A stretch of 64,000 nt of DNA from Gimesia benthica (GTDB taxonomy: Bacteria; Planctomycetota; Planctomycetia; Planctomycetales; Planctomycetaceae). Both the position numbers and the translations under genes were made by a program. Below are positions 1 to 64,000 of this stretch, piece by piece; position 1 is the first letter of the stretch, and the number at the start of each line of letters is the position of its first letter. The stretch spans positions 7,948,001 to 8,012,000 of the forward strand of contig NZ_CP043930.1 of assembly GCF_009720525.1 (NCBI RefSeq), in the 5' to 3' direction. The notes beneath the pieces are model-generated. The model had not been told where the DNA came from. It ran no database searches and saw only the letters and a list, made by a program, of their open reading frames with translations.

Positions 1-655
1 CTGTCGTTATTGTTTCCGCAGACACTACCCTTATGGCCAGGAGCCCCGGACCCTCGCGGAATGGGAGTCGGTCTGGCAGACCCTGGAGCAGGACAAATCC
101 CTGCATGAGGTCATTCTCAGTGGCGGTGATCCGCTGATGTTGACCGACGCCCGCTTGCGCGTGTTTTGTGAACGGATTGCCGCGATACCGCATGTCAAAC
201 GATTGCGAATTCATAGCCGTCTCCCCGTTGTGTTGCCGGATCGAATCCACCCGGGGCTGATCGAGATCCTGGAGCAGGTCAAATCTGCCGGGACCACTGT
301 GTGGATGGTGATCCATGCCAATCATCCCCGGGAAATCTCAGGTGACGTTGAACAGGCGAGTCAGCAACTGATGCAATCTGGTATCCCAGTTCTGAATCAG
401 GCGGTGCTGCTCAAAGGGATCAACGATGACGTGGATACGCTGGAAGCCTTGTGCGAGAAGCTGATTAATCTGGGAGTGATGCCTTATTACTTACATCAAC
501 TGGATCGCGTCAGCGGTGTGGCCCACTTCGAAGTTCCGGAGGAACAGGGCAGGGCACTGATTCGAGAACTGCGTACCCGTATGCCAGGCTACGCGATTCC
601 GCAGTATGTGCGCGAGATCAGTGGAGAGCCGCACAAAACTCCGCTGACAGATTAA
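1..655 (+). CDS. epmB: EF-P beta-lysylation radical SAM protein EpmB, 5' end outside window
   Basis: C-terminal part of a KamA-family radical SAM aminomutase. The open frame runs from base 2 and begins inside the cluster motif: CRYCFRRHYPYG holds the second and third cysteines of the CxxxCxxC that binds the [4Fe-4S]/SAM centre. The SGGDPLM motif follows. The tail PYYLHQLDRVSGVAHF and the end REISGEPHKTPL are typical of EpmB rather than of clostridial lysine 2,3-aminomutase. EpmB converts (S)-alpha-lysine to (R)-beta-lysine for attachment to elongation factor P by EpmA. The start codon lies upstream of base 1; the internal ATG at 137 is not the real start. The stop codon overlaps the stop of convergent murD by the four bases TTAA (652-655). 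Confidence 0.9.
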   Translation, partial: CRYCFRRHYPYGQEPRTLAEWESVWQTLEQDKSLHEVILSGGDPLMLTDARLRVFCERIAAIPHVKRLRIHSRLPVVLPDRIHPGLIEILEQVKSAGTTVWMVIHANHPREISGDVEQASQQLMQSGIPVLNQAVLLKGINDDVDTLEALCEKLINLGVMPYYLHQLDRVSGVAHFEVPEEQGRALIRELRTRMPGYAIPQYVREISGEPHKTPLTD

Positions 656-2073
656 GTATTCGCGGAGTTTGCGAGATTGTGAAATAGTGCTTCAAAGCGC
701 GCCCCACGTTCCTGGAAGTTGGCAAACCAGCCATAACTGGCGCAGCCCGGCGAGAGCAGAATCACGTCACCGGGAGCAGATAGCTGCCAGGCCCAGTCAA
801 ATGCGTTCTCAAATGAATCCTGTGGTTCTGAAATCACTGACGTCTTTAAAGTCTGTGACTCAGCTCGCAGCCCCGAGATGAGCCCTGCGAGTTTGACTCC
901 GGTATCTCCCATCAGGGCGGTTGCTTTCGTTCGCGAGAGCAGTTCCCGGGAAAACGGGGTCAGGTCGACCTGTTTATCATAGCCCCCCGCCAGGGCAATG
1001 ATCTTTCCCGACTCAAACGCTTCCAGTGCGCAGATGGCCGACTCAGGTGTGGTCGCCAGTGAGTCATTATAGAACCGCCGACCGGCATGTTCCCCGATAA
1101 ACTGCAGGCGATGTGGCAGGCCCTGAAAACGTTCCAGTCCCCGTTGGATTGTTACTGGTTCCAGGTCAATACAAAGTCCTGCTGTGATGGCAGCGGCAGC
1201 ATTCAAACGATTATGCCAGCCTGGAACTGGAATCAGAGGTTCAAATAATCCCGCGAACTGGTCAACTTGAAACCCCTGTTCCTGCACCAGTACCGCAGGA
1301 TCCAGGGCTGCATCACAGCCAAACCTGAGTACGTTTCCCGGGTAGTCCCAGTTTTTCAAGTCAGGATCATCGCCGTTGATGATGGTTGTTTCATCCGCGG
1401 TCTGCCAGCGTGAGATTGTCTGCTTCGCGTGCCGATAATGCTCGAGGGACTGGTGCCAGTCGAGATGATTCGCACTGAAGTTGGTCACCACCGCCAGTTG
1501 GGGACTCACTTGCAAACGATCCAGGCTATGTAACTGGAAGCTGCTCAATTCCAGGATGACCCAGTCTGTGGGTTGAATCTGTTCAACCTGCGGCAACAGG
1601 CTGACACCAATATTGCCACCCAACCAGCAGGTGCTTCCGGACTCGTTAAAGACGGAATGAATCAACGCGGTCGTGGTCGATTTTCCATTGCTGCCCGTGA
1701 CCCCGACTATGGGGGCAGGGTTCAACTGCCAGAACAGTTCGATTTCGCTGGTCACGGGAATCTGTTCCAGCTCCGCCTGAGCGAGCAGGGGATGCTGCGG
1801 GGGAATCGCGGGATTCAGTACCAGTAGGTCTGTGGCTGGTAATTCCTGGGTTTTCTCCCCGAGGAGATAACGAATCCCTTGAATGTCCGCAAACTGTTGG
1901 AGTGATTGCTCCAGTTCACTCGCGCTCAGGTTATCCAGGACGGTGATCTGTGCTCCCCGTTCTGCCAGAAATCGAGTGACAGCGATACCTCCCCCGAACC
2001 GTCCCAACCCCAGAACGGTGACCCGTCGGTCCTGCAGGCTTTGATTCTGAATATGAAAGGGGATCAGGGACAT
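652..2073 (-). CDS. murD: UDP-N-acetylmuramoyl-L-alanine--D-glutamate ligase MurD
   Basis: Cytoplasmic ligase that adds D-glutamate to UDP-MurNAc-L-Ala in peptidoglycan synthesis. The 473 residues fit the family length. An N-terminal Rossmann-like domain carries GLGRFGGG (residues 22-29). The central Mur-ligase ATP site is GVTGSNGKSTTT (124-135). The segment LSSFQL and the later FYNDSLATTPES are family motifs, and the C-terminal domain has LLSPGCASYGWFANFQERG. No strong ribosome-binding site is visible before the ATG at 2073. The gene sits alone, not in a dcw cluster, and converges with epmB. It is direct evidence that this planctomycete retains peptidoglycan synthesis. Confidence 0.97.
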   Translation of the reverse strand: MSLIPFHIQNQSLQDRRVTVLGLGRFGGGIAVTRFLAERGAQITVLDNLSASELEQSLQQFADIQGIRYLLGEKTQELPATDLLVLNPAIPPQHPLLAQAELEQIPVTSEIELFWQLNPAPIVGVTGSNGKSTTTALIHSVFNESGSTCWLGGNIGVSLLPQVEQIQPTDWVILELSSFQLHSLDRLQVSPQLAVVTNFSANHLDWHQSLEHYRHAKQTISRWQTADETTIINGDDPDLKNWDYPGNVLRFGCDAALDPAVLVQEQGFQVDQFAGLFEPLIPVPGWHNRLNAAAAITAGLCIDLEPVTIQRGLERFQGLPHRLQFIGEHAGRRFYNDSLATTPESAICALEAFESGKIIALAGGYDKQVDLTPFSRELLSRTKATALMGDTGVKLAGLISGLRAESQTLKTSVISEPQDSFENAFDWAWQLSAPGDVILLSPGCASYGWFANFQERGARFEALFHNLANSANT

Positions 2074-2242
2074 GTGCGCGATTTCATCTGTTGTGTTGCT
2101 GACAGGCGATGGTCTGTCGTGCCGGCATTCGCTGGATATTCAAAGTGACCTTGCATCAGTAGGTTTGCATATTTCATAAATCCGCGGTAGGCTGATTTCG
2201 AAACAAAATTTACCAAAGGCTCCTGATTAAGAGGACAGGCCT

Positions 2243-4210
2243 ATGTTACTCGCCGCCGAATCGAATACCTGGCTCGGGCTCCATACTGCAGACTGGATTG
2301 TACTGGGTCTGTATTTCGTCGTCATTCTCGCCATTGGTCTGTGGTCGGTGAAAAAAGTAAAAGATATGACCGACTTCTTCATGGGGGGCCGCCGGTTCGG
2401 CAAAGTCTTCATGATGTTCTTCGCCTTCGGTTCGGGAACCAGCAGTGAGCAGGCCATCAGTGTTGTCGCGGGAACCTGGCGGGCTGGACTTGCGGGGATC
2501 TGGTGGCAGTTTCTCTGGCTCTGGGCAACACCGTTCTACTGGATCGTCGCTCCGATTATGCGCCGCATGCGGGCCCTGACGACCGCCGACTTCTTCGAAA
2601 CCCGCTTTAATGGCCCCACCGCGGTGCTGTATTCCTTTTACGGTATCGCTATCTCGATCACCTTTATTGCGGGGGGACTGTTCGGTACCGGAAAAATGGT
2701 CGATGCTTTGACGGGAAATGAATTGGATCGCATCGCCGTCGAAGCCAACTTCATGGTACCGGCAGCGGAATGGAACACGGAAACCAAGTCGTTTCAGATT
2801 ACCGAACGGCGTCTGGAGGGCTATGAATACGCGATTCTGGCAGTCACAGTCATGTTCGTGATCTATGGTATGGCCGGTGGTCTGGGGGCTGCGATTATCA
2901 CCGACTTTATCCAGGGGATTCTAACGATCATCTTTTCGTTTCTCCTGCTCCCGTTTGTGTTCTACGAAATAGGTGGATTCGGCGAACTGAACCAGAATGC
3001 CGATCTTAAAAAGGGGATGCTGGATTTGACCGTCAGCCCGGAACTGGCTGCCACGATGGGCGAACCGATCACCCCCTTTTACGTATTTATGCTGTCCGTC
3101 ACAGCCCTCGCGGGGATCGTAATCCAGCCCCATATTATGGGCGTCTGTGGTGCAGGGAAGACGGAATATGAAGGCCGTTTCGGTTTCACGGTGGGGAACT
3201 TCCTCAAACGATTCTGCACGGTCGCCTGGACGTTTACCGGACTGGCCTGCATCGTCTGGTACATGGGTGACAGCAGTCCTTTGAAAGACTCACCCGATCC
3301 CGCAGATCAGGCGGTCTACCAGTCACTCGTAATGCGGGCAAGCCCCGAATACAACGCACTTTCCCCTGAGGAAAAAGAAAAAGTCGACAGTGCAGACCGT
3401 GATTTCGCTGACAAACTGTTCGGCATGGCCGCCCATGACATCCTGCCGCGAATCGCACCGGGATTAATTGGTCTGCTGCTGGCATCGCTGCTGGCGGCGG
3501 TGATGAGTACCAGCGATGCGCAGATGATTATTTCCAGTGGCCTGTTTACTGAGAACATTTATCGCAAATGTATGGTGAAGAATAAGTCGCAGCGGCATTA
3601 TCTCTGGGTTGGTCGAATTGCCGGGCTGGTGATTGTGATTCTTGCTCTGATTCTCCAGACCACATTTACCGACATCATTCATGCGCTGAAAATCATCGTC
3701 AAAACACCGGCCTGTATTGGAATCAGTCTCTGGATCGGCATTGTCTGGCGGCGCTGGAATGTGATTTCCGTCTGGGTTTCGACTCTGACCGGCATCCTGG
3801 TCTGGATCGGCGTCGCTTTCCATGCAGACGTACTCTATAACTCCGGAATTCTGCCTGAGGATATGTTTAAATCTCCCACCGAAATGCGGGATGTCTGGCA
3901 GATGTTCTTCTTCATGAGCCTGGCAATCCTCAGTGGGGTGCTTGTCAGCTTTATTACTCCGCGACAACCACAGGAAAAACTGGACCATTTCTATAAGCTG
4001 ATGCACACTCCGGTGAAACTGGATGAGCAAATCGATGCGCCCTGTACGCTGCCGGCGGAACCAGAGCCGATGGGACAAAAGATGTTCCCGAATTCCAAAG
4101 ACATCGAAATCCCCAAACCTACGTTTCAGGATCTGGGCGGGTTCATTCTGGCCTGGTGTGGTGTGGCCGCAATTATCTTCCTGACGAACCTGCTGTCGAA
4201 ACTCGCCTGA
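2243..4210 (+). CDS. Sodium:solute symporter family (SSS) transporter
   Basis: A 655-residue multi-pass inner-membrane protein of the SSS family. It opens with a short periplasmic tail, then helix 1 with the family pattern VVILAIGLWS. MTDFFMGGRRFG and SSEQAISVVAGTWRAGLAG follow in the core region involved in Na+ and substrate binding. About 13 hydrophobic segments can be counted, with a soluble loop near residues 165-200 and another around 345-400. The length and long loops are typical of planctomycete SSS proteins; the substrate cannot be told from sequence. An AGAGGA ribosome-binding site lies 7-8 bases before the ATG. The gene is monocistronic, with a minus-strand terminator just past its end. 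Confidence 0.9.
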   Translation: MLLAAESNTWLGLHTADWIVLGLYFVVILAIGLWSVKKVKDMTDFFMGGRRFGKVFMMFFAFGSGTSSEQAISVVAGTWRAGLAGIWWQFLWLWATPFYWIVAPIMRRMRALTTADFFETRFNGPTAVLYSFYGIAISITFIAGGLFGTGKMVDALTGNELDRIAVEANFMVPAAEWNTETKSFQITERRLEGYEYAILAVTVMFVIYGMAGGLGAAIITDFIQGILTIIFSFLLLPFVFYEIGGFGELNQNADLKKGMLDLTVSPELAATMGEPITPFYVFMLSVTALAGIVIQPHIMGVCGAGKTEYEGRFGFTVGNFLKRFCTVAWTFTGLACIVWYMGDSSPLKDSPDPADQAVYQSLVMRASPEYNALSPEEKEKVDSADRDFADKLFGMAAHDILPRIAPGLIGLLLASLLAAVMSTSDAQMIISSGLFTENIYRKCMVKNKSQRHYLWVGRIAGLVIVILALILQTTFTDIIHALKIIVKTPACIGISLWIGIVWRRWNVISVWVSTLTGILVWIGVAFHADVLYNSGILPEDMFKSPTEMRDVWQMFFFMSLAILSGVLVSFITPRQPQEKLDHFYKLMHTPVKLDEQIDAPCTLPAEPEPMGQKMFPNSKDIEIPKPTFQDLGGFILAWCGVAAIIFLTNLLSKLA

Positions 4211-4253
4211 TCCTACGGAGTTCGCGCTGACAGGCATCTAAGTTTGGAAGTGC

Positions 4254-4293
4254 GCATAAAAAAACAGCCAGAAACAAAAGCGTTTCTGGCTGT
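4254..4293 (-). terminator. Intrinsic terminator of the Cys-rich protein gene
   Basis: A perfect 12-bp stem (4264-4275 with 4282-4293), loop of six. Read on the minus strand it is followed by seven T (A-run at 4257-4263 on the plus strand). It lies about 33 bases beyond the stop of the minus-strand gene at 4326. No T-run follows in the plus direction, so it serves the minus strand. Confidence 0.9.
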
Positions 4294-4325
4294 TCGAAAT
4301 TGTGATGAAGCTGTTTCAGCTCTAT

Positions 4326-4799
4326 TTAGTCGCGGTAAGTCACAACAACCTGACCACGATGAGATTCTACAACCACTTTGTATTTCCCGTAGTCAAAAAT
4401 CTTCTTGCGACCATCTTTTCTGCAGCGAACGCACTCGCAGGCACATTCAGGAGCACAGATCTCGACAGCAACACAGCCTGGCTCACAACAGCTTTTCTTG
4501 GGAGCACAGGGATCGACAATGGTGACAATCTTCGGATTTGAGCAGGGAGCGATGTTCTTGGTTTTTCTGTATTTGACACAGTCAAACATGGGAATCGCAG
4601 GGGAAGCAACGTGGTGTTCGTAAGGTTGAGGGGCATACTCGGGCATTGGTTCAGGCAAAACAGCAGGAGGTGCCGGAGGCGGAGCTGTTGTCTGACTCAG
4701 CAGGAATCCCTGACCGAAATTGAGGGAAGGGCCCTGAGCCTGAGCTGTTGTAAGGGTGAGGGCAATCATGCCCAACGTGTAACAAACAATCTTGTTCAT
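4326..4799 (-). CDS. Secreted Cys-rich protein of unknown function
   Basis: 157 residues with a clear Sec signal peptide (residues 1-21, cleavage after AQA). A Pro-rich linker (about 40-65) follows, and then a Cys-rich region with clusters such as KKSCCEPGC and CAPECACECVRC (about 95-128). The C-terminus KVVVESHRGQVVVTYRD looks like a short beta segment. No catalytic family was recognised. Cys-rich secreted proteins of this sort are common in planctomycetes and may be disulfide-rich envelope components or metal binders; this is inference. The gene is monocistronic with its own terminator. Confidence 0.8.
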   Translation of the reverse strand: MNKIVCYTLGMIALTLTTAQAQGPSLNFGQGFLLSQTTAPPPAPPAVLPEPMPEYAPQPYEHHVASPAIPMFDCVKYRKTKNIAPCSNPKIVTIVDPCAPKKSCCEPGCVAVEICAPECACECVRCRKDGRKKIFDYGKYKVVVESHRGQVVVTYRD

Positions 4800-5365
4800 C
4801 TCTCATTTACTCCTTTTGCTACCAGGGTGAACTCCATGATGGCAGCTGATTGATAAAATCAATGTTGTGTGTCCCCAACAACGTGCCTGTGTTTATTCTC
4901 CAGAAGTCAATTACAGGCTATTGAATAGTCAGGAAACGATTTTTCTCTCGGTTGTCCACCACTCAAGTATAACTTCCGCAAGTGGGAAGTCTCAACTTTT
5001 TCAACGCTGTGTGTGAAAAACCGGTACCAGTTACGCACCTGATAATGGTCAGAGATAATAAGTGGAGTTTGAGTTGACAAGGGCCGTCCGCCATATTTTT
5101 ACGCAAACAACCAAACGCACCCGCTTATCCTGATCGGAATATTTTTACAGCTGGGGATGGTTTCAGTCAGGTAATCCCCAGTCTGGAAGCGTGGCCTGGA
5201 TCATTAGACACATGGTTTCCATGATTTGCTGAGGGGTGAGACATCGCAGGGTCCATCCAGACCTGTAAAACCAATTTCATAAACTGGGCAAGCTGGAGTT
5301 GCATCTCCTGCGAAGATCACACATAATCTAATTGGTTTTATTTCAAGGACTTGAGGGAGTCATCC
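4800..5365. other. 566-bp intergenic region, divergent promoters and leader
   Basis: It separates two divergent genes and must hold both promoters, but no convincing -35/-10 pair was found. Two hairpins are visible: a 6-bp stem at 4972-4977/4985-4990 and an 8-bp stem at 5151-5158/5174-5181. The second lies about 185 bases upstream of the cytochrome c'-like gene. No ORF with coding character was seen. Confidence 0.4.
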
Positions 5366-6475
5366 ATGAACAAGCCATCCTGGCACTGGTATCGGAAACC
5401 AATTCGCAGCTTCTCACACGCAACAGGTGCATTGCTCGCACTATTTCTGTTCACTGGATGTGGTGGAAATGATGCTCCTGCCCCCGCGCCAGCTCAGCAA
5501 GAGGCCCAGACGCCCGCTCCGGCCGCAGCGACTCCACAGGTAGCACAATCAACGCCAACCGAAACAAAACCGGCACCTGCCCAGGCGAATGATGGGCAGA
5601 AAATGATTGACGGGATCCCCTACGATGTCTGGTTTGACAATCCGCTGGCTGTCGCGGGCGATAATCAGTCAGTTCAGCCCGTTGCTCTACCTGGAAACAA
5701 TGTCGCAGCCAATACCACTCCTGCTCCCGCGGGAGAAATGAAAACGGAGACGGCACAGGCAAGTGCCAGTGGCGGTTCAGGCACGGACTGGAAAACAATT
5801 ATCCCCATGCCGATTCTGGAATCTCAGGTCAAAGACATCCGTAATCGTCTGACAAAAAATATGCAGTCGGTCGGCACCTATAATACGAGCTATCTTGAGA
5901 TACCCACATTTACCGCAACACTGGCGGCACTAGCTGAAGTTGCGAATCAGCATTCAGAAGATGTCGGCTGGAAAAAGAACGCCAAGTATCTGCGGGAGCT
6001 GGCAGCCGCTTTCACAGCAGAGCCGCTGATGCGTGGTGCCAAGTCCTATCGCGCTATGCAAGTTCCCTACGAACAGATCATCGTGATTCTAAACGGCAGT
6101 GCCCCTGCGGGACTGCCTGAAGCTGACGATAAAAAACCCATCGCCGAAGTCGCTTCGATGGGCGATCTGATGAAACGCGCTGATATTGCCTACAAATGGC
6201 TCAAATCGAACGTCGGTAGTGCAGATGCCCTCAAAGCAGAAAAAGAGAAGGTCATCGAAGAAGCACACCTGCTCGCAGCGATTTCCAAGATCATCACACT
6301 GGAAGGTTACGGCTACGTCGATGACAAAGGCTTCCTGGGGCATGCCAATCCGATGCAGGAAGCCTGCCTGAAAATGGTGGAAGCTGCCAAGAATGACAAT
6401 TTCCAGGAGTTTGATCAGGGAATGTCTAGGGTCTACAAATCCTGCACGGAATGCCATAGCGAATACAAAGAGTAA
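5366..6475 (+). CDS. Cytochrome c'-like (class II) heme lipoprotein
   Basis: 369 residues from the ATG at 5366, which has a GAGGGA ribosome-binding site 7 bases upstream; the TTG at 5351 overlaps that site and is rejected. The N-terminus is a lipoprotein signal with lipobox LFTGC (about residue 33). An Ala/Pro/Thr-rich linker of about 100 residues follows. The C-terminal 220 residues are predicted alpha-helical and end with a single heme motif CTECH five residues from the C-terminus. One CxxCH at the extreme C-terminus of a helical bundle is the hallmark of class II cytochromes c'. Likely a periplasmic or membrane-tethered redox or gas-ligand-binding protein. The serine protease gene follows after 73 bases. 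Confidence 0.75.
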   Translation: MNKPSWHWYRKPIRSFSHATGALLALFLFTGCGGNDAPAPAPAQQEAQTPAPAAATPQVAQSTPTETKPAPAQANDGQKMIDGIPYDVWFDNPLAVAGDNQSVQPVALPGNNVAANTTPAPAGEMKTETAQASASGGSGTDWKTIIPMPILESQVKDIRNRLTKNMQSVGTYNTSYLEIPTFTATLAALAEVANQHSEDVGWKKNAKYLRELAAAFTAEPLMRGAKSYRAMQVPYEQIIVILNGSAPAGLPEADDKKPIAEVASMGDLMKRADIAYKWLKSNVGSADALKAEKEKVIEEAHLLAAISKIITLEGYGYVDDKGFLGHANPMQEACLKMVEAAKNDNFQEFDQGMSRVYKSCTECHSEYKE

Positions 6476-6548
6476 AACATCCCTCAAGGCGAAACGACTC
6501 GCCGCGTTTCTGGTCTGACAGCCGCTAAGAAGAGAGGAAATCGACGGA

Positions 6549-7511
6549 ATGATTGACAACTGGTGCTGCCCGAAAAAAATTACCTGCCTGCTGATTGCGA
6601 TTCTCTGTCTTTCCATTCCGGCGCAGGCGGATGTCATCGAACTGGTCAACGGCCACAAAGTGCAGGGGGATGTGCTTAAGCAGGGTTCAGACTATCTGCT
6701 GGTTGATATCGGCATTGAAGTGCTGCGAATCCCCAGCTATCAGGTCCGCTCCCGCACCAAGTCGGAATCACTTTCCTCAAATAAAACCAGTGTTTCCCAG
6801 AGTAAAGACAAGTTCTATTCCGTCGCGGAATTGCCCGCGAAAAGCATCAAAGAACTGGCCCGCATCTACGGCGAGGCGGTTACGCTGGTGCAGACTCCCA
6901 GTGGACTCGGCTCCGGTTTCATTATCAATGACCGTGGCTATTGTGTGACTAATTATCACGTGGTTGAAAAAGAGACGCGAATCGCCGTCACAATTTTCCA
7001 TCGGACGAAAAGTGGTGAATTCCAGAGACGACAGATCAAGGATGTAGAGATCATTGCTCTGAATCCATTTTTCGATCTGGCATTGCTGAGAATCCCCCTG
7101 CAGAAAGACTTTCCATTCCGACAGGTGTACCTGGCTGAGGATGATTCCCAGCGTGAAGGAGAAGAGGTATTTGCAATTGGAAACCCGCTGGGACTGGAAC
7201 GCTCCGTCTCGCGCGGCATTATCAGTACGCGTAACCGGAACATGCAGGGAATCGTCTATATTCAGACGACAACGCAAATCAATCCGGGAAACAGCGGTGG
7301 GCCTTTGTTTAACTCTCGCGGCGAAGTGATCGGCGTCACCAATATGAAGCTGATCCTCGGAGAAGGTCTGGGCTTTGCGATTCCGATTTCATACGTCAAA
7401 CATTTTCTGGATAACCGTGATGCGTTTGCGTTCGATAAAACCAGTCCCAATACCGGTTATCGTTACTTTGACGCACCACGCAGAAAATCTGCGGAAAATG
7501 AAAGTAAATAA
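6549..7511 (+). CDS. Secreted trypsin-like serine protease, HtrA-type without PDZ
   Basis: 320 residues with a signal peptide (cleavage near QADV, residue 28). A short N-terminal beta region (29-65) of the ELxNGxxxxG type seen in planctomycete secreted proteins follows. The chymotrypsin-fold protease domain spans about 100-300. The catalytic triad is intact: His137 in TNYHVV, Asp176 in FFDLALL, Ser249 in NPGNSGGP. There is no PDZ domain after residue 300, so substrate selection and regulation must differ from DegP/DegS. A GAGAGGAAA ribosome-binding site precedes the ATG. It probably shares a transcript with the cytochrome c'-like gene. Confidence 0.9.
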   Translation: MIDNWCCPKKITCLLIAILCLSIPAQADVIELVNGHKVQGDVLKQGSDYLLVDIGIEVLRIPSYQVRSRTKSESLSSNKTSVSQSKDKFYSVAELPAKSIKELARIYGEAVTLVQTPSGLGSGFIINDRGYCVTNYHVVEKETRIAVTIFHRTKSGEFQRRQIKDVEIIALNPFFDLALLRIPLQKDFPFRQVYLAEDDSQREGEEVFAIGNPLGLERSVSRGIISTRNRNMQGIVYIQTTTQINPGNSGGPLFNSRGEVIGVTNMKLILGEGLGFAIPISYVKHFLDNRDAFAFDKTSPNTGYRYFDAPRRKSAENESK

Positions 7512-7731
7512 AAATTCCTGCAACCTGCGTTCGTTCAGGCAGGTAATGTCCCTGCCTGCTGACGTATAGACTTCCGGGCCACGTTGAAAGTCTCATTGCA
7601 GGTTGATCTTGTCAGATATTTCAGACTTGCTACAAATTAACAGTTACCAACATTGTTGCGCTCTGGTGGTTCGACAGATTGGAAGAGTTGATCCAGTGCG
7701 AAAATCTTAAATCCCCTCAGGTAGAGAAAGA

Positions 7732-9495
7732 ATGAAGGCTCCCATGAGAAAGCCACTTTTGTTTTTCACTTTCATGTTGATGCAGGCGATGTTCCTGTTC
7801 TCCGCGCAAGACACGTCTGCCCAGAACCGGGTCACTGCCGTGCAGCGGATCCCCGATGATTCCATGCTCTACTTCTCCATTCCGGATGTAGAACTGCTGG
7901 AAGAAAAGTGGGCACAGAGCTCGATGGCGGAAATGGTTCGCGATCCCGCCTTCGCTGACATGAAAAAAGACCTCGTCCAGATTGTGGAAAAATACTCCAA
8001 ACTGTTTGAGGCAGAAACCGACCTGGGCCTGAGTAATGTTCTCAGCATCCCCTCCGGTGAATTCGCGATTGCGTTCGTCAAAAGCGATGAAGGCAAATTC
8101 GGCGGTCTGGCTTTCGTCGAGTATGGCGAGAGCGGTGAAATTGTCGAGAAGATCCTGGAAAAAACCGCTGAGGGGCTCGACAAGGAAGGTGCAGAGCGGA
8201 CGGTTCGCAGTGTCGACGGCACCAAGATCACCATTTTTTCCTTCGAAAAAGAAGGTGATGATGAAGGTCCTGTCAAAGTTCCCCTGGCGAAAAAATTCGC
8301 TTACTTCCTGAAGGACAAAACTTTTGTCGCCTCTAATGACGACAAAATTCTTGAAGGAGTTCTCGGGCGCTGGGATGGCCAGGCACAGGGAACACTATCC
8401 AGCAAGAAAGAGTATCAGTACATCATCAATAAATGTTCTGATGCAGATGCGCCTGCTGTGATGCACTGGTACTTGAACCCGATTGGCGCGCTGCAGTCGA
8501 TCCTGGGAGTTGCCAGCCGTGTTAATCCTCAGATCGGCATGGTTCAGGGATTCCTGCCCGCACTGGGGATTACTCAGTTGAAAGCCGTTGGCGGTTCCAG
8601 CTATGTTGCTACCAAGAATTTTGACGCGATCACGAAAACCTTTACCTACGTTGATCAGCCCACCTCGGGCATCATTGATATCTTCAAATGCCCGGCGATT
8701 GCTCAGCAGCCTCCGGTCTGGGTTTCAGACAAGGTATCGTCTTACTATTCAATTAACTGGAGCATCACTGGTGCTTACGATTCGATCGAAACACTCTTCG
8801 ATGGATTCCAGGGGCGTCCCGGTGCGTTGGCTGCCATCATTGATCAAATGGCCGACAATCCCGATGGTCCCAAGATTCATATCAAAAAAGACATCGTTGA
8901 TAACCTGAGCGGTCGGATTCAGATCGCAACTGAGATCAAAGAAGGTGAGCAGATTGACCTGACTCAGATGTCTGGTCAATTTGTCGTTGCTCTGGGGCTC
9001 AAGAACTCTGATGCGTTCCAGAAAATCATCGCATCGGTGACCACGCGGGATGATTTTCCGGGTCAGGCACGCGAATTCCAGGGCACGACCCTGTATCAGT
9101 TGCCTGCTGCTGTTTTGAAGTCTCCCGCCGACGCTGCTTTCTGCATCGCAGAAGATCAGCTGTTCATCTCCAACGATGTCAAACAGATTGAAAGCATTCT
9201 GCGGAAGGATCGGGGAGTCGGCTCGCTGATCAACAATCCGAACTACAAGCAGATCGCGGAAAACTTCCCCGAAAAAACCTCGATCATCAACTACCAGAAT
9301 GCAGACGCACAGCTGCACGCCCTGTATGACCTGATCAAGAAAAACCAGGATCAGATTCAGGTGGAAGGGCTCGATCTTTCCAAGCTGCCGCCGTTCTCAT
9401 TCTTCCAGAAGTACCTGCCTGTCACGGGCGGATACACTATCCCCGATGATCAGGGATTCTTCAGTTCCAACTATTCCAAGAAACGGGCGAACTGA
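7732..9495 (+). CDS. Secreted protein of unknown function, 587 aa
   Basis: Signal peptide at residues 1-30 (cleavage near SAQ), then a single long soluble region with no heme, metal or hydrolase motif recognised. Hydrophobic beta segments alternate with acidic helices, and the phrase SGEFAIAFVKSDEGKFGG is repeated in weaker form as SGQFVVALGLKNSDAFQKI. This suggests two related halves (about 30-300 and 310-587). The layout resembles DUF3352-type bacterial exported proteins, but the assignment is uncertain. A second in-frame ATG (7747) could be the start. It ends at a strong intrinsic terminator. Confidence 0.75.
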   Translation: MKAPMRKPLLFFTFMLMQAMFLFSAQDTSAQNRVTAVQRIPDDSMLYFSIPDVELLEEKWAQSSMAEMVRDPAFADMKKDLVQIVEKYSKLFEAETDLGLSNVLSIPSGEFAIAFVKSDEGKFGGLAFVEYGESGEIVEKILEKTAEGLDKEGAERTVRSVDGTKITIFSFEKEGDDEGPVKVPLAKKFAYFLKDKTFVASNDDKILEGVLGRWDGQAQGTLSSKKEYQYIINKCSDADAPAVMHWYLNPIGALQSILGVASRVNPQIGMVQGFLPALGITQLKAVGGSSYVATKNFDAITKTFTYVDQPTSGIIDIFKCPAIAQQPPVWVSDKVSSYYSINWSITGAYDSIETLFDGFQGRPGALAAIIDQMADNPDGPKIHIKKDIVDNLSGRIQIATEIKEGEQIDLTQMSGQFVVALGLKNSDAFQKIIASVTTRDDFPGQAREFQGTTLYQLPAAVLKSPADAAFCIAEDQLFISNDVKQIESILRKDRGVGSLINNPNYKQIAENFPEKTSIINYQNADAQLHALYDLIKKNQDQIQVEGLDLSKLPPFSFFQKYLPVTGGYTIPDDQGFFSSNYSKKRAN

Positions 9496-9518
9496 ATTTG
9501 ATTGCTGAACGACCACTT

Positions 9519-9548
9519 AACCCGGTGAGGTCACTCACCGGGTTTTTT
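9519..9548 (+). terminator. Intrinsic terminator
   Basis: Perfect 11-bp GC-rich stem (9519-9529 with 9534-9544), tetraloop GTCA, T-run 9543-9548. It sits 24 bases after the stop of the 587-aa protein gene. Confidence 0.95.
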
Positions 9549-9674
9549 CATGCGCAAACGAATATTTCAGTTCCTGCAATACTTTTCGACACACGACGGG
9601 TTTAATCGTATAATGGCAGCTTAATGCCTGTTATCGTCTGTAAATCTCCCGTTGTTTTGAGGAAAGTGACGACC

Positions 9675-10769
9675 ATGCAACGCTTATTTCCCGTACTGGC
9701 TCTTGTCGGTCTGACCGGCTTCTCGCTCAGCCCCCTCTCGGCAGCACCTGAGGAAGAAAAATCCGCACAGGAAAAGGTATTTCAGCAACTGGACAAAAAC
9801 GCTGACGGCACGATCTCGGCAGATGAAGTTCCTGAAGGAAAGCAGCGTTTCTTTGAGTTTCTCCTGCGTTCAGGCGACAAAAACAAGGATGGTCAACTCA
9901 CGAAGGACGAGTTTACAGACGGTCTGAAAAAAGAAGATCAGAAATTCGAGCCCGGAGCAGAACGCCGATTCGATCAGGGGCCCCGTTTCTACAACCGCTT
10001 CTTGAGTCAGCTGGATCGTAACGGCGATAAAAAGATTTCGAAAGACGAGTTACCCGAGCCGCTACGCGAACGAATGGAGCCGCTGTTCCAACGATTAAAT
10101 ACCGACGAAATATCACTTGGACAGATGCATCGCATGGGACGTATGTTCGGAAACGGACGTCCGCCTCGAACGGAAGGCGCGAACATGAATTCCCAGGAAC
10201 GGGCCGGACGCTTCTTTAAGTCCCTGGATACCAACGGTGATGATAAACTGACGCTGGACGAAGCCCCCGAGCGAATTCGTCCCTTCCTTAAACGGCTCTA
10301 TGAGCGAGCCGGCAAGGACGGTGATGCAGAACTGACACGGGAAGAATTCATGAAAGTGATGGCGGAATTCCGTCCTGCACAACGTCCCGAACGGCAGAGC
10401 AGGGAACGTAGCCGAAAACCGGCTGAAGAGGATGGTGAAATGAAGAGTCCCGAAATGCAGATGCAGGAACGCTCTCGCCCACGGTTTGGGACAAACTTTC
10501 CTCGCTCAGGGCCGGCCTTCATACGTTCTGTTGATCAGAACGGTGACGGAAAACTGAGTAAAGAAGAACTGCAGCAGATTAACCGCTGGTTCGACGAAGT
10601 CGATCGTAACCGGGACGGTTTCCTGGATCGCAGCGAGATTGCAGGTGAGGAATCACGGAGCCGACAGCGCACCCGAAATCCGCTTCCCCTCCAGGAACTC
10701 AAACGACCTGCAGCAGATCAACCGGAGAATAAAACCAAAGCTGAGAACACAGAGAAAAAAGCAGACTGA
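9675..10769 (+). CDS. Secreted multi-EF-hand calcium-binding protein
   Basis: 364 residues from the ATG at 9675, which has GAGGAAAG 8-9 bases upstream; the ATG at 9624 adds 17 residues that would spoil the signal peptide. The signal peptide ends near SAAPEE. About seven EF-hand loops follow, among them DKNADGTISADE, DKNKDGQLTKDE, DRNGDKKISKDE, DTNGDDKLTLDE, DQNGDGKLSKEE and DRNRDGFLDRSE; one (GKDGDAELTREE) has Gly in place of the first Asp and is probably weak. Basic and Pro-rich linkers lie between them, and the C-terminal tail is charged. Secreted EF-hand proteins of this style are frequent in marine planctomycetes. Function beyond Ca2+ binding is unknown. Confidence 0.9.
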   Translation: MQRLFPVLALVGLTGFSLSPLSAAPEEEKSAQEKVFQQLDKNADGTISADEVPEGKQRFFEFLLRSGDKNKDGQLTKDEFTDGLKKEDQKFEPGAERRFDQGPRFYNRFLSQLDRNGDKKISKDELPEPLRERMEPLFQRLNTDEISLGQMHRMGRMFGNGRPPRTEGANMNSQERAGRFFKSLDTNGDDKLTLDEAPERIRPFLKRLYERAGKDGDAELTREEFMKVMAEFRPAQRPERQSRERSRKPAEEDGEMKSPEMQMQERSRPRFGTNFPRSGPAFIRSVDQNGDGKLSKEELQQINRWFDEVDRNRDGFLDRSEIAGEESRSRQRTRNPLPLQELKRPAADQPENKTKAENTEKKAD

Positions 10770-10775
10770 GCCTGA

Positions 10776-10798
10776 CCTCAGGAGCTTTGTTCCTGAGG
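10776..10798. terminator. Hairpin between convergent genes, possible bidirectional terminator
   Basis: Perfect 8-bp stem (10776-10783 with 10791-10798), loop of seven. It overlaps the last codons of the minus-strand methyltransferase and lies 7 bases after the stop of the EF-hand gene. No T-run flanks it, so its role is uncertain. Confidence 0.4.
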
Positions 10799-11479
10799 CG
10801 TCGCCTGTTCAATCAACGGTGGCGGGCTGTCTGTTTTCTGCAGGTGTTGTACCCAGGCGGGAGGCAGGTTGAACCAGATCCAGTTGGTACGAATCCGGTA
10901 CTGGCTGGTGTAGCTCCGCATGATCTGGTCGATCTGACAAATCCGCTCGTTTTCGGGACCACGGGACACGACTTTGCGAACCGGCCGGACATACATGTAC
11001 TCGAAATACGAGAGCACTCCACCCGGTTTCAGCAACCGGAAGTAGGCCTGAAAGATTTCGCTCACCAGATCGGTCGGGAAATTGTTCAACGGCAGTCCGG
11101 AGACAATGTAATCGTACTCCTCACCAACGCCGTACTCCTGCAGTGGGCAGTTGTGAATCGAGGTCAGGTGTTTGATTTCCTGAAAAGCACGTTCGGCATC
11201 GAACCGATTATGTAGAATTTCGACGAACTTCTCATTCAGCTCAACCAGGTCCAGTGAATCTTCCGGGCGAATCTGTTTGACGATCTCGCGGGTCACCGCG
11301 CCGGTACCCGGACCGATCTCCAGAACCTTCTTGGGGCCCTGATGGCGTTTCATCGGCTCGGCCATGTTGCTGGCCAGAAACCGGCTGCTGGGAGCGATGG
11401 CCCCGGTCGTTTCAAATGTCGTTCGAAACTGTTTAAAAAATTCCAGATAATGCGACACGTCCAGGTTCCCGGGATTCAA
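10778..11479 (-). CDS. Class I SAM-dependent methyltransferase, PmtA/rRNA-dimethylase-like
   Basis: 233 residues. SAM-binding motif I is VLEIGPGTGAVT (about residues 52-63), followed by the acidic end of strand 2 in DLVELNEKF and motif IV-like SGLPLNNF. The opening GAIAPSSRFLA and the whole layout match bacterial phospholipid N-methyltransferases (PmtA type) and the related KsgA fold. The substrate is therefore probably a membrane lipid, but this is not proven. The start is ambiguous: TTG at 11479 directly follows a stop codon, and GTG at 11458 gives a more usual N-terminus. It lies 25 bases downstream of the aminotransferase gene, probably the same transcript. Confidence 0.8.
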   Translation of the reverse strand: MNPGNLDVSHYLEFFKQFRTTFETTGAIAPSSRFLASNMAEPMKRHQGPKKVLEIGPGTGAVTREIVKQIRPEDSLDLVELNEKFVEILHNRFDAERAFQEIKHLTSIHNCPLQEYGVGEEYDYIVSGLPLNNFPTDLVSEIFQAYFRLLKPGGVLSYFEYMYVRPVRKVVSRGPENERICQIDQIMRSYTSQYRIRTNWIWFNLPPAWVQHLQKTDSPPPLIEQATPQEQSS

Positions 11480-11504
11480 TCAAACGACAGAAATAAATAA
11501 TAGC

Positions 11505-12446
11505 TCAGGAAAGTTTATCACGGCGGGCTGCGCCAATCTGCTGCGCCTGCGTAACAATATCGACTCCGACTTTCTGGCTCCAGGCGGCGATCATCTGCTG
11601 ATACACGGGGCCCGGCTTTCCTTCTGAAAGGAAATGATCATTGTAACGCGTAACGGGCATCAGACAATAGCCACTGGAGGACGTCAATGCTTCATCCGCC
11701 TGAAGCAGCATTTCTTCGGAAATATCTGTTTCCACATAGTCCAGTCCCAGTTGCTTCGCTAATCGTGCCACCATCATCTGGCTGATCCCCTGCAGAACAT
11801 ATTCCGGACGGGGTGTGAGGATCGTCCGGTCCTGGACCAGGAAGAAATTCCCGATGGTGGTTTCCGCAACATACCCCTGTTCGTCAAACAGCAGGGCACT
11901 CGCTGCGGGAACCTGTTTGCGGATCAGTTTATCGGCGCGAAACAGATGGATCCGGCTGCGGGACTTCACCCGCGGATCAAAGACCCGGGGATTGAGCTGC
12001 TCCACTTCCGAGCGGATCAGGTACTGACCGCTGGTATATTTCTGATCCCACAGCTCAAATGCGAGTGGGAAGGTGTGGGCACAAACCGTGGGAGTGCGGC
12101 ACTCGTCCAGAGCTGCCAGCCCCAGATAGGGTAGATTCTGACCTGCGGTAACAAAGATCGTCAATCCCAGGTCCTGTTCCGCAGAGAGCAGAGAAGCGTT
12201 CTGTTCCACCAGTGACAGACAGATCTGTTTGAACTCGGATCGAGGCAGGGGAGGATCGATGCAGGCATAGTCCAAAGCAGACTCGAGGCGTTTCAGATGC
12301 TCATCCAGCATGAAGGGACGCTGCTGAAATGTGCGTACCATTTCGGTTACGGCCGCACCATAGACGATTCCCAGATCCGAAACCGCCAGCCGGGCTTCAG
12401 TCTGGGGAATCATTTCGCCGTTCAGATAAGCCTGGGGCTCGGACAT
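11505..12446 (-). CDS. Class IV PLP-dependent aminotransferase
   Basis: 313 residues of the fold-type IV family (branched-chain or D-amino acid aminotransferase, aminodeoxychorismate lyase). The N-terminus YLNGEMIPQTEARLAVSDLG is typical. The PLP lysine is in VKSRSRIH (about 161), and the phosphate-binding segment VAETTIGNFFLV is present, followed by the usual Gly-rich region LQGISQMMV. Substrate cannot be fixed: neither the BCAT nor the PabC signature is decisive. First gene of a two-gene unit with the methyltransferase; there is no obvious pathway link. Confidence 0.85.
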   Translation of the reverse strand: MSEPQAYLNGEMIPQTEARLAVSDLGIVYGAAVTEMVRTFQQRPFMLDEHLKRLESALDYACIDPPLPRSEFKQICLSLVEQNASLLSAEQDLGLTIFVTAGQNLPYLGLAALDECRTPTVCAHTFPLAFELWDQKYTSGQYLIRSEVEQLNPRVFDPRVKSRSRIHLFRADKLIRKQVPAASALLFDEQGYVAETTIGNFFLVQDRTILTPRPEYVLQGISQMMVARLAKQLGLDYVETDISEEMLLQADEALTSSSGYCLMPVTRYNDHFLSEGKPGPVYQQMIAAWSQKVGVDIVTQAQQIGAARRDKLS

Positions 12447-12505
12447 CGTTTGACTTCGTACTATACGTGAGGGAAATAGAGAGTAAGTCTACCCTACCGT
12501 TTCCG

Positions 12506-12973
12506 CTAGTATCCGTAATAGACGACAGGCGCTGGATAGACAACCGGTGCCGGAGCCGGATAAACCGGAGGCGGTGCATAGTAAGGCGATGGGTTATGAT
12601 AAGGCGACTGGTACTGTGAGTTCAAGTAAGGCCGTCTGCCAAACAATCGAACCTGCATATACATCATGTTGGCCACCATGCGGCAGCCGAGTGGAAAGGC
12701 AGAACACTCACAGCGGCGATGCAGTTCCTGCTTCAACTGCAAATCGCAATAACGCCTGTTGATTCCGGGTATCTGATAGCACTGATCGTGCTGGGCACAG
12801 CTGCCTCGAAAATCGGCGCCCATAAATCCCTGTGGCGTCAGTCTCTGCAGCAGTGGTGCCCCGTCTGGTCCACAAGGGTAATTGCTGCACTGGGCTCGGG
12901 CTGCGGAGGTCTGCAGCATGGTCAGGGCTGCCAAAATCACCAGCCCTGACGCCACATTCTTGATCTTCATCAC
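12506..12973 (-). CDS. Secreted phospholipase A2-like protein
   Basis: 155 residues. Signal peptide 1-27 (cleavage ARA-Q). The core FRGSCAQHDQCYQ (about 55-67) matches the PLA2 active-site helix with the catalytic His-Asp pair and flanking cysteines. A second helix RRYCDLQLKQELHRRC supplies partner cysteines and the downstream aspartate. The last 35 residues are a Pro/Tyr repeat tail (PAPVVYPAPVVYY style), which could anchor it to the cell surface. Bacterial PLA2 homologues release fatty acids from phospholipids with Ca2+; whether the Ca2+ loop is complete here is unclear. It may be part of the planctomycete secretome rather than a toxin. Confidence 0.7.
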   Translation of the reverse strand: MMKIKNVASGLVILAALTMLQTSAARAQCSNYPCGPDGAPLLQRLTPQGFMGADFRGSCAQHDQCYQIPGINRRYCDLQLKQELHRRCECSAFPLGCRMVANMMYMQVRLFGRRPYLNSQYQSPYHNPSPYYAPPPVYPAPAPVVYPAPVVYYGY

Positions 12974-13314
12974 AAACCTGTCTCTCTATCTGAAAATTAG
13001 TCGACCTGAACTGCGTGGGGAGGGGCAGGGAGCGATTCATCTGCCAAATTCTCCCTCGCTCCAGTCTGTGATGCAAGTTTCTTTTGCATTCCCCCTGTAA
13101 AACAGCACAGAAACTCGAATGCCGGCGTCAATTGTTAGCAAAAAAATGAACCAGTCATATGACATCTGAGTCTCAGCTCGATATACTGCCAGTGGGAAAT
13201 ATCGTGCTAACTTGAGATATGGCAATCATTTTTTTACGATCTCCAGTTGGAAATCGAGTGGATGATTGTAAGCATATTGACGAATTTGATTTAAAAGACA
13301 AAGGGATTGATTTT
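12974..13314. other. 341-bp divergent intergenic region
   Basis: Promoter region for the divergent phospholipase-like and dehydrogenase genes. A short inverted repeat (ATGCAA...TTGCAT, about 13072-13091) is the only structure seen. No further gene. Confidence 0.35.
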
Positions 13315-14235
13315 ATGGCGATACCGACCATTCAACCGGGAACAACAAAAATTGGCTGGATTGGAACCGGAGTCATGGGAGCCAGCATGGTGGGACACCT
13401 GATGGATGCGGGGTTCTCAGCCACGGTTTATAATCGCAGTAAATCCAAAGCAGAACCGCTGATTCGGAAAGGGGCCTCCTGGGCTGACTCTCCCAAAGCG
13501 GTTGCAGAAGCAGCCGATGTTATCTTCTCTATCGTCGGTTTTCCAACTGACGTCCGGGAAGTCATTCTCGGTGAAGACGGAGCACTCGCTGGTGCTTCCG
13601 AAGGCAAGATTCTGGTCGATATGACCACCAGCGATCCTTCCCTGGCCGTCGAAATAGCAGAAGCCGCTCAGACCAAAGGTGTGTACAGCGTAGATGCTCC
13701 CGTCTCCGGTGGGGATGTAGGAGCGAAAAACGGCACGTTGTCCATCATGATCGGTGGCGACGAAGCTGTGGTCGACGCATTGAAACCCTGCTGGGACGCC
13801 ATGGGCAAAACGATTGTCTACCAGGGGGAAGCCGGATCCGGTCAACACACGAAAATGGTGAACCAGATTCTCATCGCTACTAACATGATCGGCGTGTGCG
13901 AAGCGCTGCTCTATGGTTACAAAGCGGGTCTGGACCTGCCTACGGTTCTGCAGTCGGTGGGCAGTGGTGCCGCCGGCAGCTGGTCGCTCTCCAACCTGGG
14001 ACCACGGATCATGGACAATAATTTTGATCCGGGCTTTTTCGTAGAGCACTTCATCAAAGACATGGGAATTGCCCTGGCGGAAGCCAAAAAGATGAACCTG
14101 AGCCTGCCCGGGTTGGCACTGGGACATCAGCTTTACATGGCAGTCCAGGCACAGGGACATGGCCGCGACGGCACACACGCTCTGCAGCTGGCACTGGCAT
14201 CCCTGTCGAACGTAGACTGGGAAAACCGCTCCTAG
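13315..14235 (+). CDS. 3-hydroxyisobutyrate dehydrogenase family NAD(P)-dependent oxidoreductase
   Basis: 306 residues from the ATG at 13315, with AAAGGGA about 9 bases upstream; the ATG at 13219 adds 32 residues without family support. Rossmann motif [14 protein letters not shown] begins at about residue 12. The substrate-binding signature [20 protein letters not shown] and the catalytic lysine region [11 protein letters not shown] (Lys about 180) are intact. Family members oxidise 3-hydroxyisobutyrate or reduce tartronate semialdehyde or succinic semialdehyde; sequence alone does not decide. Followed by dapA after 79 bases. Confidence 0.9.
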
Positions 14236-14314
14236 TCCTCAAGCATATACATGAAATCGAACTGGTCGGACAGAATCAAACCGGACAGTAAAATTCAAAT
14301 AAGGTAAGATAAGC

Positions 14315-15202
14315 ATGGCGAATCAAAGTGACCTGTTTGCAGGTCTTTCGGTGGCAATGATCACCCCGTTCAAGAATGGCGAAATCGACGAAAGCGGCTT
14401 ACAGGCGCTGGTCGATTACCATGTCGAGCAGGGAACCGACACCTTGTGTCCGGTGGGAACAACCGGAGAATCTCCCACACTCTCACACGATGAACACAAA
14501 CAGGTCATTTCCATCGTCTGCAAACAGGCTGCCGGCCGGATTAAAGTCATGGCAGGCACCGGTTCCAACAGTACACGTGAGGCAGTCGAGCTGACCAAGT
14601 ACGCTGAACAGGCCGGTGCCGACGGTGCTCTGCATGTGGCCCCGTATTACAACAAGCCGACCCAGGAAGGCTTTTATCAGCACTACAAAGCAATTGCCGA
14701 GTCTGTTGAACTGCCAATCGTCGTGTATAACATTCCCGGTCGGACTGCGAAGAATATCGAGCCGGAAACAATTATTCGCCTCGCCGAGATCCCGAATATT
14801 GTTGCCGTGAAAGAGTCTACCGGTTCGATGGATCAGGCTTCGCATATTCTTTCTTCCTGCGACCTGGCAGTTCTCTCAGGCGATGACAGCCTGACTCTGC
14901 CACTGATGGCGCTGGGAGGCAAGGGAGTTGTGTCGGTCGTCGGTAATATTGTTCCTGCGGACGTCAAAGCGATGCTGGCGGCATTCAACGCCGGCGATCT
15001 CGCCAAGGCCCGCGAATGGCACTACCGGCTGTTTACGCTCTGTCGTAACCTGCTCGGACTGGCGACGAACCCGATCCCGATCAAAGCAGCCATGCAGATA
15101 CTGGGGCGCGACAATGGTGAAGTCCGTCTCCCCATGACACAACTGGATGCCGATTCAATGAAGGTGCTCGAGAAAACTCTGCAGGATTATGGCCTGCTGT
15201 AA
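14315..15202 (+). CDS. dapA: 4-hydroxy-tetrahydrodipicolinate synthase DapA
   Basis: 295 residues. Condenses pyruvate with aspartate semialdehyde, first committed step of lysine and diaminopimelate synthesis. GTTGES (48-53) binds pyruvate carboxylate, Tyr138 in VYNIPGRT is the proton-relay tyrosine, and Lys166 in VAVKESTGS forms the Schiff base. Family length is normal. Together with murD it supports a diaminopimelate-type peptidoglycan. A weak AGGTAAGATAAGC leader precedes the ATG. The upstream dehydrogenase may be cotranscribed. Confidence 0.96.
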
Positions 15203-15306
15203 GGTTTCTGTTAAAATGGGTACCAGTGCTGAGAGACTGGTCGAAATCGTCTGATTTACGATCGCCCGCCAGATATTCACTCCGATTAATATAAGAGGTA
15301 ACGCCT

Positions 15307-16611
15307 GTGATCTTTGGTTTTGGAAAGTCCCGGGATGAAGAGGAAGAACTCGAAGAAGAGATCGAACCGGTCTCATTTCAGGGGGCGTTAAACGGACAGC
15401 CCGCGAATCTGAAAGACAATGCACGTCTGGTCAAAGCGGGGCTGATGCCTGCCAAGAATATCATCACCGACGGGCTGGCTCTGCGGGCACAGATGATTCG
15501 ATTCGAACCCAAGGGTGAACGGTATCAGGTGGCCTTCTATGTGGATGGCGTGCCTAACCCGGGTCCCAAGCTTTCCAAACAACAGGGTATGGCCGTGGTG
15601 CAGATTATAAAACTGCTCTCCGGTTTGAATATCCAGGAACGGAAACGTCCCCAGCAGGGGGGCGTGAATGCGGAACTGGAAGAGGTGAATTACCAGTTGA
15701 GGGTCGCGACCGCTCCAACTCCTGCGGGCGAACGTCTGACAATCAAAGCCATCGACGTGAAACATCCCCTGGATCGCGCAGACGATATCGGGATTACCGA
15801 GGAGCTGAAAGAACGCATTCGTTCGCTGAGCACCGGTCGCAATGGATTGATTCTGGTCAGTGGCCCCCCGAATTCGGGACTGACCACCACCACCTTTGGT
15901 GTGGTGCGATCTGTTGACGCCTACCAGTATACGATCTTCGCTCTGGCAGAACCGGAACATCGCGAGTTCAGCCACATCGCGACCCTGGATGAAAAAGAGG
16001 GAGATACATTTGACGATGAGTTGCGGCGAATCATCCGTATGGAAGCAGATATCATTTATCTGAAGCCTATTACAGATGAAGACTATGTCCGCAGCATCCT
16101 GGGGGTTAAAGACGAGATCACCATGATCGCGGAGATCTCGGCCAAAGACGCTGTTACCGGGATGATGAAGTTCTGCAAACTGGCAGGCAGTGTTGAGAAA
16201 GGCGTGGATTCACTGAAGTGTGTCGTAGGCTATCGCCTGATCCGCACACTTTGTGACAAGTGTAAAGAAGCATTCCGGCCCAACCCTAAACTGATCGCCA
16301 AGATGGGTTTACCCAAAACGACCAAGATGCTGTATCGTCCGCCGCGTGAGACTGTGGATGAAGATGGCAACGAAATCGAACCCTGTGAAAAATGCGACGG
16401 GCTCGGCTACTATGGACAGACCCTGCTTCTGGAATTCATCGAAATGACCGATGAGATGAAGCAACTGATCATTGGTGGCGGCGATCCTGCCAAAATCAAA
16501 GCCCTGGCGAAAAAACAGGATATGCCCTCACTGCAGAAAGACGGAATCCGTCTGGTCGCAGAAGGTAAGACTTCGCTGGAAGAACTGCAACGGGCGTTCA
16601 AGCAGGGTTGA
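15307..16611 (+). CDS. GspE/PilB-like protein with degenerate ATPase site
   Basis: 434 residues from a GTG with AGAGGT 7 bases upstream. An acidic N-terminal tail (9-20) is followed by the N2-like and C-terminal domains of type II secretion / type IV pilus ATPases. The Walker A loop reads GPPNSGLTTTT (186-196), so Leu192 replaces the nucleotide-binding lysine. The Asp-box segment is AEPEH rather than EDPVE, and the Walker B region is YLKPITD (251-257) instead of VGEIRD. The four zinc cysteines are kept (C316, C319, C360, C363). The fold is preserved but ATP hydrolysis is unlikely. The gene follows dapA by 104 bases; no other secretion gene is near. Confidence 0.8.
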   Translation: MIFGFGKSRDEEEELEEEIEPVSFQGALNGQPANLKDNARLVKAGLMPAKNIITDGLALRAQMIRFEPKGERYQVAFYVDGVPNPGPKLSKQQGMAVVQIIKLLSGLNIQERKRPQQGGVNAELEEVNYQLRVATAPTPAGERLTIKAIDVKHPLDRADDIGITEELKERIRSLSTGRNGLILVSGPPNSGLTTTTFGVVRSVDAYQYTIFALAEPEHREFSHIATLDEKEGDTFDDELRRIIRMEADIIYLKPITDEDYVRSILGVKDEITMIAEISAKDAVTGMMKFCKLAGSVEKGVDSLKCVVGYRLIRTLCDKCKEAFRPNPKLIAKMGLPKTTKMLYRPPRETVDEDGNEIEPCEKCDGLGYYGQTLLLEFIEMTDEMKQLIIGGGDPAKIKALAKKQDMPSLQKDGIRLVAEGKTSLEELQRAFKQG

Positions 16612-16881
16612 AATGCCCGCTAATACTTCACCTTGTATGAGAGTTCTGTGGTCCCGGTACGCCTACTCGTCAACTGGCACAACAGGCAGACTGCGCTAAA
16701 GATTCCGATTGGAGCAACCGATACTCTGCTGATGGAGCCTCTGTTTTTTGTTGTTGCTCCACTTCGCTCGCGGATGAGGGCACTGCTCTTGCCGAGAGTA
16801 ATTCTTCGGTCCCTTCCAATCCAGGTCACCTCTCACAGCAGCGGGGTGACTGTTCTCTCTCATTTGCAGTTCGAGGTTATG

Positions 16882-17136
16882 ATGCAGGCTCGCCAGAAAC
16901 TCGTTCTCTTCAGTACCGGTTTGCTATTCTTCACTGTCATCACGTTTACCAGCATCCAGAACCAGATGGTGCGTCAGCCTCACGACAGGGCGGTCCCACA
17001 CCTTTATGAGTTTTACAGTACAGACGTCGTGCAGATGTTTCCTGGCAATTCTGACAATCAACGCGAAGTTCTAGAACAATATCAGCAGGAGCGGAAGTCG
17101 GTGCAGAGTTCAGACAACGCCACATCGACCAACTGA
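16882..17136 (+). CDS. Small membrane-anchored or secreted protein with NQREVLEQY motif
   Basis: 84 residues if read from the second of two tandem ATGs (GAGG 5 bases before). The open frame extends back to 16633, but that part has no coding character. The N-terminus has a hydrophobic stretch (LVLFSTGLLFFTVITF) that is a signal or anchor. The C-terminus DVVQMFPGNSDNQREVLEQY matches the C-terminus of the next plus-strand small protein (17415-17648). Function unknown. Confidence 0.6.
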   Translation: MQARQKLVLFSTGLLFFTVITFTSIQNQMVRQPHDRAVPHLYEFYSTDVVQMFPGNSDNQREVLEQYQQERKSVQSSDNATSTN

Positions 17137-17414
17137 ACATAAGATTCGTAGACGCCATATCTATGTCCGCCAGTTGTGCTTGATACAAAATATTGTCCGA
17201 TTACGCAGATTATACCGAAGATTCCGATCATGATTGTCGATAATAGAAGTACACACATGATAGTAATGCGTGACCTTGCCAGTCATTTCCCGTTGAAATG
17301 ATGGATTAAGTTTATGGACAGACTGATCCCAAGGTATTACCGGCACTTGTTTTACCCTGTTTCCGTTTCTCCCCGACAGGTGCCATTCGACAACTTTACT
17401 TTCCGAGGACAATC

Positions 17415-17648
17415 ATGGTGATTCGCCAGCTTAAAAATTGGTCAACTGTTGGAGTACTGGGTTTAGCACTGATGGGATTAGCAAACTCTGGATGCCAGAC
17501 CAGCCTGGGAGGCCAGACATTGCCTTCAGCCTACTACCTGAATGACGACGTACAGTTCTTCCCGGCCGGCCCCGAAGAGCAGTTGTACAACCAGCGGGAA
17601 GTACTGGAACAATACAAGCTCGAGCACGAAGCTCAGCAGCAGCAATAA
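17415..17648 (+). CDS. Small lipoprotein-like paralogue with NQREVLEQY motif
   Basis: 77 residues, ATG preceded by GAGGA at good spacing. The hydrophobic N-terminus ends in LANSGCQT, a near-lipobox (Asn at -3 is unusual). The rest carries LNDDVQFFPAGPEE and NQREVLEQYKLEHE, clearly related to the preceding small protein. Glutamine-rich C-terminus. A strong terminator follows about 90 bases downstream. No known family recognised. Confidence 0.75.
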   Translation: MVIRQLKNWSTVGVLGLALMGLANSGCQTSLGGQTLPSAYYLNDDVQFFPAGPEEQLYNQREVLEQYKLEHEAQQQQ

Positions 17649-17737
17649 TCGCTGCCAGTTACAACAGGGGGGACCCTTTCGTAGTAACTCACGCAGATTT
17701 CGCGCCTTGTGCCGGAATCTGCATGCGAAAGGACTCA

Positions 17738-17776
17738 AGCCGGACGATGAGAACGGGACTCTCGCCCGGCTTTTTT
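17738..17776 (+). terminator. Intrinsic terminator
   Basis: Imperfect 13-bp stem opening with AGCCGG (17738-17743) and closing with CCGGCT (17766-17771), one mismatch and one bulge, then T-run 17771-17776. It lies between convergent genes and serves the small lipoprotein gene. Confidence 0.8.
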
Positions 17777-17795
17777 ACGTTTTCAGCTCACCAGA

Positions 17796-19526
17796 TCAGA
17801 GTGTTTTGGACATCTTCTCAGCCAGACGCGTCAAGGCAGGGCTGACATCCGTCGGTTTCAGATGGACATTAATCACGCTCAAACTGTCTGTATTGGCCAG
17901 CGCCGCTTTGAGCGCCTTCTCCAGATCGCCTTCCGTGCTGACCTCAAAGCCCCAGCCTCCGCCGATCAGATCCGTAATGTTATGATATTTCCAGTCGGGA
18001 ATATCATTGAACGGCCCTTCCTGCAGGAAACGTTCGGTCGTATATCCCTTATTATTCAGCACAATCACGATTGGATTGTACCCCAGCTTGAGGGCCGTTG
18101 AGAGCTCCAGGCAGGTCATCTGAAACGCACCGTCTCCCACCAGAACAATTGGCCTGAGTTCCTGATTGGCGACCTGGGCTCCGATCGATGCCGGGATCGC
18201 AAATCCCATGGAAGTATAGTAAGCGGGGCTGAGGAACTTGGTATGGGTGCTGATGGTCAAATCGACGGCCCCAAACAGGCAGTCCCCGACATCCGTCACC
18301 ACGACCGTATCGTCACTCAGAATCTGATTGATGCTTTGAAACAGATGTTTTGTGGTCACGGGCGCAGTTGGATTCACTTCGAACTCGATCTGCGGCGGAC
18401 GGACCTGATCCGGAATTTTTCGCTTCACCACTTTCATTTTCTGCTTACGCAGTGCTTTCACAAAGTCCGAGAAGACGACATCGTGAAAATGGTGATAGCT
18501 GATCCGCAACTTCTCGCTGGTGGCGTAGATGCATTTGCCGGGATCGAGGTGCGCGGTGTAGATCCCCAGATTAATATCTGTCATGAAAGTACCGAGGAGA
18601 ATTACACAATCACTCTCTTCGACGTATTTCTGCACTTCGTTGCGTCCCATGGCCCCTTCATAGACGCCCAGGTACAAAGGATGTGATTCGCTGACGACTG
18701 ATTTCCCCAGAATGGTCGCACACATGGGAATCTGGTGCTTCTCCGCGAATTTGAGGGCCTCTTCCCGCAACCCGAAGCGATGCAGTTCAACACCGGCCAC
18801 AATGACGGGTTTCTTGCTGGCTTCGAGCAGTTCGGTAGCTTCTTCCAGTGACTCGCGGAGTGCATTTTTATCGCTCTCCGGCTGGCTGTCGTCCGGAACA
18901 TGGGGGACAATCGCCTTGGTATGGACGCAATCTCGGGGGATTTCCAGGTAAACGGGCCTCTTGAAACGAACACAGGCTTCCAGGCAGCGATCGATTTCAT
19001 GAAAAGCCGTCATCGGGTCATCGAGGACTGCAGAAGCGACCGTGATTTTCTCGAAGACATCCCGCTGGGTGTGAAAATCTTTGACCCGATGATGCAACAG
19101 GGGATCGCTGGCACGTTCTGTCATACCTGGTGAGCCGCTGATGACGATCACAGGAGATTTTTCAGCGTAGGCCCCAGCTATCGAGTTACACAGCGACAAG
19201 CCACCCACACAGTAGGTGACGCAGACTGCTCCCAAGCCATGCACGCGGGCATATCCGTCGGCGGCGTAGCCCGCATTATCTTCGCGTGTCGTTCCGATCA
19301 CACGAATCGGACTCTCTTCCAGCATCCCGTAGAACTGCAGCACAAAATCGCCCGGGATTCCGAATAGATCGGTAATCCCGTAGTCCTGCAGACGCTGAAT
19401 CAGATAACTGCCAATCGTATGTACTTTTCCGTTCTGCTTGTTTGCCGAACGTTTTGTGGTTGTTTTTTTTGCGGGTAACCGGGACTTGGTTCCACCTGAT
19501 CTGGTGCCTGTTTTGCGAGCTGCCAT
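17796..19526 (-). CDS. Thiamine-diphosphate alpha-keto acid decarboxylase (pyruvate/indolepyruvate type)
   Basis: 576 residues from the ATG at 19526 with AAGGAAGG 8 bases upstream; the upstream start at 19571 is rejected. ThDP-dependent decarboxylase of the PDC/IPDC group. Catalytic Glu lies in [14 protein letters not shown], and the His pair LLHHRV typical of decarboxylases is present. The ThDP/Mg site is [14 protein letters not shown] with [10 protein letters not shown]. This points to non-oxidative decarboxylation of a 2-keto acid to an aldehyde. Unusual is a Lys/Arg/Thr-rich N-terminal tail of about 34 residues (KKTTTKRS in the middle) before the first domain. Monocistronic. Confidence 0.88.
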
Positions 19527-19700
19527 CACAAACCCTTCCTTGCAAGATGAGTGGTTGCATGAGAATATCAATGAATGAAGTGTTCATCATCCATTATAGC
19601 ACTTCCACCATCTCGAATCAGAAGAATTCGCATATCTCCCGAATATGAATGGCGTTAGGGCGAGTCCGACAGCACTAACTCGCGCACTGCGCTGTGACTT

Positions 19701-22700
19701 TCAGCGCTGAATCAGCTTGCGGAGGCCCCGCCGCTCAACGTGTTTGACGGGTTCAGCCCCCTCTTGGGTCGGCTGAGACTGTGGGGTGATGGTTTCCCCG
19801 AACTGGCCCCAGTAACTTTCCAGCAGGCGATAGCAGTCCAGGTAGCGCTGCGAGTCCCAGGCCAGAGCCAGCGTTGAGATCAGCTTGGTCAGCTGGCGGT
19901 CATCTTCGGGAGAAATCTGATGGATTTGCAGATCGACATCATCGATCCATAGTTTTTCATTCCCCAGCTTCTCGATCACGATCTGGGCATTCTGAATCTG
20001 TGAGGACGGTATGTCTTTCACACGGAAGACGTACTTCCGCCAGTTCTGGTCCACACCGATGATGGCAGACTGCGCCTTGAGCTTTCCATTCTGCTCGGCT
20101 TCCAGAGAAATCCGCACCTGCATATTCGGTGACTTTGATTTCATCCAGACGCCCATATTCAGATAGCGGCAATTCTCCAGAGGAATGGGATTCGTACGCA
20201 GGAAGTTATTTCCCGGGCGGGTATCCAGCACGAGTGAGGTGCGGCCCGAATGCGCTTCTGTGGTATCCAGATTCCAGGAAACCCGCTGATCCGTTTTCGA
20301 CTCCCAGCCTGCGAGGATATAATCCCGTGAGTTTTTGGCTTCAAAATCTGCCTTGAAGACGACAGCCGATGCATCATCCAGTGATCGATGCAGTTGCACC
20401 AGCATTTTTTTCTTCTGATCAATACGCGCCTGTAGTTCCTGCAGATCATCCCGATCAATAGTGGTTTTGACGGAAATCAGTCTCGCCTGGGCGTCGTCGA
20501 TCTCAAATGCCTGCAGATCGTAGGCTTCCAGGGAGATTTGATAGCTGCAGACACCTTCAGAAGAACGACTAACCTGCACCGTCTCGCCATTTCCGAGCCT
20601 GGCCACAGACACTTTCGATGTCATGATCAGCGATACGGTCGCTTCGCAGCGGTAAGGGAAGTCGTTGACCAGATAGAAGACAGACTTCTCTTTCCCTCTG
20701 GAAAAACGGGTAATCACCGGTTGCTCTGAGGAGTCAATCGTCTGGAATGGACGGGCCGGCAATTGAATCAGCTGCGATCGCAGGGAACGTGTGGCCTCTT
20801 CCTGCCCAAAAGGAATCGTCCAGCCACCGTCAAATGTCATATAGGGATCCAGAGCTGCGACGGAATGCACATAGCGAATCCGATTGGCTTCCGCTGAGGG
20901 CGAAGCCTGAGTGGCCAGCCAGGTAAAGGCTGGCTGCCAGGGAGACAGCCGGTCGAATTCTGGAATCCGGATTTCCAGTGGTTGATGATAATAGACGACG
21001 CCATTAACGCGCGACTTGAAACTGTCATCAATGTTGGAATGAGTATTCAGAAACTGAAGATCGTGCTCGGCCTGTTGTCCCCAGATGAAACGCTGAGGCC
21101 TGATTACGACAGCGTTGGTGATCTGATCATAGCGGGAAAAATCGAGCCCCATCTCCATCAGTACCGGTCGAAACGGGGCGCCGGTTTTCAAAGCAGAAAT
21201 CACATTGCCCTGCCGACTTTGAGTCGGAATCAATTCGCGAGCGGAAAATACCAGTTGTGCGTCGGGTTTCGCTTTCGACAACACTGCTGCAAGCTGCTCA
21301 TGCAGGGCCCGGATTTTCTGACAGCGCCAGTCGGTCCACTGAGGCAGAGCCGTCGTGGTCAGGTATTGATATCGTTTTTCAAACCGTTGCGATTCAGCGA
21401 ACCGGGGAATTCGCACACCTGTCTCCCGAGAGAAAGTGGCGACAGTCGCATCATCGTAGCCCCAGTCCAGTCCGGGAAGTTGTAAATATCCATTCAGACT
21501 AAGCTGTACTGCCACTCCCTGAAACGAAGGATGTGCCTGATAACGTTGGACCAGCTCAGTAAAAACGTTGATAATTTCTTCCTGAACCCGAGGATGCAGG
21601 GGATTATAAAAGGGGGCCTGCCCGCGGGCGGCCACTTGTGATTTTTTCCAGGTCTGGCCGTGCAGGTTAACCAGTTCGATGCCCACTGCCTGCTCAGGCT
21701 GCTCCTCAATCAGTTTTTCCAGAGCCGCATTGACTGACGAGAACTGTAGTTCAGGTACCAGGGTTAACTGCTCCCGGTCAAAAATCCGGAACAGCAGTTC
21801 CAGTACGTCTTTCCGCTGAAGATCCTGCCCGGAAGAATGGTACACTCCAGAGTCATATCGTGGAGTTGGCTGTAAGTGCCGGGAAGGATAGATCGCACTG
21901 CCATCGGCTGCGACGCCCAGGAGGACGCTGTTAAAACTCTGGTATTTTAGATACTGTGCCAACCGGTCACCCGCCTCATAGAAAGTCTGCCAGTCATCCA
22001 GGCTGCGATGACTGTTGAGGTCCAGGACCTGGGCGGCGCCAAATATTTCGGGGAGCAGTGGTTTTTGCAGATAGGGACCCACCAGTCGTTTTTTCTCTGT
22101 GGGCAGTGAGAGTTCTGCTGACACTTCATTTTTATTACTCGCCAATTCATAAACCGAGACCTCAGCCACTTCTGCGGCTTCAGGATGGCCCAGACTATGG
22201 AACAACAGCACCGGATTGGTGACTTTAGGCCAGAATAACAGTTCGGCCCGTGACTCTGTCCCCCGTTGCTGCAGATTCGAGGCAGGAGATGCTGCAGCGT
22301 GGTAGACGCCCCCATCAATGCCAACCGGAACCAGTTGCCCTGCGGCGTCTGGTTCCAGCAGACTGAATCCCAGATGGGTGTCTGTTGACTCAGGATAGGT
22401 GATCACCAGCTTATGCGGCAGGTGCGGATGTCTGATTTTCAAGTGGTAAGCAGACCAGGGGGCTGCTGCAGAGGTCTCCGCAGGTAATTCCTTGCCAGAT
22501 TTAAACAACGAGCGAAACGAATTGCGAATCCGAGTGCGGGCCCGCCGGGCGACCAGATCGTTCTGATCCTGTTTTCCATCCAGCGAAAGACTGTCTACCA
22601 GCACGGATGATTCACTTTCAGCCAGTGACATCGTCAAGCCCTGGTCTACGACGACGAACTGTGCCAGGGATTCCTGCCCCGAGTCCGCGTTGACCTGCAG

Positions 22701-23411
22701 CAGAAAAACTCCTTCTGCAGGTGCCTTGAACTCCAGAGAGATGCCTGTTTTGGTAAGGTCCTCTTGTGGCACCTCGGAAAGTTTGATTTGGCCTTCTAAC
22801 ACGGTTTCCGTGCTGCGGGCCCGCGTGACCCGCCACTTGAGAACATCGGCTGAGGAGATTTCTTTTCCGTGTAAAAAGGTGGGGACAACCTGAAACTGAA
22901 CTGATTCTGCCGGTTCATATACCAGGTGGGGACGATCGACCTGCAGAGCCAGTTTTTCCCCGGGAGCCTGCTGCACGATCAACTGAGCACCGGTCTGGGA
23001 GATCGGCAGGATCTCTTTGTGCTGCAGCAGTTCGTTCAGCGAAAACTCCTGTTTCAAAGTGATCGAGGAGTCATTGCGATCCTGGAGAAAGACCTGCAGC
23101 TTAGTAGCAGGAGTCCCCTTGACTTCCAGTTCAATACTGTTGAATACCCGACTGGTCCGTGGCTGATACAGTACAGCCCCCTGATCCCGGGAAATGACAG
23201 AGATTTCGTCGGCATCGACTCCCAACGAGCGAACCGCAGTAATTTCACCCTCAGTCAGTTCGAAGCGTGCATTCCAGAGTCGAGGAGTCTGCTCCCCCCA
23301 TTCAACCCGCAGTCTGGTAGCGACAGTGGTATCGCCGTCTGCGAGCGCCGAACCGGCAAGCAGGCAGATGAAACCACAGATCAATAGAACTCGTTTCCGA
23401 ATATGAGTCAC
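19701..23411 (-). CDS. Very large secreted protein, glycoside-hydrolase-like, planctomycete type
   Basis: About 1236 residues from a GTG at 23411, which places a signal peptide (LLICGFICLLAGSALADGD) at the N-terminus; an upstream ATG at 23495 would add 28 residues. Residues about 30-300 are beta-rich. The middle (about 460-900) resembles the TIM-barrel family 10 glycosyl-hydrolase-like proteins: segments such as NSVLLGVAADGSAIYPS, HPRVQEEIINVF and QLPGLDWGYDD look like barrel strands. The C-terminal part (about 1070-1210) has a jelly-roll carbohydrate-binding appearance (AHSGRTSLVLDT, YLNMGVWMKSKSPNMQVRIS, LWIDDVDLQI). Catalytic residues were not identified with confidence. Probably acts on polysaccharide outside the cytoplasm. 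Confidence 0.65.
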   Translation of the reverse strand: MTHIRKRVLLICGFICLLAGSALADGDTTVATRLRVEWGEQTPRLWNARFELTEGEITAVRSLGVDADEISVISRDQGAVLYQPRTSRVFNSIELEVKGTPATKLQVFLQDRNDSSITLKQEFSLNELLQHKEILPISQTGAQLIVQQAPGEKLALQVDRPHLVYEPAESVQFQVVPTFLHGKEISSADVLKWRVTRARSTETVLEGQIKLSEVPQEDLTKTGISLEFKAPAEGVFLLQVNADSGQESLAQFVVVDQGLTMSLAESESSVLVDSLSLDGKQDQNDLVARRARTRIRNSFRSLFKSGKELPAETSAAAPWSAYHLKIRHPHLPHKLVITYPESTDTHLGFSLLEPDAAGQLVPVGIDGGVYHAAASPASNLQQRGTESRAELLFWPKVTNPVLLFHSLGHPEAAEVAEVSVYELASNKNEVSAELSLPTEKKRLVGPYLQKPLLPEIFGAAQVLDLNSHRSLDDWQTFYEAGDRLAQYLKYQSFNSVLLGVAADGSAIYPSRHLQPTPRYDSGVYHSSGQDLQRKDVLELLFRIFDREQLTLVPELQFSSVNAALEKLIEEQPEQAVGIELVNLHGQTWKKSQVAARGQAPFYNPLHPRVQEEIINVFTELVQRYQAHPSFQGVAVQLSLNGYLQLPGLDWGYDDATVATFSRETGVRIPRFAESQRFEKRYQYLTTTALPQWTDWRCQKIRALHEQLAAVLSKAKPDAQLVFSARELIPTQSRQGNVISALKTGAPFRPVLMEMGLDFSRYDQITNAVVIRPQRFIWGQQAEHDLQFLNTHSNIDDSFKSRVNGVVYYHQPLEIRIPEFDRLSPWQPAFTWLATQASPSAEANRIRYVHSVAALDPYMTFDGGWTIPFGQEEATRSLRSQLIQLPARPFQTIDSSEQPVITRFSRGKEKSVFYLVNDFPYRCEATVSLIMTSKVSVARLGNGETVQVSRSSEGVCSYQISLEAYDLQAFEIDDAQARLISVKTTIDRDDLQELQARIDQKKKMLVQLHRSLDDASAVVFKADFEAKNSRDYILAGWESKTDQRVSWNLDTTEAHSGRTSLVLDTRPGNNFLRTNPIPLENCRYLNMGVWMKSKSPNMQVRISLEAEQNGKLKAQSAIIGVDQNWRKYVFRVKDIPSSQIQNAQIVIEKLGNEKLWIDDVDLQIHQISPEDDRQLTKLISTLALAWDSQRYLDCYRLLESYWGQFGETITPQSQPTQEGAEPVKHVERRGLRKLIQR

Positions 23412-23800
23412 AGATTTTCCACTAACACAGACAGTAGCGAAAGGCCCAGGAAATGCGTTTAGCCTGAACGGAAAACAGACGAAGAGGGGAATCACTTTAG
23501 AAATGAATAACAGGCGAGGGCTCGTATTATATTAATTTCGGAATTCAGGCCAACCCCAATTAATTTTTTCCGGATCTGCACGAAACGTACCGTTTTTTCC
23601 AGGAACCCTCTTGACGAAAATCCGCAAACCTGCAAAAAAACGTCTCCTCTCTCGCAACTGTCTTTAAGACTCTCAATCCACAAGCAGTTGTCATTCGTTT
23701 GAATCTCGAAAGCATATCTTGTTGTAAACGTCTCCGCTTTCGGAATTGAAACACCAAATCTTCATACCTCTCAAAACCCCAATACCTGCCTGGACTAATC
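23412..23800. other. 389-bp divergent intergenic region
   Basis: Holds promoters for the large secreted protein (minus) and the repeat lipoprotein (plus). AT-rich around 23520-23570. No gene, repeat or terminator recognised. Confidence 0.3.
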
Positions 23801-25729
23801 ATGATGTTAAAAAACGGTTTCTCTCTGGTCAGTGGCCTGCTTCTACTTGTATCGGTAACAGGTTGTGCTTCCATGGTCGAAATGAAGACCATTGAGCAGT
23901 TTGCACAGGCAATGGAAAAAGAAGACATCCGAAAACTGAAACATCACACCACCATGAAGTTTTCCAAGGTGGCATTCAGAGACAAGTCGTCGCTGGATGA
24001 CCTGAAGGTTCTCAATATTCCGACCGGTGAAGCCACGATTGTAGAAATCAAGGATGTTTCCGAGAACCACAAAAAAGTGGTTGTCGAAGTCGGTAAAAAC
24101 AAGAAAAAACTGCTCTACGAGTTGAAGAAAGTCACCAAAACCGGAGAGTGGGTTGTTGATGACATTTACATCAACCAGAAATCGAAAAACCTGAACGTAA
24201 TGAAGTCGGTCACCGAGCAGATGGATCTGTTAGTAACCATCCGCGAATTTGTCGATGCCTGGGAGAACGGTAACCGGGATGACATTCTGGCATCCACAGA
24301 TGGTGAATTCAAAGAAACACTCGAGCAGTTGCACCCCGCATTCCTGGCCAAGCTTTCCCAGCGAATCGCCGGCGAATCTTCCAACACGAAACGTAAACGC
24401 CCCGACGCCCAGATGGATAAAGACATCGCCATCATTCGTATTTCGCGACGGTCGGGGCAGATGATCATCACGATGAAACTCAACGATGGCAAATGGAAAG
24501 CGACTGACGTCGCTGTCGAATCCCGCGAGGATGGGAATCATGTTAAGTCCGCGAAAAAAGAAGCCCAGATGCTGCTGGCAGTCAGCAACTTCCTGGATGC
24601 TTACAACCAGGATGACAAAGTCGCCCTGAAAAAATTCTCGGCCGACAAGTTCTACCAGGGCAGCCTGAACTTTGGAGACCTCAAGGTCGCTCCTCTGCCG
24701 GAATCGCAGATGGCAGCAGCAGATTATGAACTGAGAGTGGAAGACAAACTGGCCAACTTCATTACCCAGAAAGACGGGAAGATGGTCAACCTCTCCCTGC
24801 TCAAGATCGAATCCGATGAAATGGATATCCCTGATCAGTACCTGGTTGAAGAAGTCACACTGTTCCAGGACCAGGGAAATCAGCAGGTCACTCTGACCTC
24901 ACTGTTCTCCTCCCGCGCGATCACATTGCTGTTCAATGAAGCTTTGACCAAACGGGATGTCAAGATTCTGGGTTTCAGTTCGACTCCCGATTTAAACCGA
25001 CGCGTCTGGGAGAAGGTCAATCCCAACCTCGTCGCCCAGCTGCCTGTTGACGAAATCGCACAGCCAGGCTTTGAGATCCTGGATATTAACTTCAATGGTT
25101 CTGTCACAAAGGTCCATGCCCGACAGGGGAACCTGCCGTTAACTTACATCCTGCGTGATCACCTGGGACAACTGCTGGTTGATGACATCGAACTCGATCT
25201 GCAGGGCCGCCCCTCGTCTGTGAAAGCCACCCTGGAGCTTTTGGTTCAGGTACAGAACTACGCATACGACATGCACGAAAACAATATTCGCAATCTGCAG
25301 CGTCACTCGACTCGTGACTTCAATGAACTGGTCTGGAGACAGGTTGATCGGGTTCCGCAGATTGGCTTCTCTATCCCGGAACTGCTGATGTCACCATTAA
25401 CGACAATGGAACTCAATGAAAACCAGGGTTATGCTCGCATCAAACTGGGTGATGACCAGCAGGGTGCCACAGTGATGATCAAGCGTCAGCACGATGAGTA
25501 TGTAGTTGACGATATCATGGTTCATTCCGACAAAGTGGCTTCCCGCTACGTCTCCACCAAGAAAGAGCTTCGCCTGGCAATGGCAGCAGACACCGGATTG
25601 CTGCGAAACAATCAGGCGGTACAGGCGACATACACCATCTCAAACAAAACTCCCTCCGAAGAACGTTCTACCATCTCGATTCCGGAAGTAGAGCCGGCTG
25701 GCTTTGAAGTTCCACAGGATGAGCCCTAG
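23801..25729 (+). CDS. Lipoprotein of five tandem NTF2/SnoaL-like repeats
   Basis: 642 residues. Lipoprotein signal with lipobox VTGC at about residue 22. The rest divides into about five repeats of 110-130 residues. Each starts with an amphipathic helix (IEQFAQAMEKED, IREFVDAWENGN, VSNFLDAYNQDD, LLFNEALTKRD, VQNYAYDMHENN) and most end in a strand of the type VVDDIYI, LLVDDIEL, VVDDIMV. The helix-plus-curved-sheet rhythm suggests NTF2-like folds. No catalytic residues recognised; a scaffold or periplasmic binding role is inferred. A tail of about 40 residues follows the last repeat. Its TAG stop overlaps the stop of the convergent phosphofructokinase gene (CTAG, 25726-25729). Confidence 0.75.
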   Translation: MMLKNGFSLVSGLLLLVSVTGCASMVEMKTIEQFAQAMEKEDIRKLKHHTTMKFSKVAFRDKSSLDDLKVLNIPTGEATIVEIKDVSENHKKVVVEVGKNKKKLLYELKKVTKTGEWVVDDIYINQKSKNLNVMKSVTEQMDLLVTIREFVDAWENGNRDDILASTDGEFKETLEQLHPAFLAKLSQRIAGESSNTKRKRPDAQMDKDIAIIRISRRSGQMIITMKLNDGKWKATDVAVESREDGNHVKSAKKEAQMLLAVSNFLDAYNQDDKVALKKFSADKFYQGSLNFGDLKVAPLPESQMAAADYELRVEDKLANFITQKDGKMVNLSLLKIESDEMDIPDQYLVEEVTLFQDQGNQQVTLTSLFSSRAITLLFNEALTKRDVKILGFSSTPDLNRRVWEKVNPNLVAQLPVDEIAQPGFEILDINFNGSVTKVHARQGNLPLTYILRDHLGQLLVDDIELDLQGRPSSVKATLELLVQVQNYAYDMHENNIRNLQRHSTRDFNELVWRQVDRVPQIGFSIPELLMSPLTTMELNENQGYARIKLGDDQQGATVMIKRQHDEYVVDDIMVHSDKVASRYVSTKKELRLAMAADTGLLRNNQAVQATYTISNKTPSEERSTISIPEVEPAGFEVPQDEP

Positions 25730-27138
25730 AACTGGTCGACGGGCCCCTGGTCCTGAGGGGTACTGAGATAGCGAATGTGTTTGTGCACACTCACATTGAT
25801 GCTTTGATACCGGGTTTTAAGATGCCCGGTATCAAACAGGTCATCTTTCAGCAGCTCCAGATCATCGGAGCCAACCGCGTTCGTAAAGATTTTTGACAGG
25901 TATTGCACGCCCAGTTTCGAAGGCTGGTAGCGATGCTCATCATAGAACGCGGGGTGCAGTGTGCGAGGGTGGATTCCCCGCCAGGCATCCCGCAGTGCGT
26001 TGCCACTGATTGAGCTGACATGGAAACCCTGCTGCTCATTCCACTGCAGGATGGCAACATAGTTGTTCTGCCGCTGGACCAGCAGGTCGACCGCTTTTCC
26101 CCCAAGCTGGGCGGCATAAAACCGGTCAAAGCGAATAGGACGTCCGCCACGCTGCGTGTGACCAATTTTACGGGTGAAGGTTGCCGACTTGGCCATTTCA
26201 TGTCGCTTCCTTGAGACAAAGTAATGATCGCCCAGTGACTCGATCAACATGTTCTGCAGAATCTCGGCTGCCCCACTAAAGATCACGTTTCCAGCAGGGT
26301 CGACACTTTGCGATATGTCACCCAGGCGTTTCCCGTTCTGATCCCGGAGTCCTTCGCCTATGACGATCACCACATTTTTCTGTGTATCGTAGAGTTCTCG
26401 GACCCGGCGTTCGAATCGATCGTAATCCAGGGGGACTTCCGGAATCAGGATGATATCGGGTTGTCCATAGGCGGCCCCTAATGCAAGATATCCCGATTCC
26501 CGGCCCATGACTTCGATAATCGCGATCCGTCGGTGGCTTTCGGCGGTGGTTCGAATACGCTGCACGCCCTGCACACAGACGTAGACCGCGGTCGCATAGC
26601 CGGGTGTCGCGTAGTTGACCATGTCATCCAGCTCCAGATCCTGCTTGGCCGGCAGCTTGCGAAGCTTCTCTTTCCCGGTCTCCGGGTTCGTTTCCTTCAC
26701 CCATTCATTTGGTTCATCGAGGTAATTCAATCCAAGGTCATTATCGATGGTTTTGGGAGCCAGCACACAAGGCATGAACTGTGAGATCGGCTGCATGCCG
26801 TTCAAAGTTCCATCGCCGCCGATACAGATCAAGCCTTCGATCCCGAGCTGATCCAGGCGTTTCTTAACCACCTGCAGTTCACCGGCATGGGACTCATCGA
26901 TGTAAGTGCGGGATGAACCCAGAATCGTACCACCGCAGCGGGGATCCAGTTCAGGAAGAGTTGAATAGAGCGGATTCAACCTGATGTGAGGTACGGCCGG
27001 GTCGAGCAATCCGCCAAAGCCTTTAATAATCCCCACGACTTCCAGCCGTAGTTCGTTCGCACGCTCCACAGCTCCAAAGATTGTGGCATTCAATGCGGGC
27101 GTGTCACCACCTGCCGTTAAAAGAGCAATTCGACGCAT
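25726..27138 (-). CDS. 6-phosphofructokinase (ATP-type active site)
   Basis: 470 residues from the ATG at 27138 with AAAGGA 6 bases upstream; the ATG at 27192 is less likely. Phosphorylates fructose 6-phosphate in glycolysis. LLTAGGDTPALNA opens the fold; GGDGT carries Gly at the position that favours ATP over PPi, while PKTIDND carries Lys at the second position, as in PPi enzymes. This Gly/Lys pair is known from trypanosomatid and plant ATP-dependent enzymes. GRESGYLAL and GHTQRGG are intact. The sequence is longer than E. coli PfkA (320 aa) because of an insert (about 145-175) and a C-terminal extension. ATP use is inferred, not certain. Confidence 0.9.
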   Translation of the reverse strand: MRRIALLTAGGDTPALNATIFGAVERANELRLEVVGIIKGFGGLLDPAVPHIRLNPLYSTLPELDPRCGGTILGSSRTYIDESHAGELQVVKKRLDQLGIEGLICIGGDGTLNGMQPISQFMPCVLAPKTIDNDLGLNYLDEPNEWVKETNPETGKEKLRKLPAKQDLELDDMVNYATPGYATAVYVCVQGVQRIRTTAESHRRIAIIEVMGRESGYLALGAAYGQPDIILIPEVPLDYDRFERRVRELYDTQKNVVIVIGEGLRDQNGKRLGDISQSVDPAGNVIFSGAAEILQNMLIESLGDHYFVSRKRHEMAKSATFTRKIGHTQRGGRPIRFDRFYAAQLGGKAVDLLVQRQNNYVAILQWNEQQGFHVSSISGNALRDAWRGIHPRTLHPAFYDEHRYQPSKLGVQYLSKIFTNAVGSDDLELLKDDLFDTGHLKTRYQSINVSVHKHIRYLSTPQDQGPVDQF

Positions 27139-27483
27139 AGCGGTCCTTTCATGCTGAACTGCGGGTAGCTGGTTGGGAATACATCGATGCATTCGCCATT
27201 TCTGTCAGACAGAAAATGAGTGTAATCCAGCTGGATCTTTGATTTCCTATTTACGGTATCAGGGTTGATTCGATAAGATTTCAGCCGCTTACACTACTGT
27301 CTATTATCGCAAGAATCCCGTTTTCTTCGCGAACCCGGTTGCGAATTATGATGTAGTTTCTTAGAGATTGCATGTGTTTTTTTATGTTTCCTGAAAAATC
27401 GCATGCCCACCGGCTCCCAGCCAGGCCCCTGCGCTACCTGTTTTATCCAATCTCTTTGATTTCTGAGTCATGTGAGGTTTATC
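27139..27483. other. 345-bp divergent intergenic region
   Basis: Promoter region between the phosphofructokinase and HtrA-like protease genes. No structured element or additional gene seen. Confidence 0.3.
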
Positions 27484-28704
27484 GTGAAATACGCCATTGG
27501 TTGTTTTTTCTCTGCCGTGATCGGCGGTCTGGTCGTTTCTGCTCTGGATGCCCCGTCTGCAGGTCTGATTGCCTCTTCAGAGGCACAGGTACAACCGAAT
27601 TTAACCGGCCCTCGAATCATTCCTCCCACGCCACTGAAACCCGCGCCCCCTGAGGTTAATGCCAACAAGACGACGCCGGAACACATCACCGAATTATTCA
27701 ATCAACGCGGACTGTCTCCCGAGGAGGAGATTAATGTCAGCGTGTATGAAAAACTGAATAAGAGCGTGGTTCACATTACAACCAAGGGCACGAAGAGCGA
27801 TGGTTTTTTCATGCTCGAATATGATACGGAAGGCGCAGGGTCGGGAGCGATCATCGACAAAGCAGGGCACATTCTGACCAACTACCATGTGATCGAAGAT
27901 GCCCAGCAGGTGAATGTCACCCTGTTTAACGGGAAATCATACCAGGCCACCTTTGTCGGCGCGGATGCCATTAATGACATCGCGGTGATTAAAATTGATG
28001 AAGCTCCGGAAGTGCTGTTTCCGGTCAGCATGTCCGATTCCAGTAAATTGAAAGTAGGACAGCGTGTCTTTGCGATTGGCAACCCGTTCGGGCTGGAACG
28101 GACGATGACCTGCGGCATTATTTCCAGTCTAAACCGGTCGCTGAAACTGCGGGGGAACCGCACGATCAAATCCATCATTCAGATTGATGCAGCAGTGAAC
28201 CCGGGGAATTCAGGTGGCCCCCTGCTGAATTCGCATGGGCAGTTAATCGGGATCAATACCGCGATCGCCAGTAATACCGGTCAGAGTTCCGGCGTCGGCT
28301 TTGCAATTCCTTCGAACCTCGTTGCCCGCGTCGTTCCCCAACTGCTGACCCACGGACATATGATTCATCCGGAAATCGGTATTCAGCGCGTCTATGAGAC
28401 CGAGCAGGGTTTATTGATTGCGAAACTGACACCGGGGGGCCCCGCTGAGAAGGCAGGTTTGCGCGGTCCCAAAATCGTGCGACAGAGAAGGGGACTGATC
28501 GTCATCGAACGGGTCGACCGGGGGGCAGCGGATCTGATCGTCGCTGTAGACCAGAAGCAGATCAAATCGGCGGCGGACTTCCTGGATTATATCGAGAGCA
28601 AAAAGCCTGGTGACACCGTCGTGGTGACCGTGCTGCGGGGGAAGGAACAGACGCCGACTAAAGTCTCGGTCACCCTGACCGCCAGTCAGTCCAACCGACC
28701 ATAA
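27484..28704 (+). CDS. HtrA/DegP-like serine protease with PDZ domain
   Basis: 406 residues from GTG at 27484 with GAGG 6 bases upstream; the GTG at 27472 overlaps that site. A signal or anchor helix (residues 4-22) leads to a Pro-rich linker (about 38-60). The protease domain has His135 in TNYHVIED, Asp165 in INDIAVIKID and Ser243 in NPGNSGGP. One PDZ domain follows (about 290-395: GLLIAKLTPGGPAEKAG ... SAADFLDYIESKKPGD). One PDZ and a membrane anchor resemble DegS or HtrA-like regulatory proteases in the periplasm. Ends at a strong bidirectional terminator. Confidence 0.93.
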   Translation: MKYAIGCFFSAVIGGLVVSALDAPSAGLIASSEAQVQPNLTGPRIIPPTPLKPAPPEVNANKTTPEHITELFNQRGLSPEEEINVSVYEKLNKSVVHITTKGTKSDGFFMLEYDTEGAGSGAIIDKAGHILTNYHVIEDAQQVNVTLFNGKSYQATFVGADAINDIAVIKIDEAPEVLFPVSMSDSSKLKVGQRVFAIGNPFGLERTMTCGIISSLNRSLKLRGNRTIKSIIQIDAAVNPGNSGGPLLNSHGQLIGINTAIASNTGQSSGVGFAIPSNLVARVVPQLLTHGHMIHPEIGIQRVYETEQGLLIAKLTPGGPAEKAGLRGPKIVRQRRGLIVIERVDRGAADLIVAVDQKQIKSAADFLDYIESKKPGDTVVVTVLRGKEQTPTKVSVTLTASQSNRP

Positions 28705-28741
28705 AAAAACTCCCCGGTGAAAGCTCATCGGGGAGTTTTTA
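28703..28741. terminator. Bidirectional intrinsic terminator
   Basis: 12-bp stem, 28709-28720 with 28725-28736 (one G-T pair), loop AAGC, flanked by A-run 28703-28709 and T-run 28736-28740. Shared by the convergent HtrA-like protease and rpmA genes. Confidence 0.95.
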
Positions 28742-28780
28742 TGTTTTCATGATGCAGTTGAGTGCACCAGAGGAGTCTGC

Positions 28781-29032
28781 TTAGTTCAAAGCAGGCTCAA
28801 CGTTGATCCGTCGACCATCCTTATCGAAGAAGACAGTGCCTTCAACCAGTGAGAAGATGGTGTAATCTTTGCCCATTCCCACGTTTTTACCAGGATGCCA
28901 TTTGGTACCGCACTGACGGGCGATGATGTTTCCTGCCAGAACGCTTTCACCGCCGAATTTCTTGATTCCACGGCGCTGTGCTTCTGAATCGCGACCGTTA
29001 CGGCTGGAACCTTGACCTTTCTTATGTGCCAT
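28781..29032 (-). CDS. rpmA: 50S ribosomal protein L27
   Basis: 83 residues. N-terminus [15 protein letters not shown], which reaches the peptidyl-transferase centre, and [16 protein letters not shown] are diagnostic. No cleavable N-terminal extension. Usually encoded with rplU (L21) and obg, but neither is adjacent here; the upstream minus-strand gene is an unrelated secreted protein. Terminator shared with the convergent protease gene. Confidence 0.98.
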
Positions 29033-29189
29033 TACTCTTTTCCTCAGGTAGCAAAAGTCGCCCCTGACAGGGGCTTTTCCTAAAATATTGGTTAATCGTG
29101 GCCGTATATTGGCGAATCAGGCCTGAACTTGCAAGAGATAAACCCGTTTCTGGACAATTTCCCACTGTTTTTCAGCAGTCAGGGAGAAA

Positions 29190-30035
29190 TCAGGGCTGTT
29201 TTTGCTCAGCCGCGTTCAGATTGAGTTTCTTTTCCATCTCGGCAGCCTGCTCAGGATCATCGGGCAGGTATTGCCAGAAGGGACTCCCTTTCGGACGGAA
29301 CTCCTGTTCCTGCTGTCCAAACTGGTCTCCCGGTCGCCAGTATTGCTGAACCAGGACCTTGCGGAGGGTCATTTCTTTCCCATCGGGTCCTTCGACCTTT
29401 TTATAGCCGTTCGAGAGACCGTAGAAGAGAATTGTGAAATAGTCGGTATTGGGGTCCACACCTGTCCAGACACAGACACCATAGATGGCGTTTTCCGATT
29501 TTGCATCGGCTGCGGTCTCGGGTGGCAGCTCTCCGATGATATCGACGGCATTTTTGAACTGACGACGCTCCCGCTTATTGATGATCACTTCCGCTTCTGG
29601 AACGATCTGGTTGGGGTAGCTGGTCTGCTGGCCGTTATCATTGGTAATCAGGACGACTTCCGGCACGAACAGGGAAGGCCCCAAAGGTGGGACTTCTGCA
29701 TTCTGTGGTGTGAGGTCATTTGATGAGCCCGGACGTTCCAGCGGTCGTAACACACATTTGTAGACCAGGTACCAGACGAGAGTCTTCTCTTTTTTCCCCG
29801 TTTTGGGGTTCGTCAGATCCATGCGGATCATACGCATCGGCTTGAAAGTCGCATCCAGAACCCAGAGAGATTTCTGAGTCGCCCGTTCTTCACCGGTCGC
29901 GGTCAAATCGGGTTTAATGGTAAATCCACGAGTCAGTTTATTTTCCTGAGCCTGCGCTGGCATACCACCTGTCAGCAGTGCCAGACAGCTGCAGATAAAT
30001 GTTGTCAGAGCAGAACGTTTCAGTAATTGACGCAT
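29190..30035 (-). CDS. Secreted protein of unknown function, 281 aa
   Basis: Start taken at ATG 30035 (MRQLLKRSALTTF), which gives a proper signal peptide cleaved near AQAQ; the ORF extends to 30137 without support. The mature part contains YLVYKCVLRP, DYFTILFYGLSNGYK and the acidic helical tail DDPEQAAEMEKKLNL. No known domain recognised. Homologues with this layout appear restricted to planctomycetes, as far as I can judge. rpmA lies 157 bases downstream on the same strand. Confidence 0.75.
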   Translation of the reverse strand: MRQLLKRSALTTFICSCLALLTGGMPAQAQENKLTRGFTIKPDLTATGEERATQKSLWVLDATFKPMRMIRMDLTNPKTGKKEKTLVWYLVYKCVLRPLERPGSSNDLTPQNAEVPPLGPSLFVPEVVLITNDNGQQTSYPNQIVPEAEVIINKRERRQFKNAVDIIGELPPETAADAKSENAIYGVCVWTGVDPNTDYFTILFYGLSNGYKKVEGPDGKEMTLRKVLVQQYWRPGDQFGQQEQEFRPKGSPFWQYLPDDPEQAAEMEKKLNLNAAEQKQP

Positions 30036-30458
30036 GTAATAACCCCGAAGTTTCTCACGATGCACGGAAATGAGCAATTGGCTGTCTGTTACAGTATATC
30101 GACGTAACCCGGGAAAATCCCATAGAGTCTTTACCAATTCGCTGTAAAATCACCTTGTTATCAGGCGGAATTCAGACCGGCCAGCATAAACATGTACACT
30201 CAGGAAGAGCGGTTTTGAGAGACGGGACTGCGTTGTCGCAGTAAGAACCGCGCGTCTGTTTCCCGTAAAGTCTCCGACTTCAATATATCCCTGCCTGGAA
30301 AGCAGGGTCAAGCGCCTGCTTCCGGTTCGGGGGGATTTCACAGTAAATCCGCCTGATTATGTCAGTTGCTCGCAGCAAAACAGCACCGGCTGACAGACTG
30401 CCCTGGCCTTTATAATCCCTGCAACCCCTCTGATCAGATGCAGAGAGTGGAAGGCGGC
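30036..30458. other. 423-bp intergenic region with clustered hairpins
   Basis: Lies between two minus-strand genes. A two-tier hairpin at 30209-30251 has an outer 6-bp stem (30209-30214/30246-30251) and an inner perfect 6-bp stem (30227-30232/30237-30242, loop TTGT). A second perfect 6-bp hairpin lies at 30289-30294/30302-30307. No T-run follows. It could be a leader, a small RNA or chance structure. Confidence 0.35.
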
Positions 30459-31970
30459 TTAGTGAAAATCGTGACCGGTCAGTTTCTCTTCGATTTCATC
30501 GGCGTGCTGGGCCACGGCGATCACGCTTTTACGAATATCCTCTGCATCCACTGAAGAGCGGGGGAAGGTATCCACCATGACGAACTTTGACTGGCCATTC
30601 ACGTCCCGAATCGAGATTCCCCCATGCGATATTTCGGAATTCAGACGCAGTGCTTCCTCGTAGTATTCGGGCTGGGCATCACAACAGGTGCTGTAGATTA
30701 ACAGCAGTCGTTCATGCAATTGATGTTCGCTGGGTTCGATGATGACAGTCTGCTTGCGTCGTTCACTCTGTTTGACTTCGAGGATGTACTGGTGACCGTT
30801 GCGTTTCCAGGAAACGTTGCGGTTATTCCCAAACGCTTCGTGCAGCATCGATTCGATATTCTGCACCTGGCCGAGAATTGCATTCAGGAACAGAGAGGCC
30901 ATGTAGCCATTCTGAAACCGGTTCACAGGACTCTTATCAAGCATCAGGGAGACACACTCAGCGATCTCCAGAGGGATCTCGGGGCAGAGATCGCGTACGC
31001 TCGGTGCCGGTTTGGAAACCACATCCTGAATCAGGGCATTAAAATTTTCCGCACGGTGAGGCAGATGACCTGTGAGCAACACAAAGAAGCAGACGCCCAG
31101 CGAATAGACGTCCGAGGTGGCGCTGGCCATGCCCCCCTGAAAGAGTTCCGGCGCCATGTAATTCGGAGTACCGGCCAGATTGTGCTGATGCGCGCCTCCC
31201 TCTTCTGCAGAGATGCGCTTCGCCAGGCCGAAATCAGCGATTTTCGGGACTCCCGCACCGGTCAACAGAATGTTTTCCAACTTCAGATCCTGGTGAATGA
31301 TGCCTTTAGCGTGCGCGGTTCCCAGACCAGAAGCCACCTGTGCGATCAATGATGTTGCGTGCAGGGCAGAGAGGGGGCCATCCTCGCGGATAACATGGCT
31401 CAACGCACGTCCGGTAATCAGTTCCATTTCCAGAAACCGATAACCGCGTTCCTCACCAATCGCATGGGCGGTCACAATATTCGGATGATTCAATGTGGCG
31501 ACGGCGCGACCTTCATGAATGAAACGCTGCACGTATTCAGGATCGCGTTCCGAAAGATGTGGCAGCAGAATCTTCAAGGCGCACTGGCGTCCCAGATCGC
31601 GATGTGTCGCCAGGTAAACCATGCCCATGCCTCCCCGGCCCAGGAGCGACTGACACTGATAAACGTGCAGATCGGTACCTGCAATCGGATCCTCCACAAC
31701 AATGGAAGTGGAGTCTGCATTCTCAATCAGCCCGTCGATCTCCTGCACGACGATTGTTTCCTGGAGATCCATCAACGAAATGTCATCCACTTGTGCACCG
31801 CAAACGGGGCAATTATCAGAACCGGCCTGCTGGAAGTAAGTGGAATTGCAGTTCGCGCAGTACTGCAACTGTCGATCTTGCTGAGGGGTGCCGGAATCTG
31901 AGGATGAATTGGGGGCCATTGCTGAATTGCGCTCGATCAGGGGGATCTCTACAGAAGGTAATCTGTTCAT
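30459..31970 (-). CDS. Serine/threonine protein kinase with N-terminal zinc ribbon
   Basis: 503 residues. A zinc ribbon CANCNSTYF...CPVCG lies at about 38-60. The Hanks-type kinase domain (about 105-375) has Gly loop LLGRGGMGMVYLA, Lys in CALKILL, catalytic loop HQDLKLEN, DFG in IADFGLAKR and APE in MAPELF. The catalytic loop has Gln before Asp, so it is a non-RD kinase, probably less dependent on activation-loop phosphorylation. The C-terminal 130 residues form a separate mixed domain without a membrane helix, so the kinase is cytoplasmic. ATG at 31970 chosen; ATG at 31919 is an alternative. Substrates unknown. Confidence 0.9.
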   Translation of the reverse strand: MNRLPSVEIPLIERNSAMAPNSSSDSGTPQQDRQLQYCANCNSTYFQQAGSDNCPVCGAQVDDISLMDLQETIVVQEIDGLIENADSTSIVVEDPIAGTDLHVYQCQSLLGRGGMGMVYLATHRDLGRQCALKILLPHLSERDPEYVQRFIHEGRAVATLNHPNIVTAHAIGEERGYRFLEMELITGRALSHVIREDGPLSALHATSLIAQVASGLGTAHAKGIIHQDLKLENILLTGAGVPKIADFGLAKRISAEEGGAHQHNLAGTPNYMAPELFQGGMASATSDVYSLGVCFFVLLTGHLPHRAENFNALIQDVVSKPAPSVRDLCPEIPLEIAECVSLMLDKSPVNRFQNGYMASLFLNAILGQVQNIESMLHEAFGNNRNVSWKRNGHQYILEVKQSERRKQTVIIEPSEHQLHERLLLIYSTCCDAQPEYYEEALRLNSEISHGGISIRDVNGQSKFVMVDTFPRSSVDAEDIRKSVIAVAQHADEIEEKLTGHDFH

Positions 31971-32280
31971 GCTTCAGACAGTATTTCTATCATATCGGGA
32001 TTTGAAGGAAATGCGACAACCAGTTCCTGCACAATGCCGGGCATCAGGTGAGAATTCGTTCCGCACGGCCAATTATTTGACAGGATTCCCGGATTTCCCC
32101 AAAAAATACAAATTCCTGCTTCGTAAATCCGACTATTAAGACATAGACTTATTAAACAGACGACATCCCGCACACAGAATCACGGCATAAGTCTTAATTA
32201 TTTCATCATTTACAACGGCGCGCGTCCGGTTAATGCACCGAGTAGGGCCGGCGTTCTTCCCTCAGATTTAGAATATCTCC
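31971..32280. other. 310-bp divergent intergenic region
   Basis: Promoter region between the kinase gene and the CPBP protease gene. AT-rich around 32100-32210. No gene or clear operator seen. Confidence 0.3.
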
Positions 32281-33585
32281 ATGGTCGCTCCTGAAAATTC
32301 TCCTTCGGAAGATACAAATCCCGAGAGACTCGCAGCACACACCGCAGCTGATTCCCCGATTTTTGAGTCAGAGGATCAAGAGTCTGCCCAGTTTCTGGAT
32401 CAGTTTCTGGATCAAGCTTTGCAGACTGCCCAAGGGGAAGACGCACCTCGTCCGCATGATGGAAGTTCCGGAAACGCGGCTCCGCCTGGTCCCGGTCTGA
32501 TTGAGTCGATCTGCTGGATGTTCGGCGTCTTTGGTGCCCATTTTTTGGGAATCATGCTGTTCCTGGTCTGTGGGGTGATTTATCTGATCGCCACATCCAA
32601 TATCAGCCAGGATCCTGACACGTTCCGCAAAGAAATTGCCCAGCTCGTGGAAGGCCATCCGCTGGAGGCAGCTGGTGTCGAACAGGCCGTGTTTGTCTTT
32701 ATTGGACTGATTGCCGTCGGCTTGCGTCTGGGGAAACGTCCCCTGCAAAAACTCAATCTGCAGCCGTTTGCGATTTCAACAGGCTTCCTGCTGTTTATCT
32801 GCGTGCTGCCCCTGGCGCTCATGTCGGGAGAATTGTATCGAATTGCCTTTGACGCCTGGAGTCTCGTCGCGAAACAGATTCCCATCCTCGAACGTTTCAA
32901 CGAAATGCAAACGATGGAAATCGTAAAGGATATGGCGGCGAACAATTCGCTCTGGTCGCTGATTCTGGTGATTGCCGTATTCCCCGCTATTGGAGAAGAA
33001 CTCATCTTTCGCGGGATGATTGGCCGCGGTCTGATCGCACGTTGGGGCCTGGTGCCGGGAATTGTGATCACGTCGATCATGTTCGGTATCGTGCATGCAC
33101 ACCCCGCACATGTGATTGCCGTCATTCCGCTCGGGATGTTCATGCATTATGTGTATTACGTGACCCGCAGTTTCTGGGCGCCGATGCTGGTGCATTTCAT
33201 GAACAATGCGTTTGCCGTCTCGATGGCAAAGATGGCGACCGAGCTTCCCGAAAGTGCAGCCAGCCTGGGAGACGAAACTCAGCCGGTGCACCCGTTAATC
33301 GTGGCATCCGCGGCGTTGTTCCTGACCGCCGTCTGTATTCAACTCTGGAAGACACGGGTGAAATACATGACGCCACAGGGCGAGGAGTGGACTCCCGGCT
33401 ATCCTTCCACCGAACAACCTCCGGCAAACAGCCCGGTGACCATGATGCGAGAGAAGGCGCATCCGCTGCTTTATGCAGCGGGTGTATTCCTGTTTCTAAT
33501 ATTCCTTGTGAGCATGGCGGCATTCAGCCCTCAACAGGAAGCCGTTACCGCACAACCCGAGGCGATGCAGCTCATAACGTTTTAA
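32281..33585 (+). CDS. CPBP family intramembrane glutamic protease
   Basis: 434 residues, acidic cytoplasmic N-terminal tail (1-65), then about eight transmembrane segments. The CPBP/Abi motifs are present: EELIFRG (motif 1), FGIVHAHPAHV (motif 2 His) and LVHFMNNAFA (motif 3 His/Asn). Related to eukaryotic Rce1 CaaX protease; bacterial members process membrane peptides or act in bacteriocin immunity, but no such genes are near. No clear ribosome-binding site before the ATG. The last 14 bases overlap the 3' end of the convergent cytochrome gene. Confidence 0.88.
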   Translation: MVAPENSPSEDTNPERLAAHTAADSPIFESEDQESAQFLDQFLDQALQTAQGEDAPRPHDGSSGNAAPPGPGLIESICWMFGVFGAHFLGIMLFLVCGVIYLIATSNISQDPDTFRKEIAQLVEGHPLEAAGVEQAVFVFIGLIAVGLRLGKRPLQKLNLQPFAISTGFLLFICVLPLALMSGELYRIAFDAWSLVAKQIPILERFNEMQTMEIVKDMAANNSLWSLILVIAVFPAIGEELIFRGMIGRGLIARWGLVPGIVITSIMFGIVHAHPAHVIAVIPLGMFMHYVYYVTRSFWAPMLVHFMNNAFAVSMAKMATELPESAASLGDETQPVHPLIVASAALFLTAVCIQLWKTRVKYMTPQGEEWTPGYPSTEQPPANSPVTMMREKAHPLLYAAGVFLFLIFLVSMAAFSPQQEAVTAQPEAMQLITF

Positions 33586-34924
33586 GATACTCGAGCACTG
33601 CCTGTTTCTCTGCTTCATTCAGATCATTGGGATAATCGTGCCCCGCGGCTGATTTGCCGAATTTCGTAGTGTCGAAGTGGCGTCTGCGTTCGACAGTAGA
33701 CAGATTTTCCGGCAGCTCAGGCAGGCTTTCGATCTCCAGTCCCACACGGTTGACATCATAACCGTCTACGGTCCGTTTCCAGACTTGCGGCCGTGCTTCG
33801 GGATGCAATACATGCCAGAGCGTGGGGACCGATCCGTTATGAAAATAAGGCGCTGATGCCCAGATTCCGTCGAGCGGCGGAGCCACATAGCCGGCTGGAG
33901 CTTCGACGACCGGATCCTTACCGTAGCGAGAGAGCCAGCTCTCATTCAGGGCTGCCCGGTAAGCGGGAGGCAGGGATTGATGACGCACGGGGTCTGTCTT
34001 CAATTCAGCCAGCGAGATGACCTTCTCGGGATAACTGGGGTTGTCTCCATAAGTACCGTGACAACGGGCACAATTCTGGTCGAAGATGATACGCCCCCGC
34101 GCGGCCAGTTGTTCATCAACGGGCCAGCGATAGCGGGGCGGTTCGAGTGATTCAATGTAGGCCAGAATGTTCGCGAAGTCCGCCTCCCACTGTTTGACCT
34201 GTCGTGCATTGTTGCGAGGAATCAGAATGAACTGCATGAGCACCCGGTGATTTTTGGTCATGAAGGCATCGGAGTAGATCTTCGACTTGCGTTTTACGTT
34301 CCACCAGGCCGGGGGATCCATATCGTGATGCAGCAGTTCGGGAATCGGTCGGGTCTTATCAAAATTCATCTCCCCGTCACGCAGGGAGTCGAGTACGACA
34401 CCAAAAATTACAGCGTTGGTCGTGCCGTGCGTCGTCCCCAGGGGCATCCCTACTGCAGCCAGATCCAGGTGGCTCAGCTTCTTTAACTGTTGTAGTTTGA
34501 TTTTGCTTACATCTTCGGTCAGCGTATGCAGGCCAATATGACTGTTGGGAGCTCCGGGGATTACCTGTCCGGCTACCTTGCCACTATGACAGGCAAAGCA
34601 GTTCATGACCCACTTCTGTTCGTTAGTGACAACATAGCCCAGCGGGGACGACTCCGACTCGGGTTTCTGCATGATACCGTAATAGTCAAAAATCATCTGT
34701 CGCCGCTCTGCCAAAGTCGCTGCCTCAGCCTGCTTGCGCTGGTCTTCCGGCCAGACTTTCCAGAGATCATCAAACACAGCCTGATCAAAGTCGGGAGGCA
34801 GATACGTCTTTTCGGTCAGCAGTTGGTATCCGCGTGCAGCCGACGGTTCTTCTTCCGCCATTAACGGACTGACAGGGACAGTAAACTGCACAAGCATCAA
34901 GAAGCAGAAACAGAGCGTTCGCAT
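33572..34924 (-). CDS. Di-heme c-type cytochrome, peroxidase/RoxA-like
   Basis: 450 residues with a signal peptide (1-23). Two heme motifs: CFACH at about 113 and CARCH at about 283. The later segment PPLDGIWASAPYFHNGSVPTL is the conserved region of di-heme peroxidase-like proteins (CcpA, MauG, RoxA). The length and the region GAPNSHIGLHTLTEDVSK suggest the RoxA-like branch rather than classic cytochrome c peroxidase. Periplasmic. The next minus-strand gene ends 33 bases upstream of its start (PIG-L), so they are probably cotranscribed. Confidence 0.8.
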   Translation of the reverse strand: MRTLCFCFLMLVQFTVPVSPLMAEEEPSAARGYQLLTEKTYLPPDFDQAVFDDLWKVWPEDQRKQAEAATLAERRQMIFDYYGIMQKPESESSPLGYVVTNEQKWVMNCFACHSGKVAGQVIPGAPNSHIGLHTLTEDVSKIKLQQLKKLSHLDLAAVGMPLGTTHGTTNAVIFGVVLDSLRDGEMNFDKTRPIPELLHHDMDPPAWWNVKRKSKIYSDAFMTKNHRVLMQFILIPRNNARQVKQWEADFANILAYIESLEPPRYRWPVDEQLAARGRIIFDQNCARCHGTYGDNPSYPEKVISLAELKTDPVRHQSLPPAYRAALNESWLSRYGKDPVVEAPAGYVAPPLDGIWASAPYFHNGSVPTLWHVLHPEARPQVWKRTVDGYDVNRVGLEIESLPELPENLSTVERRRHFDTTKFGKSAAGHDYPNDLNEAEKQAVLEYLKTL

Positions 34925-34957
34925 GTTATTTCAAATCAATTACAGGAACAATACAGG

Positions 34958-35782
34958 TCAGGGAAGAAACGGAAACAGGGTTTTGACATTGTCAGAGTTC
35001 AGAGGAGAGCCATATTCACAGGGCTCAAACGCATCGATCAGTTGAATTTCCTTGCCGCGTTCGGGCCCGTATGTTTCGATTACCAGATCCCGATATCGAT
35101 CCGCCAGCGGACCGATGCGGTCTTTCATCTTACCACCGAGCCAGACTTTGCGTTCCGCGGGATCCTGCGGGACATCATCTTCATAGAAATGATTATAAGC
35201 CAGCCAGTCATAGAACTGACTGCTGTGACAGTCGAGGGCGTCGATCACGCGATCCCAGACCGGTTCGATATCAATGACCACCGTCGGCGAAAACGGGTAA
35301 GGCCGGGTAAAGTGATCTGACAGATACGCGATGACCGGATTTTCCCGCAGGGCAGGGACGTCAGGTACGATGGGAGGCACCGTAACCATGTAGGCGGCGT
35401 CACAGACCAGTTGCGAGGTATATCGATGATCAGGATGATAATCGTTGGGGCGGTGTGTCAGGATCAGATTGGGCTGGAAAGTACGAATCAGTCGAATAAT
35501 CTCAAAACGGGCTTCGATTGTAGGCTGCAGGTAGCCGTCTCGATTGTTCAAAACTTCGTATTCAATCCCGAGAGTACGCCCGGCGGCAGCAGCTTCAGCA
35601 CGACGAATTCCGGCCAGTTCCTCTCCGGAAATCCGGTGATGCCCCGATTCCCCATTGGTCACACTGACGAATTTCACGGTGTGACCGGCCTGCTGATACA
35701 GGGCGGCTGTACCCCCCGCCTTGATGTCGCAATCATCGGGGTGAGCGCCAAATACCAGGATTCGCAATGTTTGATCAGCCAT
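34958..35782 (-). CDS. PIG-L (LmbE) family deacetylase
   Basis: 274 residues. Zinc-binding motif AHPDDCD (about 13-19) and the later HPDHRYTSQLV are intact. NGESGHH and RDGYLQPT are family patterns. Such enzymes remove acetyl from N-acetylglucosaminyl groups (for example BshB, MshB); here the substrate is unknown. Cytoplasmic, no signal peptide. Upstream member of a likely two-gene unit with the di-heme cytochrome. Confidence 0.92.
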   Translation of the reverse strand: MADQTLRILVFGAHPDDCDIKAGGTAALYQQAGHTVKFVSVTNGESGHHRISGEELAGIRRAEAAAAGRTLGIEYEVLNNRDGYLQPTIEARFEIIRLIRTFQPNLILTHRPNDYHPDHRYTSQLVCDAAYMVTVPPIVPDVPALRENPVIAYLSDHFTRPYPFSPTVVIDIEPVWDRVIDALDCHSSQFYDWLAYNHFYEDDVPQDPAERKVWLGGKMKDRIGPLADRYRDLVIETYGPERGKEIQLIDAFEPCEYGSPLNSDNVKTLFPFLP

Positions 35783-35847
35783 AGAGTTCTAAACCTTCAC
35801 GGAATTATATAGAATATCGGGTGCTTGACGAGGAGGTAATTCCTTAA

Positions 35848-35866
35848 ACAATATTACTAATGTTGT
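35848..35866. promoter_or_regulatory. Inverted repeat upstream of nadA, possible operator
   Basis: ACAATATT-ACT-AATGTTGT, an 8-bp inverted repeat with one mismatch, 123 bases before the nadA ATG in the 206-bp gap to the divergent deacetylase gene. No matching regulator is encoded nearby. Could be chance. Confidence 0.3.
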
Positions 35867-35988
35867 ACAGCAAAGGTTTCAGATTCTCCAGCAAGTTTAT
35901 GGTGCTGAACTGTTGAACCTGGCCCAACTCGATGGTGTCCCCTCGACACACCTGTTTCTGCTCTCGAATTTCAAAGGATGTGAGTCAC

Positions 35989-36978
35989 ATGTCGTTGCCT
36001 ACAGTCGATCCCGGTGAAGGTGTCTATGAAGATCCTCTTGATCTGATGGATGAGATCGATGCGCTGAAAAAAGAAAAAGATGCAACTCTGCTGGCTCACT
36101 TCTATATTGATGGCGACATCCAGGATGTCGCAGATTTTACGGGCGACAGCCTGAAACTGGCCCGTGATGCCGTCAAAGTAGAAACATCGACCATCGTCTT
36201 TTCCGGCGTGCACTTCATGGCTGAGTCCACCAAGATTCTCAGCCCCGAAAAAACGGTGCTGCTGCCCGACCTGCATGCCGGGTGCTCCCTGGCAGACAGT
36301 TGCCAGTACGAAGACCTGCTCCAGTTCCAGGAGAAGCTCCGTGCCGAAGGGCGTGATTTTGAAACTGTGGCCTACATCAATACCAGTGCGAAGGTCAAAA
36401 GCCTCTGCGACTGGATTGTCACCAGCGGAAACGCCCGGGAAATTATTGACCGCGTACCCGCGGATAAAGAAATCCTGTTCGTGCCGGATCAACACCTGGG
36501 ACGTTACCTGCAGGAAGTCACCGGTCGGCAGATGATTCTCTGGCCCGGGTCCTGTATGGTACACGAGATCTTCAGCGTGCAGGATCTGCTGCGGGCCAAG
36601 AAGAATAATCCGGGATCGATCGTGCTGGCCCACCCCGAATGCCCACATTCGATTCTGGAAGTCTCTGACTTCATCGGGGGGACAGAGAAATTGCGTCAGT
36701 ACGTAATGTCGATCAAAGAACCAGGGACGTTTCTGATTGCAACCGAAGCCAACATGATTCACCCCCTGGAAAAATCGGCTCCCCAGCACACTTATCTTCC
36801 CGTGCCGGGCATCATGGCATCTTCAGGAGAAACATGTGCCTGCAACCGCTGCCCGCATATGGCCCTCAATACACTGCAGAAAGTCCGTGACTGCCTGAAA
36901 TATGGTAAGCCGGAAATCGAATGGCAGCCGTACTTCGACAAAGCCCGCGACGTTCTCGAACGCAGCCTGCTGCAGTAG
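35989..36978 (+). CDS. nadA: Quinolinate synthase NadA
   Basis: 329 residues from the ATG at 35989 (AAAGGA about 11 bases upstream); the ATG at 35932 adds 19 unlikely residues. Condenses iminoaspartate with dihydroxyacetone phosphate in NAD synthesis. The three [4Fe-4S] cysteines are visible in [19 protein letters not shown] and [31 protein letters not shown] is the N-terminal family pattern. NadB and NadC are not adjacent. Confidence 0.96.
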
Positions 36979-37543
36979 TCGAACCTGCTCTCCCGGATGC
37001 GGCTTCCTGCTAATATACCGGGCACTTACGCGCATTACCTGCACACATAATAGCAGGTTCATGCGTCAATGTAATTTTTTTGAGTACTTGAAAACCTGAT
37101 TGAGACTCTCATTGCAGGGGTTTTCAAGGTTCTACTGAACGCGCCGATTTTATTAAGATCATTGTCTTATTTTTTAGGCACACGCTTTGCCTTGTGTTCA
37201 TTCAGAATTAATACCGGCTTGCCTCACATCCTGTCGGTAGATCTTTCTGCGGGCTCTGTTGCGCTAGTGGAGTCGCAGTCCATCACAGAATATCTGATTG
37301 AACATGAACTAAAGCCAAATCATTCAATAATTGATATCTCATATTCGTCTGCAAGCCATTAGTGCCGCGCTACTTCCAATGCTTGCAGCAGAGACTGACT
37401 GATCCCGACAGACACAGTCTAACTCCTCTCTCATTCTTACGCAGGGTATCTCTGCGCAGATCGTCGATCCGCCACGACATTTTACTGAAGAGAGTGGAAG
37501 CAGTCTCGAGTTCACCTCGAATCCACAAGAAAGCTCTCAGAAA
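36979..37543 (+). other. 565-bp leader/promoter region of the nitrate operon
   Basis: No gene was found; the small frames here lack coding character. A perfect 10-bp inverted repeat (37087-37096/37119-37128, spacing 22) and a 5-bp stem followed by six T (37154-37158/37165-37169, T-run 37170-37175) lie 375-455 bases before the transporter. A long leader is compatible with attenuation or antitermination by nitrate, but no regulator or hexaloop pair was identified. Confidence 0.35.
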
Positions 37544-38922
37544 ATGGAACTTAAGAACAAAGCAACCCGGATCAACCTGTTTAATTTCTCAACGCCCCAG
37601 ATGCGGGCATTTCATATGTCCTGGTTTGCTTTCTTTTTGTGTTTCTTTGCCTGGTTCGGCATCGCACCGTTGATGAATATTGTCCGCGAGGAAATGAGTC
37701 TGACCAAAGAGCAGATCGGCTGGTGCATTATCGGATCGGTAGCGATTACCGTCATCGCGCGACTGTTCATCGGCTGGCTCTGTGATCAACTTGGCCCTCG
37801 GTTGGCTTATACGTGGCTGCTGGTCCTGGGGGCTATCCCAGTGATGGGGATCGGCTTCGCACATGATTATACCACGTTCCTGATCTTTCGGATTGCAATT
37901 GGGGCGATCGGGGCCGCTTTTGTGATCACGCAGTATCACACCTCTTTAATGTTCGCACCGAACTGTGTGGGAACCGCCAATGCGACCACCGCCGGCTGGG
38001 GAAACCTGGGGGGGGGGTGACTCAGATGGTGATGCCACTGATTTTCGGACTGTTTGTCGGCATTCTCGGGTTCAGTGATTCCATCGGCTGGCGAGCATCA
38101 ATGTTTCTCGCCGGCCTGGTGTGTGCCCTGACTGGAATCGCCTATTACTTTCTGACCCAGGACGCTCCCGACGGGAACTTCAAAGAACTCCGGGAAGCAG
38201 GCAAGATGCCTCAGAAAGCCCAGCAGAGAGGGCAATTCCTGAATGTCTGTAAAGACCATCGCGTCTGGGCGCTGTTCGTGATTTATGGTGCCTGTTTCGG
38301 CATCGAACTGACCATCAACAATGTGGCGGCTCTCTATTTCCTCGATTACTTCGACTACTTCAAAAGCATGGATACGACCAAGGCTGTGAAAATGGCCGGT
38401 CTGTTTGCGGGCTTATTCGGCCTGATGAATATCTTCGCTCGCACACTGGGGGGAATCTTCGGTGACCGCTTCGGGCAGAAGTGGGGGCTGAGCGGCCGCG
38501 TCAAATGGCTGTTTATCGCCGTCTTCTGTGAAGGTATTGCTCTGATGATCTTCTCACAGATGAGTGTTCTCGCCATGGCACTGCCGTCACTGATCGTCTT
38601 CAGCCTGTTTGTGCAGATGTCAGAAGGGGCGACTTACTCCGTTGTACCGTTCATCAACAAAAAAGCGCTGGGAGCCGTTTCAGGTATCGTCGGCGCCGGT
38701 GGCAACGCCGGGGCAGTCACAGCGGGCTTTCTGTTTAAAACCCAGGCCATCAACTGGCCGACCGCTCTGTTCATTCTGGGAGCGATCGTCACCTGCTGTG
38801 CTTTTCTGACTTTCCTCGTGCGGTTCAGTGAGGAAATGGAAGAAGAAGCCCGCCTGGCGCATGAATCAGCGCTCGCCCCTCAGCCGGGTGAACAGGAACT
38901 TGCCCCTTCCATGGGGCAGTAA
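37544..38922 (+). pseudogene. narK: NarK-type nitrate/nitrite transporter, frame broken at a G10 tract
   Basis: MFS nitrate/nitrite porter (NNP family) in two overlapping frames. The first (37544-38020, 158 aa) covers helices 1-5 and stops in TGA right after NLGGG. The second (38017-38922) opens with VTQMVMPLIFG and covers the remaining helices. Joined with a -1 shift they give a continuous protein of about 459 residues with the NNP signature AGWGNLGGGVTQ uninterrupted. The break lies exactly in a run of ten G (38008-38017); eleven would restore the frame. It may be a sequencing error, a phase-variable tract, ribosomal slippage or a recent mutation. It is the first gene of the nitrate-assimilation operon; no other damage is seen. 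Confidence 0.85.
38008..38017 (+). repeat. Poly-G tract (G10) at the transporter frame break
   Basis: Ten consecutive G between CCT and TGA. This is the longest mononucleotide G-run noticed in the window. Its length decides whether the transporter frame is open. Confidence 0.95.
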
Positions 38923-38985
38923 ACGCAAGATAAGAGAACCAAACTATAGATTAATCTTCATGTGCTCAAATTAAGGTAGGAAAAC

Positions 38986-41949
38986 GTGATTCAGCAGAAC
39001 TTCGACAATAAGAAGAATGTCGTCGTCATCGGCAACGGAATGGTCGGCTTGCGATTTTGTGAGCAGCTCGTAGAGAAGGACGAACAACAGGAATATAAAA
39101 TCACCACGTTCTGTGAAGAGCCCCGGGCCGCTTATGACCGCGTTGGCCTGACGCAGTTTTTTGCCCACAATGACGCGGAAAAGCTGATGCTGGCCCGCAG
39201 AGAATGGTATGCGGACAACCAGATCGACCTGCATCTCTCCGATCGGGCTGTGAGTATCGATCGTGAAAACAAGATCATCCGCTCCCAGAAAGGGGTGGAA
39301 ATCCCTTATGACAAAGTCGTGATCGCCACCGGCTCTTACCCCTTTGTGCCGGATGTGCCAGGGATCAAAAACCGGGGCGTGTTCGTCTATCGCACGATCA
39401 ACGACCTCGAACAGATCATCGCTTACGCGAAAAAGTCCAAGACGGCCGCAGTCATCGGTGGCGGTCTGCTCGGACTCGAAGCAGCCAAGGCAGCTCTCGA
39501 CCTCGGACTCCAGACACACGTGCTGGAGTTTGCCCCCCGGCTCATGCCCCGCCAGATCGATGATGCGGGTTCGAAAGTCCTCGTACAGAAAATCGAGGAA
39601 CTGGGCGTCCAGGTTCATCTGAATAAAGCCACCGATAAGGTTCTGGGGGAATCCCGCGTTGAGGGAATTCTCTTCCAGGATGGCGATACTTTAGATCTGG
39701 ATATGATCATCGTCTCTGCCGGCATCCGTCCCCGTGATGAGCTGGCCCGGCAATGTGATCTCGAAGTCGGACCGCGTGGCGGGATACTGGTGAATGATTT
39801 CCTGCAGACCTCTGATCCTGACATCTATGCGGTTGGCGAGGTGGCCCTGCATTCCGGTATGGTCTACGGCCTGGTCGCTCCCGGCTATCAGATGGCTGAA
39901 GTGGCAGCGACTCATCTGTGTCACGCCGAAGCGGAATTTACGGGCAGCGATCTTTCAACCAAGCTCAAACTGATGGGCGTCGATGTTGCCAGCTTCGGTG
40001 ATTACGAAGCGGGACCCGACGTTTCCAAGAGCCTGACCTTCGAAGACCCATTCAAGGGAGTCTACAAAAAACTGGTGTTTAACACCGAGGGCACTCACCT
40101 GCTGGGAGGCATTCTGATTGGAGATGCTTCCGATTACGGTAGCCTGTCCCTGCTGGCCAAGTCGGAAGACAAGCTCCCCTGCAGTCCACACGAACTGGTC
40201 GTGGGCAGCGGAGGTGGGATTCCCGGCAGCAGCGCTGCGGACATGCCTGACGATGCACAAATCTGCTCGTGCAACAATGTCACGAAGGGACAGATCTGCG
40301 CGGCGATTCAAGATCAGGAGCTGACATCGGTCGACGAGGTCAAAGCCTGCACAAAAGCGGGCGGTGGCTGCGGTGGTTGTATGCCACTGGTAACCGACGT
40401 GTTCAAAGCCGAGATGGCAGCAGCAGGAATCACGGTTAACAACCACCTCTGCGAGCACTTCGAGTTCTCACGGACCGAGTTGTTCAATATCATCAAAATC
40501 AAAAAGCTGAAGACGTTTTCTGAAGTGATCGCGGATTGTGGGGCCGGCAATGGTTGCGAGGTCTGTAAGCCAACCGTAGCTTCGATTATAGCCAGTCTGT
40601 GGAACGAGCATATCGTCGATCATGCACCGCTGCAGGATACCAATGACAGGTTCCTTGCAAATATGCAGCGGGGTGGTCTGTATTCCGTCGTTCCCCGTGT
40701 TCCCGGTGGTGAAATCACGCCTGAAAAACTGATCGTACTCGGTGAAGTCGCCCGAGATTTTGGACTTTATACGAAAATCACCGGAGGTCAGCGAGTCGAC
40801 CTGTTCGGAGCCGAAGTGCATGATCTGCCCCGGATCTGGGAAAAGCTGATTGATGCCGGTTTCGAAAGCGGACACGCTTATGGCAAAGCCCTGAGAACGG
40901 TAAAAAGTTGTGTAGGTACCACCTGGTGCCGTTACGGAGTAGGAGATTCGGTCGGTTTTGCAATTCGCCTCGAAGAGCGCTACCGCGGAATCCGTGCACC
41001 TCATAAAATCAAAGGGGGCGTTTCGGGCTGTGTCCGGGAATGTGCGGAAGCGCAGAGTAAAGACTTCGGACTGATCGCGACTGAGAATGGATACAACCTC
41101 TACATTTGTGGAAATGGCGGAGCCAAGCCACGACACGCCGACCTGTTTGCATCGGACCTGGACGAAGAAACCTGTATCAAATACCTTGACCGCTTCCTGA
41201 TGTATTACATTCAGACCGCAGACAAACTGACACGCACCGCCACCTGGCTGGATAAGCTGGAAGGGGGAATCGACCATGTGCGTGAAGTGGTCATTGAAGA
41301 CAAGCTGGGAATCTGCGACGAACTCGAAGCCATGATGCAGTCTCTGGTCGACAGTTATCACTGTGAATGGAAAGCGGTCGTTGATAATCCTGCCAAGCGA
41401 CGTCTGTTTGAACAGTTCGTGAATACCGACGAACACGAACCATCAATCGAGCTCATTCCACAACGCGGCCAGATGCGACCTGTCGACTGGGCACCGGACT
41501 TTGTTCCGCTCGAGAGCCTGCAGGCCGCTGAACCACCGGTCCCCGTTTCGGATGAACCACCACGCAAATGGATCAAGGTGGGGCAGGCCAGCGATTTTCC
41601 AGCGGAATCGGGATCGACCGTCAAACATGGTCAATCTCAGCTGGCTGTTTTCAACTTCGAAAGTCGCGGGGAATGGTTTGCCTGTCAGCAGATGTGCCCG
41701 CATAAGCAGGCGATGGTTCTCTCCCGGGGTATCATGGGAGATTCACACGGGATCCCCAAAGTTGCCTGCCCGCTGCATAAGAAGACTTTTTCCCTGGAGA
41801 ATGGTTCCTGCCTGAGCGGGGATGAAGAATATGCAGTCAAGGTGTTCAATGTTAAAGTTGATGAAGAGGAAAACGTTTATCTCGAGCTGCCTGCTCCCGA
41901 GGTACTCGATGAATTAATTAACCAAACAGTATGTGCTGGCGCTCACTGA
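38986..41949 (+). CDS. nirB: Assimilatory nitrite reductase, NirB-NirD fusion
   Basis: 987 residues from a GTG with AAGGTAGGA just upstream. Reduces nitrite to ammonium in the cytoplasm. Order: FAD/NAD(P)H module (VVVIGNGMVG at 11-20, AAVIGGGLLGLEA, IYAVGEVA), BFD-like [2Fe-2S] domain (CSC at 427-429, then CTKAGGGCGGC), a second BFD-like segment with CGAGNGCEVC, and the siroheme/[4Fe-4S] domain with C642, C648, C682, C686. The C-terminal domain (about 860-975) is a NirD-type Rieske module with all four ligands: C904/H906 and C928/H931. E. coli NirB (847 aa) and NirD (about 108 aa) are separate, so this is a natural fusion. Flavoprotein gene follows after 15 bases. Confidence 0.95.
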   Translation: MIQQNFDNKKNVVVIGNGMVGLRFCEQLVEKDEQQEYKITTFCEEPRAAYDRVGLTQFFAHNDAEKLMLARREWYADNQIDLHLSDRAVSIDRENKIIRSQKGVEIPYDKVVIATGSYPFVPDVPGIKNRGVFVYRTINDLEQIIAYAKKSKTAAVIGGGLLGLEAAKAALDLGLQTHVLEFAPRLMPRQIDDAGSKVLVQKIEELGVQVHLNKATDKVLGESRVEGILFQDGDTLDLDMIIVSAGIRPRDELARQCDLEVGPRGGILVNDFLQTSDPDIYAVGEVALHSGMVYGLVAPGYQMAEVAATHLCHAEAEFTGSDLSTKLKLMGVDVASFGDYEAGPDVSKSLTFEDPFKGVYKKLVFNTEGTHLLGGILIGDASDYGSLSLLAKSEDKLPCSPHELVVGSGGGIPGSSAADMPDDAQICSCNNVTKGQICAAIQDQELTSVDEVKACTKAGGGCGGCMPLVTDVFKAEMAAAGITVNNHLCEHFEFSRTELFNIIKIKKLKTFSEVIADCGAGNGCEVCKPTVASIIASLWNEHIVDHAPLQDTNDRFLANMQRGGLYSVVPRVPGGEITPEKLIVLGEVARDFGLYTKITGGQRVDLFGAEVHDLPRIWEKLIDAGFESGHAYGKALRTVKSCVGTTWCRYGVGDSVGFAIRLEERYRGIRAPHKIKGGVSGCVRECAEAQSKDFGLIATENGYNLYICGNGGAKPRHADLFASDLDEETCIKYLDRFLMYYIQTADKLTRTATWLDKLEGGIDHVREVVIEDKLGICDELEAMMQSLVDSYHCEWKAVVDNPAKRRLFEQFVNTDEHEPSIELIPQRGQMRPVDWAPDFVPLESLQAAEPPVPVSDEPPRKWIKVGQASDFPAESGSTVKHGQSQLAVFNFESRGEWFACQQMCPHKQAMVLSRGIMGDSHGIPKVACPLHKKTFSLENGSCLSGDEEYAVKVFNVKVDEEENVYLELPAPEVLDELINQTVCAGAH

Positions 41950-41964
41950 GCACAGGTTTAAGAA

Positions 41965-42735
41965 ATGATCTTATCGAAGCCGGAAGACGAACGAAAACAA
42001 AACGAAACACTGGTAACCCTTTCTGTCTGTGATGTGATTCAGGAAGCCGAGGATGTCTGCACCTTTCGTCTGGACAACCTGCAGGGCCAACTGCCGGTTC
42101 ACAAACCGGGAATGTTTATCAAGGTCTGCCTGGATATCCGGGGCAAAGAAGTCTGGCGGAGTTTTTCCATCAGTTCTTCGCCTTTGTGTCCGGAACGAAT
42201 TGACCTGACGATCAAACGCAACCGAAAAGGGGAGGCCAGCAATTACTTTTTTGAACAGGTGCAGCGTGGCAGTCAGCTTCGTCTGAAAGGACCGCTGGGC
42301 CAGTTTTACTATGATCCGGAACACCACACCGAGCCATTGATTTTGCTCTGTGCCGGGATCGGAATCACTCCCATGATGAGCATTGTCCGCTATCTGAACG
42401 ATTTGCAGGAGAACAGGTCCTGCTACCTGTTTTACGGTGCGCGTACACATCGGGATGTCATCTTCGACCAGGAAACACGTCAACTCATGACCCAGTTACC
42501 GGGTTTTCATTACTTCCTGACACTTTCACAGCCGGTCCCCCACTGGATGGGTTACTGCGGGCATCTCAACTTCGATTTCATCATTTCCCGAATCCCTCAG
42601 ATTCCCAGCTGCCGTTTCTTTTTGTGTGGCCCCCGGAATTTCAATCAGGAATTCCAGGATTGTCTTGAGGAAATGGGAGCCCCGGCGGAGCTGATTCACA
42701 GCGAGCAATTCCATAAAAAACGAAAAAACAGTTAA
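41965..42735 (+). CDS. Ferredoxin-NADP reductase-like flavoprotein
   Basis: 256 residues. FAD-binding motif RSFSISSSP (about 65-73) and NAD(P)-binding LLCAGIGITPMMS (about 128-140) with CGPRNFN near the C-terminus. No [2Fe-2S] plant-ferredoxin domain follows, so it must pass electrons to another protein. It sits 15 bases after nirBD and 3 bases before the iron-sulfur/membrane protein, in the position of an electron-transfer subunit (compare NasB roles). Likely partner: nitrate reductase via the four-cluster protein, or NirBD. Pyridine nucleotide preference cannot be read. Confidence 0.85.
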   Translation: MILSKPEDERKQNETLVTLSVCDVIQEAEDVCTFRLDNLQGQLPVHKPGMFIKVCLDIRGKEVWRSFSISSSPLCPERIDLTIKRNRKGEASNYFFEQVQRGSQLRLKGPLGQFYYDPEHHTEPLILLCAGIGITPMMSIVRYLNDLQENRSCYLFYGARTHRDVIFDQETRQLMTQLPGFHYFLTLSQPVPHWMGYCGHLNFDFIISRIPQIPSCRFFLCGPRNFNQEFQDCLEEMGAPAELIHSEQFHKKRKNS

Positions 42736-42738
42736 CTC

Positions 42739-44484
42739 ATGAGCTTCAACTTCGACGAACAAAACACCGGTTCAGACGCGCCTCTGGATGGGAACAACTC
42801 GGCTTCACAGGGAACAGCCACCTGTCATCAGGAATTCGACCTGATTTCACTGTTGCTGGAAGAGCAACAGACTCTGACCGCCGTCGCTGAATTTGCGCGT
42901 CAGTATGAAGCAGAAGTACTGCCGGCCCAATCGCGTTACTATGCGGATCTGATTCCTTCCAAATCACCACAGTCCGGCGAACAGTATGCATTTCAGGTCG
43001 ACCTTGATCGCTGTTCGGGATGCAAAGCCTGTGTCACCGCCTGCCACTCAATGAATGGGCTGGATGAAAATGAAACCTGGCGCGACGTGGGTCTGTTGAT
43101 CGGCGGGACAAGCCAGGCCCCGATATATCAGCACGTCACCACCGCCTGTCATCACTGCCTGGATCCGGGCTGCATGCAGGCCTGTCCGGTGAATGCGTAT
43201 GAAAAAGATCCCATCACGGGAATTGTGAAACATCTTGACGATCAGTGCTTCGGCTGCCAATACTGCACACTGGCCTGTCCCTACGATGTGCCCAAGTATC
43301 ACAGCCAGAAGGGGATTGTCCGCAAATGCGACATGTGCAGTCAGCGGTTGACAGACGGCGAAGCTCCGGCCTGTGTACAAGCCTGTCCGCACCAGGCGAT
43401 TTCGATTGATATCGTCAATCAAGAACAGGTTCTGGCTGACTCCGAAATCAACACATTTCTTCCCGCAGCCCCCGATCCACAACACACGTATCCCACTACC
43501 ACCTATAAATCACGCAAGCCGTTCCCGCGGAATACGCTGCCGGCGGACTACTATTCTGCCCGTCCACAACACGCACATCTGCCTCTGGTGATCATGCTGG
43601 TGCTGACACAACTGTCCGTTGGCGCCTTTTTCACCGGCTCCGTGCTGGAGTACTTTCTCAGTGCGGAGATCACATCGGTGATGGTACGCCTCTCAGCGAC
43701 GACAGCCTTACTCTTTGGTTTGCTGGCACTGGGGGCCTCCACGTTGCACCTGGGGCGTCCTTTGTATGCCTTCCGTGGTATTCTCGGACTCAAGCATTCC
43801 TGGTTGAGCAGGGAAATCCTGGCCTTTGGTGTGTTTGCCGGTGCGGCGCAGGTCTATGCCGGCCTGACCTGGTTTGCCGGATCACTGTTACCCAGTTGGG
43901 AGGTCTGGCAACCTGCTGCAGGCTGGCTGGTCAGTGCCCTGGGGGCAGTTGGGATCTTCTGCTCCATCATGATCTATGTCTTTACCAAACGGGAATTCTG
44001 GAGTTTCGAAGCCACCACAACCAAGTTTGTGCTCACCGCGGCGCTGCTGGGAATTGCCTCCACGTGGGTGGTCATTTTCGCCTTGAATCTGACAGCTAAT
44101 TCTGCCGCGACCAATCTGCTGCTGGCACAGGCCGGACCGATTCTCTCCAAAGCGCTGATTGTGACGACCGTGCTCAAACTGGGTTTTGAAGCATCCATCT
44201 TCCGTTATCTGCTGCGGCGTCAGAACTCGCCTTTGAAACGTTCTGCGTTGCTGATGAGTGGTGAACTCTCCAGCGTAACGCTGGCCCGTTTTGCCTGCGG
44301 TATTTTAGGAGGCATTCTGATGCCTCTGTTCCTGCTGAACCAACAGACGCAACCGGTTCAGAACCTGACTCTGTTTTTTACTGTTAGTATTTTATTCATA
44401 GCCTGTTTAGCTGGTGAACTCCTCGAACGTTATCTGTTCTTCTCTGCGGTCGCCGCTCCCCGCATGCCTGGTGTGATCCACTAA
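42739..44484 (+). CDS. DmsB-DmsC fusion: four-cluster iron-sulfur protein with quinol-type membrane anchor
   Basis: 581 residues. An N-terminal extension of about 80 residues precedes a DmsB-like ferredoxin region with four cysteine groups: CSGCKACVTAC (92-102), CHHCLDPGCMQACP, CFGCQYCTLACP, and CDMC...CVQACP. These should bind four [4Fe-4S] clusters. From about residue 285 there are eight transmembrane segments of the DmsC family, with the characteristic HLGRPLYAFRGILGLKHSWL. DmsB and DmsC are normally separate subunits of respiratory complexes. Here they are fused, lie between a flavoprotein and a nitrate reductase without Tat signal, and probably move electrons between the quinol pool and the cytoplasmic reductase. 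Confidence 0.85.
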   Translation: MSFNFDEQNTGSDAPLDGNNSASQGTATCHQEFDLISLLLEEQQTLTAVAEFARQYEAEVLPAQSRYYADLIPSKSPQSGEQYAFQVDLDRCSGCKACVTACHSMNGLDENETWRDVGLLIGGTSQAPIYQHVTTACHHCLDPGCMQACPVNAYEKDPITGIVKHLDDQCFGCQYCTLACPYDVPKYHSQKGIVRKCDMCSQRLTDGEAPACVQACPHQAISIDIVNQEQVLADSEINTFLPAAPDPQHTYPTTTYKSRKPFPRNTLPADYYSARPQHAHLPLVIMLVLTQLSVGAFFTGSVLEYFLSAEITSVMVRLSATTALLFGLLALGASTLHLGRPLYAFRGILGLKHSWLSREILAFGVFAGAAQVYAGLTWFAGSLLPSWEVWQPAAGWLVSALGAVGIFCSIMIYVFTKREFWSFEATTTKFVLTAALLGIASTWVVIFALNLTANSAATNLLLAQAGPILSKALIVTTVLKLGFEASIFRYLLRRQNSPLKRSALLMSGELSSVTLARFACGILGGILMPLFLLNQQTQPVQNLTLFFTVSILFIACLAGELLERYLFFSAVAAPRMPGVIH

Positions 44485-44511
44485 ATTACTCGGACAGGAC
44501 TCGGTGTTTCG

Positions 44512-46719
44512 ATGTCGATTATCGATCAATCAAAATTAAGCTCTCTGATTCATCAGAAAGAGGGCCATCTTACCAGGGAATTACTGCTCTCACCCGGGGG
44601 CTTCGGTCTGGGCAAAGTCCCTGAGAAAAATTTACCCGATGCGACCACTCAAATGGTCTGTGGATTCTGCGGGACCGGATGTAATCTGAATATTCATCTG
44701 AAAAACGGCGAAGGGGTCTGTATCAGTCCCACGACCGAATATCCTGTCAACCTGGGCATGGCCTGTCCCAAAGGCTGGGAGGCACTGTCGGTACTTGATT
44801 CTCCGGATCGGGCCGTCAGCCCCCTGGTAAAAAAATCCCCCAATCACTGGGAGCCGGTCGACTGGGATTCCGCACTGAGCCTGTTTACCAGTAAATTCAA
44901 AGCCATTCAGGAAAAGCATGGCAATGAATCGGTCGCGTTCCTGAGTACCGGTCAGATGGTCACCGAGGAAATGGCTTTCCTGGGCGCGCTGGCCAAATTT
45001 GGGATGGGCATGGTGCATGGAGACGGAAACACGCGTCAGTGCATGGCTTCAGCGGTGACCGCTTACAAGCAGTCCTTTGGCTTCGATTCACCACCATTCA
45101 CTTACCAGGACCTTGAAGAATCAGACGTACTGGTTTTTGTGGGCGCGAATCCCTGTATCGCGCATCCGATCATGTGGGAACGTGTGGTGCGAAACCCCCA
45201 TTCGCCGCAGATCGTTGTTGTCGACCCGCGGAAAACGGAAACCGCGATGCAGTCGACGTTACATCTCCAGATCGCACCCAAGTCAGACCTGCCTCTGTTT
45301 TACGGGATTGCCCAGTTGCTGATTCAGAAGGGCTATGTTGATGCGGACTATGTGCGCGAACATACGGAAGACTTCGATGATTTCAAAGCCCATGTGCGCG
45401 ATTATCCACTGGAACGTATCACCGCTGAGACTGGCGTCAGCCAGGAAAAGATCGAACAACTGGTCGATCTGATTCACACAGGCAAACGGGTATCGTTCTG
45501 GTGGACCATGGGAGTTAATCAGAGTTACCAGGGAGTACGCACCGCCCAGGCGATCATCAACCTGGCATTGATGACGGGGAACATCGGTCGGCCCGGCACT
45601 GGCCCGAATTCAATTACCGGTCAGTGTAACGCGATGGGATCGCGTCTTTTCAGTAATACAACCAACCTGCTGGGGGGGCACGATTTCCTGAATGACCACC
45701 ATCGGGCGAAGGTGGCCGACATTCTCGACATTCCCGTAGATCGGATTCCCGCTGAGAACAGTCTGCCTTACCATAAGATCATGGAAGGGATTCTCGCGGG
45801 TAAAATCAAAGGCCTGTGGGTTATCTGCACGAACCCCGCGCATTCCTGGATCAACCAGGGACAGGCCCGCGACATTCTGAACCGGCTCGATTTCCTGGTG
45901 GTACAGGACATGTATCACACCACCGAAACGGCGCGTCATGCCGATCTGATCCTGCCCGCAGCAGGCTGGGGCGAGAAAGAAGGGACCTTCATTAACGCAG
46001 AACGTCGCATCGGTCGGGTCAAACGCATCAAACGGGCACCGGGACAGGCGTTGTCTGATTTCTCTATCTTCAAATTGATCGCCCAGTACTGGGGCTGTGG
46101 TGAGATGTTCGCTCAGTGGAGTTCTCCCGCGGAAGTTTTCCAGTTGATGAAAAAACTGAGTGCCGGACAGGCCTGTGATTTCTCCGGAATCGAAGACTAT
46201 ACCGCCATTGAAGAGCAGGGGGGAATCCAGTGGCCGTTTGCAGCCAGTGAAACGGAACCACCACAACAGCAACGCAGACTGTTCGAGGATGGTCGCTATT
46301 TTCACGAGAATGGTCGGGCGCGGTTTATCTTTTCTGAACCGACCAGGATGCCGGAAGCGCCCAGCGAACAGTATCCCTTCGTTTTATTGACGGGACGGGG
46401 CACTGCCTCCCAGTGGCACACACAGACCCGCACACGGAATTCCGATGTCCTGCGGAAGCTGTATCCGAATCGAATCTATGTTGAGATCAATCCGGAGGAT
46501 GCGCAAAAGCACTCCGTTCAACCAAATGACCTGATCTTTGTGGAGTCACAGCGCGGCCGTCTGAAAGCCCGCGCGTTTATCACCCAGTCGGTCCAACCGG
46601 GACAGCTTTTCATTCCCATGCATTATGAAGAGACCAACCAGTTGACCGATGCCGTCTTCGATCCGCACTCCAGTCAGCCTTCCTATAAATGTTGTGCTGT
46701 GCGGATTATTAATGAATAA
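44512..46719 (+). CDS. nasA: Molybdopterin nitrate reductase, assimilatory NasA/NarB type
   Basis: 735 residues. The N-terminal [4Fe-4S] site is C50, C53, C57 and C85 (CGFCGTGC ... GMACPKG). The Mo-bisMGD domains follow ([21 protein letters not shown] holds the probable Mo-ligand cysteine; [23 protein letters not shown], the nitrate-reductase-type signature). The C-terminal domain has [18 protein letters not shown] and ends in YKCCAVRI. No Tat signal, so cytoplasmic. Without a C-terminal BFD domain, it must take electrons from partner subunits: the flavoprotein and DmsBC-like protein just upstream. Last gene of the operon; no clear terminator follows. Confidence 0.92.
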
Positions 46720-47018
46720 TGCCCCCTGAATACTGGACCGAATTCTTACCGGGAATCAGTAACATTTCTCCCACACGCGATCAGTCCGGCCACGCATTTG
46801 CACGCTGACACTTGAGCACAATCCGTCCCTTCGATTCCATTTCTGCAAAATATCATCCCCGCGTCGGTAGAACCGGAGTTTGTATTAAATCGCGCTAAAG
46901 AGTCCCGGCGATTACCGATACCCCTCTATAAGCACTTGCGGGAAATTACCTCAGACAGTGCGCGCTGCATGTGAGACGATGACACCCCCTCATCCATTGA
47001 ATTTCATAAACCGGGCCC
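46720..47018. other. 299-bp intergenic region
   Basis: Between the nitrate operon and the hydrolase gene. No intrinsic terminator, promoter or small gene could be supported. Confidence 0.3.
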
Positions 47019-48056
47019 ATGAATTTACTGCAAACTCAATCCATGCATCTCAAGGCGGGTATCTTCTGTTGTCTACTGCTGTTTGTCGCTCCCGTATTTG
47101 GTCAGGGAGTGCCTCCTGCGCCGGGCTGCGACCAGGAGCCGGGACAATGCGTGAATACCCCGGATTGCACATCCTGTGTTCCAGAGATCAATTACTGGGT
47201 CGTCAGTTCGCGTTGCTGTATGCAGAAAAGCAAATGCTGCTGTCCCTGCTGCGATTTTGAAGTCTATCACTCAGACGAAGCCGGGAGGGTTTCTACTCAG
47301 TCGATGGAGAGTCTGCTGCAGTCCCTGGATCCGAATGCCCCCATCTGCATCATGGTGCATGGGAGTTTCGTCAAATGGGAGAGCGTACTCCTCGATTCCT
47401 ATAATACGTATCTCTGGCTGAGAAATGCGGCCCCGCACCTGCCTTTAAACGTGATCTTCTTTACCTGGCCCAGTGATGATACACCGACGAAGATTGTTCC
47501 CGTCGATGTCAATATCCTGGGAAAACGTGCTGAGTATAACGGCTTCTATGTTTCACGACTGATCGCCGATCTGCCGTCCCACCATCCGATCAGCCTGCTG
47601 GGTCACAGTCACGGTGCCCGTGTGGTCGCTTCTACAATGCACCTGATTGGCGGGGGATCGATTCAGGGTGTTTCCCTGCAGGATTGTGGACTAGAGATCT
47701 GCTGCCATTGTCGGCACTTCCGCGTCGTCTTTGCCGCTGCGGCGATCAATCATAACTGGCTGAACCCCGGGGATCGTTATGGCTGCGGATTGAACTGTAC
47801 TGACTGCCTGGTCAACCTGAGAAACCATAAGGACCGGATCCTGCGGTTCTATCCTGTACTCGCGCCGATCTCGCGACGGGCGCTTGCCAAGACCGGCTTT
47901 ACCTGGCTGGACCGTCGTAAACTGGGCGATGACGTCAACCGCGTGCACGATATCGACGTCTCACAGTGTGTTGGGGGAGGCCACATGTTCCCTAACTATT
48001 ACAGCCACCCGCAAATTGCGGAAGCCATTGTGCCGGCCATCTATTTCAGCAACTGA
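47019..48056 (+). CDS. Secreted Cys-rich alpha/beta-hydrolase-like protein
   Basis: 345 residues. Signal peptide to about residue 29 (FGQG); an inner ATG at 47043 is an alternative start. A Cys-rich segment (36-80) includes CCMQKSKCCCPCC. The alpha/beta hydrolase fold follows: oxyanion region MVHGSFVKWES, nucleophile elbow GHSHGAR (Ser about 195), and a candidate catalytic His in GGGHMFPNYY near the C-terminus. More cysteines (LEICCHCRHF, CGLNCTDCL) lie inside the hydrolase domain. The substrate is unknown. The disulfide-rich character resembles the secreted protein at 4326-4799. Confidence 0.75.
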   Translation: MNLLQTQSMHLKAGIFCCLLLFVAPVFGQGVPPAPGCDQEPGQCVNTPDCTSCVPEINYWVVSSRCCMQKSKCCCPCCDFEVYHSDEAGRVSTQSMESLLQSLDPNAPICIMVHGSFVKWESVLLDSYNTYLWLRNAAPHLPLNVIFFTWPSDDTPTKIVPVDVNILGKRAEYNGFYVSRLIADLPSHHPISLLGHSHGARVVASTMHLIGGGSIQGVSLQDCGLEICCHCRHFRVVFAAAAINHNWLNPGDRYGCGLNCTDCLVNLRNHKDRILRFYPVLAPISRRALAKTGFTWLDRRKLGDDVNRVHDIDVSQCVGGGHMFPNYYSHPQIAEAIVPAIYFSN

Positions 48057-48376
48057 AAACACTGTACATTTCCGCCTGCCAGACCTCACTGTCTACTGTC
48101 ATACCCTGACTGACACACGATGCTGTCCGTCTCACAAGCCGTCAGAAACCGCGAATTTATTTTGCATCTCTCGTGAAAGCGGAGTATTCTGACGGATAAT
48201 TAATCCGCCATGGGACAGACAAAGCACCCCTATCCACCTGCCACATTGGGACTTATGCCTTCCCAGTATTCTTTGTGGATCTTTCAGAATTATTCGAGAT
48301 TCTGAAAATAAATCCGCCTGCTCGTGCATCGTTGTTACTAAAAGCCGTGGTTTTGTTATGTAAACGGGAGTAGATA
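48057..48376. other. 320-bp region upstream of the ECF operon
   Basis: Contains the promoter of the sigma-factor operon. A 15-bp palindrome, CGGAT-AATTA-ATCCG (48193-48207), lies about 170 bases before the start codon and could be an operator. No second gene. Confidence 0.35.
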
Positions 48377-48910
48377 TTGGCCACCGGTAACGATGGCAAG
48401 CTCGCCCCCGAGATCGTCCATCAACTGTTTGAGACTCATGCAGGCGAATTGCGCGCTTTTTTGACGGGTATGCTCCGCAACCATGATCTGGCAGATGAAG
48501 CATTCCAGCTTACCTTTTCCAAAGCACTCCAGTCAGGAGGTCAGTCTCGGGAAGAGACCCGCAAGGGCTGGTTGTTTCGTGTCGCCTACCATGAAGCGAT
48601 GGCCCTTATCCGTCGCGATAAAATCCACAGGAAGTCGCTGAACGATCTTAGCCAGATGACTAGCCAGTTCTGGGACGAGGCACCAGATCAGCGACTTCTG
48701 GATCACGAAAACCAGGAACAGATCCGACAGGCCCTTGAAAGCCTGCCAGACAACCAGCGGGTGATCGTCATCGCCCGTATTTACGATAACAAGACCTTCA
48801 AAGAGATCTCGGAAGAACAGGAGATCCCTTTGGGAACTGTGCTCACCAGAATGAGGCTCGCGATTCAAACACTGTCCCGGCAATTGAACTCACCTTCAGA
48901 TGATTCCTGA
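48377..48910 (+). CDS. ECF-family RNA polymerase sigma factor
   Basis: 177 residues from a TTG start with GGGAG 6 bases upstream. Sigma region 2 spans about 15-85 (LFETHAGELRAFLTGML ... GWLFRVAYHEAMALIRR), and region 4 about 115-170 (ALESLPDNQRVIVIARIYDNKTF, then the helix-turn-helix EISEEQEIPLGTVLTRM). Followed after 26 bases by a membrane protein that fits an anti-sigma factor. It probably controls its own operon and envelope genes; the stimulus is unknown. Confidence 0.93.
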   Translation: MATGNDGKLAPEIVHQLFETHAGELRAFLTGMLRNHDLADEAFQLTFSKALQSGGQSREETRKGWLFRVAYHEAMALIRRDKIHRKSLNDLSQMTSQFWDEAPDQRLLDHENQEQIRQALESLPDNQRVIVIARIYDNKTFKEISEEQEIPLGTVLTRMRLAIQTLSRQLNSPSDDS

Positions 48911-48936
48911 GTCTCACTTGTCCGCCACTGTTTAAG

Positions 48937-49518
48937 ATGACCGCTATGAATAATTCACCTGACAATTTGGATGCAGATCAAACCGGCGACCTGGAATGGC
49001 TGGCGTTTCAATACGTGGCCAATGAGCTTTCGGAGCAGGAGTGCCTGCAGTTCGAATCCCTGCTGGCCGAAAAGCAGTCTGCCCGCGAAGCACTGGTCCA
49101 TGCCACTCAGTTGGTTGCCGGTCTGAAGTCCATCGCGCCCCAACCTGCCGGGCAGGCGACAGTCGCTGCTGCTCAACAGCCGGAAACGACCTCAACTACC
49201 CGTTGGGCCTTCTGGGGACTGCTGACCACCGCCGCCGCTGTAGTGTTGCTGGTTCCCAGTCTGTTTAAATCGACTGGCACCACGGACAGCCCCACAATCC
49301 CCACCGCTCAGACCGAACCTTCTACTGAAGATGCCGAATATTTACTGAGCCTCTGGGCTGAGTCTTCCCAGGAAAGCAACGTCGCGCTCACCTCGAACAT
49401 GAATACGGAAACGGTCGAATATAGCGATCAACAGAATGTGCTCGCTGACAACCAGTCCCTGGAAGTTCCGGACTGGCTCTACACGGCTGTATCACTTCCG
49501 GAAGAAAGCGTCAATTGA
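48937..49518 (+). CDS. Anti-sigma-factor-like single-pass membrane protein
   Basis: 193 residues. The N-terminal cytoplasmic part has a helical region with EWLAFQYVANELSEQE, similar to anti-sigma N-termini. One transmembrane helix at about 88-106 (WAFWGLLTTAAAVVLLVPSL) is followed by a Thr/Glu-rich periplasmic tail. No ZAS zinc motif (HxxxCxxC) is present. Position directly after the ECF gene supports the anti-sigma role. Its stop overlaps the next start by four bases (TTGA). Confidence 0.75.
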   Translation: MTAMNNSPDNLDADQTGDLEWLAFQYVANELSEQECLQFESLLAEKQSAREALVHATQLVAGLKSIAPQPAGQATVAAAQQPETTSTTRWAFWGLLTTAAAVVLLVPSLFKSTGTTDSPTIPTAQTEPSTEDAEYLLSLWAESSQESNVALTSNMNTETVEYSDQQNVLADNQSLEVPDWLYTAVSLPEESVN

Positions 49519-50201
49519 GCATGCGAAGTATGAACCGTTTCACCGCCGATCAATGTCCGCTTCTGACCTGGGTCTGCCTGTTCTGCCTGACCCTGATCAC
49601 CGGCAGTACGCTCTCCGCGGAAGATCCCCGGGCCTCTGCCACCGTCAATGTTTCCAAAGAAGCATCGAAGAAAGCAGGGGACAAAGCAGACGGTGCCCGG
49701 AAAGAACCCAAAAACGCTGGTGCACTCTCCCCGGAGCGTGAAAAACAGGCTCTGGAGTTTGCCCGCTCGCATCACCCCGAGCTGGCCGAACTGATCGAAC
49801 GACTCAAAAAACATCGTCCCCGCGAATACCGTCGGGCCGTCCGTGACCTGGATACAACTCTGACCCGTCTCGAACGGTTCAAACATCGGGACGGCGAACG
49901 CTATCGCCTGACACTCGAACGCTGGGAAGTCGATTCCCGCATTCGTCTGCTGGCGGCCCAGGTTTCGATCAAGGGGAGCGATGCAGACCAGGCGGAACTC
50001 AAATCACTTTTGAAGCAGCGTGTGGATCTGCAGCTGGAACTGTTACAGCACGACAAGAAATCCGCAGAGAAGCGTCTGCAGAAACTGGAGAAATCCATCT
50101 CCGAGATGGAACAGAACCGGGACCAGCTCGTCGATGCCGAGCTGAAACGTATTAAGCGAAATCTCAAGAAAACCAAGTCCAAAACAAGCGACAAAAAGTA
50201 A
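49515..50201 (+). CDS. Secreted coiled-coil protein in the ECF operon
   Basis: 228 residues if the TTG at 49515 is used (overlapping the previous stop); ATG at 49521 or 49530 is also possible. Signal peptide with TLITGSTLSAED, a Lys/Ala-rich linker, then helical heptads from about 75 to the end (LIERLKKHRPREYRRAV ... SEMEQNRDQLVDAELKRIKR) and a very basic C-terminus. The arrangement resembles Spy/CnxR-type periplasmic sensors that act with ECF systems, but the resemblance is structural only. Confidence 0.7.
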   Translation: MSMRSMNRFTADQCPLLTWVCLFCLTLITGSTLSAEDPRASATVNVSKEASKKAGDKADGARKEPKNAGALSPEREKQALEFARSHHPELAELIERLKKHRPREYRRAVRDLDTTLTRLERFKHRDGERYRLTLERWEVDSRIRLLAAQVSIKGSDADQAELKSLLKQRVDLQLELLQHDKKSAEKRLQKLEKSISEMEQNRDQLVDAELKRIKRNLKKTKSKTSDKK

Positions 50202-50252
50202 CCGGATTACCTTTTGACAGACAAAGTTGTCTTCCTTATTGCAAGGTGTGGT

Positions 50253-53015
50253 ATGAAATCACTCAAACTCTATCGTAGTGTTTACTCTCTCACAGCAGGT
50301 ATGCTGGCACTGGCGCTGTTTTCCCTGACAGCGACCGCCGCAGATCAGGATCAGGTGAAACAGCCGGTCGAACAGCGGTATGCTGATCAGTCCACTCAGG
50401 AGGTTCCCCAGTTCCAGCAGCACGTCGTGCCCTTGCTGGGAAAACTGGGCTGTAACGGCCGCGCCTGTCACGGTTCGTTCCAGGGCAAAGGTGATTTCCG
50501 TCTGTCTCTGTTTGGTTACGACTTCGTCATGGACCACAAAGAGTTGACCAACGCCGAAGCAGAGCGGGTCAACATGAAAGAGCCCGGCAAAAGCCTGATC
50601 ATTCAGAAGCCTTTGAATGAAATTGAACACGAAGGGGGCAAACGTTTCGAGCTCAACAGCTGGCAGCATCGCCTGCTGACCCGCTGGATTGCCGGCGGCG
50701 CACAGGGAGTACCCAAAGACGCACCCAAGTTCGATCGCCTGGAAGTCACTCCAAATGCGATTCAGTTCAGCAAAGAAGGGGAGACCGTTCAGCTGAAAGC
50801 GGTTGCCGTCTGGTCTGATGGTACCCGTGAAAACGTAACCCCCATCTGCCGCTTCCAGACGAACAACGAGCAGATCGCGACCATCAATGAAGAAGGTCTG
50901 GTCACTTCCAATAAACCAGGCGATACGCACGTGGTCGTGTTCTACGATGCCGGCGTGATTCCCGTCCCCGTACTGCAGCCCGTTTCCGATCAATATGGCG
51001 ACAAGTATCCACAGGTTGCTGCCTCAACCAAGGTCGACAAGCTGGTTGTCAACAAACTGCAGAAACTGGGCGTGGTGCCCGCAGATCTCTGTGATGACAC
51101 CGAGTTCCTCCGCCGCGTCAGCCTCGACCTGTCCGGAACGTTGCCCGCACCGCATGAAGTTGAAGCCTTCCTCAAGAATACCTCTCCCAACAAGCGTGCT
51201 GAGAAAATTGACGAGTTGCTGGAAAGCCCCGGCTATGCTGCCTGGTGGACCACCAAGCTCTGCGACTTCACCCAGAACAACTATGATGATCTGATCAACG
51301 TCGCTCCCGTTCGCGACAAACCGAGCCAGGAATGGTACGACTGGATTAAGAAACGCGTCACTGACAACGCTGGCTATGACGACATTGTCGAAGGCATCCT
51401 GCTGGCCACCAGCCGCGAAAAAGGGGAAGACTTCGATCAGTTCACCAAAAACATGAACGCCATTTACCAGGACAAACCGGGGCAGGATTTCGCTGATCGC
51501 GAGCATATGCCTTACTACTGGGCCCGACGGAATTTCCGTAACCCTGACGACCGGGTACTCGGTTTTGCCTATACCTTCCTGGGGATTCGCATTCAATGTG
51601 CCCAGTGCCATAAGCACCCTTTTGACCAGTGGACCCAGAACGACTTCAAAGAATTCCGCGGCTTCTTTACCCGCGTCAACTTCGGCGTCAATCCCGAGTC
51701 ACGCGATGAATATGCGGCAATGGTCGAAGAGCTGGGCGCAGACAAGCTCCGCGGTAACCAGTTACTCCGTGAGCTGAATAAGAAGGTCAACAAAGGGGAA
51801 ACCGTACCTTTCATGGAAGTGTATGTTCCCAAGGCCCGTCCTGCGAACAAGAATCAAAATAAGAACAAAAACAAAAAGCAGCGTCGACAGGGACGCAACC
51901 AGAGCCCGGCTACCGCCAAGCTCCTGGGAGCCGAAGTCGTCGAGATCAACGAAATGGATGATCCCCGTGCTGCATTGATGGAATGGTTACGTCGGGAAAA
52001 CAACCCGTTCTTCGCCAAAGCGTTCGTGAACCGTGTCTGGTCTGCCTATTTCAACCGGGGCATCATTGAACCGGCTGATGACCTGAACCTGGCCAATCCT
52101 CCGAGCAATGCTCCGCTGCTGGATTACCTTTCTCGTGAATTCGTGAAACATGATTACGATATGAAATGGCTGCACCGGGAAATCGCCAACAGCGACACCT
52201 ACCAGCGCAGCTGGAAGACCAACCCGACCAATGAACTCGATGAAGTCAACTTCAGCCACTACATTCCCCACCGGATGCCGGCCGAAGTGCTCTACGATGC
52301 GATTCACCAGGCAACCGCTTCAGATGATGCCATCGACAGCATGAAAAACAGTGTCGGCGAACGGGCCATCGGCATCGCAGCTTCGGGTGTCCGCAACCGG
52401 GCTCTCCGCGACAAGCAATACGCGTTAACGATCTTCGGACGCTCGACCCGGGAAAGCAACTGTGACTGCGATCGCTCCGTCGATCCCAGCCTGCTGCAGA
52501 CCATGTACATCAAGAACGACAACGATGTGTATTCCGCCATCAACCGTTCCAACAGCAGCTGGCTGTTCCAGGTAGGACAGCAACTGGGAGCCGTCGAAGC
52601 GAAGAATGCTCAGAAAACACGCATGAACGATCGTGCCGATCAGCTCAAAGAGCAGGCTCAGCAGTTGAAACAGCGGGTTGCCCAGCTCAAGAAGCAGGAA
52701 GATAAGAAAAAGCAGCTGCAACAGGCACAAAAGCGTCTGCGAACTGTGACTGCAGAACTGAAAAAAGTACGACAGAACGCAGGTCGTGCCCAGAACAGTC
52801 CGGCCAAGGTGCAAACCCTGGAAGAACCAATCTCCGCAGAGAAAACCGAAGAGATCATCACCCGGACATACCTGCGGAGCCTGAGCCGTTATCCCACGGA
52901 ACAGGAAACCGAGTCTGCGAAGAAGTACATTGAAGAATCGAAAGACAAAATGGCTGGTATTTACGACCTGATCTGGGCCGTGCTGAATACTAAAGAATTC
53001 ATGCTGAATCACTAA
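50253..53015 (+). CDS. DUF1549/DUF1553 cytochrome-like protein with Ig-like domain
   Basis: 920 residues from ATG 50253 (AAGGTGTGG upstream). Signal peptide, then a PSCyt1-like region with the unusual heme-type motif CNGRACHG (CX4CH). A bacterial Ig-like domain (RLEVTPNAIQFSKEGE ... GLVTSNKPGDTHVVV) follows. The DUF1549 region contains CAQCHKHPFDQW (CxxCH), and a coiled coil (about 785-850) splits the DUF1553 C-terminal part ending in VLNTKEFMLNH. This family is abundant in planctomycetes and is always paired with DUF1501 proteins; enzymatic function is unproven. Gene 53110 is its partner. Confidence 0.9.
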   Translation: MKSLKLYRSVYSLTAGMLALALFSLTATAADQDQVKQPVEQRYADQSTQEVPQFQQHVVPLLGKLGCNGRACHGSFQGKGDFRLSLFGYDFVMDHKELTNAEAERVNMKEPGKSLIIQKPLNEIEHEGGKRFELNSWQHRLLTRWIAGGAQGVPKDAPKFDRLEVTPNAIQFSKEGETVQLKAVAVWSDGTRENVTPICRFQTNNEQIATINEEGLVTSNKPGDTHVVVFYDAGVIPVPVLQPVSDQYGDKYPQVAASTKVDKLVVNKLQKLGVVPADLCDDTEFLRRVSLDLSGTLPAPHEVEAFLKNTSPNKRAEKIDELLESPGYAAWWTTKLCDFTQNNYDDLINVAPVRDKPSQEWYDWIKKRVTDNAGYDDIVEGILLATSREKGEDFDQFTKNMNAIYQDKPGQDFADREHMPYYWARRNFRNPDDRVLGFAYTFLGIRIQCAQCHKHPFDQWTQNDFKEFRGFFTRVNFGVNPESRDEYAAMVEELGADKLRGNQLLRELNKKVNKGETVPFMEVYVPKARPANKNQNKNKNKKQRRQGRNQSPATAKLLGAEVVEINEMDDPRAALMEWLRRENNPFFAKAFVNRVWSAYFNRGIIEPADDLNLANPPSNAPLLDYLSREFVKHDYDMKWLHREIANSDTYQRSWKTNPTNELDEVNFSHYIPHRMPAEVLYDAIHQATASDDAIDSMKNSVGERAIGIAASGVRNRALRDKQYALTIFGRSTRESNCDCDRSVDPSLLQTMYIKNDNDVYSAINRSNSSWLFQVGQQLGAVEAKNAQKTRMNDRADQLKEQAQQLKQRVAQLKKQEDKKKQLQQAQKRLRTVTAELKKVRQNAGRAQNSPAKVQTLEEPISAEKTEEIITRTYLRSLSRYPTEQETESAKKYIEESKDKMAGIYDLIWAVLNTKEFMLNH

Positions 53016-53109
53016 ACCGCTTCAGCAGACAAGAACCATATTAAAACAATTACATCCACACACAGCCTGAACGCAGTGATTCAGGCACCTCATTCTGAAA
53101 GGAACTCTA

Positions 53110-54408
53110 ATGGCCGTATCTATGACATGCGATGGAGTGAAGCGCCGCGACTTTTTGAAAATCGGGACTCTCGGTTTTACCGGGCTGACACTCTCCTCTT
53201 ACCTGCGGATGGTGGATGCCGGCGAAGCGAAACCGAAGCAGGCGACTTCCGCCATCTTCATCGAGCTTTCCGGCGGTCCGTCCCACATGGATACCTTCGA
53301 CCTCAAACCGGAATCATCCAGTGAATACCGGGGCGAATTCAAGCAGATCAAAACGAATGTGAGTGGCATCGAAATCTCCGAGCATCTGCCCAAGCTGGCT
53401 TCCTGCATGGACAAGTACGCTCTGCTGCGGGGTGTCTCTCACTCCGTCGCCGCGCATGCTTTGGGTCGCGAATATGTCAATACCGGCAGCCGTCCGCTGC
53501 CTTCACTGGAATACCCGGGATATGGTGCGGTCTTCACGAAGGAATATCCAGGACCGGCTAACCTGCCGCCTTATGTTTCGATTCCGAACTCCACTCAGAA
53601 ACCAGGCTTCCTGGGAGTGAAGTACGCTCCGCTTAATACCGGCGCGACTCCTCGTCCCGGTCAGCCGTTCAACGTGCGTGGCATTTCACTGCGTTCAGGA
53701 TTGACCGTCGAAAACATCGAACGCCGCGAGACACTGCTGCGGGATATCGACCAGACTTTCAACAGCCTGGAAAAGAATTCGCAGTTGATCGAAGGTCTGG
53801 ATCGTTTTGGACAGCAGGCGCATGCCATTATCACTTCCAAGCGTGCCCGTGATGCCTTCGACATTTCGAAAGAATCGCCGGCATTCACGAAACAGTTCGG
53901 CGAATCAAGTTTTGGTCAGAGCTGTCTGCTGGCATCGCGGCTGGTGGAATCTGGCGTGCGGTTCGTCACAGTCTCCATGGGGGGCTGGGATACACACCGC
54001 AACAACTGGGAGAGCCTGGAAAATCGCCTGCTGCCTCCCTTCGATGAAGGGCTGTCTGCTCTCTTCAACGGACTGGCTGAAAAGGGGCTGCTGGAAACCA
54101 CGGCTGTGTACGTCACCGGGGAATTCGGACGTACTCCCAAGATCAACACGCAGCGTGGCGGACGGGATCACTACCCCCGTTGTATGTTCATGCTGATGGC
54201 AGGTGGCATGGTCAAAGGCGGCCAGGTCATCGGTAAAAGTACCGCCAATGGGACTGAGCCTGCCGACGCCGGTCGGTCTCCCGACGATGTTGCTGCTTCC
54301 TTCTACCACAACCTGGGGATTGACTTTACCCGGGAATACCACACGAACACCGGTCGTCCGATCACAATCGTACGCGATGGTTCTGTGATTAACGAACTGT
54401 TCAGCTAG
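53110..54408 (+). CDS. DUF1501 protein, Tat-exported
   Basis: 432 residues with GAAAGGAA before the ATG. Twin-arginine signal KRRDFLKIG. DUF1501 (sulfatase/alkaline-phosphatase-like fold) motifs: IELSGGPSHMDTFDLKP, SMGGWDTHRNNW, VTGEFGRTPKIN and RGGRDHYPRCMFMLMAGG, which supply likely metal ligands. Exported partner of the DUF1549/DUF1553 protein in the same operon. Activity is unknown in the literature I know. Confidence 0.93.
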   Translation: MAVSMTCDGVKRRDFLKIGTLGFTGLTLSSYLRMVDAGEAKPKQATSAIFIELSGGPSHMDTFDLKPESSSEYRGEFKQIKTNVSGIEISEHLPKLASCMDKYALLRGVSHSVAAHALGREYVNTGSRPLPSLEYPGYGAVFTKEYPGPANLPPYVSIPNSTQKPGFLGVKYAPLNTGATPRPGQPFNVRGISLRSGLTVENIERRETLLRDIDQTFNSLEKNSQLIEGLDRFGQQAHAIITSKRARDAFDISKESPAFTKQFGESSFGQSCLLASRLVESGVRFVTVSMGGWDTHRNNWESLENRLLPPFDEGLSALFNGLAEKGLLETTAVYVTGEFGRTPKINTQRGGRDHYPRCMFMLMAGGMVKGGQVIGKSTANGTEPADAGRSPDDVAASFYHNLGIDFTREYHTNTGRPITIVRDGSVINELFS

Positions 54409-54485
54409 AACTGAGCATTGGTTTCAACCGCCAGGTGCAATGGTGTTCTCTGGCATTTTATATAATTTCCTGAGGGGGAATACGA

Positions 54486-54998
54486 ATGTTGAAAGTATCG
54501 AAAGCGCTTCTGACCTTTGCTCTGATCCTGGCCTGTGTCGCAACTGTCGATGCAGCTGAAAAAGGTGCAAAAAAGAAAAAAGGCAACAAGAAGCAGCCCG
54601 CAGTTCGGATCCAGGCCCTGAACCTGCCTGACTCCATCGAACTGAGTGCAGAGCAGAAAGAAAAAGTTGCCGCGCTGAAGAAAGAATACACGCCGCAATT
54701 TGTCGCTCTGCAGAAGAAAAATCGCGAAATTATGACTCCTGATCAGCTGAAAGCCCGTCGGGAAGCCATGAAAGCAGCGAAAGATGCCGGCAAAAAAGGC
54801 AAAGAACTTCGTGAATCTGTAGACGAAGCCGTCAAACTGACTGACGAGCAGCAAAAGCAGATGAAAGAAGTGACTGCTGCTACCCGCAAACTGAACGGAG
54901 AAGTCCGTGGCAAGCTGGAATCAGTTCTGACTTCAGAACAGCTCGCCAAAATCAAAAAACCGGGCAAAGCTGGCAAAAAGAAAAAGAAAAACAGCTAG
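54486..54998 (+). CDS. Small secreted Lys-rich Spy-like protein
   Basis: 170 residues. Signal peptide 1-23, then a lysine cluster (AKKKKGNKKQ). Mostly helical afterwards, with repeated LSAEQKEKV and LTDEQQKQM segments similar to the LTxxQ motifs of Spy/CpxP proteins. Ends in a Lys-rich tail. Last gene of the ECF operon, with the terminator 62 bases on. Chaperone-like or metal-responsive function is only inferred. Confidence 0.75.
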   Translation: MLKVSKALLTFALILACVATVDAAEKGAKKKKGNKKQPAVRIQALNLPDSIELSAEQKEKVAALKKEYTPQFVALQKKNREIMTPDQLKARREAMKAAKDAGKKGKELRESVDEAVKLTDEQQKQMKEVTAATRKLNGEVRGKLESVLTSEQLAKIKKPGKAGKKKKKNS

Positions 54999-55060
54999 TA
55001 CTGTTGATTAGGTGCCTGTTCCAACGTGCTGAAGGGACAGGCAAGCCTGTCACTATTCGC

Positions 55061-55098
55061 TCCCCCGATTCCGTAAACCGAGTCGGGGGATTTTTTTT
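55061..55098 (+). terminator. Intrinsic terminator of the ECF operon
   Basis: 8-bp GC-rich stem 55061-55068/55083-55090 with a 14-base loop, then eight T (55091-55098). Confidence 0.93.
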
Positions 55099-55268
55099 AT
55101 ATCTTCGTACCAGATATCCCCGATATGCATAAATGTGAACGGGTCAGACGGGCAAAAAAGAGTTGTTTCCACACGTAAATCTTGATATAAACATAAGTTG
55201 ATTAAATACGTCTGTTTCTGAAGATCGACAGATCCATCTCTCTGTTTCAGAGGTGAGGAGTACTGGCA

Positions 55269-58118
55269 ATGCGGCGGCACGCGCGACAATCCTGGTTAAT
55301 GCTTCTAATGGCTATAGCAGCATTAACACTCACGAACCTGCAGGATCTTTCCGCAGAAGAAGCCCCGCTCAAGGATCATGAGGTCGAATTCTTCGAAACG
55401 AAAATTCGACCGGTTCTGATCAAACACTGCTACGAATGTCACGCTGCGGAAGCGAAATCGATTCGAGGCGGACTGTTGCTGGACACCCGCGCGGGAACCT
55501 TGCAGGGGGGCGATTCCGGCCCTTCTGTTGTCCCCGGGAAACCTGAAGAGAGCATGCTGCTCGAATCACTGCGGTTCGAGAGTTATGAAATGCCTCCGTC
55601 CGGGAAGCTCTCCGATGAAATCATTCAGGATTTCGAGACCTGGATCAAAATGGGGGCTCCCGATCCACGCAAAGGCGAAAGCAAGGTCGTCAGCCAGCAG
55701 ATCGATATTGAACAGGGTCGGCAGTTCTGGTCCTTCCAGCCTGTAAAGCAATCGAACCCTCCCCAGGTCACAGAACAGGCCTGGAAGCAGAGTCCCATTG
55801 ATGCTTTCATTCGTTCGCAGCAGCAGGCTTTGCAACCGTCGGAACTCGCCGATCGGACGACTCTGGTACGCCGCCTGTATTACGACTTAACAGGTCTGCC
55901 TCCGACTCCCGCACAGATCGATGAGTATCTGAACGATACCAGCGAGGATGCAACGGCCCGCCTGGTCGAACAACTGCTGGGTTCCCCACATTTCGGTGAA
56001 CGCTGGGGCCGCTACTGGCTGGACGTGGCACGCTTTTCTCAGTCGACGGGCGGAGGTCGTTCGCTGCTCTACAACTCCGCCTGGCGATATCGGAACTATG
56101 TAATCGACTCTTTCAACGAAGACAAGCCGTTCCATCAGTTCATCAAGGAACAGATCGCCGGCGACCTGCTGGACTCAGACGACATCCGCGAGCGTCAGGA
56201 CCAACTCATTGCGACCGCCTTTCTGCTGCTGGGACCGACCAATTACGAACAGCAGGATAAAGAACAATTGCGGATGGACGTAATCGATGAGCAGATTCAG
56301 ACCATCGGTCGATCCTTCCTTGGAATGACACTTGGCTGTGCCCGTTGCCACGATCACAAGTTCGATCCCATTCCCGCTTCCGATTATTACGCCCTGGCCG
56401 GCATTCTCCGCAGCACCAGGGTGCTGACCCCCGGTAATGTTTCCGGCTGGACGAAGCGTCCGTTGCCACTACCGGGACAGCAGGAACAGGCGCGTATCGA
56501 GTATGAGAAAGCCCTGGCACAACTCACGTCCGCGCAGAAGGCCAGCCAGAAAGAATTGAAACAACTGAAGGCAGAACTGAATACGATCACACTCGATGAT
56601 TCGTCTGCGACCCTGGTCGGAGACTGGAAGCAATCCACGTTCTATAAAGACTTCATCGGCAAAGGCTATATCCACGACCAGCAACAAGCCAAAGGCAAAA
56701 AGCTGGTCAAATTCACGCCGCGACAGCTCAAGTCAGGGCGTTACGATGTGCAGCTGGCTTACAACTCCGCTGAGTCCCGGGCTTCGCGTGTGCCCGTCAC
56801 CATTAAGACCGCAACCGGTCAACAGACAGTGTATGTCAACCAGCGGGTACAACCGACGGACGGCACATTCGCCTCTCTGGGTAAGTTTGACTTCCGGGGA
56901 ACAGAGGAAGAAGAAATCGTTGTCTCGAATGAAGGCACCGATGGCTACGTGATCGTTGATGCGATCCGTTTCGTGTCGATTCCCGTCAGCACCTCTGCCA
57001 GCGAAACAGAACCAGAAATCAATCCCGAATACGAGCAGACCTTAAGCAAGATCAAAGCCACGCAGCGTAAAATCAAATCCATTCGGGACGAGATTGCCGA
57101 ACGCAAGCAGAACGCGCCTCCGGAAGTGCCGGAAATCATGTCGGTCTACGAAGGGGAGGAACCTGGTGATTACCATCTGCTGATTCGCGGGAATGTGCAT
57201 CAACTGGGCAAGAAGGTCCCGCGCGGATTTCTCACTGTCGCCCAGACTGAGTCGGCTCCGGCGATTCCCGCTGATGCCAGCGGGCGTCTGCAACTGGCGG
57301 AATGGGTTGCCAGCCCGGAGAATCCACTGACCGCCCGCGTGTATGCGAATCGCGTCTGGCAGCATCTGTTCGGTGCCGGACTGGTGCGAACCGTGGATAA
57401 CTTTGGAGTACGGGGAGAAACACCCTCGCACCCCGAACTGCTCGACTACCTGGCACAGCGTCTGATCGAAAATGGCTGGTCAACCAAGGCCCTGATTCGT
57501 GAAATTGTTCTGTCGCGAACCTATCGGCTCTCGAGTCATTCCACGGCTGCACAGCGTGCTGCCGATCCGGACAATCGCCTGCTCACCCATCAGAACCACC
57601 GACGACTGGATGCCGAAGCGATTCGCGACACGATTCTGTTTGTCAGCGGTGACCTCGACCTCAAGCAGCACGATCAGACGGTTCGTCCCGGTACGAAATC
57701 AGAATACGGTTACGAGTTCAAGAACAATTACCGTAGCGTCTACATCCCGGTGTTCCGCAATCGTCTGCACGAGCTGCTGGCAGTCTTCGACTTCCCCGAT
57801 CCCAATCTGTCTGTAGGACGCCGGAATACGAGTACTCTGTCCACACAGGCACTGTATCTGATGAATAACCCCTTCGTGATGCAGCAGGCCGAGCAGATCG
57901 CACGGCGCGTACATCACGACTATCCCGCCGATCAGTCAGCCCGCATCAATGCCTTGTTCAGGATCATGCTGGGACGTCTGCCATACGCAACAGAGAAGGC
58001 AAATGCAGAGCGATTCCTGAAACTGTCGCAGACAGAAACCGCTTCGGAACAGATCGAAGCCTGGACCGCCTTCTGTCAGACCATGATTGCCTGTATTGAT
58101 TTTCGCTACATTCAATAA
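55269..58118 (+). CDS. PSCyt1-DUF1549-DUF1553 protein with inserted golvesin-like domain
   Basis: 949 residues. A signal peptide is followed by a planctomycete cytochrome C domain with heme motif CYECH (about 55-59) and GGLLLDTRAGTLQGG. The DUF1549 domain has LTGLPPTPAQIDEYL and CARCHDHKFDPI (second CxxCH). An insert at about 445-575, between coiled coils, has the golvesin/xanthan-lyase-type pattern (SGRYDVQLAYNSAESRA, GTDGYVIVDAIRFV). The C-terminal DUF1553 domain has NRVWQHLFGAGLVRTVDNFG. It pairs with the DUF1501 gene 18 bases on. Function unproven; a role in polymer binding at the cell surface is inferred. Confidence 0.92.
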   Translation: MRRHARQSWLMLLMAIAALTLTNLQDLSAEEAPLKDHEVEFFETKIRPVLIKHCYECHAAEAKSIRGGLLLDTRAGTLQGGDSGPSVVPGKPEESMLLESLRFESYEMPPSGKLSDEIIQDFETWIKMGAPDPRKGESKVVSQQIDIEQGRQFWSFQPVKQSNPPQVTEQAWKQSPIDAFIRSQQQALQPSELADRTTLVRRLYYDLTGLPPTPAQIDEYLNDTSEDATARLVEQLLGSPHFGERWGRYWLDVARFSQSTGGGRSLLYNSAWRYRNYVIDSFNEDKPFHQFIKEQIAGDLLDSDDIRERQDQLIATAFLLLGPTNYEQQDKEQLRMDVIDEQIQTIGRSFLGMTLGCARCHDHKFDPIPASDYYALAGILRSTRVLTPGNVSGWTKRPLPLPGQQEQARIEYEKALAQLTSAQKASQKELKQLKAELNTITLDDSSATLVGDWKQSTFYKDFIGKGYIHDQQQAKGKKLVKFTPRQLKSGRYDVQLAYNSAESRASRVPVTIKTATGQQTVYVNQRVQPTDGTFASLGKFDFRGTEEEEIVVSNEGTDGYVIVDAIRFVSIPVSTSASETEPEINPEYEQTLSKIKATQRKIKSIRDEIAERKQNAPPEVPEIMSVYEGEEPGDYHLLIRGNVHQLGKKVPRGFLTVAQTESAPAIPADASGRLQLAEWVASPENPLTARVYANRVWQHLFGAGLVRTVDNFGVRGETPSHPELLDYLAQRLIENGWSTKALIREIVLSRTYRLSSHSTAAQRAADPDNRLLTHQNHRRLDAEAIRDTILFVSGDLDLKQHDQTVRPGTKSEYGYEFKNNYRSVYIPVFRNRLHELLAVFDFPDPNLSVGRRNTSTLSTQALYLMNNPFVMQQAEQIARRVHHDYPADQSARINALFRIMLGRLPYATEKANAERFLKLSQTETASEQIEAWTAFCQTMIACIDFRYIQ

Positions 58119-58136
58119 CGCACCTGGAGTGATTCC

Positions 58137-59576
58137 ATGTCAGTTCAATATAACCCTGTGACACGACGTCAACTGCTGCGTTCTTCCGCCTGCGGTTTCG
58201 GAGCGCTGGCCCTGAACGGAATGCTTTCCCAGGCACGGGGTAATACGCCCAGTCCCATTACCGGTAATCCACTGGCACCCCGGCAGCCGATGTTCCCGGC
58301 CCGGGCCAAGCGGATCATCTTTATCTTTATGCAGGGGGGCCCCAGTCAGGTCGATACTTTCGATTATAAACCGCTGCTCGAAGAGAAGAACGGCGAGAAA
58401 ATGGAATTCAAGAATTCCCGCAGCATCGCCAAGACAGGAACCTACGGCAAAGAACAGATCATGCAGTCCCCCTGGAAATTCCGTCAGTACGGGGAGAGCG
58501 GGCACTGGGTATCCGATCTGTTTCCGGAAATCGGACGTCACGTGGATGACCTCTGTTTCATTCACAGTATGCACACCAATGGTGTCGCCCATGGTCCGAG
58601 CACGCTGTTTCTGCACACCGGGACTACGAATCTGATCATGCCTTCGATTGGCTCCTGGATTACTTATGGCCTGGGAACGGAAAACGAAAACATCCCCGGT
58701 TTCATTACAATATCTCCCTCTTACGGCAATGGTGGCCCGCGCAATTACTCCAACGCGTTTCTACCTTCACATTACCAGGGAACGGCACTGGGGAGAGCTG
58801 GGCAACCCGCCAGTGAGGCCCGCTTTAATAATATCACCAATGGTCAGGTTCCTCTGAGGAAGCAGCGTCAGCAACTGGCATTACTGCAGTCGCTGAACCG
58901 CGATCAGCTGCAGTCCTATCGGGAAGATGATGAACTGGCAGCGGTTGTCAATTCGTTCGAACTCGCATTCCGCATGCAGCAACATGCTCCGGGACTGACC
59001 GATCTTTCTCAGGAATCTCCAGCAACACTCAAAATGTACGGCATTGGGGATGAAGCAACCGACGACTTTGGACGCCAGTGCCTGCTGGCACGTCGAATGG
59101 CTGAGGCGGGGACCCGCTATATTCAGGTCAACTATTCTGATAATGCGAATACACCCCGCTGGGACCAGCACAGCAAAATTCAGAAGCACGAGATCCACGC
59201 CCGGGCAACCGACAAGCCGGTCGCGGGGTTGATCGCTGATATGAAACAGCGCGGTCTACTGGAAGACACTCTGATCTGGTGGGGAGGCGAATTCGGTCGT
59301 AACCCATTCAAACAGGGCGCCGATGGTCGCGATCACAATCCGAAAGGCTTTACCCATTTCCTGTGTGGCGGCGGTGTCAAACCTGGTTTTTCCTTTGGGG
59401 CGACCGATGAATTCGGGCATGAAGCGGTCGAGAATAAGGTCCACATGCACGACATGCACGCCACGCTGCTGCACCTGCTGGGGATCGATCATGAAAAGCT
59501 GACCTACCGACACGCCGGTCGCGACTTCCGCCTGACCGATGTGGAAGGTCGCATCGTCCACGATCTGTTCGCCTGA
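58137..59576 (+). CDS. DUF1501 protein, Tat-exported, second copy
   Basis: 479 residues. N-terminal twin-arginine-like signal TRRQLLRSSACGFGALAL. Motifs as in other DUF1501 proteins: FMQGGPSQVDTFDYKP, NYSDNANTPRWDQH, WWGGEFGRNP and GRDHNPKGFTHFLCGGG. About 50 residues longer than the copy at 53110 and divergent, so not a recent duplicate. Translationally close to the upstream DUF1553 protein. Confidence 0.93.
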   Translation: MSVQYNPVTRRQLLRSSACGFGALALNGMLSQARGNTPSPITGNPLAPRQPMFPARAKRIIFIFMQGGPSQVDTFDYKPLLEEKNGEKMEFKNSRSIAKTGTYGKEQIMQSPWKFRQYGESGHWVSDLFPEIGRHVDDLCFIHSMHTNGVAHGPSTLFLHTGTTNLIMPSIGSWITYGLGTENENIPGFITISPSYGNGGPRNYSNAFLPSHYQGTALGRAGQPASEARFNNITNGQVPLRKQRQQLALLQSLNRDQLQSYREDDELAAVVNSFELAFRMQQHAPGLTDLSQESPATLKMYGIGDEATDDFGRQCLLARRMAEAGTRYIQVNYSDNANTPRWDQHSKIQKHEIHARATDKPVAGLIADMKQRGLLEDTLIWWGGEFGRNPFKQGADGRDHNPKGFTHFLCGGGVKPGFSFGATDEFGHEAVENKVHMHDMHATLLHLLGIDHEKLTYRHAGRDFRLTDVEGRIVHDLFA

Positions 59577-59610
59577 TCTCACAAAGTCATTACTGACAAG
59601 CGCAAACAAA

Positions 59611-59644
59611 CAGGTTCGCAAATGACCCCCCATTTGCGAACCTG
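59611..59644. terminator. Strong hairpin between convergent genes
   Basis: Perfect 14-bp stem 59611-59624/59631-59644, loop ACCCCC. On the minus strand it is followed by TTTGTTTG; on the plus strand there is no T-run. Probably a terminator for the convergent pair, stronger for the minus strand. Confidence 0.7.
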
Positions 59645-59735
59645 CTGTCGTCTAAACTATTCTATTGTCCGTTAATGCGATACAGGACCTCCTTTCCCGA
59701 TATAACTGGCGCTTATGTAATCACTGTTATCTAAA

Positions 59736-60860
59736 TTAGAAGGTGAGTGTGAGTGTAACCGTGGTACGGCTGTCGAGCAGATCTTTGCGTTCGGTAACAG
59801 GGAATTCCCAGACACCGGCAAACGAGAGACACTCGTTGATTTTGTAGTCAGCACCAAAGGCCATGGTGATCACATCGTTCCCGGCCACGTTTGATGAGCC
59901 CAGGTTGATCCAGTCGCCCCCTTCGAAGTTGACTGGCAGAGCACCACCACTTTTCGTACAGACGATACCGTTCATTTCGGCCAGTGCGGAGAGTTTTTCG
60001 GTCAGCGGATGATCGTAGTGCAGGCTGTACCAGAATGAGGTGGAGTTATCGAAGTCATCTGCAGGGAGATGGAAACCGGCGTTGGCAATGAAGTGTCCGC
60101 CGTTGCACAGTTCCTTACCACCGGTCAGGAAGGGGTTCCAGATCCCCTGGCCGTTCCCCTGAAAGACACGGGTGCTGCCGTTGTGGGCTTCGTAGATCAT
60201 CCCGGTGGAGAGCAGGAACTGATTGTCGACATCCCGGATCAGCACATATTTCACACCAGCGGCAATATCAGCCCAGCCGTGTGCATTACCGACGCCGCGT
60301 GTCTGCAATGTATTGAATCCATCTTTGACAGCGATGATCGAGAGACGCTCATTTAACGCGATTCCCAGCTGCAGAGCATAAACCTGCAGGTCGCCGGCTC
60401 CCAATACGGGGGTTTGCGAGTCGATCATCTGATTGACAAACACGCCACGGACATAGGTCAGGGAACGCGGGTCGATCGACCAGACAGGGTTACTGACGGG
60501 CATGATCCAGTGTTTGAAGCAGGGATCGCTGGGAAAACGGTTGAGCAGGGGAATGCGGTCGCAGAGTGTGCAGGCCTGGCAGGAATCGCACTGGCAAAAC
60601 TGCTGACAGCCACAATCTGACTGGCAGGTCTGACAGGGGGCTGCCTCTGGCATGGCTTCATACGCGGTAAAGACGGCATCCGGTGTCACGCCAACTTCCG
60701 TTTCTGCCCCCGACAGCTGTAATTCAGCAGGTTCTGCAGATGCACTTACCAGCTCAATATCGGGTGAATCGAAGAGTGTCGGCTCGTCAGCTTGAGTCGA
60801 TACAGTCAGCAGATTGAAGAGCAGTGCCGCCCCGGCACCACACATCAGCTTGATATCCAT
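59736..60860 (-). CDS. Secreted outer-membrane-barrel-like protein with Cys-rich N-terminus
   Basis: 374 residues from ATG 60860 with AAGGAAAT upstream; the ORF extends to 60959 but that start lacks support. Signal peptide ends near STQADE. A Cys cluster follows (CQTCQSDCGCQQFCQCDSC, about 80-100). The remaining 260 residues alternate short amphipathic beta strands (QLGIALNERLSIIAVKDGF, KYVLIRDVDNQFLLSTGMI) and end in TVTLTLTF with a terminal Phe, typical of beta-barrel outer-membrane proteins. Function unknown; porin-like or adhesin-like. Confidence 0.7.
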   Translation of the reverse strand: MDIKLMCGAGAALLFNLLTVSTQADEPTLFDSPDIELVSASAEPAELQLSGAETEVGVTPDAVFTAYEAMPEAAPCQTCQSDCGCQQFCQCDSCQACTLCDRIPLLNRFPSDPCFKHWIMPVSNPVWSIDPRSLTYVRGVFVNQMIDSQTPVLGAGDLQVYALQLGIALNERLSIIAVKDGFNTLQTRGVGNAHGWADIAAGVKYVLIRDVDNQFLLSTGMIYEAHNGSTRVFQGNGQGIWNPFLTGGKELCNGGHFIANAGFHLPADDFDNSTSFWYSLHYDHPLTEKLSALAEMNGIVCTKSGGALPVNFEGGDWINLGSSNVAGNDVITMAFGADYKINECLSFAGVWEFPVTERKDLLDSRTTVTLTLTF

Positions 60861-61270
60861 TTCTATTTCCTTGAATCCTTGATTATCGATTATGAGAAAA
60901 ACCGAATCTGACGAATGTGAATTTTCTTTATCATGAGACTTCGACACCAAATACGACATTTATATCTGTTATTTCTATTTCGCCACTCATAGAATTCGCG
61001 CGTGAGGTCGAAAAATATTCTGGAACGAATTTCATAAAAAAGTAAAATCGACAACCGCAAGGTTTCACACTGACGGGGTTGTGCTGTTTGCCACGAACAG
61101 ATGTGAGGCATTCCCCTCAAAGGACTTAGGTCAATCAACTAAACTAAAGTACAGATACGCCTGTTTCAGGGCAGTTATTTTTTTGCCCATGTTTCAGATA
61201 TGTAGATCTCATAGACATCTATCAATTGTAATCAAGCGTTCGCATTGTTTTCAGGAGCAGAGGAGCAACC
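60861..61270. other. 410-bp divergent region upstream of the cbb3 operon
   Basis: Promoters for the barrel protein and the oxidase operon. A tandem ATCAATTGTAATCAA (61221-61235), about 36 bases before the start codon, resembles an FNR half-site but is not the full palindrome. No gene seen. Confidence 0.3.
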
Positions 61271-63571
61271 GTGTCGGCTGAAACGACTTTAGAAAACGCC
61301 ACTCAGGACAGTAATCTGGAAAAGTTTGTTTACGATGACCAGATTTCCCGGATGTTTGCCCTGGCAACGCTGGTGTGGGGAGTAGTCGCCTTTCTGGTGG
61401 GGATCGTCATTGCGACCGAACTCGCGTTTCCTTCCGTGAACCTGGGGCTGGACTTCATCACTTTTGGCCGCCTGCGACCGCTGCATACGAACGCAGCCAT
61501 CTTTGCCTTTGCCGGCAACGCCATCTTCACCGCCGTCTATTACTCGACGCAGCGTCTGTGCCGGGCCCGCATGTGGAGCGACATGTTGTCACGACTGCAT
61601 TTCTGGGGCTGGCAGTTGATTATTCTGGCAGCCGCACTGACCCTGCCTTTAGGCATCACGCAGAGTAAGGAATACGCCGAGTTGGAATGGCCCATCGACC
61701 TGGCGATCGCCGTAGTCTGGGTCGGTTTCTTTGGTGTGAACTTCTTTATGACGCTGGCCCGTCGACGCGAACGGCACATGTATGTGGCCCTCTGGTTCTA
61801 CATCGCCACGATTGTGACTGTCGCGCTGCTGCATGTGTTCAACAACCTGGTCGTACCGATTGGCCTGTTCAAGAGCTATTCCGTTTATGCCGGTGTGCAG
61901 GATGCTTTTATGCAGTGGTGGTACGGGCATAACGCGGTGGCCTTCTTCCTGACAACGCCGTTCCTGGGGCTGATGTATTACTTCCTGCCCAAGGCGGCAA
62001 ACCGACCGATCTTCTCCTATAAGTTAAGTATTCTGCACTTCTGGTCGCTGGTCTTCATTTATATCTGGGCCGGTCCGCACCACCTGCACTACACTGCGCT
62101 GCCTCAATGGGCTTCAACTCTGGGTATGCTGTTTTCGATCATGCTCTGGATGCCTTCCTGGGGGGGAATGATCAACGGACTGCTGACCCTGCGCGGGGCC
62201 TGGCAGAAAGTGACTTCCGATCCGGTCCTGAAATTCTTCGTGGTCGGCATCACGTTTTACGGGATGTCTACTTTTGAAGGCCCCGTGCTGTCGATCAAAT
62301 CTGTGAATGCCCTGTCACACTACACCGACTGGACCATCGCCCACGTGCATGCGGGCGCCCTGGGCTGGAACGGGTTCATGACTTTCGGCATGATGTACTG
62401 GCTGCTGCCACGACTATTTCAGACCGAACTCTACAGTACACGGCTGGCAAATCTGCATTTCTGGCTGGGAACAGTCGGGATCCTGCTGTATATCTTCCCG
62501 ATCTATGTCGCCGGGCTGACTCAGGGACTGATGTGGCGGGCCATCACCGATACCGGTCAGCTGGCTTATCCCAACTTCGTGGAAACGGTTCGCGTGCTGA
62601 TCCCGTTATACGTGATCCGCGCAGTCGGCGGGGTCGTTTATCTCTCCGGGGCACTGCTGCTGAGCTACAACTTCTTCCAGACCTGGAAGAGGCGTCCTGC
62701 GAACTACGAAGAAGTCGAACATTACGCTCCCGCGCTGGAGCCACATTATGATGACGATCCGGCTCCCCAGTCTCGTCTGTCGGGTGTGCTGGAAGTCGCC
62801 AAGAAGCTGGATGTCTTTGAACAACTCGTGTGGCACCGTCGCTGGGAACGGCTCCCCCGCCTGATGACCATCTGGGTGATCATCGCTGTGGTGGCTGCAT
62901 CGCTGTTCGAAATCATTCCGACCTTCCTGATCCGGTCCAACGTGCCGACCATCGCGACGGTGACACCTTACACACCACTGGAGTTAGCCGGACGGGACAT
63001 CTACGTAGCGGAAGGTTGTTACAACTGTCATTCGCAGATGATTCGTCCCATGCTGGCAGAGACCAAGCGGTATGGTGAATATTCCAAACCGGGTGAATTC
63101 GTTTACGACCATCCGTTTCAGTGGGGTTCGCGTCGCATCGGTCCCGACCTGGCACGCGAAGGGGGCAAGCAGTCCAATCTCTGGCATCTGATTCATTTCC
63201 GTGATCCGGAAAAGATGACCAAAGGTTCGATCATGCCACCTTATCCGTGGCTGGAAAAACGTAAGCTGAATTTCAAGACGATTCCGGACCGCGTCTGGGC
63301 CGCTTCCTACCTGGGAGCTCCTTACGACAAAGCCGCCTTGAGCGATTCCATCACGTTGGCCAAGCAGCAGGCGAAAGCAATCGCTGATGACATTGAACGT
63401 CAGAAAGGTCCCTCGGGCCTGGAAGACAAACAGGTCGTCGCGCTGATCGCCTACCTGCAGCGTCTGGGAACGGATCTGTTCAAGACTCCGAAATCCCCGA
63501 ATCCATCCGCTGAACCCGCACCAGCGGCCGATAATAAGACCGCCCGGGCAGAACCAGCGTCAACGAGGTAA
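61271..63571 (+). CDS. ccoN: cbb3 cytochrome c oxidase, CcoN-CcoO fusion
   Basis: 766 residues from a GTG with AGAGGAG upstream. The N-terminal about 490 residues are CcoN, the catalytic heme-copper subunit. GRLRPLHTNAAIFAF holds a heme-b ligand His, WYGHNAVAFFLTTPFLGLMYY the Cu/His region, and AHVHAGALGWNGFM the high-spin heme His pair. About 12 TM helices precede a linker (500-540), then CcoO with one TM helix (IIAVVAASLFEIIPTF), heme motif CYNCHSQM and MPPYPWL methionine region. The oxidase reduces O2 with high affinity and pumps protons. CcoN and CcoO are separate genes in proteobacteria. Confidence 0.95.
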   Translation: MSAETTLENATQDSNLEKFVYDDQISRMFALATLVWGVVAFLVGIVIATELAFPSVNLGLDFITFGRLRPLHTNAAIFAFAGNAIFTAVYYSTQRLCRARMWSDMLSRLHFWGWQLIILAAALTLPLGITQSKEYAELEWPIDLAIAVVWVGFFGVNFFMTLARRRERHMYVALWFYIATIVTVALLHVFNNLVVPIGLFKSYSVYAGVQDAFMQWWYGHNAVAFFLTTPFLGLMYYFLPKAANRPIFSYKLSILHFWSLVFIYIWAGPHHLHYTALPQWASTLGMLFSIMLWMPSWGGMINGLLTLRGAWQKVTSDPVLKFFVVGITFYGMSTFEGPVLSIKSVNALSHYTDWTIAHVHAGALGWNGFMTFGMMYWLLPRLFQTELYSTRLANLHFWLGTVGILLYIFPIYVAGLTQGLMWRAITDTGQLAYPNFVETVRVLIPLYVIRAVGGVVYLSGALLLSYNFFQTWKRRPANYEEVEHYAPALEPHYDDDPAPQSRLSGVLEVAKKLDVFEQLVWHRRWERLPRLMTIWVIIAVVAASLFEIIPTFLIRSNVPTIATVTPYTPLELAGRDIYVAEGCYNCHSQMIRPMLAETKRYGEYSKPGEFVYDHPFQWGSRRIGPDLAREGGKQSNLWHLIHFRDPEKMTKGSIMPPYPWLEKRKLNFKTIPDRVWAASYLGAPYDKAALSDSITLAKQQAKAIADDIERQKGPSGLEDKQVVALIAYLQRLGTDLFKTPKSPNPSAEPAPAADNKTARAEPASTR

Positions 63572-63576
63572 TTATT

Positions 63577-63735
63577 ATGATCAAAGAAGTCATGCGTCTG
63601 TTAAATTATGATTTCTGCGCCGAAATCGCACTCGTGCTGTTCCTGATAGCGTTTGCCCTGGTGGGTATCAAAGTCGCGCTGACCAGCAAAGTAGAAATTA
63701 AACATCAATCAGAAATTCCGCTTTCGGACGACTAA
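63577..63735 (+). CDS. CcoQ-like small membrane subunit
   Basis: 52 residues, ATG with GAGGT 7 bases before. One transmembrane helix (EIALVLFLIAFALVGIKVAL) and an acidic C-terminus. Its position between ccoNO and ccoP and its size match CcoQ/FixQ, which stabilises the oxidase complex. Sequence match alone would be weak. Confidence 0.75.
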   Translation: MIKEVMRLLNYDFCAEIALVLFLIAFALVGIKVALTSKVEIKHQSEIPLSDD

Positions 63736-63753
63736 CCAGATTCGGAGACAATG

Positions 63754-64000
63754 ATGTCTGAAAAAGACCAGTTAACCACACATAACTACGACGGAATTCA
63801 GGAATACGACAACCCGATGCCTGGCTGGTGGGTCATGCTGTTCTGGGGATGCATCTTCTTTGCGATTCCCTACTGGCTCTACTATGAATCCGGCGTTCCG
63901 GGGCGGTCGATCTACGATCAGTATAAAGACGAAGTCGCCGACAACCTGCGGCTGCAGTTCGCAGAAATTGGTGAACTCCAGTTGAATTCAGCGACGGTCT
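63754..64000 (+). CDS. ccoP: cbb3 oxidase subunit CcoP, N-terminal part, cut by window end
   Basis: The second of two tandem ATGs is chosen (GGAGA 5 bases before). The visible 82 residues contain the FixP N-terminal domain: NPMPGWWVMLFWGCIFFA, a transmembrane helix, and YESGVPGRSIYDQY. The heme c domains lie beyond base 64000. Confidence 0.9.
   Translation, partial: MSEKDQLTTHNYDGIQEYDNPMPGWWVMLFWGCIFFAIPYWLYYESGVPGRSIYDQYKDEVADNLRLQFAEIGELQLNSATV

What the first reader, a model, noticed from the sequence alone, without database searches (positions are those of the whole stretch)
48377..54998. ECF sigma operon driving a cytochrome-like DUF1549/DUF1501 pair
Six genes in a row (sigma factor, membrane anti-sigma, coiled-coil exported protein, DUF1549/DUF1553, DUF1501, Spy-like protein) end at one terminator. 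It suggests that an enigmatic planctomycete protein pair is under dedicated envelope-stress or nutrient control. The two Lys-rich helical proteins may sense or buffer something in the periplasm.
Basis: partly seen in the sequence, partly recalled or inferred. Interest (0 to 1): 0.5.

Follow-up and report, generated by a model that had tools for sequence, protein, structure and literature searches.

The report
Self-controlled operon for planctomycete cytochrome pair
A small switch protein in planctomycete bacteria appears to turn on its own operon, which makes an exported heme-motif protein and its partner protein of unknown function, so the signal that turns it on could be used to find out what these very common proteins do.

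Summary
The six genes are real and end at one conserved terminator. They form a widely conserved operon: sigma, anti-sigma, a new helical exported protein ("cc"), DUF1549/DUF1553 ("psd"), DUF1501 and, in about half of the loci, a Spy-like protein. In 37 of 41 relatives that have cc, psd lies next to it. In 68 of 80 named loci, cc directly precedes psd.

The new result is a promoter-like element, AAATAATC-N12-GCATC, upstream of sigma. It has one fixed spacing (38 of 51 non-Gimesia test loci) and is rare upstream of the other genes (1 of 395 regions). In exact form it sits at sigma in 16 of 17 Gimesia genomes, with one further exact site among them. This fits a sigma factor devoted mainly to its own operon.

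The anti-sigma tail keeps two Trp peptides outside the membrane. The second is present in 91 of 91 operon-type tails but in 0 of 11 from one clade without psd beside it. Another conserved system fuses an anti-sigma-like domain to a DUF1549/DUF1553 protein. I therefore infer that psd may also feed back on the switch. Signal and chemistry are unknown; no expression data were examined.

The parts
48306..48330 (+). promoter-like element AAATAAAT-N12-GCATC, putative target of the encoded ECF sigma factor
   Evidence: fixed spacing across the class; exact genus form at sigma in 16 of 17 Gimesia genomes
48377..48910 (+). ECF sigma factor, 177 aa (TTG start)
   Evidence: (Sigma70_r2 and r4_2 over cut-off)
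48937..49518 (+). anti-sigma factor, 193 aa, one TM (about 88-110), extracytoplasmic tail with two conserved Trp peptides (W140; P178-x-W180-x3-A184)
   Evidence: (NF052375 E=1.1e-4, below cut-off)
49515..50201 (+). cc: exported all-helical protein, 228 aa, no Pfam or NCBIfam family over cut-off
50214..53015 (+). psd: exported Big_2-like + DUF1549 (PSCyt2) + DUF1553 (PSD1) protein with CX4CH and CXXCH motifs; likely start ATG 50253
   Evidence: (Big_2 21.6 bits, just under its cut-off of 22.8)
53065..53086 (+). inverted repeat GCCTGA...TCAGGC between psd and d1501, no T-run; possible mRNA processing or stability hairpin
   Evidence: a similar stem in 9 of 9 printed Gimesia gaps (by eye)
53110..54408 (+). 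DUF1501 protein, 432 aa, with RRDFLK near the N-terminus (Tat-type motif, recalled)
   Evidence: R12, R13 invariant in 29 of 29
54430..54454 (+). inverted repeat GCCAG...CTGGC between d1501 and the Spy-like gene
54486..54998 (+). Spy/CpxP-like exported helical protein, 170 aa
   Evidence: (profile vs E. coli Spy 3oeo E=7.6e-6)
55061..55090 (+). intrinsic terminator
   Evidence: 10 of 10 printed Gimesia loci

Best explanation
This is a self-controlled, largely dedicated ECF sigma operon. SHOWN BY SEQUENCE: a sigma factor, a single-pass anti-sigma factor and an exported helical protein (cc) travel together as a three-gene unit; in most loci examined it heads an operon whose cargo is an exported heme-motif DUF1549/DUF1553 protein, a DUF1501 protein and, in about half, a Spy-like protein; an element AAATAATC-N12-GCATC lies just upstream of sigma across the class and in exact form almost nowhere else in Gimesia. 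INFERRED: the sigma factor recognises that element and drives chiefly its own operon; at rest it is held at the membrane by the anti-sigma factor, whose outer tail is bound by cc (first Trp peptide) and by psd and/or DUF1501 (second Trp peptide); a change outside the membrane frees sigma, the operon is induced, and newly made psd/DUF1501 (with a Spy-type chaperone helping folding) re-docks and shuts the switch. What psd/DUF1501 do chemically, and what the signal is, is not settled; a heme-linked redox reaction coupled to an alkaline-phosphatase-like hydrolase is the most likely guess.
For: Order: in 68 of 80 named loci cc directly precedes psd (in L200 the psd frame is broken and only the tblastn match shows it), 5 are cut by contig ends, 7 lack the unit although at least 6.9 kb upstream is held. 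In 59 relatives: cc and psd both 37, cc only 4, psd only 2 (both at contig ends), neither 16. Promoter: test set of 60 loci, score 11 or more at spacing 12 in 46, at other spacings 0-8, shuffles mean 0.4; without Gimesia 38 of 51, and 0/98, 0/96, 0/101 and 1/100 upstream of psd, d1501, cc and anti. Genus: exact TGAAAATAA-N14-GCATC at sigma in 16 of 17 Gimesia genomes, one further exact site in one genome (positions held). The element is found at sigma in 3 of 9 psd-less f3 loci with upstream sequence (L250-L252). Terminator. Tail peptide 2: 91 of 91 operon-type anti-sigma factors by a relaxed pattern, 86 by the strict one, shuffled tails 0.43 (strict); 0 of 11 full-length ones of the f3 clade by either; genome G364 has both kinds. 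Physical link: anti-sigma-like domain + TM + DUF1549/DUF1553 fusion, end to end in 28 of 59 relatives, own genome included.
Against: No transcript, binding or protein-interaction data were examined. The motif consensus was read by eye from the first set of loci; 14 of 60 test loci score under 11, and the f3 copy that does have psd (L255) scores 9. Other targets are not excluded: AAATAA-N14-GCATC has 8 matches in the own genome against 4 for the reversed control, and with one mismatch allowed the genus pattern has 99 matches in 17 genomes against 28 for the reversed control, 16 of the 99 being the exact sigma sites; by eye no other listed site recurs in more than 4 genomes. In L172 (same contig as L081) no sigma gene was detected upstream of anti-cc-psd. 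Loss of the second Trp peptide is one event on the sigma tree (the f3 rows without psd are one clade, 100/100), so the correlation is weak statistically. The fusion involves another DUF1549/DUF1553 subfamily and another ECF type. No structure match supports any catalytic assignment.
Confidence: 0.7

Rival explanations
1. Ordinary one-way control: psd/DUF1501 are only output enzymes (for example oxidative or hydrolytic use of a polysaccharide or sulfated compound) induced by a ligand sensed by cc and the anti-sigma factor; no feedback by psd.
For: In the own genome 3 further DUF1549 operons begin with an ECF sigma gene and a long protein with FecR similarity (over cut-off in one), one with a LamG domain. 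PMC5615132 (passages) links PSCyt genes to carbohydrate use by neighbourhood. The three-gene unit without psd (4 relatives) shows that signalling need not involve psd.
Against: The second Trp peptide of the anti-sigma tail follows psd, and an anti-sigma-like domain is fused to DUF1549/DUF1553 in 28 of 59 relatives. No carbohydrate-active neighbour was looked for here.
Confidence: 0.4
2. Envelope-stress operon: misfolded or damaged exported proteins are sensed by cc and the Spy-like protein, and the cargo repairs or protects the envelope.
For: The last gene is a Spy/CpxP relative. In Rhodopirellula baltica an ECF sigma gene (RB10049), proposed regulator of a PSC2/PSD1 protein (RB10051), is induced by heat, cold and salt (PMC2754498, passages).
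Against: The Spy-like gene is the least constant part (detected in 38 of 80 named loci, some of them cut short by contig ends). Few exact target sites is narrow for a stress regulon. It is not known whether RB10049 is the same type of sigma factor; one Rhodopirellula MAG genome gave two weak sigma matches (best 3e-12), another none.
Confidence: 0.25
3. The conserved element is a site for another regulator or a housekeeping promoter, not a target of the encoded sigma factor.
For: It has neither the AAC -35 nor the CGT -10 hallmark noted for early-studied ECF promoters (PMC8103513, passages). It is missing or unrecognised at some sigma genes (14 of 60 test loci).
Against: In exact form it is nearly confined to sigma in each Gimesia genome, stays with the sigma gene in 3 loci where psd is gone, is not seen at psd genes without cc (1 of 29 scored regions at 11 or more), and has one fixed two-box spacing.
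Confidence: 0.1

Closest known systems
RB10049-RB10051 of Rhodopirellula baltica (ECF sigma proposed to regulate a PSC2/PSD1 protein; cited in PMC2754498 as from Studholme et al.)
   Same: An ECF sigma gene linked to a DUF1549/DUF1553 gene; the idea that the sigma factor controls it
   Different: No anti-sigma, cc, DUF1501, promoter element or class-wide order was described in the passages read; whether it is orthologous could not be tested
CnrYXH-type ECF systems (sigma, membrane anti-sigma, periplasmic helical sensor; recalled)
   Same: Three-part layout: ECF sigma, single-pass anti-sigma, exported helical partner
   Different: 0 of 42 cc proteins match Metal_resist (the CnrX family, recalled) at E 0.01 or better; no metal efflux pump among the operon genes
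Spy/CpxP family of E. coli
   Same: Last gene: profile match to Spy (3oeo, 7.6e-6) and weakly to CpxP (0.049); LTXXQ at E 0.01 or better in 16 of 18
   Different: Window protein itself is below the Pfam cut-offs; it lies in an ECF operon
FecR-type ECF operons with PSCyt2 proteins in the same genome (L239-L241) and the ECF + anti-sigma::PSD fusion (L238)
   Same: ECF sigma gene closely upstream of DUF1549/DUF1553 genes
   Different: Anti-sigma part is long and FecR-like, or fused to PSD; no cc-like gene apparent in the printed ORFs (by eye)

Membership tests
ECF sigma factors | only sigma2 and sigma4 domains, small size | tested here: met
   Sigma70_r2 and Sigma70_r4_2 over cut-off, 177 aa; solved ECF sigma factors match
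ECF sigma factors | adjacent membrane anti-sigma factor | tested here: met
   single TM, weak NF052375 match below cut-off; adjacent across the class; inhibition of sigma not testable here
ECF sigma factors | AAC -35 and CGT -10 promoter hallmark (no longer defining, PMC8103513) | tested here: not met
   conserved element is AAATAATC-N12-GCATC
PSCyt2/PSD1 proteins (DUF1549/DUF1553) | both domains over curated cut-off | tested here: met
   167.5 and 129.6 bits against 29.8 and 28.5
c-type cytochromes | conserved CXnCH heme attachment motifs | tested here: met
   C80, C85, H86, C462, C465, H466 invariant in 47 of 47
c-type cytochromes | covalent heme | not testable with these tools
   needs heme stain or mass spectrometry
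DUF1501 | domain over cut-off | tested here: met
   338.7 bits against 27
alkaline phosphatase/sulfatase superfamily (DUF1501; clan recalled) | detectable homology to solved members | tested here: inconclusive
   best profile hit S1_8A sulfatase, E=0.034, 38 positions only
Spy/CpxP (LTXXQ) | family profile match | tested here: inconclusive
   window protein 18.4 bits against 24.3; 16 of 18 homologues at E 0.01 or better; profile hits Spy 7.6e-6
CnrX-like sensors (cc protein) | Metal_resist domain | tested here: not met
   0 of 42 cc proteins at E 0.01 or better
CnrX-like sensors (cc protein) | fold | tested here: inconclusive
   all-helical model, no Foldseek match at E 0.001 or better, VIA Z 6.4 or less

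The most novel reading that the evidence does not exclude
DUF1549/DUF1553 'planctomycete cytochromes' are the sensory half of ECF sigma switches: outside the membrane they carry heme motifs (redox or small-molecule input) and pass their state to an anti-sigma factor, either by docking on its C-terminal P-x-W-M/L peptide (this operon) or by being fused to it (ECF + anti-sigma::PSCyt2-PSD1, 28 of 59 relatives). The dozens of such proteins per genome would then include a family of cytochrome-gated transcription switches.
Probability: 0.27. Interest if true: 0.78.

Novelty: new variant of a known kind. Interest (0 to 1): 0.55.

Why it matters
DUF1549/DUF1553 proteins are greatly expanded in planctomycetes (77 PSCyt2 matches in this genome), and PMC5615132 (passages) says nothing is known of their functions. 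A switch that seems to control one such protein and its DUF1501 partner, with a defined promoter-like element and few exact copies elsewhere, gives a direct handle: a reporter on the 48306-48330 element would reveal the inducing signal, and deletion of psd or of the tail peptides would tell whether the cytochrome-like protein is output, sensor or both.

Tried and rejected
Considered and dropped: (1) that the order is a Gimesia peculiarity: refuted. (2) That the promoter element belongs to psd: not seen upstream of psd genes without cc, own paralogues included (1 of 29 scored regions reached 11, two more were too short), and kept with sigma in 3 f3 loci without psd. (3) That cc is a Spy/CnrX relative: no family match; Foldseek and VIA-align gave only generic helical matches, which excludes nothing. 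(4) Fold search of the psd model: the rows shown match the Big_2 region (170-256); the rest is barely tested, not novel by proof. (6) Naming R. baltica RB10049 as an ortholog: could not be tested; two Rhodopirellula MAG genomes gave two weak sigma matches and none. (7) Papers: the 2004, 2012, 2020 and 2021 papers on planctomycete domains and ECF groups (recalled, or seen only as citations) were not read; one search shows that the 2020 one is not held; an existing ECF group may already list this gene order. Searches in which I looked for the operon or its families in print.

Weak points: the promoter score uses a consensus read by eye from the first 32 loci; the test loci are distinct by sigma sequence but from related organisms, and one of the 60 (L173) rests on a false sigma match (22 bits). 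Loci were dropped before that count where the sigma upstream was too short or the sigma C-terminus identical to one already taken. In the non-Gimesia counts I dropped the Gimesia loci, the three psd-less f3 loci and L173. Anti-sigma L250 (118 aa, truncated) was left out of the 11 f3 tails. 'Without psd' for the f3 tails means no psd match within the about 1.5 kb or less held downstream; absence from the whole genome was tested in four of these genomes only.
Full report
WHAT IS THERE. The window is G000:C1:7948001-8012000 of an 8.03 Mb, one-contig genome. I call it Gimesia because two of its unnamed genus-mates hold contigs whose lengths match named Gimesia MAG contigs (202663 and 7193 bases). 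Domains: ECF sigma; an anti-sigma with one TM; a new exported helical protein (cc); DUF1549/DUF1553 with a Big_2-like domain (psd); DUF1501; and a Spy-like protein. The operon ends at an intrinsic terminator kept in 10 of 10 Gimesia loci printed. No sigma-70-type promoter-like site was found inside. Short inverted repeats without T-runs sit in the two long gaps and could set relative transcript stability; this was not tested further.

GENE ORDER. Of the 80: 33 show sigma-anti-cc-psd-d1501-spy, 22 the same without spy, and 13 more have cc before psd with other parts missing, nearly all at contig ends (in L172, same contig as L081, no sigma gene was detected although 5.4 kb upstream is held; in L200 the psd frame is broken). 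Five are cut upstream of psd. Seven (L210, L212, L216, L218, L228, L231, L235) lack the signalling genes although at least 6.9 kb upstream is held. In 59 relatives, cc and psd occur together in 37 (adjacent in all, by the positions), cc alone in 4 (all of one family, f3), psd alone in 2 (both at contig ends), neither in 16. In a sample of 294 genomes of the phylum, 22 have a psd match at E 1e-150 or better, so psd itself is not universal. Thus sigma-anti-cc behaves as one unit and psd-d1501 as another, joined in most of the loci examined.

PROMOTER. Alignment of the sigma upstream regions showed a block that survives between distant genera. Scored as AAATAATC-Nx-GCATCT with x free, x = 12 stands out: 19 of 32 first-set loci (next best 6) and 46 of 60 test loci (next best 8) reach 11 of 14; shuffles give 0.4. 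Without Gimesia: 12 of 22 and 38 of 51; upstream of psd, d1501, cc and anti in the same loci: 0 of 98, 0 of 96, 0 of 101, 1 of 100. In Gimesia the exact form TGAAAATAA-N14-GCATC occurs at sigma in 16 of 17 genomes; one genome has one further exact site; the 17th, 74% complete, has neither the exact site nor a cc match. Against uniqueness: with one mismatch allowed there are 99 matches in the 17 genomes (16 of them the exact sigma sites) and 28 for the reversed pattern, and the looser AAATAA-N14-GCATC has 8 matches in the own genome, 4 in the reversed control. By eye no other site in the list recurs in more than 4 genomes. Weaker targets therefore remain possible. The own paralogous psd genes and the psd genes without cc do not carry the element (1 of 29 scored regions at 11 or more). 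The window copy is 48306-48330.

SWITCH. The anti-sigma tail outside the membrane is variable except for two Trp peptides, W140 and P178-x-W180-x3-A184. The second is present in 91 of 91 operon-type anti-sigma factors by a relaxed pattern (86 strict; shuffled tails mean 0.43 for the strict one). In family f3, 11 full-length anti-sigma factors from loci with no psd beside them lack it by either pattern while all 11 keep an A-x-x-W first peptide. One f3 genome (G364) holds both kinds, and the copy next to psd (L255) has the second peptide. The f3 rows without psd are one clade on the sigma tree (100/100), so this is one evolutionary event, suggestive only. Three of the nine such loci with upstream sequence (L250-L252) still carry the promoter element, six do not, and L255 scores only 9.

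OTHER ECF-LINKED PSD SYSTEMS. The genome has 42 sigma region 4.2 matches (39 over the cut-off) and 77 PSCyt2 matches; 5 sigma genes lie within 4.5 kb upstream, same strand, of a PSCyt2 match, against 0.9 at random positions (5 or more in 3 of 5000 draws). Three others (L239-L241) have a long protein with FecR similarity between sigma and psd (only L239 over the Pfam cut-off). The fourth (L238) has a protein with an anti-sigma-like N-terminus (judged by eye; no Pfam match there), one strong TM and PSCyt2-PSD1 beyond it. That fusion aligns end to end in 17 of 17 Gimesia genomes and 28 of 59 relatives, own genome included. Seven Gimesia matches and one other (G025) have in-frame stops in the aligned stretch that I did not place; the query begins 14 codons before the likely ATG, so they may lie upstream of it. 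Sigma-like genes are seen next to it in L238, L262, L263, L264 and L265 (by Pfam only in L238; the rest by eye); L260 and L261 were not resolved.

PROTEINS. psd: Cys and His of CX4CH and CXXCH invariant in 47 of 47, also H139, H468, C750 and C752; AlphaFold model pLDDT 84, pTM 0.82, low at 81-96 and 744-752; the PDB rows shown match the Big_2 region. cc: helices from residue 73 on, pLDDT about 97 except at the very end, no convincing fold match. DUF1501: invariant GGPxHxD, GWDTH, GEFGRTP and GRDH stretches (29 of 29) and one weak sulfatase profile match. Spy-like.

LITERATURE. PMC2754498 (passages): Studholme et al. are cited as suggesting that ECF factor RB10049 regulates RB10051 (PSD1 + PSC2) in R. 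baltica; RB10049 is up-regulated under heat, cold and salt. So the idea of an ECF-controlled PSD protein is old; the anti-sigma/cc/DUF1501/Spy operon, its element and its distribution were not in the passages read. PMC5615132 (passages): nothing is known of PSCyt functions; a carbohydrate role was suggested from neighbours. PMC8103513 (passages): ECF hallmarks; around 55% of ECFs with predicted regulons were autoregulated. Only 3 papers in the library hold any of six DUF/Pfam terms for these families.

VERDICT. Observation confirmed; self-control well supported by sequence, sole-target control less firmly; the signal and chemistry remain open; sensory feedback by psd is a testable, bolder reading.

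Noticed in passing
L238:4140-6855 (G000:C1 about 4421140-4423854): ECF sigma gene followed by a fusion of an anti-sigma-like cytoplasmic domain, one TM and PSCyt2-PSD1 with a CTQCH motif; end-to-end homologues in 28 of 59 relatives.
   Followed up: partly
L239, L240, L241: Three further operons: ECF sigma, long protein with FecR similarity (one with LamG), PSCyt2 protein, then an ORF in the position of DUF1501 (shown by HMM for L240 only, as L005).
   Followed up: partly
L242-L254 (family f3): Sigma-anti-cc unit without psd beside it in f3 genomes (13 of 61 f3 genomes have a cc match); its output there is unknown.
   Followed up: partly
window 55269-58118 and 58137-59576: A second DUF1549/DUF1553 protein (with PSCyt1 and Golvesin_C) plus DUF1501 gene directly behind the terminator; a psd-type gene follows in the same place in the six Gimesia loci L072-L077.
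   Followed up: no
window 47019-48056: Cys-rich protein with weak alpha/beta-hydrolase (DUF900, below cut-off) similarity upstream of the operon.
   Followed up: no
L093:9168-9752: A second sigma-like gene on the opposite strand directly behind d1501 in genome G054.
   Followed up: no
psd residues 750-752: Invariant C-x-C (NCDC) in a low-confidence loop of the model, besides the two heme motifs; a possible metal site.
   Followed up: no
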